NCBI GenBank assembly: GCA_948144175.1
Contig: CANXME010002051.1
Coordinates: 406,001 to 470,000 of the forward strand
Direction: 5' to 3'
DNA from: Closterium sp. NIES-65
Taxonomy: Eukaryota > Streptophyta > Zygnematophyceae > Desmidiales > Closteriaceae
DNA length: 64,000 nt
Below, in pieces: positions 1 through 64,000 of the stretch. Under the pieces are notes generated by a model that did not search any database, was not told the origin of the DNA, and was given only the letters and a program-made list of their open reading frames with translations. The position numbers and the translations under genes were made by a program. Position 1 is the first letter of the stretch, and every line of letters begins with the position of its first letter.

Positions 1-551
1 AACGGTGAGGGTGGTGGGGCAAACAAAGAGAAAGTGGTCCCTGACCGGGCGAAGGGTGTCAGGGAGGCGGGTGACTATGTAGTAGAGGGTGATATACATA
101 GGGGGGGGGGGGGGGGTTCTTGGCGCAGAACTCGGCGGGAAGGGCAGCGCGGTAGCGAATATCACTAGTACGAAGGTGCGTAATGAGGTACAGGGAAGAG
201 GTACGGCAGGATGAGGCGGCTAAGTGCAGCAGTGGCAGGGGAGGAGTAGCGTGCAACTACAGCATCGTACAGGGTCTTAGCACTCTTGTACTGGCTAAAG
301 TGCGCACGCTCAGAGGTAGGCAGGTGGCGACGCACAACAAGACGTGCAGCAGCATCGCGTGTGGCCCACTGTGAGCGAACAGTGGCGTCAGCATCAGCAG
401 CAGGGGTAGGAGAGGCACCAGAAGTGAGGTCAAAGAGGGAGAGACCGTCTGCCCTATCGCACTGTAGGAAAAGCTGCAGGTCATCTACCCAGACATCAAA
501 GTCAATGGCCCGACCCTCAGCGTCAAACGCGAGGACACTGGGGGTAGCCAT
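1..551 (-). pseudogene. gag: gag N-terminal fragment of Copia A, frame broken at a poly-C tract
   Basis: The start codon is at 551 and the protein opens with the lineage signature MATPSVLAFDAEGR. About 145 residues of Gag follow, with motifs shared by every copy here (WVDDLQLFLQ, ARYSSPATAALSRL). The frame is lost at a 16-base C run on the coding strand (G run at 101-116). Beyond it the Gag frame resumes out of phase (VTRLPDTLRPVRDHF) and runs off the window. Removing one C would restore the frame, so this is an inactivating indel, a sequencing length error or a slippage site. The same run is variable in the other copies. Confidence 0.8.
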
Positions 552-1330
552 GACAGCAGTAGATTAGGAGCGCGAGCGGTAGACTAAGGGCAGCGCAGTA
601 GTAGAGGTGCCGCTCTTATCGGGCAGGCGAGACGGACCGAGTGTAGAGGACAGGGCGGCTCGGCAGCACCAGCAGCTCGGCGGCTTGGCGACTCGGCGGC
701 TCAGGCGGCTCAGCGGCTCGGCTGGAATGGCGGCTCGGCAGCTCGGGCGGCTCGGCAGCTTGGGCGGCGCGGGTGCTGCAGGTACAACGGTGGTCGTCGC
801 TGCAGGAGGCGGCGCCGTTGTAGGAGGCGGTGACGGCGGCCGCTGCTGTAGAGATGGCGGCGGCGGCTGCTACTGCAGAGACAGCGGCGGCCGCTGCAGG
901 AAGCGGCGGCGGCGGGCCGCAAAGGGATCGTAAGGGGCCGGTAGGGGCGGCGCCTGGGCCGGTAAGGGCGGCGCCGGGGCCGCGAGGGTGAGGCGACGGA
1001 GCCGCTAGGGCGGCTAGGAGGGGTCGCGAGGGCGGCTCGAAAAGGCCGCGAGGGCGGCGCGAAAGGGCCGCGAGGGCGGCGTGACGAGGTCGCTAGGGCG
1101 GCGCGACGTGAGGGGCCGCGAGGGCGTCGCGACGGGGTCACAAGGGCAAGGGCGATGCGACAGGGCCGCTAGGGAGCGCGACGCGACGGGGCCGCTAAGG
1201 CGGCGCGACGGGGTCGCAAGGGCGGCGCGACGGGGCCGTGAGAGGGGAGCGCGACTCGGGCAGAGTCGGAGCGCGCTACGGGCAGGAAAAAAATGTGGTG
1301 GGCCCTAGGAACAGTTCCCACAGGGGAACC
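552..1330 (-). other. GC-rich leader (5' UTR) of Copia A
   Basis: This is non-coding DNA between the primer site and the gag start. It is made of loosely tandem GC-rich words such as GGCGGCGCGACGGGGCCG (about 950-1260) and a GGCTCGGCGGC-type array (about 655-770). Reading frames here are by-products of composition. Equivalent leaders with unrelated arrays occur in copies D, G and C. Confidence 0.6.
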
Positions 1331-1342
1331 TGCTCTATACCA

Positions 1343-1467
1343 TGTGGAAATGAACGAGAATGAAATCACTAAGGGAAAGTTGGGTACAAGTACAAACCCT
1401 AGAAAGCTGTAGCCCATATGTGCTACCCCACTTTAGCCTACAGTAGCTATGTCATATAAATCTGACA
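1343..1467 (-). repeat. 5' LTR of Copia A (125 bp)
   Basis: The LTR is bounded by TG...CA. On the minus strand it starts TGTCAGATTT and ends CCACA, directly followed by TGGTATAGAGCAGG, which resembles the initiator tRNA-Met primer site (TGGTATCAGAGC) with one base missing. It differs at only a few positions from the LTR at 59303-59428. Confidence 0.85.
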
Positions 1468-3157
1468 TGTCTGTCCTCCGTCCGTCGGGGGTGAGTGTGC
1501 TTTTGGCACGGACGTCCTTGAGGACATGCAGGAGGACTTTGAGTGCTTTGTGGCTGGTGTAACTCATCTCGTGGTCATGCTGCTTGCCCCTGAGGGAGAC
1601 CCGGATGCTCCAGACATCCCGATACCGCGCTCTTACGCTGAGGCGATCGTGGGTGAGTACTCCTCTCAGTGGCAGACAGCCATGGACGCATAGATGGCAT
1701 CCTGGAAGTCCACAGGAACTTACGTCGATGAGTTTCCCCCTCTTGGGGCGAACATCGTCGATGGCATGTGGATTTTCAGGGTGAAGCAGCCGCCAGGTTC
1801 TCCGCCTGTCTTCAAGGCTCGTTACGTTGCACGAGGCTTCAGTCTGCGACAGGGAGTTGACTCCTTCCAGACCTTCTCCCCCACCCCGAAGATAACCACT
1901 CTTCGGGTGCTGCTGCACGTCGCCGCTCAGCGTGACTACGAGCTTCACTCTCTGAACTTCAGCACAGCGTTCTTACAGGGCACCATTCACGAGGAGATAT
2001 GGCTGCGCCACCCACCTGGCTTCACTGGGTCGTTTCCTCTTGGTACCCAGTGGAGCCTCTGTCGGCCGGTCTACGGTCTCCGCCAGGTGCCTCGTGAGTG
2101 GCACGACACACTGAGGACGACACTTGCGGCTCTTGGGTTCACTCCTTCTACTGCTGACCCGTCATTGTTTCTGCGCACCGACACTTTGCTGCCGCCGTTC
2201 TACATCCTCGTCTACGTCGACGACTTGTTCTTTGCCACTTCTGACACTGAGGCTCTCACCCTGGTAAAGTCGGACCTGCAAAAGAGACACGCGTGCACTG
2301 ACCTAGGTGAGCTTTGCAGTTACCTTGGATTGCAGATCACCCGGGACAGAGCACGCCGCACCATCACACTTACTCAGTCACACATGGTGCAGTAGGTCTT
2401 TTAGCGCTTCAGCTTCACCTGGTCCTTGCCACAGCCCACTCCTCAGGCTACAGGCTACTCGCTCTTAGCTCCACCTTCGCACGAGTCCGTAGAGCCGAGT
2501 GGTTTGTACCCAGAGCTAGTGGGTTGCCTCATGTACGTGATGACCTGCACTCGTCCTGACCTTGCGTACCCTCTTGGCCTTCTGGCTCGCTACGTGGCTC
2601 CTGGTAGGCACCGAAAGGTGCACATGGATGCTGCTAAGAGGGTACTGCGCTACTTGTGTAGTACATCAGGCATGGGGCTTGTGCTTGTCCTCACTGGGCA
2701 CTCTGACGCTTCTTAGGTTGACGACCTAGCTACGCAGCGGTCGTCACAGGGTTACACGTTCAGCCTTGGCTCTGTCTTTCTTTTGTGGCGGTCTACGCCA
2801 CATCTCCAATTGTGAGGCTGAGATCTACGCCACAGCCATGGCTGCACAGAGCTACGCTGGCTCGCCTACCTGCCCACCGACTTGGGAGAGCGGCCTCGTT
2901 CTCCTCCAGTTTTGTACGTAGACAACAAGGCCGCCATTGCCTTGTGTCAGGAACACAGACTAGAGCACAGAGCGAAGCACATCGCTCTTCGTTACTTCCT
3001 TGCTCGAGAGTTGCAGCAGCGTGGTCTGCTTCGTCTTGCTCACGTGGCCACTCGGGCCAACACTGCTGATATATTCACCGAGGCATGTCCGTCTGGTGAT
3101 CATCAGCGGTTTTGTACTTTGTTAGGCCTTGTTCCTACGTTTCCTCACTTGCTGTAG
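1468..3157 (+). pseudogene. pol: Copia B pol remnant: reverse transcriptase and RNase H
   Basis: The translation shows Copia RT blocks in order: MASWKSTGTYVDE, GMWIFRVKQPPGSPPVFKAR, VARGFSLRQGVDSFQTFSPT, STAFLQGTIHEEIW, and the catalytic YVDDLFFAT near 2212-2238. RNase H blocks follow (YLCSTSGMGLVL, YVDNKAAIALC near 2918). In-frame stops lie at about 1691 (TAG), 2394 (TAG) and 2715 (TAG), with frameshifts in the RNase H part. The end matches the other copies (LGLVPTFPHLL, stop 3155-3157). Confidence 0.85.
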
Positions 3158-3380
3158 ACTTTGCGTGTACTGTGGCCTATATATATACCTGCATGCTTGC
3201 TCTTGCTAGGTAGTGATCACTGTGTTGTTGATATATATACCTCTACATGTGAACTGGGCTTTTGGCCCTTTGCTTTTGCCTAGTGTGTGTGGAGACATTG
3301 TGATCCACCCTGAGCTTGCTTTGCTTTTTCTTGACTGGTCTTGTTACCCCTTGCTCTCCCCCACTTTGCCTTTGGGGGTG

Positions 3381-3513
3381 TGTCAAATTATATATGTGCT
3401 TCATATGTGTAGGTTGTAGTGGGGTAGCTAATATGGGGTATAGCCCTTTTAGGGTTTCATACTTGTACCAAACTTTGACCTAGTTCATTCTTTCGTGCTA
3501 GTTGTTTCTGACA
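3381..3513 (+). repeat. 3' LTR of Copia B (about 133 bp)
   Basis: It starts TGTCAAATTA directly after a G-rich polypurine tract and shares the core GTAGTGGGGTAGC...ATATGGGGTA with the other LTRs. The 3' end is assigned to TCTGACA at about 3513. It is diverged from the other LTRs, which fits an old copy. Confidence 0.65.
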
Positions 3514-3666
3514 GGATTAGTATTGGGCATTGGTTTGTGGTGAGTGAGGTATGACAATAACAAAGGCCTAGTATTTGGCGTTGGTTAAATGGTGAATGAG
3601 GTGCAATTATACGACGTCTCAATATTTGGGCTTGTTAAGTGGAATGTGAGTTGCGATTAGCCCAGA

Positions 3667-4486
3667 TTGATGTGCATGACAACCAGGGAGTCGTCGGCGT
3701 CCATGCCCTTGTCGGGGAAAGTGTGTCGCGCCAGCTTCCCGCTGACGCACAAGACACACGGAGCGTCGGTGCCGGCCGATGGCTTGATGTCTAGGCCGGT
3801 GGCGACCTCGTGCTTCTCTGAGCTCGTGATGGTGTCAACGCCGAAGTGAGCAAGCTTCGCGTGCCACCTGGCCGGCGTTGTCAGTAGATCTGCACTGTGG
3901 ATGCCCGATTGATCCTGGAGAGGGTTACAGGCGCGTTCGCCTGGGGGGTTATGGGCGCACTGACCCGCTACTGAAACAAGCCCTTTTATCCCAATGGTCT
4001 AGTGGTTGGGATTCTGACAGGCGTCGACGTCGCCGTCGAGACGATCACCCGCAGAGCCACCGTATCTGTCGTGGTCGACATCAAATTCGTTGACGAAGGT
4101 CGGCGCAGAGAACCTGGGTGGTGTACGTTTCCAGCTGCCGAGACGAGGAGCATCTCGTCACCGTCGTCTTGCAGCTTCACACCGCTCTCCTTCAACTTGC
4201 CGGCGGATAGCAGGTTCGCTTGCACACCCGCGTCGTAGAGCACGTCGGGGATGAGCACCTGCTTCCCGGCTTCTCCTTGCAGGGCGACTGTGCCTCGGCC
4301 TTGGACGTCTTGCAACGCCCCATTGAAGCTCCGTACGTGGTTGACATCCCCGCTTGGCTTCAAGTAGACGAAGGCTGCCTTGATGCGATGAACCGCCACG
4401 CCTGGTGGCCGACGTCTAGGTGACTCCGGCATGACTTCAGGGCAATCTTTACTAGGTTCCTTGTGCAGAGTGAATGTAGATGACAA
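3667..4486 (-). pseudogene. Relic of a second Copia lineage (protease/pre-integrase region), split by a solo LTR
   Basis: Read on the minus strand, 4486-4020 gives a Copia protease C-terminal pattern (QGRGTVALQGEAGKQVLIPD followed by VLYDAGVQANLLSAGKL). Below the inserted LTR, 3878-3667 continues in the same sense with WHAKLAHFGVDTI and CVLCVSGKLARHTFP, the GAG-pre-integrase zinc-binding pattern. The protein differs clearly from the main Copia lineage of this window. The frame is interrupted by the solo LTR at 3879-4019. No LTR of its own was found. Confidence 0.7.
3879..4019 (+). mobile_element. Solo LTR of the TRIM family, with target duplication
   Basis: These 141 bp match the LTRs of the TRIM at 33101-33475 almost base for base. 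The copy is bounded by TGTCAG...CTGACA and flanked by the direct repeat GGCGT (3874-3878 and 4020-4024), a 5-bp target duplication. No internal region is present, so it is a solo LTR, probably left by LTR-LTR recombination. It contains the tRNA-like A box (TGGTCTAGTGG) but no B box. Confidence 0.92.
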
Positions 4487-4904
4487 GATTGATTAACAGA
4501 GAAAATTACAAACAATAAATAGATCGAACTAGCCATGTACTTTAAGGGGCAAATCCGCTTATTATATGTGTTTTACATGTATTTCTATAGTAAGCCTGAC
4601 TCTTGCTCTTCTCTTGTTATTGGGCCGCTGCTTCTGTTTGTACAGACTGTTACGCCTGTTGCCATTCCTCGCCTGTAACCGTTCGGCCCAGATGGTCAAC
4701 AGTCGCGACACTTAACCTTTGCAACCATTGACCTTCCTGCCCAGTACAAGCTAATCCGATACAACCGCTGTTTGTTGTTTTGGTAGTAGCGGGTGCGATA
4801 TAACTGCACCTTCGGGAATATCTATCTCAATTCCCACTTACTCCAACATAATGATCAAAAGATACTAGTGATAAGAAAGTATTTGAGAATAAATATGGTA
4901 ACCA
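4487..4904. other. Intergenic stretch, no gene seen
   Basis: This is AT-richer DNA between the old Copia relic and the pogo-like transposon. No open frame, LTR or repeat could be recognised. It may hold the decayed 5' part of the Copia relic at 3667-4486. Confidence 0.4.
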
Positions 4905-4906
4905 TA

Positions 4907-4930
4907 CCGTTTGGCCCCGGATATAAGCGC
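4907..4930 (+). repeat. Left terminal inverted repeat of the pogo-like element
   Basis: It pairs with 7984-8007 over 24 bp with a single T/A difference at the fifth base, and is preceded by TA at 4905-4906. Confidence 0.93.
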
Positions 4931-5463
4931 ATATGCGCTTATAATAACTAATGATTTTTTAGGGGTGGCGCTTGTAATTGAGGAACGGCCATAAGCGCCG
5001 GCGCTTATAAAATGTCAAATTCCAATTTTGGTTTTCGAAATATTAAAGTGAAGCCCACAATAAGGCGAACACAACTGTGAACGTTGCGCATGGGATCGTG
5101 CATGAAATTCCGGCGAAAACTGCCGCGACTCGATTTCCCACCGCACAGAACCTGTCCTGGAGCAACGCACCTGCCAGCGATGACGTGCATCCTGGCGTGC
5201 GGCCCAATAGGGTTTACATGCGCTGCCAGGGTGCCACATTTCACCCGAACTTTCGAGAAGGGGGTGGCATATTCCTGCCAGCGCAGCAGATACGTGCCGC
5301 GATTCCCTCCTCTGCGGGTTTAGGCAGGGGGGGATTCGACTATGCCTGAAGAGGAACTCGAGCCGCACACCAGAAGGGGTCCCCTCCAAACCCTCATTTC
5401 TTCGCCTTCTCTTTCACTTTTTTCATTCAGATTCTTGGTCTCGCCCGCCATGCTGCGGAAGCC

Positions 5464-7719
5464 ATGGCGGAATTCGCTGGCACTCATTTCTTGTTCAAAA
5501 AGAAGCCCGCGCGTAGGCCCGCCTTCGTAGTTGACGCCGACGGATGGTACTCCCGTGTCCCACCTGAACCACCAGAGCCACCACAGCCTCCATCGCCTCC
5601 TGCGCCGCCTGCTCCTCCTGCTCCTCCTTTGCCGCCTGCGCCTCCTGCTCCTCCTGTTCCTCCGTCTCCTCCAATTCTGGGATGTCCTCACAACACAGGG
5701 GATCCGCCCGTGCTCACGCTCCTGCTCCCGACTGCGTTCGACGAGTGGCTGGAGGAACCGGAAAGCAACAAGGCCCAAGATGTTGAGGTACCCGGCGCAC
5801 CTTACCCTGGACCACGTTGGGGCCGGCCCGATGATTGCACCACGTGGGACGAATCTGCACTCGGAGCTGACGACGACGTGGCTGAGGACGAGGAAGCGAG
5901 CCGTGCTGACGGCGACGAGGAAGCGAGCCGTGCTGACGGCGACGAGGCTGAGGAAGGTGGCGCGCAGGGCGGCACCGCTGAGGATGTGTTTCCTGAGGGC
6001 GTACCTGGTGGCGACGACGACGACGGTGTCGAGTACTGGTCACGTGACGGGCTCCCCGAGGAACTGCCGATACCTTCCTTTCCACCAGCTAACCGCAAGC
6101 GACCCCACCCGTCTACCCAGAACCGTGATGCCCGCCCCCCCTCTCTCAGGCACAAGATCAGCGATCACAAGCGCAAAGGCTACACCGCTGCGGAGAAGTT
6201 GAAGTACGTCGCGATGCTGGATGTGGCGAAGTCGGTGCGCGCACTAGCTCGGGAGTGTGGGATTCACCGGAAGTGTCTCGCCAACTGGAAGGTGGCAGCG
6301 GGGTTTCTCAAAGAAGCACACTCCGGGCGGAAGCGCATGCACGGTCACGGGCGGGCCTCGTGGTACCGCTCCATGGAGTTGAAGGTGTACGAGCTGCTCC
6401 TGGACTGGCGCCGCAAAGGAACCGCCGTGTCGGTCGGCCGTCTGCGGGAGTGGTCGAGGGAGTTCATGAAGATCCTCTACCCGGACGTCAAGTGGAGCGG
6501 GAGTCAGAGATGGTCGGAGCGGTTTCGGAAGCGGTGGAATCTGAGCGTCCGAATGAAGACGCGGGTTGCTCAGAAAACAGCCGCTCGTAAGATTACGCCC
6601 CTTGCTTTTATGTCTAAGTTTCAGGTTCACTTACTAAACTGCCGTCTATCCCGCCCGCTTTCCCCCGTCTCACAGATCTTGCGGAGCAGTGCCAGAAATT
6701 CTGGCGTTTTGTCCGACACATGCGTCGCGCGCGCGGCATCGAGCCATGCTGGATCCTCAGCGCTGACCAGACGCCGCTCTGGCTGGAGATGCCCGCCACC
6801 ACGACCGTGGATCAGACGGGCGTACGGTCGGTGCCCATCCGGAGTGCAGGTTACCAGAAGGAGCGTGTGACCGTGATGCTGGCGTGCACGGCGGACGGGG
6901 CGAAGCTCAAGCCGTGGGTATTTTTCAAGCGGAAGACGCTGCCGAAGGGCAACTTTCCTCCTGGTAATAAGTAGCAACTGCCGCTGTCTTACCGTATCGT
7001 TTCTCATGCCGCGCTAAGTTTAAGTGCCATTTCTGTGTGCAGATGTGGTCGTGGCTTGCCACGAGAACGGGTGGATGAACGCAGAAGGCGTCATCCGCTG
7101 GCTTGAGGAGTGTGTCAAGCCCTTCTTGCAGCCCCGATTTGGCAGGTGTGCGAAGAGCTCTATGCTCGTGATGGATTCCTACGGCGGCCACCTTACCGAG
7201 GGGGTGAAGGAGAAGCTCCGCGAGATCAACTGCGTGCTTGCTGTCATCCCGTCGGGTTGTACGGGTGAGGTTCAGCCACTCGACGTCTCCATCAACAAGA
7301 GCTTCAAAGCATCTGTTCGTCAGCAGTACCAGAAGTGGTTTCAGGAGGAGGGCCAAGAGCAACTGACACCTGCAGGTACGTTGTTTCCGTTAAACACGCA
7401 GGTTTATCCCCCTTTCACCCTTGGTCACTGACATGGCTTTCCCGGGTGTCTCTGTTGCGGTGCAGGGAATCTGAAGAAGCCCCCCCCAGAAGTGGTCCTT
7501 CGATGGATTTCACAAGCCTGGAAAGCAGTACCCTCCGACCTCGTCAAGCGCGCCTTCCTCATCTGCGGCATTAGCAACGCGCTTGACGGCAGTGAGGACC
7601 ACCTCGCCATGGCGCACAGGCGGAGCCAAATGACGGCGGAAGTGGATGTAGACGACGGCATCATCGCCGACGGATTCTTCGGCAACAACTGCCAGGAGCC
7701 CGAGTCTGACGAGGAGTAG
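5464..7719 (+). CDS. pogo-type DDE transposase (four exons, 665 residues)
   Basis: Exons: 5464-6586, 6676-6963, 7043-7375, 7466-7719. All three introns are GT-AG and the phases join without a break. Order of parts: proline-rich stretch (about residues 34-75), acidic segment with a duplicated EASRADGDE unit, helix-turn-helix (KGYTAAEKLKYVAM ... ALARECGIHRKCLANWK, about 235-280), a second DNA-binding block ending GSQRWSERFRKRWNLS, then the DDE domain. Catalytic aspartates are seen in LSADQTPLW, VMDSYGGH and QPLDVSINKSFK, with 35 residues between the last two, a DDE_1/pogo pattern. It would bind the element's ends and catalyse cut-and-paste transposition in the nucleus. The ATG at 5464 starts the longest clean frame; an ATG 13 bases upstream is out of frame. 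The tail is acidic (EPESDEE). A domesticated gene is possible, but intact TIRs argue for a live transposon. Confidence 0.9.
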
Positions 7720-7725
7720 TTCCGG

Positions 7726-7788
7726 TAGAATAGCAGATTAAGTCTAAAATTGTGTACCTAGGTAGAATAGCAGATTAAGTCTAAAATT
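7726..7788 (+). repeat. Tandem direct duplication (about 31 bp, two copies) after the transposase stop
   Basis: The word GGTAGAATAGCAGATTAAG... occurs twice in a row between 7726 and 7788 in the transposase 3' region. It is local and shows no relation to the terminal repeats. Confidence 0.75.
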
Positions 7789-7983
7789 GTACTAACTTGT
7801 AGTATTCGTTGAAGATAACGATGTTATAGTTGTTGTTTGCTTTTGTTGTGGTGGTAAAAAAAGTGTGAATATTGAGGGTGGCGCTTATAATAAGGAAGGG
7901 TACAAAAGGGGTGGCGCTTATAATCGAGGATCGGCCATAAGCGCCATGCTCCAGATAGAAGCGCCGGCGCCTGTAATAGGCCG

Positions 7984-8007
7984 GCGCTTATATCCGGGGC
8001 CATACGG
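7984..8007 (-). repeat. Right terminal inverted repeat of the pogo-like element
   Basis: It is the inverted partner of 4907-4930, followed by TA at 8008-8009. Confidence 0.93.
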
Positions 8008-8009
8008 TA

Positions 8010-9012
8010 ATATCGATACCCATTATAGGTGCCGGAATTGTGGTTCGTACACCTAACCACTATTATTTTCTAGGGGAAACCCAACCCATTAATCTTGCGT
8101 TTCAAAGTTACCCTGCACGTTTTCGACTATTTCAGTTCGACACTTAGATGACTGGGGCTATGAATGATGCCTAATGCTCGAAGTTTAAACTCATGCGAAT
8201 CTGAATCCATAGCGCAATTCTACAACACTCTCTTCAGGGATCTGGAACAGACTCTCGCTAAAATTTACTGATGCCCCACACAACCCTCGGTCAAAGATTT
8301 AGAAAGGGTGCATACCCCACTTGTGCAAGTGGGGTTGACAATAGACCGAAAGAAAATAACGTTGGTTAGATGTAATTGATTCAGGTTTATTGAACAACAT
8401 TGGAAAATGATGTGGCAACGTTTAACGGGAATAGTTAAGTCTCATGATTTTCATTTCATTGTTGAAATGTTTATAAATCAACAATAAAAACAAGATGGAG
8501 ATGATAATGCTAACAATAGTCATATTTTATGCTAAGTGGATGTTATAAGCAGGAATATGAGTTCATATACAGCGTTGTAACATAGACTCCTGCACTTTTA
8601 GTTGTAACGGAGCCATTCACTTTGAAATGAAACAGGGTGAAGGAAGAATTTGGTGACTGGGCATTCTTCTCGATTCTGGGGCCCAGAAGTCCCTGTGGGG
8701 CTGGGGAATGAGCAAATCCTACGGCGCACTTTCCCCTTCAAATGAAAATCGACGGAGATCGCTTTACATCGGCGAGTGCCTTGGGGCACGCTTGGTGCCA
8801 CCGTGGAATCAAACCATTGGTTGCACCGATCGTCGCGACATCTTCACGCGGATAATGTCCGACATCTCCATCGCCCCGGGATTCCCACATCTCGAAGTTG
8901 CATCAGATTCTGCGCTGGTGCAGCCTCTCTGAAACCCCATTTCTCCTCCACGAGTGTGACTGGTTTGCAAGTGTACACTTCGCACACCTGCACTCCACGC
9001 ACATCTGACACC
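8010..9012. other. Intergenic region upstream of psbO
   Basis: This is AT-rich DNA from the pogo-like element to the psbO start. No gene or mobile element was recognised. The last 300 bases should contain the psbO promoter and 5' UTR, but no confident TATA box could be placed. Confidence 0.45.
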
Positions 9013-10225
9013 ATGGCCGCCACCGCTGCGTCCGCCAGCCTCAAGGCTTCCACGTTCGTGCAGCCTAAGATCAATGCCACCTCCCTCAAGGCTGCTCCCG
9101 TCTCGCAGGCTTTCGGCCTGAAGACTGCCTCCGCCAAGGTGTCATGCTCCGCGGAGGAGAATGTGCGCGGCTTCGTGCAGAAGTGCGCTGATGCCGGCAA
9201 GGCCGCTGCTCTTGCCCTCGCCTCCACTGCCCTGGTCGCCTCGGTAAGTCGGATGAGCATTGAAGGCTAAATTGTAGAAGCGCCAGAGCCCTTAGTTCCT
9301 GCATCAGACTCGAATTTTCAATTGGACTGGACTTTTCGTTTGAATCCGAGCGTAGACATCTTTGCCGCTGCTACAGTCGAGAGCTAGATTTTACTCAATT
9401 CGCCTTTCCTGCGTCCCTGCTTTTGTTTGTCTTTTTCTCATCCACCTTTCCTGCGTCCCTATTCTTCTTGTCGAACAGTCTGCCCAGGCCGCGGTTCCCA
9501 GGCTGACCTTCGACGAGCTCCAGAGCCTGACCTACTCCGAGGTGAAGGGCAGCGGCATCGCCAACCAGTGCCCCATCATCGCTGGCGGCGTTGACGGCTT
9601 CGCCTTCAAGTCCGGCAAGTACCAGGTCTCGAAGATGTGCTTGGAGCCCACTGGCTTCACCGTGAAGGCGGAGTCGCAGTTCAAGGGCCAGGGCGAGGAC
9701 TTCCAGAAGACCAAGCTCATGACCCGCCTCACCTACACCCTGGATGAGATCGAGGGTCCCCTCGAGGTGAACGGAAACAACCTCAAGTTCACGGAGGTCG
9801 ACGGAATTGACTACGCCGCCGTCACCGTCCAACTCGCGGGTGGTGAGAGGGTTCCGTTCCTGTTCACCATCAAGGAGCTTGTTGCCTCCGGCCCCGCTGA
9901 CAGTTTCGGAGGGTCGTTCCTCGTGCCATCGTACCGTGGCGCCACCTTCCTTGACCCTAAGGGCCGCGGTGGTGCTCAGGGCTATGACACCGCTGTCGCT
10001 CTGCCCGCCGGTGGTTTCGGCGATGAGGACAAGCTGCAGAAGGAGAACCAGAAGAGCTACAAGTCCCTGAGCGGCAACATCCAGTTCAGCGTTGCCAAGT
10101 CGAATGTGGAGACCGGTGAGATCGGCGGTGTGTTCACGAGCGTGCAGCCGTCTGACACAGATATGGGTGCCAAGGTGCCCAAGGAGGTGAAGATTGAGGG
10201 CATCTGGTACGCCCAGCTTGACTAA
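9013..10225 (+). CDS. psbO: Oxygen-evolving enhancer protein 1 (PsbO, 33-kDa subunit of photosystem II)
   Basis: Exons 9013-9243 and 9479-10225 (intron 9244-9478, GT-AG, phase 0) give 325 residues, the usual size for a PsbO precursor. PsbO is the extrinsic lumenal protein that stabilises the Mn4CaO5 cluster of photosystem II. A Ser/Ala/Lys-rich stromal transit peptide (residues about 1-50) is followed by a hydrophobic lumen-targeting stretch ([14 protein letters not shown]) and a thylakoid processing site after AQA. The mature chain starts near [12 protein letters not shown]. Family marks include [10 protein letters not shown] and KMCLEPTGF, holding the two conserved cysteines, plus [25 protein letters not shown] and the C-terminal [28 protein letters not shown]. 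The intron falls exactly at the lumen-targeting part. The context ATGGCCGCC supports the start. The gene appears intact. Confidence 0.98.
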
Positions 10226-10852
10226 TTTTGCTTAGAGACCCGAGTTTATTTCCGCGTATTGTAAAACGTCTTGTAAATCAAAAGATGCATACACAGTTTT
10301 CCCGTACAATTGTTTCCTGCATAAATAGCAGAGCAGGCCCTGTGCTGGTTTTAGAGTAGTATGTCAAAGCCGCAGGAGACATTCTGGGTACAGAAATTGT
10401 TCACTCATCACCTATTAGCTCTAAACAGGTTGGCCGTGCAACTGCAAAACACTTAAAAAACTCTGGCTTCAAATTTGTGAACAAATCAGACAGGCCCGTT
10501 TCTCATCGACTGCAAAGCACTTGGTCAACTTGTGACCCTGGTTTTAACAAGCTGAAATGCGAGGGCCTGCAGTAACGTCTCGTACGGTACTACCAGCCAC
10601 TACAGCAAGGTAGTCATCCAAGATCTAGCAAACGTGTGGCACGTTTACCACCGCTCTGACCCTCACAGTGCCATAGAGAGACTGAATAAGAATTGGTCCA
10701 ATGAGAAATCTCTCGGATGAGTGTGCGATCCTATAAGAAGGAACCCAATTTCGACTGACCAGCAGGCCACATGTGTGTGACACAAGGAACATCAGTTATC
10801 TTAGGCTGCATGTCCACATGGCGAGGTGCTACAATCATCCAGGTGCGCCACC
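10226..10852. other. Intergenic region between convergent psbO and Rab5ip genes
   Basis: It contains the 3' ends of psbO (+) and of the Rab5-interacting-family gene (-). No further gene is visible. TGTAAA-like words at about 10260-10280 could belong to the psbO 3' end, but no polyadenylation site can be assigned. Confidence 0.4.
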
Positions 10853-12028
10853 TCATGAGGCATGCAGATATGTGAAGAGCAGTATCCAAACGAGCTGCAA
10901 GGGGACAAGGGGGAATGGAGGTGTGGGAAGAGAGCACAGCAGAGCCTGTTCAGGTAGAGCTGGGTCTTTCCGGCTCTCAATAAGAGTGACAAGCTACGGA
11001 AAGGGTTTAGGGTGCCTGAGTTGAGCAGCATAGAGACGGATAAGACGAGACTGACCAGGAAGACGCCGAAGGAGTTGAGGAGGCCCTCCTGCAGCAGTGC
11101 CCCGTGGCCGCCCAGCTCCTCCGCATCCACCTTCACCACCAGCGTGTAGTACCCCATCATCACTGCCGTGCTCAGCACCAGGAAGCTGCCTCACCAGTGG
11201 GAGGAAGGGAATGAGAGAAAGAGACGATGGCATGTGAGGCATTTCATTCTCTCACCACGAGCGCGTCGTACCCGTCATCACCGCCGTGCTCAGCACCAGG
11301 AAGCTGCCTCACCGGTGGGAAAAAATGAAAGTCGGAAAGAGATGAACTTGCTGGGGTGTGATTGGAGAAATGGCAAGGCACTGGCTTGACATGGCATCTC
11401 CAGTTCGCACTTCTGACGTGCTTGCCTGATGGTTGGCACAGATTCAACCAATGTACACAATCTAACTGACAGAACGACCCCTCCCTGCCTACTACCCCAC
11501 CACCCAAACGAACCCCAACATCCCTACCTCCACACACAGCCGCCACTGACCCGATGATGCCAATGCCGCCTGTGATGGGCGCAATGCCCCACAGCACGCC
11601 AAAGAGCACCGCGAGCACCTGGCGCATCCAGTACAGCACGTCCTTGAACGCATCCTGCCCAGGGGGCGAGCGCCAGTGGGAGGGGGTAGAGGCCAGCAAC
11701 AGAAGGGTACAGAATTGAAGGACAAGAGGTGAACGAGGAAGGGAAGATTTTAGGTCAAATATATGCTGCTTTCGTAAAAAAAGACATTGGCTTCATACCA
11801 AGCACATTGTGGTGCGTTCTAATTCAAAGGGATCAGAACACCTGCCAATAATTCAGTGTAGCACCTCCCTAACTTCCATCCATCTCATACGCCATCCCTC
11901 TTGCCCACGTGGTACTTGACCTTCCCACCACTCATGTCATCCCACCATCCACGCCATCCACGTCATACCTGGTCCTCCGCAACATCTGGTTTTAATAGTG
12001 ACGAGAGCAGACCCGATTGCGACTGCTT
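10853..12028 (-). CDS. Rab5-interacting protein family (Rab5ip/RAB5IF-like) small membrane protein, N-terminal exon not found
   Basis: Minus-strand exons in transcription order: 12028-11969, 11654-11551, 11185-11056, 10894-10853. They join in phase to 111 residues plus a stop. Exon 1 of the model ends SSLLKPDVAEDQ, then come DAFKDVLYWMRQVLAVLFGV with LWGIAPITGGIGIIG, then FLVLSTAVMMGYYTLVV with DAEELGGHGALLQEGLLNSFGVFL, and finally LVWILLFTYLHAS. The WxRQ helix, the Gly-rich second segment, the E-E-x-GGHGxLxxEGxxxSFxxFL block and the W-I-x-x-Y ending are those of the Rab5ip family. The family has multi-pass membrane proteins of ER or mitochondria; human RAB5IF is linked to respirasome assembly. 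The start methionine must lie in a further exon upstream of 12028, perhaps near 12430-12520. Two donors are GTCAGT rather than GTAAGT. An exon-like duplicate lies in the intron at 11256-11303. Confidence 0.8.
11256..11303 (-). repeat. Intronic duplicate of the Rab5ip exon start (48-nt pseudo-exon)
   Basis: On the minus strand the segment repeats the 5' part of the exon at 11185-11056 together with its acceptor (GGCAG/CTTCCTGGTGCTGAGC) and ends at a donor-like GTG/GTGAGA. The similarity extends into the upstream intron (CCGGTGAGGCAG against CTGGTGAGGCAG). If spliced in, it would add 16 codons in frame with no stop. Confidence 0.75.
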
Positions 12029-13467
12029 CTGTCGATGTGCGTGCAACGTGAGGGCGGGGGCACAAGGAGTGGGAGTGGGAGGCATGGGAGAACGTGAGGG
12101 AAGGAAACGAGGCATTGTAAATGAGTAGAGCAGATGTCAATAAGAGTGACGGGCGCGGGGGAAGGGCAAAGGAGAGTCCTAAAAAACCACAATTGCACTC
12201 CCCCCTCCCTTCACTTCATCGCGTCGCTCTGTTCCCCCGCTACCCGTGCACCAAGGCATCAGCTGTGCGACAACCTCACAATCGCACCATGCCAGCGACT
12301 GTGCGGCAACCCCACCGTCGCACCTTAGTCGCCATGGGGGCCGCTGCGCAAGCCCTCGAAGCTGAATCGGACCCCCTTGCTGTTCCTATTGATCACACAC
12401 CACACGCGACGCTCCGTTGGGCAACAATCCCCTACGCGACGATTGCCTGAGCGACGATATCCCTAAACGACGGCCAGGCAGGCGCAAAGCTCCCGGCTGA
12501 CCCCTTCTGGATCCACGACGAGAAAACGCTGTCTTCGCTCGTGAGCCGGAAAAACACGTCGCACACGGAAGGAAGACGAAGCTGCGAGGAACAAGCAAGG
12601 GTTGGGTGTGCGGGTTGGGTTGGGATGGGAGCACGCATGCGACAATCGCAGTGATGGAGGCCGGGATCACCACCACGGGATCACCACCACGGCAAGGCCC
12701 GCTCTCTTGTAATAACAAGCCAGCGCTGCAACGGGCACGGGCACTACATCAGAGATTGCTTGTAAAATCTCATCTGCTCGCTGCAGTAGCTGATTGCTTG
12801 CGACCTCGCTGTCCGTTTTCCCACGCAGCTTTCGTCGGTCAGCCCGAGTCGACCCAAATTACTCACTCGCAGGTTCTCCAACGGATCGCGACGCGTGAAT
12901 GGCTTGGAGAGGACGAGGCTGACCAGGCAAGGAAGATGGAGAGCGAGGAAGATCGCACATGTGCCAGCGATGGAGAAACGGACCCCTGCGAGAAACTCCT
13001 GGGGCCAGGAAAGCCCCAATTCTCTGATCCAGAGCAGATTCGAAGTCGCTTCGACCGCGAGTATAGCACCGCGTCCCTCACTCCAAGCTGTTCTCCTTCG
13101 GAATGTGCCGAGCCCCAAATATCTAAAAAATTTCCTACTGGCCGGTTCTAAGTGTTCGGTACAGATTTGTATTACATGATACATGCACGCTGAACACGCC
13201 CTGAATCAGATTCTCTGCGAAGTCCTTGGGTGGTAACAGGAGTTAGGTGCCTCTATTTCCCTCCAATTCACAAAAGGTTTCGCAAGCTCTTGCAGACGAG
13301 GATATACGCGTTCTTGTGTTAGCGTGTTAAGACATCAGAGTAGAAACGCAGTGAAACCGTTTTCACAAGAGATGCTTGTGCAGAGCACTGGCATTTGGTA
13401 GTCCGTCTGTACGGTCAATCTGTGTTCCTGAGATTCCTCCAGCCCTGGACAGCCCAGCGACGCGCGC
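12029..13467. other. Unassigned region between the divergent Rab5ip and SART1 genes
   Basis: The region should hold the first exon(s) and promoter of the minus-strand Rab5ip gene and the SART1 promoter on the plus strand. Several open frames exist on both strands (for example 12606-13151 plus) but none shows a known domain or clear splice-phase support. A minus-strand stretch reading AWPSFRDIVAQAIV near 12430-12480 might belong to the Rab5ip N-terminus; this is weak. Confidence 0.35.
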
Positions 13468-16400
13468 ATGGCTCCCAAGGCTCGCAAAGGCGATGCCGCC
13501 GCGTCTGCAAACGGCGGCGGCGATGCGGGCGACGATCTAATGGCGTGGGTGGCGAAGAGTCGCAAGCTGGACGAGAAGCGGCGCGCGGAGAAGGAGAAGG
13601 CGGAGCGCATGGCGCGTATGCTCGCCGACCAGGTGCGACTCGCGTGCCTTCGCCGCTGCTTACCCTTGCGCGTTTTGTCTTAAATCGTGGCGCTTGTTCG
13701 TCGCATTACAAAAGCGTGACCGGCGTTTCCATGGATTGCCGTGGCGTGGCAAATGGAGTGATTTTATGTCACTCAGTTGTCTGCTGCTTGCCGCTTAGCT
13801 CGATTCTCCGCCGCGCGCAGTTTCTCGCCTTTTACCGATTCGCTTTGTATGAATGAAATATGTTGGTTCCATTTTGATCAAGTGTGCAACGTGTCTCCTT
13901 GACAAAGGCAATGAAGATTTTATTCCCCGCAGTGCCGTGCGTCTGTCTGTTGTGATCTTACCGCAGGACGACGCGGCTGCGGAGGAGGAGGAGGACGACG
14001 AGGAGGAGCAAGGAGGAGGGTGGCAGCGGTCATCGCGACCCGAGTACACCTCTCGTGAGCTCCCACTCGCACTCCCACTTCCACCCCACACCAACACTCC
14101 TCCCCCTCCCCCCTTCCTTCCCCTTCCCCCTTCCTTCCCCTTCCTCCGCTCCCACTTCCCTTCCTGCCGTGTGTACTGTGGCTCTGGAGTCGAGTCGACT
14201 TGCAAGCCCATCCGCACACACCTGTCATGCGTGCTTCCTCCTGCTGCCTCTTCCTCGCCCACCACCCACGTCGTGCCGTTGAACTCTCCTCCTTCCCCTC
14301 ACTCTCCTCCCCCGTCCCAAACCCTCGCTCTGTCTCGTCCCATCGCCAACTACCTCACTCCCTCACCCATTCCCTCTCCTTCTCTCCCCCCGTTATCTCT
14401 CCTGTCCTGCCTCCTGCCGTACGCCCTTCCGCCCCAACCCCCCTGGTCCGTGGCGAGCGTGCAGGCGACCTGGCGGGGCTGAGGGTGCGGCACGGGGTGG
14501 GCGCAGTGCTGCAGGAGGGCGCGGCCGTGGTGCTCACGCTCAAGGACGCCTCCATCCTCGCGGGGGATGATGTCAATCAAGGTACTGCTGCGGGCAGGGC
14601 AGGGCACCCATGGGTGGCAGGAGAGCATCGAGCGTTGCTGCTTGCTGCCTCTCCACGTCGCCTCGTGCTGTCGTGTTCTTCTCCTTGCGCTCGCTCCTAA
14701 CCATCTCCATTCCCTCCTTCACTCCATATCTCCTCCACCCTCCTCACGCACGTGTGGGGCATGACGTGTTGTGTGTGCTGGCGGGTGGCAGAGGAGGACG
14801 AGTTGGAGAACGTGGAGGTGGCGGAGCAGAGCCGGCGAGACAAGGCGTACCGCGCTGCTAAGAAGACCACCAGCATTTCCGACAAGTGAGTGAGGCTGGC
14901 AGTGGGTGCTGGCAAGTGAGGGGCAGTGCGCCGGAGCTGCTTGGGGGATTTGGGGGATTCGGATGAAATCCGTGCATGGAGTGCTGTAGAGAAAGAGACA
15001 AACAAGTCAAGTCAGAGGCACGTTTGAAAGGCCCGCCTCCTCCACCCCACTGCGGCCATCTCTCACCCTCCCTGAGTCTTCCCCCCTGTGGATCTCGCCC
15101 TCTCTTGCCCCCCCCGTGGGGAGCAGATTTGCGGAGGACGAGGGAGAGAAGAAGCCCATGCTGCCGCAGTACGACGACGGGCACGACGACGAGGTGAGCT
15201 GCACCAACAGTGAGCACTGGGGATGCGCTTTTGGAGTGGACGTGGCAGCGCTTGGTGGGTGCGTGCAAGCCATTGATGAGCAGAGTGTCCCCGAGCAAGG
15301 CTTGTATCGAGGCTGGTGCCATGAAATCCCCATGCGCTCATCCTTCCCTACCCCCTCCTACTCCCCCCTCTTTCCTACTTTTCCTTGTTCTTGCTGCTTC
15401 TGTTCTGCCCAACCTGTCGTGGCTGTGTTGTGGCCTGCGGCGTGGTGTGGTGTGGTGGGCGTGCGTGTGTGGCGGGCAGGGCATAGTGCTGGACGGGTCG
15501 GGCGGGCTGGATGAGGCCACTCGCTCGCGACTGGACCAGGTGAGGGCACGGGGGAGAGGCGAGGGGGAGAGGCGAGGGGGAGAGGCGAGGGGGAGAGGCG
15601 AGGGGAGAGGCGAGGGGAGAGGCGAGGGGAAGAGGCGAGGGGAGAGGCGAGGGGAGAGGCGAGGGGAGAGGCGAGGGGAGAGGCGAGGGGGAGAGGCGAG
15701 GGGAGAGGCGAGGGGGAGAGGCGAGGGGGAGAGGCGAGGGGAGAGGCAAGGGGGAGAGGCGAGGGGGAGAGGCGAGGGGGAGAGGCGAGGGGAGAGGCGA
15801 GGGGGAGAGGCGAGGGGGAGAGGCGAGGGGGAGAAGCGAGGGGGAGAGGCGAGGGGGAGAGGCGAGGGGGAGAGGCGAGGGGGAGAGGCGAGGGGGAGAG
15901 GCGAGGGGGAGAGGCGAGGGGGAGAGGCGAGGGGGCGAGGCGAGGCGAGGCGAGGGGGAGAGAGGCGGCGAGGAGGAGAGAGAGGGGATGAAAGGCGGGG
16001 CAGCAATGCACATGTGGATATCCCCATCCTTGTTACCCTCGCACTCTGCAAGACGCCGTGAAATAGACAATGCAATCCTGGTCCTCTCCTCTCTCGTCTC
16101 ACTGTCTACTTGTTGCATCCGCCTGAAGAATAGTTCCGCTGCTCTGCTCCCTCCCCCTTGCTCTTCTCTTGGCCCCCCTCCTGCCTAGTCCGATTTCTTC
16201 TCTTCCCCCTCCCAGGATCCCCTTCATCACCATTCAACTTCCGCCCGTCCCCCCCACTGCACATTTCTCTCCCCCGATGCTTGTGCACGTGCGAACCTTG
16301 TCTCTTATTCTCACCTCTCCGCCACGTTTGGCCCACCTCTCCTCTCCCCACACCCTCCAACCACCCCCCCCCCCCCCCCCCCGCCAAGCTCCCCCCTCCC

Positions 16401-19400
16401 CAGGTGCGCAGCAGGCTGCAGGGCGCAGCCAGCGCGCTCCCCCCTGCCCCCCATGCGCTGGGCAGCACCACGTTCGGGGGAGGGGCGGATGGGACAAGCT
16501 TCGCCGCCCCAAAGGTGGCGAGCGACTTCCTGACGGCGGAGGAGATGGAGCAGCGGCGGGCGGCAGCACAGTTCCGAAAGCCAAAGCGGAAGAAGGAGAG
16601 CCGAAGGCGACGAGGGGGGGAGGAGGGGGGTGAGGAGGGGGAGGGTGGAGCAGGGGAGGGAGGAGGGGGTATGATCAAGAAGAAGAGGAAGAAGGAGAAA
16701 TTGGATTTGGATAAGCTAGAGGCGCAGGCTCGGGCGGCAGGTTTAGGGAGAGGTTCGGATCTGGGGAGGAGGGACGGGGAGGGAGGGACGGGGGTGACGG
16801 CGAGGCGGAGGGAGGAGCAGGCAAGGGAGGAGAGGGGTGGGCGGGCGGCGTATGAGAGCGCCAAGGCCAAGGCGATGCAGGCCTCGATGGTGCTGAAGGG
16901 GGAGAGGGAAGGGGGCGCAGGGGAGGAGGGTGGAGTGGGTGGCAGGGAGGAGAGGGGGGTTGTGAAAGAGGAGATGGATGTGCATGGGCGCGTGGGGGGG
17001 ACGGGTGGGTGGGAGGAAGGGGGTGGAGGGACAGTGGTGAAGAGGGAAGAGGAGGAGCAGGAGAAGGGCGAGGGCGAGGAGGCGGGACGGGAGGGGGAAG
17101 AGGAGGAGGAAGAGGTGGAGGAGGGGGAGGGGGATGACACGGTGGTGATAGGCGATGACGATGAGGACCTGCAGCGGTCGCTGCAGCGCACCCGACAGCT
17201 CGCCCTCAGGCGCCGGCAAGACGAGCTCGCCGCTGCTGCCAGGGCCGCTGCCGCTGCTGCTGGGGATGGGGGTGGGGATGGGGGTGACGTGGGGAAGGTG
17301 AAAGAGGAGGCGGACGTGGGAGCCGGGAGTGGTGCGGGCATTGCGGGGGTAAGCCCAGCAGTGAGGGGCGAGGCTCTGGTGCTGGCGCGGGTGAAGCAGG
17401 TGGGGCGGGTGAGGAGGCGGGGGGGGCGACGGGGAAGGGGAGGGCGTGGAGGGTGGGGAGGGAGAAGGCGCGGAGGGCGTGGGGCGCGGGCTTGTGTTCA
17501 GCGACACGGGGGAGTTCTGCCGCGGCTTGCAGCTGGATGATGGTGAGATGGCAGGATGATGGTGAGGTGGCAGGATGATGGTGAGGTGGCAGGATGATGG
17601 TGAGGTGGCAGGATGATGGTGAGGTGGCAGGATGATGGTGAGGTGGCAGGATGATGGTGAGGTGGCAGGATGATGGTGAGGTGGCAGGATGATGGTGAGG
17701 TGGCAGGATGATGGTGAGGTGGCAGGATGATGGTGAGGTGGCAGGATGATGGTGAGGTGGCAGGATGATGGTGAGGTGGCAGGATGATGGTGAGGTGGCA
17801 GGATGATGGTGAGGTGGCAGGATGATGGTGAGGTGGCAGGATGATGATGAGGTGGCAGGATGATGGTTAGGTGGCAGGATGATGGTGAGGTGGCAGGATG
17901 ATGGTGAGGTGGCAGGATGATGGTGAGATGGCAGGATGATGGTGAGGTGGCAGGATGATGGTGAGGTGGCAGGATGATGGTGAGGTGGCAGGATGATGGT
18001 GAGGTGGCAGGATGATGGTGAGGTGGCAGGATGATGGTGAGGTGCAGGATGATGGTGAGGTGGCAGGATGATGGTGAGGTGGCAGGATGATGGTGAGGTG
18101 GCAGGATGATGGTGAGGTGGCAGGATGATGGTGAGGTGGCAGGATGATGGTGAGGTGGCAGGATGATGGTGAGGTGGCAGGATGATGGTGAGGTGGCAGG
18201 ATGATGGTGAGGTGGCAGGATGATGGTGAGGTGGCAGGATGATGGTGAGGTGGCAGGATGATGGTGAGTGGCAGGATGATGGTGAGGTGGCAGGATGATG
18301 GTGAGGTGGCAGGATGATGGTGATGGTGGCAGGATGATGGTGAGGTGGCAGGATGATGGTGAGATGGCAGGATGATGGTGAGGTGGCAGGATGATGGTGA
18401 GGTGGCAGGATGATGGTGAGGTGGCAGGATGATGGTGAGGTGGCAGGATGATGGTGAGGTGGCAGGATGATGGTGAGGTGGCAGGATGATGGTGAGGTGG
18501 CAGGATGATGGTGAGGTGGCAGGATGATGGTGAGGTGGCAGGATGATGGTGAGGTGGCAGGATGATGGTGAGGTGGCAGGATGATGATGAGGTGGCAGGA
18601 TGATGGTGAGGTGGCAGGATGATGGTGAGGTGGCAGGATGATGGTGAGGTGGCAGGATGATGGTGAGGTGGCAGGATGATGGTGAGGTGGCAGGATGATG
18701 GTGAGGTGGCAGGATGATGGTGAGGTGGCAGGATGATGGTGAGGTGGCAGGATGATGGTGAGGTGCAGGATGATGGTGAGGTTGCAGGATGATGGTGAGG
18801 TGGCAGGATGATGGTGAGGTTGCAGGATGATGGTGAGGTGGCAGGATGATGGTGAGGTTGCAGGATGATGGTGAGGTTGCAGGATGATGGTGAGGTGGCA
18901 GGATGATGGTGAGGTGGCAGGATGATGGTGAGGTGGCAGGATGATGGTGAGGTGGCAGGATGATGGTGAGGTGGCAGGATGATGGTGATGGTGGCAGGAT
19001 GATGGTGAGGTGGCAGGATGATGGTGAGGTGGCAGGATGATGGTGAGGTGGCAGGATGATGGTGAGGTGGCAGGATGATGGTGAGGTGGCAGGATGATGG
19101 TGAGGTGCAGGATGATGGTGAGGTGGCAGGATGATGGTGAGGTGGCAGGATGATGGTGAGGTGGCAGGATGATGGTGAGGTGGCAGGATGATGGTGAGGT
19201 GGCAGGATGATGGTGAGGTGGCAGGATGATGGTGAGGTGGCAGGATGATGGTGAGGTGGCAGGATGATGGTGAGGTGGCAGGATGATGGTGAGGTGGCAG
19301 GATGATGGTGAGGTGGCAGGATGATGGTGAGGTGGCAGGATGATGGTGAGGTGGCAGGATGATGGTGAGGTGGCAGGATGATGGTGAGGTGGCAGGATGA

Positions 19401-22400
19401 TGGTGAGGTGGCAGGATGATGGTGAGGTGCAGGATGATGGTGAGGTGGCAGGATGATGGTGAGGTGGCAGGATGATGGTGAGGTGGCAGGATGATGGTGA
19501 GGTGGCAGGATGATGGTGAGGTGGCAGGATGATGGTGAGGTGGCAGGATGATGGTGAGGTGGCAGGATGATGGTGAGGTGGCAGGATGATGATGAGGTGG
19601 CAGGATGATGGTGAGGTGGCAGGATGATGGTGAGGTGGCAGGATGATGGTGAGGTGGCAGGTTGATGGTGAGGTGGCAGGATGATGGTGAGGTGGCAGGA
19701 TGATGGTGAGGTGGCAGGATGATGGTGAGGTGGCAGGATGATGGTGAGATGGCAGGATGATGGTGAGGTGGCAGGATGATGGTGAGGTGGCAGGATGATG
19801 GTGAGGTGGCAGGATGATGGTGAGGTTGCAGGATGATGGTGAGGTTGCAGGATGATGGTGAGGTTGCAGGATGATGGTGAGGTGGCAGGATGATGGTGAG
19901 GTGGCAGGATGATGGTGAGGTGGCAGGATGATGGTGAGGTGGCAGGATGATGGTGAGGTGGCAGGATGATGGTGAGGTGGCAGGATGATGGTGAGGTGGC
20001 AGGATGATGGTGAGGTGGCAGGATGATGGTGAGGTGGCAGGATGATGGTGAGGTGGCAGGATGATGGTGAGGTGGCAGGATGATGGTGAGGTGGCAGGAT
20101 GATGGTGAGGTGGCAGGATGATGGTGAGGTGGCAGGATGATGGTGAGGTTGCAGGATGATGGTGAGGTTGCAGGATGATGGTGAGGTTGCAGGATGATGG
20201 TGAGGTTGCAGGATGATGGTGAGGTGGCAGGATGATGGTGAGGTGGCAGGATGATGGTGAGGTGGCAGGATGATGGTGAGGTGGCAGGATGATGGTGAGG
20301 TGGCAGGATGATGGTGAGGTGGCAGGATGATGGTGAGGTGGCAGGATGATGGTGAGGTGGCAGGATGATGGTGAGGTGGCAGGATGATGGTGAGGTGGCA
20401 GGATGATGGTGAGGTGGCAGGATGATGGTGAGGTTGCAGGATGATGGTGAGGTTGCAGGATGATGGTGAGGTTGCAGGATGATGGTGAGGTGGCAGGATG
20501 ATGGTGAGGTGGCAGGATGATGGTGAGGTGGCAGGATGATGGTGAGGTGGCAGATGATGATGGTGAGGTGGTGCAGGGCATGATGATGTGAGGTGGCAGG
20601 ATGATGGTGAGGTGGCAGGATGATGGTGAGGTGGCAGGATGATGGTGAGGTGGCAGGATGATGATGAGGTGGCAGGATGATGGTGAGGTGGCAGGATGAT
20701 GGTGAGGTGGCAGGATGATGGTGAGGTGGCAGGATGATGGTGAGATGGCAGGATGATGGTGAGGTGGCAGGATGATGGTGAGGTGGCAGGATGATGGTGA
20801 GGTGGCAGGATGATGGTGAGGTGGCAGGATGATGGTGAGGTGGCAGGATGATGGTGAGGTGGCAGGATGATGGTGAGGTGGCAGGATGATGGTGAGGTGG
20901 CAGGATGATGGTGAGGTGGCAGGATGATGGTGAGGTGGCAGGATGATGGTGAGGTGGCAGGATGATGGTGAGGTGGCAGGATGATGGTGAGGTGGCAGGA
21001 TGATGGTGAGGTGGCAGGATGATGATGAGGTGGCAGGATGATGGTGAGGTGGCAGGATGATGGTGAGGTGGCAGGATGATGGTGAGGTGGCAGGTTGATG
21101 GTGAGGTGGCAGGATGATGGTGAGGTGGCAGGATGATGGTGAGGTGGCAGGATGATGGTGAGGTGGCAGGATGATGGTGAGATGGCAGGATGATGGTGAG
21201 GTGGCAGGATGATGGTGAGGTGGCAGGATAATGGTGAGGTGGCAGGATGATGGTGAGGTGGCAGGATGATGGTGAGGTGGCAGGATGATGGTGAGGTGGC
21301 AGGATGATGGTGAGGTGGCAGGATGATGGTGAGGTGGCAGGATGATGGTGAGGTGGCAGGATGATGGTGAGGTGGCAGGATGATGGTGAGGTGGCAGGAT
21401 GATGGTGAGGTGGCAGGATGATGGTGAGGTGGCAGGATGATGGTGAGGTGGCAGGATGATGGTGAGGTGGCAGGATGATGGTGAGGTGGCAGGATGATGG
21501 TGAGGTGGCAGGATGATGATGAGGTGGCAGGATGATGGTGAGGTGGCAGGATGATGGTGAGGTGGCAGGATGATGGTGAGGTGGCAGGTTGATGGTGAGG
21601 TGGCAGGATGATGGTGAGGTGGCAGGATGATGGTGAGGTGGCAGGATGATGGTGAGGTGGCAGGATGATGGTGAGATGGCAGGATGATGGTGAGGTGGCA
21701 GGATGATGGTGAGGTGGCAGGATAATGGTGAGGTGGCAGGATGATGGTGAGGTGGCAGGATGATGGTGAGGTGGCAGGATGATGGTGAGGTGGCAGGATG
21801 ATGGTGAGGTGGCAGGATGATGGTGAGGTGGCAGGATGATGGTGAGGTGGCAGGATGATGGTGAGGTGGCAGGATGATGGTGAGGTGGCAGGATGATGGT
21901 GAGGTGGCAGGATGATGGTGAGGTGGCAGGATGATGGTGAGGTGGCAGGATGATTGTGGTTAAGTGGCAGCTAGAAAGCGTGTTTTTTTTAGAATCTGTT
22001 GTCCATTCTTGTCACGTACCCAGCTCTCTTTGCTATCCCCCTCTTGCTGGCCGGTTTCCCCTCTCCGCTGCGCTGCCAGGCAAGCATGGGTGTATGGTCG
22101 CAAGGCATGAGAGGAGTGGATGCGTGCAGGGGCATTGAATTCAGCCACCACAGCAGCACAACAGCAAGGAGGCAGTGCGCTGCCGGCTGCTTGCTGCATG
22201 TTCTCTGCGGACCCACCTTCTTGCTCGTCTCCTCTCTCGTCTCCTTGCCTGCTCCCTGCAGCGCTGGTGAAGCGAGTGAATGCAAGGGAAGCTGCTGCCG
22301 CCGCCAAGGAGGAACTGGCTGCCGCCGCTGCTGCCCTCCCTGTCCCGCCCTCCTCCTCCTCTGCTGCTGCTGCTGGCACCGGGAGTGCAGACGGGGGTGG

Positions 22401-24841
22401 GTGGATGGAGGTGAAGCGGGACGGGCAGGGCGACGAGGAGATGGGCGATGCAGAGGAGGGCGCGGAGGTTGGAGGCGAGGGCAAAGGGGCAGGCCAAGGA
22501 GCGGAGAAGGGGGAAGAGGCGGGGGCGGGTGAGGGGGAGGCGGGGGTGGATGCGATATCGGAGGCGCCGGTGGGGACGGGGCTGGCGGCGGCGCTGGCGC
22601 TGCTGAAGGACCGCGGGGCGCTGAAGGGCGAGGTGGAGTGGGGCGGGCGCACGATGGACAAGAAGCGCAGCAAGCTGGTGGGCGTGCTGGATGATAAGGG
22701 CCATGACCGCCCGCACGCCTTCAAGGAAGTGCGCATCGACCGCATCGACGAGTTCGGCCGCGTGGTGAGCTGCCGGAGAAGGGTGGTGGTGGGTTGCTGC
22801 AGGGTGTGGAGGCGTGCGGTGCAGCAGGGAGCAGGCCGGCATGCACCACGGGTTGATGGGCCGTGACCTGGGTTATTGTGTTACTCGCCCCGGCACACAC
22901 GAGTGTCAACCATGAAAGCACAAGGTCTTGTGCGTGCTGAGGGTGCCGCACCTCCACAGCAAGAGGCAAACCAGGCGACTTTTGAGTCGGCAAATATTGC
23001 AGTGGTGTTTCCCCTTGCCCTCCTGGCACAGCGCCTGCGTGGCCTGCAGATGATGCCCAAGGACGCATTTCACAAGGCTGTTGCTCATCGCTGTCGTGTG
23101 ACCCTCCTCCACTTCCCCGCAGATGACGCCCAAGGAGGCGTTCCGCAAGCTGTCACACGCGTTCCATGGGAAGGGGCCGGGCAAGATGAAGCAGGAGAAG
23201 CGCATGCGCGCTTATGAGGAGGACCTGAAGCGCAAGGGCATGGCGGCGGGCGACACGCCCATGCACTCCGTGGAGCGGCTGAGAGAGGTGCAGGCTCACA
23301 CGCAGTCGCCCTACGTGGTCATCACTGGGCATGTGAAGCCGGGGTGAGTGCACGGTTCAATTATGTGATAGAATGGCAGGCTGGCATGGGAAAATACATT
23401 GAATTCTTCCACGAAAGACGGGGGCGGAAATGCTCTCTTGATCTTACAGTGTAGACTCAGGGAGGTGCAGGCTCACACGCAGTCGCCCTACGTGGTCATC
23501 ACTGGGCATGTCAAGTCGGGGTGAGTGCGCTGGGAGGGGTGAGTGCGCTGGGAGGGGTGAGTGCGCTGGGAGGGGTGAGGTTGATCATTGAGGTGGCGAC
23601 AACTTGAGGGGTTGCTTGTGGGCGTGAGGGGGATGTTGAGGGTGTGATGGGGGAAGGATGAGAGTGTGAGGAATCATGTGCATGATGAGGGGAGGATGAG
23701 AGAGTGAGGAAACATGTGCATGATGAGGGCAGGAGGGGGAAGGCTCCCACCATCGTATGGCAGAGCTGTGTGGAGGTGCAGGAGCTCACCCAGTCGTCCT
23801 ATGTCGTCATCACCGGGCGTGTGAAGCCAGTGAGTGCACTCGGGGGATTGAGGGTGCACAGGTGTTGAGGGTGCACAGGTGTTGAGGGTGCACAGGTGTT
23901 GAGGGTGCACAGGTGTTGAGCATGAAGGTGGGTATGGGGGCACATGGAGGAGGGAGTGAGGGATGGAGGGAGGGCATTGGAGCTCTAACTATCGCATATG
24001 TTTTCATGGGTGTGCATGTGTGTGTATTTCTGTGTCCGTTCCCCCTCCCCCCCCGCCGTTCCCTCTTTTCCCCCCCTTATAGGCACTATCTACCCCCGTG
24101 CATTTCATCGGGGTCACCCAGTGCCGTCCATCCCCATCACTGCGTGCCTTCCAATACCCCCACATGTGTGCGCATGTCCCCCGTGTGGTGTGGTGTGGTG
24201 TGGTGTGGTGTGGTGTGGTGTGGTGTGGTGTGTTGTGGTGTGGTGTGGGGGGAGCAGGCAGATCTCGGACCCGGCCAACTCGTTTGCGACGATGGAGAAG
24301 GAGAGGGAGGTGGTGGGCAGCCTCACGCCCATGCTGGGCCACGCCAAGGTGAGGCAAGATGGGGCAAGGTGAGGCGCGGGGCAAGGTGAATGGCGGTGAT
24401 TGCTTGTAAGGGACGGTGATAGGTGGTGAAGCAAGGTGATTCGCATGGCGTTGGAAAGGGTTGAGGGCACGGGGCGCGAGCGACCTTGCCACCTGCCAGG
24501 GGCCACAACGAGACGAGAGGGAACAAGGCGGAGCAGTGGGGCGGTGCGGAGGATTGCAATAGGAGCTAGCAGCGGCTTTTGGGGGGGACTCTAATGAGCC
24601 TGCTGCACCCAGAGAATGGGCGGCTCTTGCTGTTCTGCTCCACTGCTTTGTCCCCCCTACTCCTCTTCCACCTTGTCATCCCCTTCGTCCCCTGTATTCC
24701 CTCCCACCTCCTCCCCTCCCTCTCCCCTCCCCCCACCAGGTGGAGCAGTATCTGGGCATCACCAAGGCCCCACCGCCCTCTGCGCCCGGCTCTTCCCGCA
24801 CGCCCATGGGCCCTCCACGTGCCAAGCCACCTCGCCCCTGA
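13468..24841 (+). CDS. SART1/Snu66 (DOT2/MDF-like) U4/U6.U5 tri-snRNP protein, 11 exons
   Basis: Exons: 13468-13632, 13967-14054, 14465-14581, 14792-14885, 15127-15193, 15480-15539, 16404-17542, 22262-22764, 23123-23343, 24258-24348, 24740-24841. All boundaries are GT-AG. SART1 joins the U4/U6.U5 tri-snRNP and is needed for spliceosome activation in the nucleus. Landmarks: DDLMAWVAKSRKLDEK, YTSRDLAGLRVRHGVG, VVLTLKD, EEDELENVEVAEQSRRDKAY, SDFLTAEEMEQRRAAAQFRKPKRKK, VFSDTGEFCRGLQ, GLAAALALLKDRGALK, EWGGRTMDKKRSKLVG, DEFGRVMTPKEAFRKLSHAF, HGKGPGKMKQEKRM, SPYVVITGHVKPGQISDP and a final GSLTPMLGHAKVEQYLGITK. The C-terminal block resembles the plant DOT2 form. In exon 7 the frame shifts between about 17345 and 17430, in a Gly/Glu-rich region with an 8-G run; a small extra intron or an indel must lie there. 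Intron 7 (17543-22261) is mostly a 19-bp tandem array. Confidence 0.9.
15540..15968 (+). repeat. GGGGGAGAGGCGA-type minisatellite in SART1 intron 6
   Basis: Directly after the donor of exon 6 (CAG/GTGAGGGCACG) comes about 400 bp of a 12-13-bp purine-rich repeat, GGGGGAGAGGCGA with length variants of the G run. Long frames on the minus strand through this tract (Pro/Ser/Leu repeats) are by-products. The G runs could form quadruplexes in the RNA. Confidence 0.9.
17543..21955 (+). repeat. 19-bp tandem array (about 230 units) filling SART1 intron 7
   Basis: The unit GATGATGGTGAGGTGGCAG repeats head to tail for about 4.4 kb, with point variants (GAGATGG, GGTTGCAG, GATGATGATGAGG, GATAATGG, GGTTGATGG) and occasional 1-bp losses. 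The array begins exactly at the exon 7 donor: exon end CTGGATGATG, intron start GTGAGATGGCAG. Each unit thus repeats the exon tail plus donor, and its GGCAG/GATGATG resembles an acceptor. The true acceptor follows unique pyrimidine-rich DNA (CTGCTCCCTGCAG, ending 22261). Higher-order copies are visible. The 904-codon minus-strand frame over part of it is not a gene. Confidence 0.97.
23050..23097 (+). repeat. Diverged copy of the SART1 exon 9 start inside intron 8
   Basis: CTGCAG followed by a segment translating MMPKDAFHKAVAHR lies 73 bases upstream of the real exon 9 start (CCGCAG, MTPKEAFRKLSHA). The copy keeps the acceptor AG and reading frame but has diverged, and it ends at a donor-like CGT/GTGACC. 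Confidence 0.7.
23456..23527 (+). repeat. Copy 2 of the SART1 exon 9 end, with donor, in intron 9
   Basis: It is nearly identical to 23283-23349 (translating EVQAHTQSPYVVITGHVK), including the donor GTGAGTG. It lies 113 bp inside intron 9. It is followed by four head-to-tail copies of an 18-bp donor word (GGGGTGAGTGCGCTGGGA) up to 23580. Confidence 0.85.
23766..23838 (+). repeat. Copy 3 of the SART1 exon 9 end, diverged, in intron 9
   Basis: It translates partly as TQSSYVVITGRVKP and ends at CCA/GTGAGTGC. It is more diverged than copy 2, so the copies differ in age. Short tandem repeats of GGGTGCACAGGTGTTGA follow at about 23848-23920. Confidence 0.75.
24184..24250 (+). repeat. TGTGG pentamer tract at the intron 9 acceptor
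   Basis: About 13 tandem copies of GTGTG/TGTGG run to within 10 bases of the acceptor GGGAGCAG (24257). The usual pyrimidine tract is therefore replaced by a G/T tract at this 3' splice site. The next exon (QISDPANSFATMEKE) confirms that the site is used. Confidence 0.85.
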
Positions 24842-25305
24842 CACCCTCACGCCCTTCACGCCGGTGTAACATGATGGGGGATGGTGTGACATAATCAGCA
24901 TGATGTTTGTGGTTTAAAACAGTTTCCGTAGCATGTGCGTGTGTTTTCTGGAAGCTTTCAAACAAAAGGTACAAGTCCATCTCAGAAGAACATCCAAAAA
25001 ATATTTCGGAACCACCGTAAATAGAGAAATCATGCCGTTGTACGAAGGAAGAAACCATGCTGTGAACTAAACACGTTTCCCAAGTAAAAGTCTGGTCCGG
25101 AGGATAACGGGTGTGACCTGCGACTGCGACTGTGAATGCAATACCGTGATCTCCCGGTTAGAAGCCCCGGGGGCAGGCCCTCAGATATCCGTGTAAAACA
25201 CGCTGATTAGGCTGATTTTGTAGCTGTGATTTTCGTTTTCCCTGGAAATTCAGCATACCGTATGCTTCAATTTTGCACTGAAATTTCAGTATAACCTACC
25301 TTGCC
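24842..25305. other. SART1 3' region and intergenic DNA
   Basis: The region is AT-rich and carries no gene. It includes a perfect 14-bp palindrome ACTGAAATTTCAGT at about 25278-25291 and ends at the ACACT target duplicate of Copia F. Confidence 0.4.
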
Positions 25306-25310
25306 ACACT

Positions 25311-25451
25311 TGTCAAAACATAGAGTTATGTCTATTTCACTCTAGGTTGTAGGGGTCATCCCTTAGAGGGTACAACCCAATTCTCTCGATACTCTTGTAC
25401 TCTCCCTCCCTTACCTAATCACCATTCCTCACCTAGCTAGTTATTCTAACA
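25311..25451 (+). repeat. 5' LTR of Copia F
   Basis: TGTCAAAACATAG...TTCTAACA. It differs from the LTRs of the other Copia copies here, so F is a separate subfamily, although its proteins align with them. Confidence 0.95.
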
Positions 25452-26312
25452 TGGTATTAAGAGCACAATGCTCCTTAGGACCGAATTTCTATAAGGGCCC
25501 ACCACTACTACGGTATTTCGATCTGCTGCCCGAGTCGTGCCCCTAGGAGAAACGCGAAATGCGAAAACGCGCCCTAGGCGAGACGGTTCCTTTTTCTGCC
25601 ATAGTCGCGATTTTTTTTTTTTCCTTCCTAGTCACGTGCAACCCCCCTGACCGCGCCCTAGCTGCCCCGTGCGCCTCTCGCGCGGCCCGTCAGCCCCTAC
25701 GCCCGGTCCCCCCTCATTCCTGCAGCTGCGCGCGCCACTCACGCTGCCCGCCAGCCCCTAGCACGCACCTGCTGCGCGCTCCTCGTAGTGCTGCCCCGCA
25801 CGCACCTGTTGCGCGCCCCTGGTTTGCACGCCCACAGCCCACGCGCGCCTACTGCTACTACGCGCCGCCCAGCCCGAGCTGTCACAGCTGCTACTGACTG
25901 AAACTACTGCTGCTACAGCTAGTGCTACTGCTGCTGCTACTGAAGCTCTTGCTGTTACAGCCCGTGCTCCTTGCTGCAGCTGCTCCTCCTTGCTGCTGCT
26001 TGAGCTGTCAGTGCTGCTGCTACTGACGCTACTGCTTCTACAGCTAGTGCAAATCACTGTTGCTGCTACTTGCTACAGCTGCTCCTCCTTGCTGCTGCTG
26101 CTGCTACTTGCTGCAGCTGCTCCTCCTTGCTGCTGCTGCTGCTGCTACTGAGCGCCGGCTGCTGCTGCTTGCTACTGCTGCTCCGCCACTGAGCCCGAGC
26201 CGCACCGCCCTGTCCGAGCCGCGCCACCCTGTCCGAGCCGCGCCGCCCAACCCGAGCTGTCACTACTGCTGCTGCTGCAACCACTGCTGCTACAGCTAGT
26301 GCTACTGCTGCT

Positions 26313-28209
26313 ATGGCTAACCTGTCAGTTCTTACGTTCGATGCTGAGGGCCGCGCGATTACCTTTGATGTCTGGCTCGACGATCTCCAGCTGTTCCTGC
26401 AGAGCGAATCTAACGATGGTGTTTCCCTGTTTTTGCACACTGAGGGAAAGCTCCCACCCCCTGCTGCCGACGCTGTAGAGGATCTGTCTAAGTGGCTCAT
26501 GCGTGATGCAGCTGCCCGCCTTGCTGTCCGCAACCACCTGCCAGTCACTGAGCGCGCGCACTTTAGCCGGCAAAAAATAGCCAAGGATCTCTATGACGCT
26601 GTAGTTTCTCGCTACTCCTCCCCAGCTACTGCTGCTGTAGGTCGTCTCATGCTGCCGTACCTGCATCCTGATCTAGCTGAGTTCCGCACTGTCTCTGACC
26701 TCTTTAGCCACCTCCGCTCTAGTGAGGATCGCTTCCGTGCCTCTCTCAAGCCGGACTTTCTCGCTAAGAACCCCCCCCCCCCGCAGTACTTCACCCTCTA
26801 ATTTCTTATCACTCGCCTCCTTGACTCCCTTTGTACTGTCAGGGACCAGTTCCTAGCCATGGACCCCACTGAGCTCACACTTGACTCGCTTGAGAAGGCC
26901 CTTCTCGAGGTTAAGAAGAGCACTGTCACTGTTGCTGCCTCTCGTGGCACCCCCCGCTCCCCCTTCTTTGAAGGCTGTACTCCCTCCCCTCTCCTCCCCT
27001 CAGTTGCTACCGCTGCTGCAGTCGACCTCCTTGGTGCTGAGGACGTTGGCGCTGCGTCTGCTCCCAGTGGACGGCGAAACAACAGCAAGGGCAGAGGGGG
27101 CAGGGGTGGTGGTGGTGGCAGCAGCGGAGGGGGTGGCGGGGGTGGTGGCGGGGGTGGTGGAGGCTCTGGGGGTGGCTCTGGGGGTGGCGGCAGTGGAGGA
27201 GGCGGGCAGGGTGGAGGAGGCGGCGGTGGTGGGGGAGGCGGTTGGGGTAGCGGGGGCGGTGGAGGAGGTCTGGGTGGGTCTGGCAGGGGTGGTGGCGCTC
27301 GTGGACCTTCCCGTGGCTACGGGAGTGGTCAGCAGCTGCCGCACCTCCCGGACAACCCCACCGACCAGCAGCTCCGTGAGTGGGTTCTTTAGCGTGGGGG
27401 CTCTGGTCGGTGCCCTTATGTACGGCGCACGGGGCTTCTGAAGGGCACAGTCTACGGGAAGCCGCACACTGAGTACACGTGCTTCGGCCGTCTTGAAGAC
27501 GCCTGGGTGACTAAGTACTCCGAGGACCAGCAGGTCCCGAACTGGCTGCAGCTGATAGGGAAGGGGGTAGATGTGTTTGCTCTTGACTTTGCTAAGATCA
27601 ATGCTGCTCTCTATGCTATGTATGTTTCTGATTATAGTGTTGAGGGTGCGTGTTACTCGTGTGTGCTATGCGATGCTGGTGGTGATGCTGCCCCCCCCAG
27701 GTGCTAGTGCGTCTGCTGCTGCCCTAGGTGCTAGTGTCGCTACTGCCCCAGGTGCTAGTGAGTCTGCTGCTACCGCTGAGGTCTTGCACACTTTCACACT
27801 TGACTCTAGTGCGTCACGTTGCTTCTTTCGCGACAGCACCACTGTCACCCCACTCACTACCCCAGTCCCAGTCTCACTGGCGGACCCCTCTGGGGGCCCG
27901 GTGGTTGCACGCCACTCCACTGTCCTCCCGTGCCCAGCTGTCTCCTCTGGCTCTCTGTCCGGTCTCCACCTCCCCTTGTTCTCGACGAACCTGGTGAGCA
28001 ACGCCGTCCTTCAAGATGTATGGGTTGACACCTTTACTCCTGCAGGTCAGCGTGTGGCGATCTGCACATGCGCTAAGACAGGCCGTCACCCGGCTACATT
28101 CACACGACAGCCGGGGTCGAACCTGTACACACTCACCACAGCATCTGCACAGGTAGCTGCTTCTGGTCAGGTAGCTGCGTCCGGTCAGCTCGCTGCGTCC
28201 TGCTCGTGT
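26313..28209 (+). pseudogene. gag: Copia F gag and protease remnant
   Basis: It starts MANLSVLTFDAEGRAITFDVW at 26313. The NPPPP codons are a 12-base C run (26772-26783) that is in frame, but a TAA follows at about 26799. The poly-glycine block spans 27100-27300, with another stop (TAG) at about 27390. The Cys/His knuckle is damaged (CPYVRRTG ... YGKPHTEYTC). The protease site reads LDSSASRCFF, Gly to Ser in the usual DSG, near 27800-27830. The non-functional state is clear. Confidence 0.85.
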
Positions 28210-31200
28210 CGCCTCCTCACCCACCCTTGCGGCGCAAGGCGGATGTCAGTGGTGTCTTGATCCCCTGGATCCGTGCTACTCGTCACCAGCTGCGCGAGCG
28301 GTTTCGGCGGGACTTTCCAGTCCTGCGTCTGCACTCTGACAGGGGTGGTGAGTTCTCCTCTGGCGTCCTTGAGACGTTCTGCCAGGACGAGGGCATTGCC
28401 CAGTCGTTCACGCTTCCGACCTCTCCGCAGCAAAATGGGATCGCTGAGCGTTGCATTGGCCTGATCATGGAGGTTGCTCGTACCTCCATGATCCATGCGG
28501 CTGCTCCCCATTTCCTGTGGCCGTTTGCGGTCCGATACGCCGCGCATCAGCTCAGCCTCTGGCCCCGTGTCTCTGCTCCAGAGACCTTGCCCACACTCCG
28601 TTGGACGGGACAGCCTGGTGATGCGTCGTCGTTTCGGGTCTGGGGCGTGCTCTCCCTTGTTCGCGATACCAAAGCGAGGAAGCTCTCCCCTCGCACTCTC
28701 CGCTGTGTCTTCCTGGGCTTCCCCACCGACGCTCCACCCTGGCAGTTCTACCACCCTGCCTCCGTCGTGTTCTGTCCTCTCAGGACGTCACCTTTGACGA
28801 GTCGGTCTGTTACTACCGACTTCACCCGCACGCGTCCCACCCGGTCCCTCTCGCACCTCTCTTCCTGATACCAGTCCCCCCCCTAGTAGACCCCCTTCCC
28901 CCACAGGGTCCTGCTCCTTCAGGTGTGTCCCAGGTAGACCCACCCTCCTTGGATGAGCCAATTGAGATCTCTTTTCACTCCCCTGACTAACCTGAGGGGG
29001 GTGACGCCGTCGTCGACGACACGGCGACCACTCGCCGCACTCCTCGCTTGGAGACCCCCCCCGGGTTTCCCGCCACGGCCGTCTTCGCCGCCTCCGCAGC
29101 CTGCTGCTGTGGACTCTGGAGCTGAGACTACTGGAGCTGAGGCTGGGGGTGGTGAGTCCGGGGGTGCCCGCTCTCCTCGTCTGGCTACACCGCACGAGTT
29201 CCCACCTCCGCCATCTTCGCCGCCTCTGCAGCCTGCTGCTGTGGACACTGGAGCAGAGACTGAGGGTACTGAGCCTGGGGGTGCTGGGACTGAGGGTACT
29301 GAGCCTGGGAGTGCTGGGACTGAGGGTACTGAGCCTGGGGGTGCTGGGACTGAGGGTACTGAGCGTGGGGGTGCTGGGACTGAGGGTATTGAGCCTGCGA
29401 GTGCTGCGACTGAGGGTACTGAGCCTGCGAGTGTTGAGACCGAGAGTCCTGCCTCTGGGGGTGCTGCGAGTTCGGGTGCTGACTCTGGGGGTGCTGCGAG
29501 TCCTTCTGGTGTTGGTGTCATCGGAGCTCCTACCGGAGGACCTTGAGCTACTGGTGCTGGAGGTACTGGAGGTGCTGCTGGTGCTAGAGGTCCTGGAGGT
29601 CCTGGAGGTGCTGGAGGTACTGGAGGTACTGCTGGTGCTGGAGGTCGTGGAGCTGCTGGAGCTGCTGGTGCTGGAGGCGCTGGAGCTGCTGGGGCTGGAG
29701 GTCCTGGTGGAGCTACTGGTGCTCTTTGCCACCTTCTCAGTCTTCAGCCAGGTGCTACTGGCTTCCCTGTAGTAGGTACTACTCCTCTGTTGCTGTGTCC
29801 ACCGGCGGACCAGTCACAGTCGCCGCTGCTACCACACTCCCCACTGCCTGCCCCTGCTCCTTACACTGCGGTGTCAGAGTCCCTGACTGAGCGTCGAGAG
29901 CCTGAGACTCGTGCTTCCACCCCTGAGCGTAGAGAGCCTGAGTCTAGCTTTGACCTTGAGCCTGAGCCTAGAGCTGCTGTCCGTGCTCGTGTTCCTCGTG
30001 TTCGTCGTCAGCGTGCTCCGGCTGTCCCCGGCACTCACGATATGACACTCCGTCCTTCCTCTGTTCCTCAGCGTGTTGTCCTTCCGTTACCTCCTGCGTC
30101 CTCTTTGTCTAACATTGCTGACCCTCCGTTTGACCTTGCTCGTGCGTCCAGACCGACTGTTACTCGCCTTCTTGCTACGGTTGTGACGGACCCTACGTTC
30201 TCGTCTCCTGCTGCTTCTGCCCTAGTAGCTGAGCTCGTTGACCTTGCTGCTGTGTACCGCCTAGACTACCTTGCGAGTCTTATCTCTGACCCTGTCCCTG
30301 CCTCTCCTCCGTCCGTCGGGGGTGAGACTGCTCTTGGCTGCACTGCCCTTGGCTGTGACGTTCTTGAGGAAAGACAGGAGGATCTGGAGTGCCTTGCTGC
30401 CGCTTCACCCCATCACGCGACCATGCTGCTTGCCCCTGAGGGAGACCCGGATGCACTTGACATCCCCACCCCGCGCTCCTACAGAGAGGCGATTTCGGGT
30501 GAGTACTCCTCTTAGTGGCAGACAGCCATGGACGCACAGATGGCTTCCTGGAAGTCCACAGGCACCTACGTCGACGAGGTTCCCCCACCTGGGGCGAACA
30601 TCGTCAGTGGCATGTGGATTTTCATGGTGAAGCGGCCGCCGGGTTCTCCGCATGTCTTCAAGGCGCGTTACGTGGCTCGAGGCTTCAGTCAGCGGCAGGG
30701 AGTTGACTACTTTCAGACCTTCTCTCCCACCCCAAAGATGACCACTCTTCGGGTGCTGCTGCACATAGCCACTCAGCGCGACTACGAGCTCCACTCTCTT
30801 GACTTCAGCACAGCTTTCCTGCAGGGCAGCCTGCACGAGGAGATTTGGTTGCGCCGCCCACCTGGCTTCACTGGGTCGTTTCCTCCTGGTACCCAATGGA
30901 GCCTCCGGCGGCCAGTCTACGGTCTCCGCTAGGCGCCCCGTGAGTGGCACGACACACTGAGGACTACACTTGCGGCTCTTGGGTTTGCTCCTTCGACTGC
31001 TGACCCGTCGCTGTTTCTACGCACCGACACTACTCTGCCGCCGTTCTACATCCTCGTGTACGTCGACGACTTGGTTTTTGCTACTGGTGACACTGAGGCA
31101 CTGGCCTAGTGAAGGCGGAGCTGCAGGAGAGACACACCTGCACTGACCTGGGTGAGCTGCGGAGCTATCTTGGCTTGCAGATCACCCGGGACAGAGCACG

Positions 31201-32041
31201 CCGCACCATCACCCTGACTCAGTCACACATGGTGCACCAGGTCCTACCGCGCTTCTGCTTCACGTACTCCTCGCCACAGCCCACTCCTCTAGCTACCGGC
31301 CACTCGCTCTCAGCTCCACCTTCGGACGAGTTCGTAGAGCCGAGTGGTCCGTACTAAGAGCTTGTGGGCTGCCTCATGTACCTGATGACGTGCACACGAC
31401 CTGACCTCGCGTACCCTCTAAGCCTTCTGGCTCGCTACGTGGCACCTGGTAGACACCGAAAGGTGCACTTTGATGCTGCAAAGAGGGTACTGCGTTACTT
31501 GTGCAGCACATCGGGCATGGGGCTCGTGCTTGGAGGACGGGGTTTGGTGGTCCTCACAGGACACTCTGACGCTTCTTGGGCCGACAACCAGGCGACTCAG
31601 CGTTCGTCACAGGGTTACACCTTCAGTCTTGGCTCTGGTTCTGTCTCGTGGAGGTCCACTCGTTCTTCTTCTGTGCTTGGTTCCAGCTGTGAGGCCGAGA
31701 TCTACGCTGGGGCCATGGCTGCACAGGAGCTCCGCTGGCTGACCTACCTGCTGGCCGACTTGGGGGAGCGCCCTCGTTCTCCTCCGGTTCTGTACGTCGA
31801 CAACAAGGCAATGCTTGCCTTGTGTCGCGAGCAGAGACTGGAGCACAGAACGAAGCACATTGCTCCGCGCTACTTCCTTGCGCGTGAGCTGCAGCAGCGT
31901 GGTCAGCTGCGCCTTGCTTTCGTGGCCTCTCGGGCCAACACTGCTGATGTCTTCACCAAGGCCCTTGGGGCTGGTGATCATCAGCGTTTCTGCACTGCTC
32001 TTGGGCTTGTGCCCACTCTACCTCACCTGCTGGTTACTTGA
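28210..32041 (+). pseudogene. pol: Copia F pol remnant: integrase (deleted N-part), RT, RNase H
   Basis: The frame jumps from the pre-integrase region (SCRLLTHPC) straight into the middle of integrase (VLIPWIRATRHQ) at about 28210-28240. About 300 bp are missing against the other copies, removing the HHCC zinc finger and the first catalytic Asp region. Later integrase motifs remain (LHSDRGGEFSS, PQQNGIAER). The spacer has a 30-bp repeat (29260-29430). RT keeps YVDDLVFATGD near 31058-31085, with stops at about 30513, 30930 and 31357. RNase H is open from 31364 to 32041 (YVDNKAMLALC, end LPHLLVT). Confidence 0.88.
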
Positions 32042-32282
32042 CTTGCTCTTGTTGTACACTGCTATATATATTTATACCTGCATGTTTACTCTTGCTAGGT
32101 TGTGATCACTGCCTTGCTATTATAACTCTGCATGTGAACTGGCCTTGTGGTCGCCTGCTTGTGCTCAAATTGTGTGGTGTCCTTGAGATCCACCTTGGCC
32201 TTTTGTCTTGCTTGTTCTCTTGCTTGACTGGTCTTGTAACCACTGTTAGGTTTGGCTATCCCCTACTTCACCTACAGGGGTA

Positions 32283-32423
32283 TGTCAAAACATAGAGTTA
32301 TGTCTATTTCACTCTAGGTTGTGTAGGGGTCATCCCTTAGAGAGTACAACCCAATTCTCTCGATACTCTTGTACTCTCCCTCCCTTACCTAAGCCATTCC
32401 CCACCTAGCTAGTTATTCTAACA
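32283..32423 (+). repeat. 3' LTR of Copia F
   Basis: It is the same 141-bp repeat as 25311-25451 with a few differences, and is followed by the ACACT duplicate. Confidence 0.95.
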
Positions 32424-32428
32424 ACACT

Positions 32429-33095
32429 GACCATTTTCCGTGTTGCTGTAGAAGTAACACTGACAAATCAGTGTAGTGTCGTGAGTCATACTGAAACGGA
32501 CTTGACCGATTTGGGGGGGGAGGGGGGGGAAGGGGGGGGGGGGGGTACGCGTGCGTACAGTATGTACCTGGCTCGGGATTCACGAGATCCCACCCACACA
32601 CTTGGAGATGCCATGCGCTGTAAAGCAGATCGCGTGCCGACGTGCTTTGCATTGCTGGAAGGAACTCTCACAGCGGCAAACTTTGAGTTGAATTGGTGAT
32701 TCAACATTGTTTTTCTTTTTTACACTGATGTTTCAGTCTACTTATGATTTTAACACTGGCAAAATCAGTAAAAAAAAAACCATGAACACTGATTTGGACA
32801 GTGCGTGAGCACTCTTTCTCCCCCCCCCTGGGAACTGCTGCCCACCAAAATGTGCACAGCTGCGCGGGCACAAAACCCCAACCACCCTGACGCAGAATAC
32901 CAAGTGTTATGACCTAGCCGCCTGAAATTCAGCCGCTGTGCAGTCGAAATTGCTGTCGGTGGCGAAATCTTCACTGTCGAAAACCCCGAAAAATGCCCAG
33001 AGTAAACTCTGTCGAAGTCCCTTCGAAATAATATATTTTTGTGCAGGGACTCGGCATTAAGAATTTCTTCGTGTTGTCTTGTTGTCGCGACGGTT
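32429..33095. other. Intergenic stretch with a long G tract and a primer-site-like word
   Basis: No gene is seen. Features: repeated ACACTGA words, an almost pure G tract at about 32511-32546 (G8-A-G8-AA-G14), and ATACCAAGTGTTATGAC at about 32906. On the minus strand that word resembles the end of an LTR plus a tRNA-Met primer site (CATAACACTTGGTAT), probably a decayed LTR element. Confidence 0.4.
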
Positions 33096-33100
33096 GCTGC

Positions 33101-33241
33101 TGTCAGTAGATCTGCACTGTGGATGCCCGATTGATCCTGGAGAGGGTTACATGCGCGTTCGCCTGGGGGGTTATGGGCGCACTTACCCGCTACTGAAACA
33201 AGCCCTTTTATCCCAATGGTCTAGTGGTTGGGATTCTGACA
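33101..33241 (+). repeat. 5' LTR of the TRIM
   Basis: TGTCAG...CTGACA, 141 bp. It matches 33335-33475 and the solo LTR at 3879-4019. It contains TTTT at 33206-33209, then the A-box-like word at 33217-33227. Confidence 0.95.
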
Positions 33242-33271
33242 TGGTATCAGAGCGGTCTCGGGTTCGATTCG
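33217..33271 (+). promoter_or_regulatory. Putative split Pol III (type 2) promoter: A box in LTR, B box in internal region
   Basis: A box TGGTCTAGTGG is at 33217-33227 and B box GGTTCGATTCG at 33261-33271, start to start 44 bp. The A-box surroundings match tRNA-Glu over about 19 bases with one change. The B box differs from GGTTCGANTCC only at the last base. The primer site lies between them. The acceptor stem does not pair, so this is not a functional tRNA. Promoter activity is inferred. Confidence 0.6.
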
Positions 33272-33334
33272 CGGTGTATGCACATGTAGGCCGTTGCCAC
33301 TGTGCTTAGTCCTGGGCCTCCCAGTGTGGGGGGG

Positions 33335-33475
33335 TGTCAGTAGATCTGCACTGTGGATGCCCGATTGATCCTGGAGAGGGTTACAGGCGCGTTCGCATGG
33401 GGGGTTATGGGCGCACTTACCCGCTACTGAAACAAGCCCTTTTATCCCAATGGTCTAGTGGTTGGGATTCTGACA
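33335..33475 (+). repeat. 3' LTR of the TRIM
   Basis: 141 bp, with two differences from the 5' LTR (T/G and C/A in the first half). The TTTT tract lies at 33440-33443. No B box follows it, because the flanking DNA begins at 33476. Confidence 0.95.
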
Positions 33476-33480
33476 GCTGC

Positions 33481-35126
33481 ATCATCTCTCGTGACTGCCA
33501 CCTCGAAAACCCCCGCGTGGCAGTATCAAATCACTTGTCTGCTGCCCAATCTCCAGTTGACAGCTGCTGCAATCCCGAATTGTTGCTGCCGTTTGGCTGG
33601 TTGCTGTGGCGAAAATCTTCGCTGTAGTGTTCCAGTTGTCGGCGCCCTCGGCAGTTTTGTCCAGACTCGCCGAGGCCTTTGTCGCGTTGCTCCGAAAACT
33701 CCCGGGCAGGGACGAATACAGCTGATGCTCTTCCCCCTGACCTCGCAAATATTTTTTCCAAACTCGAACTGGAATTGTCGATGACGTCAGCTGCCTCAGC
33801 GACGTTGTCGTGACTCGCCGAAAACTTCGGGGCAGAGGCGAAAAAGCTGTCCTTCCTCCCCCCACCTGTTGCGAGACAATTCACAGGTGTTGCGGCTGGT
33901 ACCCCTGAAACTCTGCAGATTTTTCCAGCAGTTTCGCTTATCCCAGCGCCCCTGCAACTCCGCCGTTTTCACGAAATTGTCGACCGTCACCGCCGAACTC
34001 TTGTAAAACCGATACTCGGTACTCTCCGTAAATGTCGGTGTCGAAAATCCTTGTACGTCTTGGTCATCTGCAGGTTATCCCTTTGAAGAACCGGTGTGTC
34101 TAGCGTGCCCACCCGTCGCCATTTTTCTCTCCGTGGTTAACCACACTAGCAACCCACCAATAGGAGGTGCTCTTTCGTGCGGAACCCAGAGTCATGGGTC
34201 TACCGGGACCGAATTTCATGGAACCTAGTCCGCATCAACGCCGCAGATCTCGCCGTAGAATTTCCCTAGCTGGCTTCGAAGTACACCGTAAACCGCTGAA
34301 ACAGCTGGCAAGCAGACGTTCACTCGTCTCCCACCGTAGGAAAGAACCCCGAAAATCATGGTTGAGGCAGCAGTCCCGAAGTTATTTTCCGCCGTTAAGC
34401 CCCGACGTTTCCGCCGTTAACGCTGATACTCCGATGTTCACCCATCTTCATACCCGTCGAAGTCACTTAGCGAATCCCAGGTATCCTTGGCGATGCACCC
34501 CTCGCCGCGCCTCCATGTAAAAGTATCAAACCCTTACGGGTGTCTACCGAATAGACTCCGAAATTCGCGGTGGAGTGGTGCACGTTCTCAACCTATCACT
34601 CTAGTGATCTGCTGGATCTTCCAAAATTTTCCCTCCAACACTTATTTTTTGTCTTCACCCCCCGACAATTTCGCTTGCCGCCATTCACCCAGCGTCCGCT
34701 CTTGTCGGATGAGGTTTAACTCTGTGTTGCCCACGATTTTCTAACATTCGGTTAAGGCGCGAACGCTATCGTAGCCGGGTCATGTTTATCAGATCAAACA
34801 GTCGGACCGGCCGCTTCGTTGCCCACCGCGTCTATCGCATTTAAAACTCCACAGCTTCGGAAAGCCCCTTCTTCACCGCTACACCATGTCGGGTAGACCG
34901 TTGAATTAGGAGAAACTCCGAGAGCTGCACCAACTGCTTCAGCTTCGACTTTTTCGGCGTGGTAACTGTGAAATTGAACGAGAATAAAGGAGTGGTTGCA
35001 CTAGCAGCAATGAGGATACATATAGCAAACCCCAGATGGGTTGTACTCGCTATAGAGCACCCCACTACAGGCTAGAGAATAACATTATGACAGTAACTCC
35101 TGCCGATGGTCCGATTTTGTCGGGGC
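33481..35126. other. Intergenic repeat-like DNA, no gene recognised
   Basis: The stretch is rich in CGAAAA/TTTTCG words and similar in texture to 43277-44387, which suggests an old degraded element into which the TRIM and Copia D later inserted. Short open frames on both strands show no domain. Confidence 0.35.
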
Positions 35127-35131
35127 CGAAA

Positions 35132-35263
35132 TGTCAAACATTATATATGTTGTGCTTGTTTAGGCTACAGTGGGTTAGCCTATAGGGGGTACACAATTCT
35201 AGGATTAGGTACTTGTACTGATTTCACTGTTAGTTCAATCATTCTTGTTCGTTCATTTCATCA
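35132..35263 (+). repeat. 5' LTR of Copia D
   Basis: 132 bp, TGTCAAACAT...TTCATCA, followed directly by TGGTATAGAGCAGG. Confidence 0.95.
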
Positions 35264-35379
35264 TGGTATAGAGCAGGTCCTTCGCTAGGACCGTTTTTTA
35301 GGGCCCACCACTACCTACCTACCTACATACCTACCTACCTAACTGCGCCCTAGGGCGCCTCGTTTTTTCACGGCCCCCT

Positions 35380-35815
35380 AAGGCCCCGCGACCCGCGACC
35401 CGCCCCTTAGCGACTCGCGCGCCGCCCCTTAAGGCCCCGTCGGCCCACGCGCTCGCCCCTTACGGCCCCGCGCTCGCCCCTTAGCGACCCTGTTGGCCCC
35501 GCGATCGCCCCTAACGGCCCCGTCGGCACTGCGCTCACCTCCCTAGCGGCCCCCGTTGGCCCCGCGCTCGCCCTTAGCGGCCCCTTACGGCCCCGCGCTC
35601 GCCCCTAGAGGCCCCGAACGGCCCCGCGCTCGCCCTTAGCGGCCCCTTACGGCCCCGCGCTCGCCCCTAGAGGCCCCGAACGGCCCCGCGCTCGCCCTTA
35701 GCGGCCCCTTACGGCCCCGCGCTCGCCCCTAGAGGCCCCGATCGGCCCCGCGCTCGCCCTTAGCGGCCCCTTACGGCCCCGCGCTCGCCCCTAGAGGCCC
35801 TGAACGCCCCCCCCC
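35380..35815 (+). repeat. GC-rich minisatellite in the Copia D leader
   Basis: A unit of about 62 bp built from CCCCGCGCTCGCCCTTAGCG and CTCGCCCCTAGAGGCCCCG-type words repeats about four times between 35560 and 35815, with looser copies before it. Confidence 0.85.
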
Positions 35816-36026
35816 CAGAACGAGCCGCCCGACCTGAGCAGCCCGAACCGAGCCGTCCAGCCCAAAACGAGCCTCGCCGCCAGAACCTAGCCGCGCCGCC
35901 CTTCCCGAGCCGCACCGCCCTACCTGAACCGAGCCGCGCCGCCCATACTAGACCGAGCCGCCCTACCTGAGTCGCACTGCCTACTGTTTTTGGGGTGCCC
36001 CTACTGCTATTACTCCTACTACTGCT

Positions 36027-39000
36027 ATGGCTAGCCCTCCTGTGCTGGCTTTCGATGCTGAGGGCCGCCCAGTGAAGTTCGAAACCTGGCTAGATGACCT
36101 ACACCTCTTCCTACAGCTCACTGCCAAGGAGGACATCTCACTGTACGATCACGCCCTAGGCCATGCTTATGCTCTTGCTGCTACTGCTGACAGCACTGCC
36201 CGCTCTCAGTGGCAGACTCGTGACGCCCACGCTCGCTTCGCTATTCGCAACTCCCTGCCGATAGATGAGCGCGAGCACTTTGGGCAGCACAAGACTGCAC
36301 AGGCACTGTACACTGCTGTCGTTGCCCGCTACTCCTCACCGGCCTCTGCCGCACTAGGCCGTCTCTCTCTTCCCTATCTGTTCCCCAACTTAGCCTCTTT
36401 CCACACAGTCGCTGACCTCATTACGCACCTCCGCACTAGTGAGGCTCGCTTCCGCGCCGCCATGCGTGATGAGTTCCTTGCCAAGAACCCACCCCCACTC
36501 TGGCTCACTCTCTACCAGCTAGTCACCCGCCTCCCTGACACTCTGCGCCCCGTCAGGGACCACTTCCTAGCTCGCTGCCCCACTGAGCTCACCATTGCCC
36601 TCCTCGAGAAGGAACTCCTTGCAGTTGAGGCTAGCATAGTCGCTGTAGGTGCCTCTCGTGGCGACCCCCGTACCCCGTTCTTTGAGGGGTGTTCTCCTTC
36701 CCCCCTTCTTCCCTCTGTCGCCTCTGCTGCTGCTGTCAACCTCCTTGGTGCTGAGAAGGTCGGGACTGCGTCTGCTTCGAGCGGGCGCCGCAGCGGCAAG
36801 GGCAAAGGGGGCAAGGGCGGTGGCGGTGACAGCGGGGGAGGCGGTGGTGGGGGCGGTGGCGGCGGTGGGGGTGGTGGCGCGACTGGAGGGGCTAGTGGCA
36901 GCGGTGGGGGTGGTGGCGGCAGCGGCGGGGGAGGTGGCAGGGGCGGAGGCGGTGGTGGGGGTGGCGGTGGACGCGGCGGCGGCAGGGGTTGGGGTGGTCG
37001 AGGAGGTGGCGGCGGCGGTGGTGGTCGTGGAGGCGCTGACGGTGGCCAGGGCCAGCAGCACACTCTGTCGCCCCAGGAGGTCCGTGAGTGGTACTCTCAG
37101 CACGGGGGGGGGGGGGGGTGGCTTTAGCTGCACGTACGTCATTCGCACTGGTGACCGCACTGGTCAGCCGTGTGGGGGACCGCACGCCACACAGCGCTGC
37201 TTTGCTCGTCTCAACGACGCTTGGCGTGTTCAGTTCCCTCAGGCCACTGAGCTGCCCCGCTGGGTTGATCTCCTGAAGAAGGGGATTGATATCTATGCTC
37301 TAGACTTTGATGCTATTCTCACTGCTATGTATGTGATGTCTACTAGTGGAGAGGGTGCTGAGTACCTGTGTGTGCCGCCCGACCCGGGCATTAGGACTAG
37401 TGCGTCTGCCGCTCCAGGTACTCGCGTGTCTGCTACCCCAGGTGCTGGTGAGGCAGCTGCTCTAGGTGCTTGTGCGTCTGCCCCCCCTTGTACTGAGTCG
37501 ACGGCAGCACTGCACACCTTCACACTGGACTCAGGTGCTTCTCGCTGCTTCTTTCGTGACCGCACTGCCCTTGAGCCGCTTGCTCGGCCAGTTGCTGTCT
37601 CCCTCGCCGACCCCTCTGGGGGTCCGGTCATTGCGACCTCTTCCACTGTCCTTCCCTGTCCTGCGGTCCCGTCGGGCACACTGTCAGGTCTCCACCTCCC
37701 CTCGTTCTCTACGAACTTGGTGGCAGGTAGTGCACTCCAGGACGGGGGTGTTCACCAGTTCACCCCTGCCTACGAGCGCGTGACACACTGCACGTGTGCT
37801 CGTACGGGCCGCCACTTGGCTACCTTCACTCGGCAGCCGGGGTCGGACCTGTACACACTGACCACTGAGTCCCCTCAGGTCGCTGCGTCTGCGTCTGCGT
37901 CCGCGTCAGGTCAGCTGTCTGCCCCCTGCTCGTGTCGCTCTCTGGCGCACGAGACTGTCCTCTGGCACCACCGACTTGGCCACCCGTCTGTGCAGCGCCT
38001 TCGTGCCATGCACTCCCGGTACCTTGTCTCCGGTCTTCCCAGAGTCCTCCCTCCCCTCCCACCCTCACCTGCTCCTCCCTGTCTTCCCTGCGTCGAGGGG
38101 CGGCAGCGCGGCGCTCCTCACTCCTCCTCGTTTCCCCCGACGACTGCTCCCTTGCAGACGCTCCACATGGACGTGTGGGGCCCAGCCCGCGTTCGTGGTC
38201 AGGGTCAGGAGAGGTACTTCCTGATAGTTGTTGACGACTACTCGCGCTACACCACGGTCTTCCCCTTGCGCACCAAGGGTGAGGTCCCTGATGTCTTGAT
38301 CCCTTGGATCCGCAGAGCCCGTCTCCAGCTCAGCGAGCGTTTCCACTCGGACTTTCCTGTCCTGCGCTTGCACTCTGACAGAGGTGGTGAGTTCTCCTCC
38401 GACATCTTGGCAGCCTACTGTGCTGAGCACGGCATTGAGCAGTCCTTCACGCTTCCGGCCTCTCCACAGCAGAATGGGATTGCAGAGTGCCGCATTGGCC
38501 TGGTCATGGAGGTCGCCCGTACCTCCTTGATCCATGCGGCTGCCCCCCACTTTCTGTGGCCGTTTGCGGTCCAGTACGCTGCGCATCAGCTCAACCACTG
38601 GCCCCGTGTCTCCTTGCCGGAGACCTCGCCCACACTGCTGTGGACGGGGGAGGTTGGCGATGCGTTGCGTTTCCGGGTCTCGGGATCTCGAGCTTTGTCC
38701 GCGATACGTCTGCGGACAAGCTCTCCTCCCGTGCTGTTCCCTGCGTCTTCCTCGGCTTTGTCCCGGACGCGCCTGGTTGGCAGTTTTACCACGCCACCTC
38801 GCGCCGAGTCTTGCCCTCTCAGGACGTCACTTTTGACGACTCCGTCCCCTACTACCGCCTCTTCCCCTACCGCACTGCCCCGCTCCCCCCCCAGCCTCTC
38901 TTCCTCGCGCCAGGTGCTGCTGTCGTAGACCCCCTCCCCCCAAAGGGTGCCGCTCCCTCAGGTGTGTCTCAGGTAGACCCGGTTGAGCCTGTTGAGGTAG

Positions 39001-42000
39001 TTGTCGACTCTCGTCCTGCTGTGGGTGCAGAGCCTGGGGGTGCTGAGCCTGGGGGTGCGGAGCCTGGGGGTGCTGAGCCTGGGGGTGCGGAGCCTGGGGG
39101 TGCGGAGCCTGGGGGTGCGGAGCCTGGGGGTGCGGAGCCTGGAGGTGCGGAGCCTGGGGGTGCTGAGCCTTGGGGTGCGGAGCCTTGGGGTGTTGAGCCT
39201 GGGAGTACTGAGCCTGGGGGTGCTGAGCCGTAGAGTCCGGAGTCTGGGGGTTCTGAGTCTGGAGGTCCTGAGCCTGAGGGTCCTACACCTGGCGGAGCCC
39301 TCTCCTCGGAGCAGCTGCGTGAGTGGTACTTCCAGTACTGCAGCCTCAGGAGAGGTACCTCTGGAGCCAGGCGTACTAATGGGACTGGTGCTAGTGCTTC
39401 TCCTCCTAGCCGGGAGCTCCCCTCCCGTGAGCGGATCCGTGAGTGGTACGAGCGGCGCTGCACTCTTCGGAGTGGCGCGCCTCGTGTCGCGGACCCCGCT
39501 GCTGCTGGTGGTGCTACTGGTGCTGGAGACTCTACTGGTTCTGCTGGTGCTGCGGCCCCAGAGGTTGGTGCTGTTTCTGGTGCTGCGGACCTGGGCGTTG
39601 GAGCTACGGCTGGTGCTGCGGACCCGGGTGCTTGTGCTGCTGCTGGTGCTGAGGACCCGGGCGTTGGAGCTACTGCTGGTACTGAGGACCCGGGCGTTGG
39701 ATCTACTGCTGGTACTGAGGACCCGGGCGTTGGAGCTGCTGCTGGTGGTGAGGACCCTGGAGCTGGTGCTGCTGCTGGTGCTGTGGAGTCGGGCGTTGGA
39801 GCTGCTGCTGGTGCGGAGGACCCTGGCGCTGGTGTCTCTGCTGGTTCTGGAGTCGCTGCACAGCAGCGGCCGTACTTCGTTCCGCTCCTTCAGCAGGTTC
39901 TTGGTCTCCCGCCTTCTCTCGGTCCTCCTCCTCCCTTAGAGTGTCCACAGCCTGTCAAGTCACGGTTAGAGTTACAGCCCGCCTCCCCACTGCCTGCTCC
40001 TTCTCCCTACACTGGTCCTACTGGAGGTCTTGCTGAGCGTCGTGAGCCTGCGTCTCGCCCTGCGTCGCCTGTCCGTACTGCTTGCACTAGTGGTTGCGGT
40101 TCGCGTCAGCGTCCTCCTCCTGTCCCTAGCACGCACCGGATGTCTCTGCGTCCGTCCACTGCTCCTCTGCGTGCCCCTTTGCCTTCTCCTCCTGAGTCCT
40201 CTCTTCCTGCTCTTCCCGACCCGGAGTCGGACTCTCTTCGTGTTGCCAGTCCTACTGTCACGCGTCTCCTTGCTACTGTCATCACTGACCCTTCCTTTGA
40301 GTCCACTACTGCGTCTGCCCTAGTTGCTGAGCTCGTTGACTTTGCTGCTCGCTGTCGTCTAGACTACGCAGCTAGTCTTGTCGCTGAGTCTGAGTCTGTC
40401 TGTCCTCCGTCCGTCGGGGGTGAGTGTGCCCTTGGCACGGACGTCCTTGAGGACAGGCAGGAGGAGTTCCAGTGCTTGGCCGCTGCTTCACCTCATCTCG
40501 TGTCCGTACTGCTTACCCCTGAGGGAGACCCGGATGCACCCGACATCCCGACTCCGCGCTCTTACGCAGAGGCGATAGAGGGTCCCTACTCTTCTCAGTG
40601 GCAGGCAGCTATGGATGCAGAGATGGCTTCCTGGAAGTCCACAGGCACCTACGTTGACGCTATCCCCCCTCCTGGGGCGAACATCGTCAGTGGCATGTGG
40701 ATTTTCAGGGTGAAGCGGCTGCCGGGTTCTCCGCCTGTCTTCAAGGCGCGTTACGTGGCTCGTGGCTTCAGTCAACGGCAGGGAGTTGACTACTTTCAGA
40801 CCTTCTCTCCCACCCCAAAGATGACCACTCTTCGGGTACTACTGCACGTAGCTGCTCACCGTGACTACGAGCTACACTCTCTTGACTTCAGCACTGCCTT
40901 CCTGCAAGGCAGCCTACACGAGGAGATCTGGCTGCGCCGCCCACTTGGCTTCACTGGGACTTTTCCTCCTGGCACCCAGTGGAGCCTCCGGCGGCCAGTC
41001 TACGGTCTCCGCCAGGCACCGCGTGAGTGGCACGACACACTGAGGACTACGCTTGCGGCTCTTGGGTTTGCTCCCTCTACTGCCGACCCGTCGCTGTTTC
41101 TACGCACCGACACGTCTCTGCCGCCGTTCTACATCCTCGTGTACGTCGACGTCTTGCTCTTTGCCACAGCTGACACTGCTGGACTCACCTACGTGAAGTC
41201 CGAGCTGCAGAAGAGACACACGTGCACAGACCTGGGTTAACTGCGCAGCTACCTTGGCTTGCAGATCACCCGTGACAGAGCACGCCGCACCATCACCCTG
41301 ACTCAGTCACACATGGTGCAGCAGGTCCTTCAGCGCTTCGGCTTCACGTACTCCTCGCCTCAGGCCACTCCTCTGCCTACTCGCCACTCGCTCTCAGCTC
41401 TGCCTTCGGATGAGTCCGTAGAGTCGAGTGGCCCGTACCCAGAGCCTGTTGGCTGCCTCATGTACTTGATGACCTGCACACGACCTGACCTTGCATACCC
41501 TCTTAGCATTCTCTCACGCTATGTTGCTCCTGGGAGACACCGACCAGAGCACATGGCTGCAGCGAAGAGGGTGTTGCGCTACTTGTGCAGTACGTCGGGC
41601 ATGGGGCTAGTGCTTGGAGGGCGGAGTCCAGTGGTCCTCACTCGTCACACAGACGCTTCTTGGGCTGACGACCTGGCTACGCAGCGGTCGTCACAGGGTT
41701 ACACCTTCAGCCTTGGTTCCGGCTGTGTTTCGTGGCGGGCTACTCGCTCGTCTTCTGTTCTCGGCTCCAGTTGTGAGGCTGAGATCTACGCCGGGGCCAT
41801 GGCTGCTCAGGAGCTTCGCTGGCTCACCTACCTGCTGACCGACCTTGGAGAGCCGCCTCGTTCTCCTCCAGTCCTGTACGTAGACAACAAGGCCATGCTA
41901 GCCTTGTGTCGAGAGCAGAGACTGGAGCACAGAACAAAGCACATTGCTCTCCGCTACTTCCTTGCTCGTGAGCTACAGCAGGTGGTCAGTTGCGGCTTGC

Positions 42001-42123
42001 GTATATGGCCTCTGAGGCCAACAGTGCTGATGTCTTCACCAAGGCACTTGCGCATTGTGATCATCAGCGCTTCTGCACCCAGCTGGGTCTTGTCCCTGTC
42101 TTGCCTCACTTGCTCACCTCTTG
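36027..42123 (+). pseudogene. gag-pol: Copia D gag-pol polyprotein, several breaks
   Basis: Gag (36027-37127) is open, because the NPPP codons are CCACCCCCACTC here, not a pure C run. It includes the poly-glycine block (36780-37050). A 13-G run (37104-37116) then shifts the frame. Beyond it come the CX13CX3HX4C knuckle (CTYVIRTG ... CGGPHATQRC), protease FTLDSGASRCFF, integrase (WHHRLGHPS, CLPCVEGR, MDVWGPARV, LHSDRGGEFSS, PQQNGIAECRIG), a frameshift near 38685, the AEPGG array, a TAG near 39232, and RT with YVDVLLF in place of YVDD (41143-41163). A TAA lies at 41238-41240, and RNase H is frameshifted near 41983 by a 2-base loss. RNase H motif: YVDNKAMLALC. Confidence 0.9.
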
Positions 42124-42330
42124 ACCTTGCTTGTACTGTTACATATATATATGCCTGCTCTTGCTTGTCTAGCCATATATATGTACTCCTGCATGTGAAC
42201 TGGCCTTGTGGCCTTGAACTTGTGCTCGGAATGTGTGGTGACTTTGTGATCCACCCTGAGCTTGCTTTGCTTTGCTTTACTTGACTGGTCTTGTGACCCC
42301 TAGTTCTCCCCCATTTCGCCTATGGGGGTG

Positions 42331-42462
42331 TGTCAAACATTATATATGTTGTGCTTGTTTAGGCTACAGTGGGTTAGCCTATAGGGGGTACACAATTCTA
42401 GGGTTAGGTACTTGTACTGATTTCACTGTTAGTTCAATCATTCTTGTTCGTTCATTTCATCA
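42331..42462 (+). repeat. 3' LTR of Copia D
   Basis: 132 bp, one base different from the 5' LTR, with CGAAA following. Confidence 0.95.
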
Positions 42463-42467
42463 CGAAA

Positions 42468-42804
42468 CAGTGTTGTTCCCAAAAATTTTCTTGTACGCCC
42501 AGCTGTCGAACTGGCGCAATACCCGCGCTTTTTAGCCAGCACAGGGCTAAATACCTGGCCCCACCTTCGAGGCCTTCTGGGCATGAGGTATGTGAAAAGT
42601 CGGTAGACTTTGGCCGGTAGGGAGCTCCTTCTGCTACCGCCGCTTAGCCGCAAAACTCGGCCCTCAGCAAAAAGTCGTTGCAGTAGGTCTTTTTCGCCCC
42701 TCCTGAAGCTGTGAATCCATTTCTCTCGCCAGACCCGTATTTGTCGCAACTCCGATTATTGTGACCGGTAGACTAGGCGAAATTCGCGGGTCTAGACGCT
42801 GCGA
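42468..42804. other. Intergenic DNA between Copia D and the MITE
   Basis: No gene or repeat recognised; CGAAA-rich texture like the surrounding intergenic DNA. Confidence 0.35.
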
Positions 42805-42807
42805 TAA

Positions 42808-43273
42808 GGGTGTGGGCCCAATCGAGTTTGATCGCGATTGATCTGATCGGGTTGGATCTGATCGGGTTGCTTGTGATCACTAAGCCTGAGCCGCCCGATG
42901 ACAGATGTTTTTTGATGAAGATTCCCAGCGCCTGCGGAGCAAGCGCTATTCAGTTACGTCGCATTTTTGTCCCTATTCTAGCGAGATTGGCGACCAGATG
43001 TCACCTGGCGAAAGTTTTCGTTTCCCTGTAATTTTAACAATGTTACTACTCGCAAGCGACGCTGTGGGCCCCGATCACATGCAATCAGGTGATCGCATGT
43101 GATCGAGGAAAATCGACTTTGATCGGGGTGAAAATTGGGTCTGATTGAGTTGGGGCGATCAGTTGATCGGGATCAGCCGATTGCCCCTGATTGCATAAAA
43201 TTGGCTTCCAGGCTTCCTAGAAATTGTTGATCGCATGTGATTGAGGCGATCAAACTTGATTAGGCCCACGCCC
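42808..43273. mobile_element. Tourist-like MITE (466 bp) with TAA target duplication
   Basis: The ends are 28-bp inverted repeats (42808-42835 and 43246-43273) starting GGGYGTGGGCC and ending AGTTTGATCGC, with four or fewer mismatches. TAA flanks both sides (42805-42807, 43274-43276). A 3-bp TAA duplication and GGG-starting ends fit PIF/Harbinger-derived MITEs. There is no coding capacity. The inside is rich in TGATCG and GCATGTGATCG words. Confidence 0.75.
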
Positions 43274-43276
43274 TAA

Positions 43277-44387
43277 ACCGTTGTCCCATCGGTGTACTGC
43301 CCTCTCTGCAGCGCAAATTCCCTTGATCACGGGGAACCTGTGCCGCCTGAAGCACAGTGTCAGCTACTGCTGTTGCTCCGAAAATTTCGGCCGACCTTGT
43401 TGCAGGCGCAAAAGTGACCCTAATGTAGACAGTCTAGTCGTAGGCGGCCTTTTCCGAACTTTTTAGCGGTTCGAAAATAACTTCCGACGCAAATCACCAT
43501 GTGCCTGGCCTGTCCGGTCAGCTGTCGTTTCTGCCGTGATGCCACCCGAAAATCTTCGCGCACAGTGACGCCGCATGTCACTTGCCGAAGACGTTCAAAA
43601 TTCTCGTGCGCAACGTGACGAAATTGCCCGACGCCACGTGCCGCACGCATTACACAGGATGCTCAGCGACTGCACGCAAATTTGGTCTGCCCAAACTCAA
43701 CAGCCTGCCCAATTGCAAGTAGCACCAGCCAGCTGCACGCACGATACAAGCCCCTATTTTGATCGCAACCGTTGAACAAACAGCTTATCACGCTGGCATC
43801 CGTCCGTTCGTGAGATATTTTGAAGAAGCTGGTTACATTTCTTCACCTGCCCACTACAGTCCCGATTTTGCCCGTGGCGAATGCTAGCGAGGAAGCGAAA
43901 TAGGGTTGCTCACTAAACACCCAAATGACGAGAAAAGTTGTGGGAGTCAAATGCACTTCCTGCGTAACTCCGATTTCTTCGTGCGTAGTTGACGACCACG
44001 TGAATACTTCAACTCGCACGACCAGCTGCTCCGAGAATCTCGCGCATGCAGTGACGACAACCGTCCTGACGCCAATTGCTGCATAAGAACAACGCCGAGA
44101 TTAACGGAAACGACGAAATTTACTCACGCAGTTAAATGCGACGACAGCAAAAGCTGTCCGCCACCCGGGGGGAGGGAGGCCACGGTCCATCTTGACCATC
44201 GAGGGCAAGGATCCGTCGATGCCGCAGGAGCGACTTGAAATTTCATGGCCGCTAGGAGCAACTACCCGTTTTCCTGGCCGGCTCTTGCGCTGCTCCTGTC
44301 ACCACGATATCCTTCCCTGTCCCCCCCCCCCCCCCAAGGGGTAATACACTCTAAAAAACGGGGAACCTAGGAAATTAGGCTCTGATA
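43277..44387. other. Intergenic repeat-like DNA, no gene recognised
   Basis: It is CGAAAATCTTCG-type rich DNA similar in texture to 33481-35126. A C-run (44321-44334) is present. No protein domain is seen in either strand. Confidence 0.35.
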
Positions 44388-44650
44388 CGAAGTGTTATGA
44401 GTTGTACTAAGAAGAGTGCGTGGAAGACTTTAAAAAAAGGATGAGAATAACCGAATGATGAGAATGATAAAGAAGCAAGCATTTATAGGGTCGAAACCGT
44501 GGTAGGCGAGGATCTCGGGACATGGATGGGTTGGAAGTGTCGCGATTTGTGCGGGGCGACTCGGCGCTGGTTCGGTACGAAAGTGTAGTCCGAGCCCAAA
44601 CTAACGAGAACAGTTCGGGCTGTCCTCGCTAGGAGCAGCCTCTACAGTAA
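44388..44650 (-). mobile_element. Decayed LTR with tRNA-Met primer-site remnant (minus strand)
   Basis: GCTCTGATACGAAGTGTTATGAG at 44388-44410 is the minus-strand form of an LTR end (CTCATAACA) plus a primer site (TGGTATCAGAGC with one change). DNA up to about 44646 could be the LTR. No partner LTR was found, so this is a relic call only. Confidence 0.4.
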
Positions 44651-44655
44651 CGAAT

Positions 44656-44785
44656 TGTGAAAAGAATGAACAGGAATGAAATGACTAAGTCAGAGTTGGG
44701 TACAAATACTACCCTAGAAAGCTGTACCCCATATGTGCTACCCCACTATAGCCTACAAACATGCATCAGTTATAATACTCTGACA
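44656..44785 (-). repeat. 3' LTR of Copia G
   Basis: 130 bp, identical to 51873-52002, adjoining the polypurine tract at 44786-44815. Confidence 0.97.
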
Positions 44786-44996
44786 CACCCCCATAGGCAA
44801 AGTGGGGGAGAACAAGGGGTCACAAGACCAGTCAAGCAAAGCAAAGCAAAGCAAGCTCAGGGTGGATCACAAAGTCACCACACAGTCCGAGCACAAGAGC
44901 AGGGCCAGAGGCCAGTTCACATGCAGGAGTACAGACATATATATAAAACTAGACAAGCAAGAGCAGGTATATATATATGTCACAGTACAAGTGAAG

Positions 44997-47900
44997 TCAA
45001 GAGGAGAGCAAGTGAGGTAAGACAGGCACAAGCCCCAGCTGGGTGCAAAAGCGCTGATGGTCACAAGGCGCGAGTGCCTTGGTGAACACATCAGCAGTGT
45101 TGGCCTCAGAGGCCACGTACGCAAGTCGCAACTGACCACGCTGCTGCAGCTCACGAGCAAGGAAGTAGCGGAGAGCAATGTGCTTCGTTCTGTGCTCCAA
45201 GCGCTGCTCTCGACACAAGGCCAGCATGGCCTTGTTGTCTACGTACAGCACTGGAGGAGAACGAGGCGGCTCTCCAAGGTCAGTCAGCAGGTAGGTGAGC
45301 CAGCGAAGCTCCTGTGCAGCCATGGCCCCGGCGTAGATCTCAGCCTCACAACTGGAGCCGAGAACCGAAGACGAGCGAGTAGACCGCCACGAGACAGAGC
45401 CGGAACCAAGGCTGAAGGTGTAACCCTGTGACGACCGCTGCGTAGCCTGGTCGTCAGCCCAAGAAGCGTCCGCGTGGCCGGTAAGGACCACTGGACTCCG
45501 CCCTCCAAGCACTAGCCCCATGCCCGACGTACTGCACAGGTAGCGCAATACCCTCTTCGCTGCAGCCATGTGCTCTGGTCTGTGTCTCCCAGGAGCAACA
45601 TAGCGTGCAAGAATGCTCAGAGGGTATGCAAGGTCAGGTCGTGTGCAGGTCATCAGGTACATGAGGCAGCCAACAAGCTCTGCATACGGACCACTCGACT
45701 CTACGGACTCATCCGAAGGCAGAGCTGAGAGTGAGTGGCGAGTAGGCAGAGGAGTGGCCTGAGGCGAGGAGTACGTGAAGCCGAAGCGCTGAAGGACCTG
45801 CTGCACCATGTGTGACTGAGTCGAGGTAATGGTGCGGCGTGCTCTGTCCCGAGTGATCTGCAAGCCAAGGTAGCTGCGCAGTTCACCCAGGTCTGTGCAC
45901 GTGTGTCTCTTCAGCAGCTCGGACTTCACGTAGGCGAGTCCAGCAGTGTCCGCTGTGGCAAAGACCAAGTCGTCGACGTACACGAGGATGTAGAACGGCG
46001 GCAGGGAAGTGTCGGTGCGAAGAAACAGCGACGGGTCAGCAGTAGAAGGAGCAAACCCAAGAGCCGCAAGCGTAGTCCTCAGTGTGTCGTGCCACTCACG
46101 CGGTGCCTGGCGGAGACCGTAGACTGGCCGTCGGAGGCTCCACTGGGTGCCAGGAGGGAAAGTCCCAGTGAAGCCAGGTGGACGGCGAAGCCAGATCTCC
46201 TCGTGCAGGCTACCCTGCAAGAACGCAGTGCTGAAGTCGAGAGACTGAAGCTCGTAGTCGCGCTGAGCGGCTATGTGCAGCAGCACCCGAAGAGTAGTCA
46301 TCTTTGGGGTGGGAGAGAAGGTCTGAAAGTAGTCAACTCCCTGCCGCTGACTGAAGCCACGAGCAACGTACCGTGCCTTGAAGACAGGTGGCGAGCCCGG
46401 CGGCCGCTTCACCCTGAAGATCCACATGCCACTGACGATGTTCGCCCCAGGAGGGGGAACCGCGTCAACGTAGGTGCCTGTGGACTTCCAGGAAGCCATC
46501 TCTGCATCCATAGCTGCATGCCACTGAGAGGAGTAGGGACCCTCTAAGGCCTCCGCGTAAGAACGCGGAGTCGGGATGTCTAGTGCATCCGGGTCTCCCT
46601 CAGGGGCAAGCAGTACAGACGCGAGATGAGGTGAAGCAGCCGCTAGACACTGGAACTCCTCCTGCCTGTCCTCTAGGACGTCCGTGCCAAGAGCATACTC
46701 ACCCCCGACGGACGGAGGACAGACAGACACAGACTCAGCAACAAGACTAGCAGCGTAGTCGAGACGACAGCGAGCAGCAAAGTCGACGAGCTCAGCGACT
46801 AGAGCGGACGCAACAGTGGACTCAAAAGCGGGGTCAGTGACGACAGTAGCAAGTAGACGCGTGACAGTAGGACTGGCAGCATGAAGAGAGTCCGACTCAG
46901 GGTCGGCAAGCGCAGGAAGAGAGGACTCAGGAGGAGAAGGCAAAGGGGCACGCAGAGGAGCAGTGGACGGACGCAAAGACATCCGGTGCGTGCCAGGGAC
47001 AGGAGGAGGACGCTGACGCGAACCGCGACCACTAGCGCGAGCAGCACGAACAGGCGACGCGGGACGAGACGCAGGCTCACGACGCTCAGTAAGACCTCCA
47101 GTAGGACCAGTGTAAGGAGAGGGAGCAGGCAGTGGAGAGGAGGGCTCCAGCAGGGACTGCGACTGGACAGGCGGTGGACCCTCTACTGGAGGAGAAAGAC
47201 CAAGAACCGGCTGCAGGAGCGGAACGAAGTACGGCCGAGGCCGCGCGGCAGCTCCAGACTCAGCAGGGACAGCACCAGCACCCTCAGCGACAGCACCAGC
47301 GCCACCCACACCTCCAGCGGCAGGACCAACAGCAGTAGGCTCAGCACCAACGCCCTCAGCAGCTCCAGCTCCAGGAGGACCCGCAGGTCCAGCAGCTCCG
47401 GGACCGGCAGCACCCGCACCCTCGACGGTCGAAGAAGCTCCAGCTCCAGCTCCAGCAGCACCTCCAGACTCAGCAGCACGCCTCCAGCGGCGAGCGAACC
47501 ACTCGCGCAGCTCCTGTGGAGAGAGGGGCTCCCGGCGAGACGCAGCAGCAGGAGAAACCCCAGGCTCAGCAGCTCCAGACGCAGCACCTCCAGGCTCAGC
47601 AGCTCCCAGCTCAGCACCCCCAGGCTCAGCAGCTCCCGACCCAGCACCCCCAGACCCAGCACCTCCAGGCACAGCACCCCCCGGCTCAGCACCCCCAGGC
47701 TCCGCACCCTCCGCAGTAGCACCCCCAGGCCTAGCACCCCCAGCAATAGCACCCCCAGGCTCAGCACCCCCGCGCACAGCACCCCCAGAGTCAGCACCCC
47801 CAGGCTCAGCACCCGCAGCAGCACCAGAGTCACCAGTAACCTCGACCGGGTCAACGGCGTCTACCTGGGACACACCTGAGGGGGCAGGAACCTGAGGGGG

Positions 47901-50900
47901 GAGGGGGTCTACCGGGGGGGGAACCGGCACAAGGAAGTCCGGGGGAGGGGGGAGGGAAGGAGTGCGGTAGGGGAAGAGACGGTAGAAGGGGACTGACTCG
48001 TCGAACGTGACGTCCTGGGAGGACAGAACACGATGAGAGGAGGGGTGGTAAAACTGCCACCCTGGGGCGTCAGTGGGGAAGCCAAGGAAGACACAGGGAG
48101 CAGCACGAGGGGACAGCTTGTCCGCAGACAAGTCGTGGACAAACGCCCGAGATCCCCAGACACGGAACACAGACGCATCGCCAACCTTCCCCGTCCACAG
48201 CAAGGCTGGGGACATCGCAGGCCGAGAGACCCGGGGGTGAAGGTTGAGCTGATGCGCCGCGTACCTCACCGCAAACGGCCACAGAAAATGGGGGGCAGCC
48301 GCATGCATCATGGACGTACGAGGGACATCCATGACCATGCCAATGCGGCGCTCAGCAATCCCATTTTGCTGTGGTGAGTCCGGAAGCGTGAAGGTCTGGC
48401 GGATCCCCCGTGCACGACAGTAGTCTCGCAGAAGGCGAGAAGAGAACTCTCCGCCTCTGTCCGAGTGCAGACGCAGAACAGGGAAGTCAGAGCCAAAGCT
48501 CTTCCTGAGCTGGAGACGAGCCTCGCGGATCCAGTCGATCAGCACCTCAGTGACCGCACCCTTGCTGCGCAAGGGGAGGACTGTGGTGTAACGCGAGTAG
48601 TCGTCAACCACCAACAGGAAGTAGCGCTCGTGACCCTGCCCACGGACGGGGGCTGGGCCCCACACATCCATGTGAAGCGTCTGCAGGGGAGCCTCTGTCG
48701 GGGGGAAGTGGGAGGAGTGAGGAGTAGCCCGGAGGCGACCCTCGACACAGGGGACACAGGAAGGTCCTGGCCCGGAGGGGAGAGGAGGGAGAGACTGGGG
48801 AAGACCAGAGACAAGGACACGGGAAGCCATGCTCCGAAGACGGGGCAAGGAGGGGTGGCCAAGACGGTGGTGCCACAGGAGAGTCTCGTGAGACAGGAGG
48901 CGACAAGAACAGGGGGCAGACTCAGGACCTGACCGGGACGCAGCAGCAAGCACCTGACCTGACGCAGCCACCTGACCAGACGCAGGGACAGGAGGAGACT
49001 CAACGGTCAGGGTGTAGAGACTCGACCCCGGCCGACGCGAGAACGTGGCCAGGTGTCCGCCTGTGCGTGCCTCCGTGCAGTGGGTCACCCGCTGACTCGC
49101 AGGAGTGAACTGGTGAACCCCCACATCCTGCAGGTCCGCGCCACTCACCAAGTTCGTAGAGAACGAGGGAAGGTACAGACCAAACAGGGTGCCCGAAGGG
49201 GCAGCCGGACACGGGAGGACAGTGGAGAAGTGAGACAGGACAGGACCCCCAGAGGGGTCAGCAAGGGAGACTGCAACCGGCCGGTCGAGCGGCGTAAGGG
49301 TAGTGCGGTCTCGAAAGAAGGAGCGAGAAGCCCCGGAGTCAAGTGTGAAAGTGAGGGAGGACGAGGACGACGCAGTACCTGAGAGCGCAGTCTCACCAGT
49401 ACCTGAGAGCGCAGACGCACTGGCACCTAGAGCAGCAGCCTCACAAGCACCTAGCGCAGCAGTACCAATGCCCGGGTCGGGCTGGAAACACCGGTAACCG
49501 TCATTCTCCTCACTATAAGTCACAGCATACATAGCAGCAAGGATAGCATCAAAATCAAGATCAAAGATCGCTACACCAGCCCTAAGAAGCTCATCCCAGC
49601 GAGGGATCTCAGTAGCCCCAGGGAACTGCTGACGCCAAGCGTCCGTCAGGCGGCCAAAGCAGCGCTGGGCAGCGTGGGCACCCCCACACTGCTCACCCGC
49701 GCGGTCGCCGGAACGAAGAACGTAGGTGCAGGGACCAGTACCCCCACCCCTCTGACGCTGCGCGTACCACTCACGAAGCTGCTGAGGCGGAGGGATGTCC
49801 CGCGAGCGCTGCGTCTGCTGCCGCTGCGAGCGCTGGCCACCACCACCGCCGCTACGCTGCTGGGTACCACCCCGACCAGCTCCACCTCCTCCACCACCAC
49901 TGCCTCCTCCGCTGCCGCCTCCACCGCCTCCACCTCCGCCGCCTCCACCTCCGCCGCTGCCGCCACCACCACCGCTGGCACCACTACCACCGTCTCCGCC
50001 GCTGCTGCCACCACCACCACCACCACCCCCGCCACTAGTCCCGCCGCCACCCCCACTCCCTCCGCCGCCACCGCCGCCACCGCCACCGCCCCCTCCAGCT
50101 CCACCCGCGCCCTTGCCCCCCTTGCCCTTGCTGGAGCGACGTCTCCCACTAGGGGCAGACGCCGCGCCGACCGACTCAAGACCAAGCAGGTCGGCAGCAG
50201 CAGCAGAGGCAACAGAGGGCAGCAAGGGGGAAGGAGAGCACCCCTCAAAGATGGGGGTGCGAGGGTCACCACGAGAAGCACCTACAGCGACTATGCTCTT
50301 CTCCGCTGCGAGGAGGGCCTTCTCGAGGAGGTCGACGGTGAGGGTGGTGGGACAGACTCCGAGAAAGTGGTCCCTGACGACGCGAAGGGAGTCAGGGAGG
50401 CGCGCGACTACGTAATAGAGAGCGATGTACATGGGGGGGGGGGTTCTTAGCGCAGAACTCAGCAGGAAGGGCGGCGCGGTAGCGAGTGTCACTAGTGCGG
50501 AGGTGCGTAATGAGATCAGCGACAGTGGGAAAGGCAGAGAGGTCAGGAAAGAGGTAGGGAAGCATGAGACGGCTCAGTGCAGCAGTGGCAGGGGAGGAGT
50601 AGCGCGCAACTACAGCGTCGTACAAGGTCTGAGCACTCTTGTACTGACTAAAGTGCGCACGCTCAGAGGTAGGGAGGTGGCGACGCACAGCAAGACGTGC
50701 AGCAGCATCGCGGGTGGCCCACTGAGAGCGGACAGTGGGATCGGCATCAGCAGCAGGAGCAAGAGAGGCGCCAGAGGTGAGGTCAAAGAGAGAAAGGCCG
50801 TCAGCCCTGTCGCACTGTAAGAACAGCTGCAGGTCGTCTAACCAGACCTCAAAATCAATGGCGCGACCCTCAGCGTCAAAAGCTAGGACACAAGGGGTAG

Positions 50901-50904
50901 CCAT
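44997..50904 (-). CDS. gag-pol: Copia G Gag-Pol polyprotein (about 1968 residues if one base is removed)
   Basis: It starts MATPCVLAFDAEGR at 50904. An 11-base C run (G run 50433-50443) shifts the frame by one; ten bases would give one open frame to the stop at 44997. Parts in order: Gag N-domain; poly-glycine block (about 50100-49880); knuckle CTYVLRSG ... CGGAHAAQRC (about 49735-49665, CX13CX3HX4C); protease LDSGASRSFF (about 49340); integrase zinc finger WHHRLGHPS ... CVPCVEGR (48885-48740); integrase core DVWGP, DYSRYT, LHSDRGGEFSS, PQQNGIAERRIG (48670-48345); AEPGG-type spacer (47830-47540); RT GMWIFRVKRPPG to YVDDLVFAT (46430-45960); RNase H ADASWADDQ and YVDNKAMLALC (45470-45225). Catalytic residues are intact. 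It would copy the element in cytoplasmic particles and integrate it in the nucleus. Confidence 0.9.
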
Positions 50905-50949
50905 GACGACGACAGCGAAGCAGTGCAAGCAGTAGGGGAAGAGCACGCA

Positions 50950-51860
50950 GTGACAGTGCGACTGTGCTCACCAGGCAGGGCAGGCCGGGCAACTCTGCAG
51001 AAGGGCGGCTCGGCGACTCAGTGACTCGGCTGCTGGGCGGCTCGGCTCCCGGGCGGCTCGGCGGCAGGGCGGCTCGGGTGCAGGGCGGCTCGGCGGCAGG
51101 GCGGCTCGGGTGCAGGGCGGCTCGGCTCCCGGGCGGCTCGGCGGCAGGGCGGCTCGGGTGCAGGGCGGCTCGGCGGCAGGGCAGCTCGGGTGCAGGACGG
51201 GGCCGAGACAGGGGACGGCGGGGCCGTCAGGGTGCAGCGGCGGGGCCGGCAGGGTGCAGCGGCGGGGCCGGGACAGGGGACGGCGGGGCCGTCAGGGTGC
51301 AGCGGCGGGGCCGACTGGTGCAGTGGCGGGGCCGTCAGGGTGCAGCGGCGGGGCCGTGACAGGGGACGGCGGGGCCGTGACAGGGGACGGCGGGGCCGTT
51401 AGGGTGCAGCGGCGGGGCCGACAGAGGTGCAGCGGCGGGGCCGGCAGGGTGCAGCGGCGAGGCCGGGACAGGGGACGGCGGGGCCGTCAGGGTGCAGCGG
51501 CGGGGCCGACAGGTGAAGTGGCGGGGCCGTCAGGTTGCAACGGCGGGGCCGAGAGTAGGACGGCGGGGCCGTCAGGTGACGGGGCCCGCTGCAGCAACGA
51601 AGAGGCCACGCGGCCGGCGTGAGGGCGGCGCGGCGCGGCAGAGCCGAGAGGGCGGCGCGGCGCGGCCGTAAGGCCAGCGCGACGTGGGGCCCGGGCCGCG
51701 CGCGCGAAAAAAAAGGAGTCGCGCGCGCGACTCTCGGGGCGCCACAAGGGCAGCGCGGCAAGCACTAGGGGGGAGCGCGCCTCGGGGAGAATAGGGCGCG
51801 CTCCGGGCAGGAAAAATAAATCGTGGGTGGGCCCTTAAGAAACGGTCCTTAGGAGGGACC
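50950..51860 (-). repeat. GC-rich tandem arrays in the Copia G leader
   Basis: Two arrays are visible: CGGCAGGGCGGCTCGGGTGC-type units at about 51040-51190, then GCGGCGGGGCCGTCAGGGTG-type units at about 51210-51570. Open frames through them (Arg/Gly/Ala-rich) are composition effects. Confidence 0.8.
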
Positions 51861-51872
51861 CGCTCTATACCA

Positions 51873-52002
51873 TGTGAAAAGAATGAACAGGAATGAAATG
51901 ACTAAGTCAGAGTTGGGTACAAATACTACCCTAGAAAGCTGTACCCCATATGTGCTACCCCACTATAGCCTACAAACATGCATCAGTTATAATACTCTGA
52001 CA
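51873..52002 (-). repeat. 5' LTR of Copia G
   Basis: 130 bp. On the minus strand it is directly followed by TGGTATAGAGCGGG. Confidence 0.97.
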
Positions 52003-52007
52003 CGAAT

Positions 52008-52507
52008 TCACATTCATTACAAGGTTGTTTTTAAACAACTTCTGTAACGCACGTTTTCGTAGTTACGAAAACGTGTGCCAGGTTCATTCTGTGCAGGTGG
52101 TTCAGTTTCGCCCCAGATTGAATACCCTAGCTCGGCGCACTGTTCGCTGGGGTCAATTTCTCAATGTCTTGCAATGTTTCGAAATTCCCACGCAAAAAAT
52201 CCGAAACGATCGCACTTTTGCGTCGGAGGGGTTCGCTCGTAGAAGACTCGATCCTCTGCAGAATTTCGCTCCTGCAGATGCGCCATCCTCTGCAGATCCG
52301 AACTTCTGCTGATGCGCCCTCTATAGCTTCACGTTCTGCTCGGCAGATTCACCTTCGTCTGCAGCACCACAGTTTGCTCTGCAGATTCGCCCTCCTCTGT
52401 AGAGCTCCACCTCGACCTAGGCGCAGAATTCGCTTCGGCGGAAATTTCGCTCCCCTGCAGAATGCAACGACCATCTTCTGCAGGGTCAATGCCAGCTGGA
52501 CACTCCC
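52008..52507. other. Intergenic stretch between Copia G and Copia C
   Basis: No gene. It contains repeated CTGCAGA/TCTGCAG words (about 52254-52480) with no clear period. Confidence 0.4.
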
Positions 52508-52637
52508 TGTGAAGATTACGAGGAATGAATTGACTAAGGAAAAAGATGGGTACAAGTAGGAAACCCTAGAAAAGTGTTGTACCCCATATGTGCTACCCCA
52601 CTACAGCCTACATAGGCTAAGTCATATAACTCTGACA
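52508..52637 (-). repeat. 3' LTR of Copia C (130 bp)
   Basis: On the minus strand TGTCAGAGTTATATGAC...AATCTTCACA. It is roughly as far from G's LTR as from E's, so C is a separate sublineage. Confidence 0.85.
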
Positions 52638-52857
52638 CACCCCCATAGGCAAACTGGGGGAGAACAAGGGGTCACAAGACCAGTCAAGCAAAGCAAAGCA
52701 AGCTCAGGGTGGATCCCAATGTCACCACACATTCCGAGCACAAGTTCAAGGCCACAAGGCCAATTCACATGCAAGATCATATATAGAGGCAAACAAGCAA
52801 GTGCAGGTATAGATAGATCACAGTACAAGCAAGGTCAAGAAGTGAGCAAGTGAGGCC

Positions 52858-55800
52858 AAGTAGGCACAAGACCTAGCATCGTACAGCACCGCTGATGATC
52901 ACAAGGCGGAAGTGCCTTGGTAAAGATATCAGCAGTGTTGGCCTCAGAGGCCACGTAAGCAAGGCGCAGCAGACCAAGCTACTGCAGCTCATGAGCAAGG
53001 AAGTAGCAAAGAGCAATGTGCTTCGTTCTGTGCTCTAGTGCGTGCTCCCGACACAAGGCCAGCATGGCCTTGTTGTCTACGTACAGAACTGGAGGAGAAC
53101 GAGGCGGCTCTCCTAGGTCAGTCAGCAGGTAGGGGAGCCAGCGAAGCTCCTGTGCAGCCATGGCCCCCGCGTAGATCTCAGCCTCACAGCTGGAGCCGAG
53201 AACAGAAGACGAGCGGGTAGACCGCCACGAAACAGAGCCGGAACCAAGGCTGAAGGTGTAACCCTGTGACGACCGCTGCGTAGCCTGATCCTCAGCCCAA
53301 GAAGCGTCTGCGTGACCTGTGAGGACCACTGAATGCCGCCCTCCAAGCACTAGCCCCATGCCCGACATACTGCACAAGTAGCGCAACACCCTCTTCGCAG
53401 CAGCCATGTGCTCTGGTCGGTGTCTCCCAGGAGCAACATAGCGTGCCAAGATGCTAAGAGGGTAAGGAAGGTCAGGTCGAGTGCAGGTCATCAGGTACAT
53501 GAGGCAGCCAACAAGCTTTGGGTACGGGCCACTCGGCTCTATGGACTCATCCGAAGGCAGAGCTGAGAGCGAGTGGCGAGTAGACAGAGGAGTGGCCTGA
53601 GGCGAGGAGTACGTGAAGCCGAAGCGCTGAAGGACCTGCTGCACCATGTGTGACTGAGTCAGGGTAATGGTGCGCTGTGCTCTGTCCCGGGTGATCTGCA
53701 AGCCAAGGTAGCTGCGCAGTTCTCCCAGGTCTGTGCACGTGTGTCTCTTCTACAGCTCGTACTTCACGTGGGCGAGAGCCTCAGTGTCAGCAGTGGCAAA
53801 GACCAGGTCGTCGACGTACACGAGGATGTAGAACGGTGGCAAAGAGGTGTTGGTGCACAGAAACAGCGACGGGTCGGCAGTAGAAGGAGCAAACCCAAGA
53901 GCCGCAAGTGTAGTCCTCAGTGTGTCGTGCCACTCACGGGGCGCCTGGCGGAGAGCGTAGACTGGCCGCCGGAGGCTCCACTGGGTACCAGGAGGAAACG
54001 ACCTAGTGAAGCCAGGTGGGCGGCGCAGCCATATCTCCTCGTGCAGGCTGCCTTGTAGGAAAGTAGTGCTGAAGTCAAGAGAGTGAAGCTCGTAGTCACG
54101 CTGAGCGGCTATGTGCAGCAGCACCCAAAGAGTGGTCATCTTTGGGGTGGGAGAGAAGGTCTGAAAGTAGTCAACTCCCTGCCGCTGACTGAAGCCTCGA
54201 GCCACGTAACGCACCTTGAAGACAGGCGGAGAACCTGGCGGCCGCTTCACCCTGAAAATCCACATGCCACTGACGATGTTCGCCCCTGGTGAGGGAACCT
54301 CATCGACATAGGTGCCTGTGGACTTCTCGGAAGCCATCTCTGCGTCCATTGCTGACTGCCACGGTGAGGAGTAGGGACCCTCGATCGCCTCAGCGTACGA
54401 TCGAGGAGTTGGGATGTCTGGTGCATCCGGGTCTCCCTCAGGGGCAATCAGCATGGACACGAGATGAGGCAAAGCAGTAGCAAAACACTGGAACTCCTCC
54501 TGCCTGTCCTTAAGGACGTCCATGCTAAGAGCACACTCACCCCCGACGGACGGAGGACAGGCAGACTCAGACTCGGCAAGAAGACTCGTGGCGTAGTCTA
54601 CACGATAGTGAGCAGCGAAGGCGATAAGCTCAGCAACTAAGGCAGACGCAGCAGTGGACTCAAAGGAAGGGTCAGTGACAACAGTAGCTAGGAGACGCGT
54701 GACAGTAGGACTGGCAGCACGAAGAGAGTCAGACACCGGGTCTGCAAGAGCAAGAAGAGAGGACTCTGGAGGAGACGGCAAAGGGACAAGCTGCGGAGCA
54801 GTGGAAGGACGCAGTGCCATCTGGTGTGTGTGCGGGACCGCAGGAGGACGCTGACGCGGAACACGACGACTAGCGCGAACAACACGAACAGGCGACGCAG
54901 GACGAGACGCAGGCGCACGACGCTCAGCAAGACCTCCAGTAGGACCAGCGTAGGGAGAAGGAGCAGGCAGTGGGGAGGCGAGCTGTAACTGTGACTCAGA
55001 CTGGACAGGCGGTGGACACTCTAAGGGAGGAGGAGGACCAGGAGAAGGCGGGAGACCAAGAACTTGCTCAAGGAGCAGAACGAAGTACGGCCGCGGCTGC
55101 GCAGCGCCTCGAGAAACAGCAGGGACAGCACCAGTACCCCCAGCGGCAGCACTAGCGCCAGCAGCACTCCCAGCTCCAGCAGCGCCAACCCCAGTACCCT
55201 CAGAAGCACCAACGCTAGCAGTAACTCCAGCACCAGCAACCCCAGTAGCTCCAGTGCCCCCAACAGCACCAGCAGCTCCAACACCTCCAGGAGCGCCAGG
55301 AGTACCTCCAGGAGGACCAACTCCAGCAGCCCCAGCAGCACCCCAAGTCCCAGCTGCTCCAGTACCGCCAGTACGAGCACCTCCAGGACCAGTGGCTCCA
55401 GCACCTTCAGCACCGACGGCAAGGTGAGAAGCAACAGCAGCACCTCCAGCTCGAGCAGCACGGCTCCAGCGCCTGGCAAACCACTCGCGCAGCTCGTGTG
55501 GAGAGGGTAGCTTACGTCGAGACAAAGCACCCGAAGGACTCTCAGACCTAGCACCCCCAGGCTCCGCACCCCCAGGCTCAGCACCCCCAGACTCCGCACC
55601 CCCAAGCTCAGCACCCCCAGACTCAGCACCCCCAGGCTCAGCACCCCCATGCTCAGCACCCCGAGACCCCGCACCCGCAGGCTCAGCACCCCTAGCAGCA
55701 CCAGAGTCAACAACTACCTCGACAAGCCCGACTGCGTCTACCTGGGACACACCTCACGGGGCAGGACCCTGAGGGGGGAGAGGGTCTACCGGGGGGGGAC

Positions 55801-58719
55801 CTGGTGCTAGGAAGAGGGTCGGCGGGGGAAGGGGCGCACTGCGGTAGGGGAAGAGACGGTAGTAAGGAACCGACTCGTCAAACGTGACATCCTGGGAGGA
55901 CAGAACACGGCGCGAGGTGGGGTGGTAAAACTTCCAACCAGGCACGTCATGGGGGAAGCCAAGGAAGACGCAGGGAACAGCACGGGGGGACAACTTGTCC
56001 GCAGACAAGTCGCGGACAAACGCCCGAAATCCCCAGACACGGAACGCAGACGCATCGCCAACCTTCCCAGTCCACCACAAGGTGGGGGAGGTCTCTGGCA
56101 AGGAGACCCGGGGCTGAAGTTTGATCGGATGCGCCGCGTACCGAACCGCAAACGGCCACAGAAAATAGGGAGCAGCCGCATGGATCATGGACGTACGAGC
56201 GACGTCCATGATCATGCCAACGCGGCGCTCAGCAATCCCATTTTGCTGTGGAGAGGCCGGAAGCGTGAACGTCTGGCGGATGCCCTGTGCACGACAGAAG
56301 GCTCCTAGAAGGCCAGAAGAAAACTCCGCGCCTCTGTCAGAGTGCAGACGCAGAACAGGAAAGTCTGAGCCGAAACTCTCCCGGAGCAGGAGACGAGCTG
56401 CGCGGATCCAGTCGATCAACACCCCAGTGACGTCACCCTTGCTGCGCAAGGGGATCACCGTGGTGTAACGCGAGTAGTCGTCAACCACCAACAGGAAGTA
56501 ACGCTCGTGACCCTGGCCACGGATGCGGGCGGGGCCCCACACGTCCATGTGAAGAGTCTGCAACGGAGCCTCCATCGGAGGAAACTCAGAGGAGTGAGGA
56601 GCGGCGCTGTGCCGCCCCTCAAGGTAGGGGCAGGCCCCGGAGGAAGGGGAGGGACGGACCGGGGGAGACCAGAGACAAGGTAACAGGAGGCCATGCCTCG
56701 TAGACGAGGCAAGGAGGGGTGACCAAGACGGTGGTGCCAGAGGAGAGTCTGGTGAGACAGGAGACGACACGAGCAGGGAGCAGACTCAGGACCAGACCTG
56801 GACGCTGCACCAAACACCTGACGCGACGCAGCTACCTGACCAGACTTGGTAACCGGAGAAGTCTCAGTAGTCAGTATGTACAGGCTCGACCCCGGCGGAT
56901 GGGTAAACGTGGCCAAGTGTCGGCCCGTACGAGCACACGTATAGTAGGTCACTGGCTGACTCGCAGGAGTGAACTGGTGAACCCCCCCATCCTGTAGATC
57001 AGCTCCACTCACCAAGTTCGTGGAGAACGAGGGGAGGTAGAGACCTGACAGGGTGCTAGAGGGGGCCGCCGGACACGGTAAGATAGTGGAGAAGTGGACA
57101 AGGACAGGACCCCCAGAGGGGTCCGCCAGGGAGACCGCAACCGGCCGACTAAGCGGCGTAAGCGTGGTGCGGTCTCGGAAGAAAGAGCGGGAAGCACTCG
57201 AGTCAAGGGTGAAGGTGTGTACGGCCTGAGCCGACGATGTACCTGAGAGAGCAGACTCACCAGCACCTGGGGCAGCAGACGCACTAGCACCTGGAGCAAC
57301 AGCCTCACCAGTACCTAGAGCAGCAGCCTCAATGCCCGGGTCAGGCGGAACACATAGGTAACAGTCACCCTCATCACTAGTAGACACAACATACATGGCA
57401 GCAAGAATAGCATCATAATCCAGATCAAAGATAGCAACCGCCGACCTAAGCAGCTCGCCCCAGCGGGGGATCTCAGTGGCGTCAGGGAACTGGCGACGCC
57501 AAGCCTCTGTCAGGCGACCGAAGCAGTGCTGGGTGGTGTGCGGGCCACCGCAAGGCTCACCAGTGCGGTCGCCAGTACGCATTACGTAGGCACAAGGACC
57601 AGCACCCCCGCCCCGCTGACGCGCAGCGTACCACCCACGAAGCTGCTGGGGGGGCGGGGTCTCACGAGTGCACTGCTACTGCTGGCGCTGACCACCACCG
57701 AAGCCGCCCCGCTGCGCAGAGCCACCCCGACCAGCTCCACCTCCACCGCCGCCACCTCCGCCACCGCCGCCACCGCCACCTCCTCCGCTCCCACCGCCGC
57801 CGCCGCCTCCGCCTCCACCGCCGCCACCAAAGCCCCCACCCCCGCCACCACTCCCACCGCCACCCCCACTCCCCCCGCCGCCTCCAATGCCACCTCCACC
57901 GCCCCCGCCAGCCCCTCCAGCGCCCTTGCCCCCCTTGCCCTTGCCGGTGCGGCGTCTCCTACTAGGGGCAGACGCAGTGCCGACCGACTCGGTGCCAACA
58001 AAGTCCACGGCAGCAGCAGAGGCAACAGAGGGCAAAAGGGGGGAGGGGGAGCACCCCTCAAAGAAGGGGGTGCGAGGGTCACGACGAGAGGCTGCTACAG
58101 TGACTATACTCTTCTCAGCTGCTAGGAGACGCTCCTCTAGGAGGTCAACGGTGAGTGTGGTGGGGCAAATAGAGAGGAAGTGGTCCCTGACCGAGCGAAG
58201 GGAGTCAGGGAGCCGGGTGACTATGTAGTAGAGGGTGATTTACATAGGGGGGGGGGGGTTCTTGGTGCAGAACTCAGCAGGAAGCGCAGCGTGGTAGCGG
58301 GTGTCACTAGTGCGGAGGTGCGTAAGGAGGTCAGCGACTGTGGGAAAGGCGGCAAGGTTAGGTGACAGGTACGGCAGCATGAGGCGGCTAAGGGCAGCAG
58401 TGGCAGGGGAAGAGTAGCGTGTAATGACAGCGTCGTACAAGGTCTTAGCACTCTTGTACTGACTAAAGAGCGCACGCTCAGTGGACTTAAGGTGACTATG
58501 CACAGCAAGACGGGCAGCAGCATTGCGTGTGGCCCATTGTGAGCGAACAGAGCTGTGAGCATCGGCAGCAGGGGCAGTAGAGGCGCCAGACGTGAGATCA
58601 AACAGCGAGAGACCGTCTTTCCTATCGCACTGTAGGAAAAGTTGCAGATCATCGACCCAGACCTCAAAGTCAACAGCCTGACCCTCAGCATCAAAGACGA
58701 GAACGCTAGGGGTAGCCAT
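52858..58719 (-). pseudogene. gag-pol: Copia C gag-pol remnant
   Basis: It starts MATPSVLVFDAEGQ at 58719. The C run (G run 58247-58258, 12 bases) is in frame here, but the next codons read ATG TAA (stop 58240-58242). Further on come the poly-glycine block (57950-57720), knuckle CAYVMRTG ... CGGPHTTQHC, protease LDSSASRSFF (DSG to DSS), integrase with a frameshift near 56635 that destroys the last cysteine of the zinc finger, MDVWGPARI, LHSDRGAEFSS, PQQNGIAERRVG, a TGA near 55752, the AEPGG array (55700-55550), and RT with intact YVDDLVFATAD (53800-53830). A TAG near 53748 and a TAG just before 52979 in RNase H follow. It is clearly dead. Confidence 0.88.
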
Positions 58720-58739
58720 GACAGCAATAGCAGCAGGCT

Positions 58740-59302
58740 AGGGGGAGCAGCAGCAGTAGGGGCGCAGTTCAGCGACGCTCTTACCAGGGCTGAGGGCCGG
58801 AAGTGGTGAGGCAAGGCCGAGGCGCACTGGCAGGGACGGGCTGAGGCGCGTCGGCAGAGCCGAGGCGCGCCGGCAGGGACGGGCCGAGGCGCGCCGGCAG
58901 GGACGGGCCGAGGCGCGCCGGCAGGGCCGAGGCGCACCGGTGGCTGCAGCCAGCGGCTGCGGCGGCTGCTGCCTCGGCTGTGGTGGCGCCGGCTGCTGAT
59001 GGTGGAGGTTGCGGCGGCTGCGACCCCGGGAGTGACGGCGGCAGGCGCTGCTGTCGGCGGCAATGGCAGCGGCGGCTGCTGCTGCAGGGGAGGCGACGGC
59101 TGCTGCTGAAGGGGCGGCGACGGTGGGGCGGCAGGTCCGTGAGGGAGCCGTGAAGGGGCCGCGAAGGAGTCGTGAGGGGCCGCGAAGGGTGGCGACGGGG
59201 CCGAAAAGGGGCTTGAAGGGCCGCGAAGGGCGGCGACGGGGCCGTGAGGGGCGGCGACGGGGCCGAGACGGGGCTGTGAGGGGCCACGAAGGGCGGCGAC
59301 GG
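58740..59302 (-). other. GC-rich leader of Copia C
   Basis: It holds arrays of GGCCGAGGCGCGCCGGCAGG-type words (58800-58940) and GGCGACGGGGCCGTGAGG-type words (59110-59300). The primer site expected at its outer end is missing. Confidence 0.6.
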
Positions 59303-59428
59303 TGTGATAATTGAACGAGAATGAAATGACTAAGGGAAAGTTGGGTACAAGTACAAACCCTAGAAAGCTGTACCCCATATGTGCTACCCCACTATAGCCT
59401 ATAGTAGCTATGTCATATAAATCTGACA
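59303..59428 (-). repeat. LTR shared between Copia C and Copia E (126 bp)
   Basis: TG...CA bounded. It belongs to E by its adjoining polypurine tract and resembles the LTR of element A. No primer site lies on its other side. Confidence 0.85.
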
Positions 59429-59637
59429 CACCCCCATAGGCAAAGTGGGGGAGAACAAGGGGTCACAAGACCGGTCAAGCAAAGCAAAGCAAGCTCAAGG
59501 TGGATCACAAAGTCACCACACATTCCGAGTACAAGTTCAAGGCCACAAGACCAGTTCACATGCAGGAATACATATATATAAAAGGCTAGACAAGCAAGAG
59601 CAGGTGTATATATATATATGCAACAGTACAAACAAGG

Positions 59638-62103
59638 TCAAGGGGTGAGCAAATGAGGCAAGGTAGGCACAAGACCCAACTGAGTACAGAAGCGCTGATG
59701 ATCACAAGGCGCAATTGCCTTGGTGAAGATATCAGCAGTGTTGGCCTCAGAGGCCACGTACGCAAGGCGCAGCTGACCACGCTGCTGTAGCTCACGAGCA
59801 AGGAAGTAGCGAAGAGCAATGTGCTTCGTTCTGTGCTCCACTCTCTTCTCGCGACACAAGGCCAGCATGGCCTTGTTGTCTACGTACAGCACTGGAGGAG
59901 AACGAGGCGGCTCTCCGAGATCAGTCAGCAGGTAGGTGAGCCAGCGAAGCTCCTGTGCAGCCATGGCTCCTGCGTAGATCTCAGCCTCACAACTCGAGCT
60001 GAGAACAGAAGACGAGCGAGTATCCCGCCACGACACAGAGCCGGAACCAAGGCTGAAGGTGTAACCCTGTGACGACCGCTGCGTAGCCTGGTCCTCAGCC
60101 CAAGATGCGTCTGCGTGCCCAGTGAGGACCACTGGACTCTGCCCTCCAAGCACAAGCCCCATGCTCGACGTACTGCACAAGTAGCGCAACACCCTCTTCG
60201 CTGCAGCCATGTGCTCCGGTCTGTGTCTCCCAGGAGCAACATAGCGTTCTAGAATGCTAAGAGGGTATGCAAGGTCAGGTCGTGTGCAGGTCATCAGGTA
60301 CATGAGGCAGCCAACAAGCTCTGGGTACGGGCCACTCGACTCTACGGACTCATTCGAAAGCAGAGCTGAGAGCGAGTGGCGAGTAGGCAGAGGAGTGGCC
60401 TGAGGCGAGGAGTACGTGAAGCCAAAGCGCTGAAGGACCTGCTGCACCATGTGTGACTGAGTCAGGGTAATGGTGCGGCGTGCTCTGTCCCGGGTGATCT
60501 GCAAGCCAAGGTAGCTGTGCAGTTCACCCAGGTCTGTGCACGTGTGTCTCTTCTGCAGCTCGGACTTCACGTGGGCGAGTCCAGCAGTGTCAGCTGTGGC
60601 AAAGACCAAGTCCTCGACGTACACGAGGATGTAGAACGGCGGCAAAGAAGTGTCGGTGCGTAGAAACAGCGACGGGTCGGCAATAGAGGGAGCAAACCCA
60701 AGAGCCGCAAGTGTAGTCCTCAGTGTGTCGTGCCACTCACGCGGTGCCTGGCGGAGACCGTAGACTGGCCGCCGGAGGCTCCACTGGGTATTAGGAGGGA
60801 ACAACCCAGTAAAGCCATGTGGGAGGCGCAGCCAGATCTCCTCGTGCAGGCTGCCCTGGAGGAAAGCTGTGCTGAAGTCAAGAGAGTGAAGCTCGTAGTC
60901 GCGCTGAGCGGCTATGTGCAGCAGCACCCGAAGAGTGGTCATCTTCGGGGTGGGAGAGAAGGTCTGAAAGTAGTCAACTCCCTGCCGCTGACTGAAGCCT
61001 CGAGCCACGTAACGCGCCTTGAAGACAGGCGGAGAACCCGGCGGCCGCTTCACCCTGAAAATCCACATGCCACTGACGATGTTCGCCCCAGGCGGGGGAT
61101 CCTCGTCAACGTAAGTGCTTGTGGACTTCCAAAGAGCCATCTCTGTGTCCATAGCTGCCTGCCACAGAGAGGAGTAGGGACCCTCTATCGCCTCCGCGTA
61201 AGAGCGCGGAGTCGGGATGTCAAGTGCATCCGGGTCTCCCTCAGGGGTAAGCAGTACGGACACGAGATGAGGTGAAGAAGCAGCCAAACACTGGAACTCC
61301 TCCTGCCTGTCCTCAAGAACGTCCGTGCCAAGGGCAAACTCACCCCCGACGGACGGAGGACAGACAGACTCAGACTCAGCGACAAGACTAGCTGCGTAGT
61401 CTAGACGACAGCGAGCAGCGAAGTCGACAAGCTCAGCAACTAGGGCAGACGCAGCAGTGGACTCAAAGGAAGGGTCAGTGACGACAGTAGCAAGGAGACG
61501 CGTGACAGTAGGACTGGCAGCAGGAAGAGAGTCCGACTCCGGGTCGGCAAGAGCAGGAAGCGAGGACTCAGGAGGAGAAGGCAAAGGGGCACGCAGAGGA
61601 GCAGTGGACGGACGTAGAGACATCTGGTGCGTGCCAGGGACAGGAGGAGGACGCTGACGCGAACCACGACCACTAGTGCGAGCACGACGGACAGGCGACG
61701 CAGGGCGAGACGCAGGCTCACGACGCTCAGCAAGACCTCTAGTAGGACCAGTGTAGGGAGAAGGAGCAGGCAGTGGGGAGGCCGGCTGTAACTGTAACTG
61801 TGACGGGACAGGCTGTGGACACTCGAAGGGAGGAGGAGGACCAGTAGAAGGCGGAAGACCAAGAACCTGCTGAAGGAGCGGAACGAAGTACGGCCGAGGT
61901 CGCGCGGCGACTCTAGACACAGCAAGGACAGCACCAGTACCCCCACTGGTAGCACCAGTGCCAGCAGCACCTCCAGCTCCAGCACCCCCAGCAGCTCCAG
62001 TAGCTCCAGGACCTCCAGCAGCACCAGTAGCACCCCCAGCAGGACCGCCTCCAGGACCGACAGCAGTAGCCTCAGCGCCAACACCCTCAGCAGCTCCAGC
62101 TCT
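59638..62103 (-). pseudogene. pol: Copia E RT-RNase H fragment, open frame but mutated active site
   Basis: The frame is open from the spacer to the end LGLVPTLPHLLTP. It contains GMWIFRVKRPPGSPPVFKAR, VARGFSQRQGVDYFQTFSPT, YVEDLVF (Asp to Glu), YLCSTSSMGLVLGG and YVDNKAMLALC. Codons upstream of 62103 on this strand are the antisense of the next gene's leader and not part of pol. Confidence 0.85.
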
Positions 62104-62238
62104 AGTCGCTCTACACTTTCTAGAATCACATCCTGCCTGAACACTGCTCTTGGTTTTCGCTGGAGATCCTGTTTGAAACCCTCTAGAAGTGCTGCTACAC
62201 TGTTGCTGGTTCCCTCCAGCTCCCACACCTTATATACG
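62104..62238 (+). promoter_or_regulatory. Presumed promoter/5' UTR of the repeat-protein gene
   Basis: This is the only unique DNA between the truncated Copia E and the ATG at 62239. TTATATA (62230-62236) lies only three bases before the ATG, too close to be a normal TATA box, so the real promoter may lie within Copia E. Confidence 0.35.
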
Positions 62239-63558
62239 ATGGCGTTTCTTCACCCTGAATCGGCCCTTGCTGTGGCTGTTGCTGCTGCCGCTTGCTTTGG
62301 CGACGCTGCCCAATACATCTGGGAGGTTCCGAGCTGGTTGGCCTGCTCGCCAGCAAGCTCCACTCCGTTTGAATGGCTGACGGAGTGGACTGATGCGGAT
62401 GAAATAGAGTTGAGAAGCTGCTCTGTCAAGAGCAGCTCAACTCGGAATGATGAGGATGAGCTGCTGCCGCTGCTGTTGCTGGCGGATTACAATTCGGTGA
62501 ACCCTAGTGAGTTCATCACTGCTGAATGGACGGATGCGGATGAAGCGTACCTGCGGTCTGGTGCTCTCAACCGTCGTGTTACTGAAGATAGCTGCGAATG
62601 GTTGACAGAAAATTCGCAGGTGGACCCCTCTGAATTCATCACCGAGTGGACGGACGCTGATGAGGCATATCTGAGAGACACGACTGTCAGGTGCTTCTCA
62701 GGTCCGAGTGAGGGTGACATACTGCTGCTGTCGCCAAAGCTGAAGCCTATGACATCAGCTGCTGTGGCGTACATGGTTGGTAGATTTGCTGAAGTGACCA
62801 GCAAGCGGGAATTTCGTGCTCCTCTAGGCTTTTCTCGGTTGAGACCTGCTGTGGTCCGGGCTGCTGCTGCAGCTATGGATGCTGTTGCTTCTGCTGTGGG
62901 TGCTGCTGCTGACGCTGTGAGTGCTGCTGCTGCCACGGCTGCTGCTGCTATTTCTGCATCATCTGCAGCTCCCAAGCCAGCAGTCAAGGCTGCAGCTCCC
63001 AAGCCAGCAGTCAAGGCTGCAGCTCCCAAGCCAGCAGTCAAGGCTGCAGCTCCCAAGCCAGCAGTCAAGGCTGCAGCTCCCAAGCCAGCAGTCAAGGCTG
63101 CAGCTCCCAAGGCTGCAGCTCCCAAGGCTGCAGCTCCGAAGCCTGCAGTCAAGGCTGCAGCTCCGAAGCCAGCAGTCAAGGCTGCAGCTCCGAAGCCAGC
63201 AGTCAAGGCTGCAGCTCCCAAGCCTGCAGTCAAGGCTGCAGCTCCCAAGCCTGCAGTCAAGGCTGCAGCTCCGAAGCCAGCAGTCAAGGCTGCAGCTCCC
63301 AAGCCTGCAGTCAAGGCTGCAGCTCCCAAGCCTGCAGTCAAGGCTGCAGCTCCCAAGCCTGCAGTCAAGGCTGCAGCTCCCAAGCCTGCAGTCAAGGCTG
63401 CAGCTCCCAAGCCTGCGGTCAAGCCTGTAGCTTGCAAGCCTGCAGTGAAATCAACAGCAGCTCTTGCCACGGCCAGTGCCAGTGCTGCTCGTGTGGCGCC
63501 TCTGAGGCAAGCAGTGCAGAAGGGGTCGCAGGGAAGTACAAGGAGGACAAGTGGGTAA
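62239..63558 (+). CDS. Unrecognised 439-residue protein: three WTDADE repeats and an Ala-Pro-Lys-Val tail
   Basis: I do not recognise this protein. It starts at the first in-frame ATG (62239); the frame upstream to 62173 has only TTG. The N-terminal half is acidic and carries three copies of a motif, x-W-T-D-A-D-E-x-x-L-R: EWTDADEIELR (about residues 49-59), EWTDADEAYLR (96-106) and EWTDADEAYLR (136-146). The last two are preceded by PSEFIT; PFEWLT precedes the first. An Ala/Val-rich segment (about 204-240) leads into a basic tail of about 16 units AAPKPAVKA, then CKPAVKS and a basic end. The tail recalls histone H1-type or other Ala/Lys/Pro-rich tails, but no globular H1 domain is seen. The 27-bp DNA repeats (62960-63450) are nearly exact, pointing to recent expansion. 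The frame is open throughout with no intron visible. Confidence 0.65.
   Translation: MAFLHPESALAVAVAAAACFGDAAQYIWEVPSWLACSPASSTPFEWLTEWTDADEIELRSCSVKSSSTRNDEDELLPLLLLADYNSVNPSEFITAEWTDADEAYLRSGALNRRVTEDSCEWLTENSQVDPSEFITEWTDADEAYLRDTTVRCFSGPSEGDILLLSPKLKPMTSAAVAYMVGRFAEVTSKREFRAPLGFSRLRPAVVRAAAAAMDAVASAVGAAADAVSAAAATAAAAISASSAAPKPAVKAAAPKPAVKAAAPKPAVKAAAPKPAVKAAAPKPAVKAAAPKAAAPKAAAPKPAVKAAAPKPAVKAAAPKPAVKAAAPKPAVKAAAPKPAVKAAAPKPAVKAAAPKPAVKAAAPKPAVKAAAPKPAVKAAAPKPAVKAAAPKPAVKPVACKPAVKSTAALATASASAARVAPLRQAVQKGSQGSTRRTSG
62968..63450 (+). repeat. 27-bp in-frame coding minisatellite
   Basis: The unit codes AAPKPAVKA; variants differ at silent positions (CCC/CCG for Pro, CCA/CCT for the second Pro). 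Two shortened units (AAPKA) lie near 63106-63135. Confidence 0.9.
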
Positions 63559-64000
63559 ATAAGTCAGGCTGCACAAACAGCCTCACAGAAACAATTATCT
63601 CAGACTCCTAGGTAGAAATTATGATTCGCTCTCAATCTATTGTTGCACAATTGTGTACATAGTCATGTATAGTGTATTATTAAAATTGAATCTTGGGTTT
63701 CTGAAATTGGCTGCTTGCAATGCATGTATAAGCTCTTTAGTTATGTAGTATGAAGTCATGGAATATGTGTGGTCCACATCCACATGCAGAAATTCACTTT
63801 CTGAGTTACTGGTTAAAAGTTCACATCCACTCCACATGCAGATATTTTTTTTCTTTCTTGAGAGTTGCGTGAGTATTAAGTTTGCAATGCTGTTTCCCAT
63901 CTTTCATGCTGTAAGTGTTAAGTTCCAAAAACCTATGGGCTATGGATCAACTATGTGATTCCCATATCTTGTGCATGAGGAATCTAATTCGCAAATCCCA
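63559..64000. other. 3' region of the repeat-protein gene, no further gene
   Basis: The DNA is AT-rich. A short direct repeat of CACATCCACATGCAG occurs at 63774-63788 and, with an insertion, at 63823-63841. No coding potential was recognised. Confidence 0.4.

Follow-up and report, generated by a model that had tools for sequence, protein, structure and literature searches.

A TRIM family of Closterium sp. NIES-65 with a candidate tRNA-type Pol III promoter split over the border between 5′ LTR and interior

Introduction

LTR elements hold their promoter twice, so that one promoter remains at the 3′ end of the element and in each solo LTR. In the accessible part of their description, the Helenus elements are defined by a tRNA-derived sequence located in the LTR, with one plant species listed (Kojima 2024, PMC10886601), and the LTR and interior of Helenus-1_SMo from Selaginella measure 120 bp and 85 bp, respectively (PMC10886601). 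For plant TRIMs, the portions of the literature at hand give methionine tRNA as the primer. The present analysis concerns a TRIM located in a 64,000-nucleotide stretch of the genome of Closterium sp. NIES-65 (hereafter the window). Judging from its sequence, the template RNA of this TRIM is probably produced by Pol III, from an internal promoter of tRNA type that spans the border between the 5′ LTR and the interior. If true, splitting the promoter over this border would offer a simple sequence-level way to start RNA at one end only, and the range of tRNA-type TRIMs would reach the algae related to land plants.

Anatomy of the element

The segment 33101-33475 is a complete TRIM of 375 bp, made of two 141-bp LTRs and a 93-bp interior. 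An alignment of the two LTRs (33101-33241 and 33335-33475) shows 2 differences in 141 bases; both LTRs start with TGTCAG and end with CTGACA. The interior opens with the primer binding site (PBS) TGGTATCAGAGC, which we take to be of the methionine initiator tRNA type, and closes with a G-rich tract. All the features of the TRIM class are present: short LTRs, a total length below 1 kb, no coding capacity (the six-frame translation of the 375 bp contains stops in all frames), PBS, PPT and TSD. The features of the element and of a solo LTR of the same family are as follows, with their basis in brackets.

33096-33100, no strand: left TSD, GCTGC (sequence)
33101-33241, + strand: 5′ LTR, 141 bp (LTR pair alignment)
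33199-33201, + strand: CAA triplet located 18 nt before the A box, in the region where Pol III is proposed to start (role inferred via the accessible part of PMC11700998)
33206-33209, + strand: TTTT of the 5′ LTR (sequence)
33217-33227, + strand: A box TGGTCTAGTGG of the 5′ LTR (motif match)
33219-33234, + strand: D-arm-like hairpin, GTCT/GGAT (predicted fold)
33235-33251, + strand: anticodon-arm-like hairpin, TCTGA-CATGGTA-TCAGA, formed by the LTR end and the primer site (predicted fold)
33242-33253, + strand: primer binding site TGGTATCAGAGC (sequence)
33258-33274, + strand: T-arm-like hairpin, with one stem mismatch in the window copy (predicted fold)
33261-33271, + strand: B box GGTTCGATTCG; family forms GGTTCGATTCC or GGTTCGAATCC (motif match)
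33326-33334, + strand: polypurine tract, mostly G (sequence)
33335-33475, + strand: 3′ LTR, 141 bp, with A box and without B box (LTR pair alignment)
33440-33443, + strand: TTTT of the 3′ LTR, at which Pol III is proposed to terminate (role inferred)
33451-33461, + strand: second occurrence of the A box TGGTCTAGTGG, in the 3′ LTR (motif match)
33476-33480, no strand: right TSD, GCTGC (sequence)
3879-4019, + strand: solo LTR of the TRIM family, with an A box at 3995-4005 and no B box (sequence)

The initial annotation had reported that an A box lies in the LTR and, 44 bp away, a B box in the internal region, the primer site falling between them; both the arrangement (33217-33227, 33261-33271 and 33242-33253, respectively) and the distance, counted from start to start, are confirmed. 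The A box is found in both LTRs and the B box in the interior only, where it differs from GGTTCGANTCC by one mismatch, at its last base. The window was searched for A boxes matching TRGYNNANNGG exactly that have, 30-65 nt further on, a B box with no more than one mismatch; one pair was found on the + strand and none on the - strand, while 40 shuffled 64-kb windows contained on average 0.0 pairs with the strict B box or 0.2 (at most 1) with the looser one. When the TRIM itself was shuffled, a box pair appeared in 25 of 20,000 sequences, and at a spacing of exactly 44 in 1 of 20,000. The A/B box pair is rarer than what chance is expected to supply.

The locus is not a tRNA gene in the usual sense: ARAGORN and Rfam called no tRNA at the TRIM, and its junction does not form a closed cloverleaf with an acceptor stem as a tRNA gene does. 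Rfam gave no match at gathering score across the window, and no 5S match at E up to 10 on 33051-33525. The surroundings of the A box presumably resemble tRNA-Glu over about 19 bases. A related A-plus-B pattern searched in viral contigs matched tRNA genes in four contigs, two of Glu and two of Asp.

It had further been proposed that only full-length copies carry the promoter. This holds for the solo LTR at 3879-4019, which is devoid of B box and flanked by the TSD GGCGT (3874-3878 and 4020-4024), but not for tandem LTR-interior arrays, which rebuild the promoter in each unit.

Copies and subfamilies

A search of the 874-Mb genome of the same strain with the TRIM as query gave, for the best 40 of 1,589 candidates scored, at least 44 matches, 42 of which are full-length, with 96-100% identity. 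The 30 loci fetched with this query hold 37 full units, including 28 single copies. Perfect TSDs were found for 22 of the 37 full units; those of the 28 single copies are perfect in 22 cases and show one mismatch in the other six. The LTR pairs of single copies have 0 to 4 differences per 141 bases and are identical in 6/28. These near-identical LTR pairs, together with the TSDs, indicate that the family moved recently. A second query, a divergent unit, recovered subfamily II and gave at least 95 matches for the best 40 of 3,047 candidates scored.

Altogether, 101 LTR-interior units were read at the 60 loci of both queries. Conservation was counted on 85 distinct units from 53 loci (33 of subfamily I, 23 of subfamily II and 29 of subfamily III), leaving out L086, L087, L088 and L089 (two units), whose fetch pattern demanded parts of both boxes. 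It should be emphasized that copies were chosen by their similarity to a query with both boxes. Exact searches of the genome found the LTR end followed by the PBS at 2,670 places and the LTR end carrying the A box at 5,855 places; both backward controls returned 0.

LTR-interior tandem arrays are common, one of them (L034) comprising five units. In the arrays L028 and L034, the outer flanks share one 5-bp duplication (GCCTC and GAGGT, respectively), as if each array had been inserted or had grown as one unit. Since subfamilies share arrays, their LTRs may have recombined.

Conservation of the boxes

An unconserved B box among full-length copies had been named as the outcome that would speak against the proposal, and it did not occur. 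Subfamilies I and II together comprise 56 distinct units; the B box matches GGTTCGANTCC in 49 of them and lies within one mismatch of it in all 56; the A box is intact in 54, and the TTTT is present in 52. In subfamily I, these counts are 32/33 for the A box, 27/33 for the B box and 30/33 for the TTTT; in subfamily II, they are 22/23 for each of the three. A CAA is found upstream of the A box in 52/56 units, at 18 nt in 33/33 units of subfamily I and at 18-19 nt in 19/23 units of subfamily II. The 44-bp spacing is kept in subfamily I (33/33); in subfamily II, the distance is 46-48.

Subfamily III (L052-L081) has the PBS variant TGGTGTCAGAGT and has mostly lost the strict A box (kept in 5/29 units) and the TTTT (9/29) together, while keeping the B box (22/29). 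It is still numerous and found in arrays.

The commonest B box is GGTTCGATTCC in subfamily I and GGTTCGAATCC in subfamily II; each fully matches GGTTCGANTCC, and the position that differs between them is the free position of the B box. Between these two subfamilies, the divergence per site is 0.011 for the A box and 0.014 for the PBS, compared to 0.097 for the remainder of the LTR. The B box gives 0.022 if the free position is left aside and 0.108 if it is counted. Element bases 181-225 reach 0.70, mostly because subfamily II lacks 27 nt. A divergence as low as that of the A box is found in 15 of the 224 11-column windows, and one as low as that of the whole B box in 124 of 224. Within subfamily I (37 units), the frequency of minority letters per site is 0.0049 and 0.0074 for the two A boxes and 0.027 for the B box, for a mean of 0.0226.

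The expectation that the boxes are conserved beyond the rest of the element is therefore borne out for the A box but not, within subfamily I, for the B box (0.027 versus 0.0226). An excess of B-box conservation shows up in the comparison of subfamilies alone, and there on condition that the free position is excluded (divergence of 0.022 versus 0.097 for the rest of the LTR). Overall, the A box is clearly conserved; for the B box, conservation can be seen when subfamilies or strains are compared, but not inside the young subfamily I. The counts in units of subfamilies I and II support the split layout as a property of the family rather than a feature of a single copy.

Relatives in other Closterium strains

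Translated frames of the TRIM matched 68 predicted proteins, all from Closterium NIES-54 or NIES-53, some of them weakly (E up to 10). The codons of the A box and of the PBS occur in one frame at 30 places in 27 of the 68 proteins, and those of the B box follow at 24 of the 30 places, in a sample that is biased since the query contained the codons of the A box, PBS and B box. The codons of the subfamily III A-box variant also occur in NIES-54 proteins. The window carries a nuclear PsbO gene with at least two exons (8746-10225, + strand). A query joined from its exon translations is 100% identical to a protein of Closterium sp. NIES-65, and a PsbO of NIES-54 is 87% identical to the window protein. 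Therefore, the layout would be either old or passed between strains.

Copia elements and other features of the window

No box pair is present at the junctions of the three Copia elements of the window (CopA, CopB and CopC), whose LTRs measure 131-141 bp. A TATA is present in the LTRs of CopA and CopB and absent from those of CopC and of the TRIM. Copia elements of this genome resemble the TRIM by a similar LTR length, an LTR starting with TGTCA and a related PBS; they differ from it by the lack of an A/B pair at the junction, by their LTR sequence and by the presence of gag-pol. Places where the LTR end is followed by a Copia-type PBS (n = 128) were considered as TRIM/Copia recombinants, a reading that was rejected for three of the four fetched (L093-L095), which are Copia elements with their own LTR; about 2.5 kb of each was read, and they share with the TRIM the LTR end GATTCTGACA. 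The fourth (L096) is a chimera. Like L082:5633-7197 and L076, it has an LTR of TRIM type followed by a PBS and interior of Copia type, the switch falling exactly on the LTR/PBS border. C10:434252, present in both pattern lists, should be another such chimera. The shared LTR end GATTCTGACA and the chimeras point to Copia as the helper, although the chimeras could alternatively originate from DNA recombination at the shared bases.

One Copia element of the window (44656-52003, - strand) has two LTRs without a difference over 131 bp, along with a 1,858-aa open frame, and therefore appears to be a recent insertion. The window also includes a 19-bp minisatellite (17535-21958; about 233 copies, 98% matches) with a strong skew of G over C, and an open frame of 506 aa (5350-6870, + strand) whose helix-turn-helix look presumably relates it to pogo or CENP-B-type transposases.

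Proposed transcription

In the model that we favor, the 5′ border would be the one place where TFIIIC binds the A and B boxes. Pol III would start near the CAA (about 33200), run for about 244 nt and stop at the TTTT of the 3′ LTR (33440-33443). The RNA would carry the same 10-nt R (AAGCCCTTTT) at both ends, which would serve the first strand transfer; a methionine tRNA, paired with the PBS that separates the two boxes, would act as primer, and the enzymes would be supplied by a Copia element. The 3′ LTR and solo LTRs would start no RNA into the flanks, since they hold an A box only. In flowering plants, a CAA just upstream of tRNA genes is the start site and at least four T form the terminator, according to the accessible part of PMC11700998. 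The repeat at the ends of Cassandra RNA, which is comparable to the 10-nt R of the model, is 18 bp long in the available text of PMC10886601.

Each LTR has a TTTT 7 nt ahead of its A box, and the window TRIM has no other run of three or more T. The TTTT of the 3′ LTR is intact in all 28 single copies, 27 of which have no further TTTT between the two. In shuffled sequences, no other TTTT was found in 48%, which makes this absence not rare by chance, and no TTT in 3%. The TTTT of the 5′ LTR, 6-9 nt past the proposed start, might cause an early Pol III stop. The thousands of copies in this genome and the relatives in other Closterium strains make a direct comparison of solo LTRs and full copies possible.

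tRNA-like arms and possible origin

The junction can be folded into arms that follow the order of a tRNA: a D-like stem, an anticodon-like stem with a 7-nt loop formed by the LTR end and the PBS, and a T stem. The middle stem has five pairs in 56/56 units of subfamilies I and II and in 22/29 of subfamily III, this pairing being largely dictated by the letters of the LTR end and PBS; the T stem has five pairs in 49/56 units of subfamilies I and II. The three-arm form, devoid of acceptor stem, has an energy of -11.2 kcal/mol versus -13.0 for the lowest-energy fold, and the RNA fold of 33209-33334 is unremarkable (z -0.75).

This apparent tRNA in pieces is a lead about the origin of the element. 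Tentatively, the LTR/interior border may run through the anticodon arm of an ancestral tRNA, the D arm falling on the LTR side and the T arm on the interior side. On this view, a Pol III unit of tRNA descent would have turned into an LTR element through a primer site in its anticodon arm, its TTTT end supplying R. Although possible, this scenario is one that we would not presently favor over its negation. In such an element, the promoter could not be duplicated by reverse transcription, so that RNA would start at the 5′ end only and solo LTRs would be silent.

The search for a source did not identify a parent tRNA. A host tRNA-Glu with this A box was rejected, all 15 places found in the genome being TRIM copies. 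When the genome was searched for members of the tRNA family, 63 matches were scored among 18,457 candidates and no loci were obtained; many of these matches, sharing one score on few contigs, were taken as organellar. Viral contigs contained neither the LTR end nor the A box with the PBS (0 for each), and prokaryote contigs did not contain the A box with the PBS (0). The PBS followed by GGTTCGA occurs once in viral contigs and 16 times in prokaryote contigs; none of these 17 places has an A box in the 50 nt before it, and they were taken as chance.

Alternative explanations

The element could be an ordinary Pol II TRIM, in which the LTR drives Pol II and the boxes are unused relics of a captured tRNA or SINE. 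Most plant TRIMs are indeed taken as Pol II elements (PMC12786077, in its accessible part), the B box has no extra conservation within subfamily I, and subfamily III persists despite a broken A box and TTTT. However, both boxes and their spacing are kept across two subfamilies and in other strains, the difference between the B boxes of subfamilies I and II falls on the free position, and the TRIM LTR has no TATA; we consider this explanation unlikely.

Very improbable, in our opinion, is a B-box-like stretch that would merely be part of the pairing with the primer tRNA or of the leader of the helper. The stretch lies a few bases past the PBS and its likeness to a B box would follow from T arms being nearly their own reverse complement, GGTTCGAATCC sharing 9/11 letters with its own; but no such stretch is found behind the PBS of the three Copia elements of the window, nor within 120 nt in L093-L095, a proper T arm with five stem pairs is formed in most units of subfamilies I and II (49/56), and the A box is left unexplained. 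Even less credit can be given to a spread of the units mainly as tandem DNA repeats, with box conservation due to array homogenisation: this would fit the abundance of LTR-interior arrays, such as the five units of L034, but hardly the 28 single copies, each of which has its own TSD (22 perfect, six with one mismatch).

Comparison with known systems

If transcribed by Pol III from its split promoter, the Closterium TRIM would share with tRNA-derived SINEs a short Pol III RNA, in addition to A and B boxes at tRNA spacing. SINEs of this type are not known to have LTR, PBS, PPT or the structure with integrase-type TSD, all of which are present in the Closterium element.

Cassandra likewise has a promoter of Pol III type, an RNA running from the 5′ LTR to the 3′ LTR and short end repeats (PMC10886601 and PMC12786077, as far as the accessible texts go), and also forms tandem arrays (PMC7215508, accessible part). 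In contrast, as given in these portions of the sources, its promoter derives from 5S rRNA and lies wholly within each LTR, whereas that of the Closterium TRIM would be of tRNA type and split over the border. The initial annotation had presented the latter as a design distinct from Cassandra. This is only partly upheld: TRIMs with a tRNA-derived promoter have already been published as Helenus (PMC10886601, accessible part), so that nothing but the split seems new. A search of open-licence papers found no TRIM with a split promoter.

Like the Closterium TRIM, Helenus elements combine tRNA-type A and B boxes, PBS, PPT, solo LTRs and a proposed Pol III promoter; their plant and fungal families have a 5-bp TSD, and the fungal ones are tied to Copia, another likeness (all from the available portion of PMC10886601). 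In Helenus, according to the same portion, both boxes are located in the LTR, whereas the Closterium TRIM has the A half in the LTR and the B half in the interior, Helenus-1_SMo being compared by its description. Since its B box lies outside the LTR, the Closterium TRIM is not a Helenus by this definition. Taken as a whole, this element seems to be a TRIM with an apparently undescribed split, which would work like the Pol III TRIMs if the model holds.
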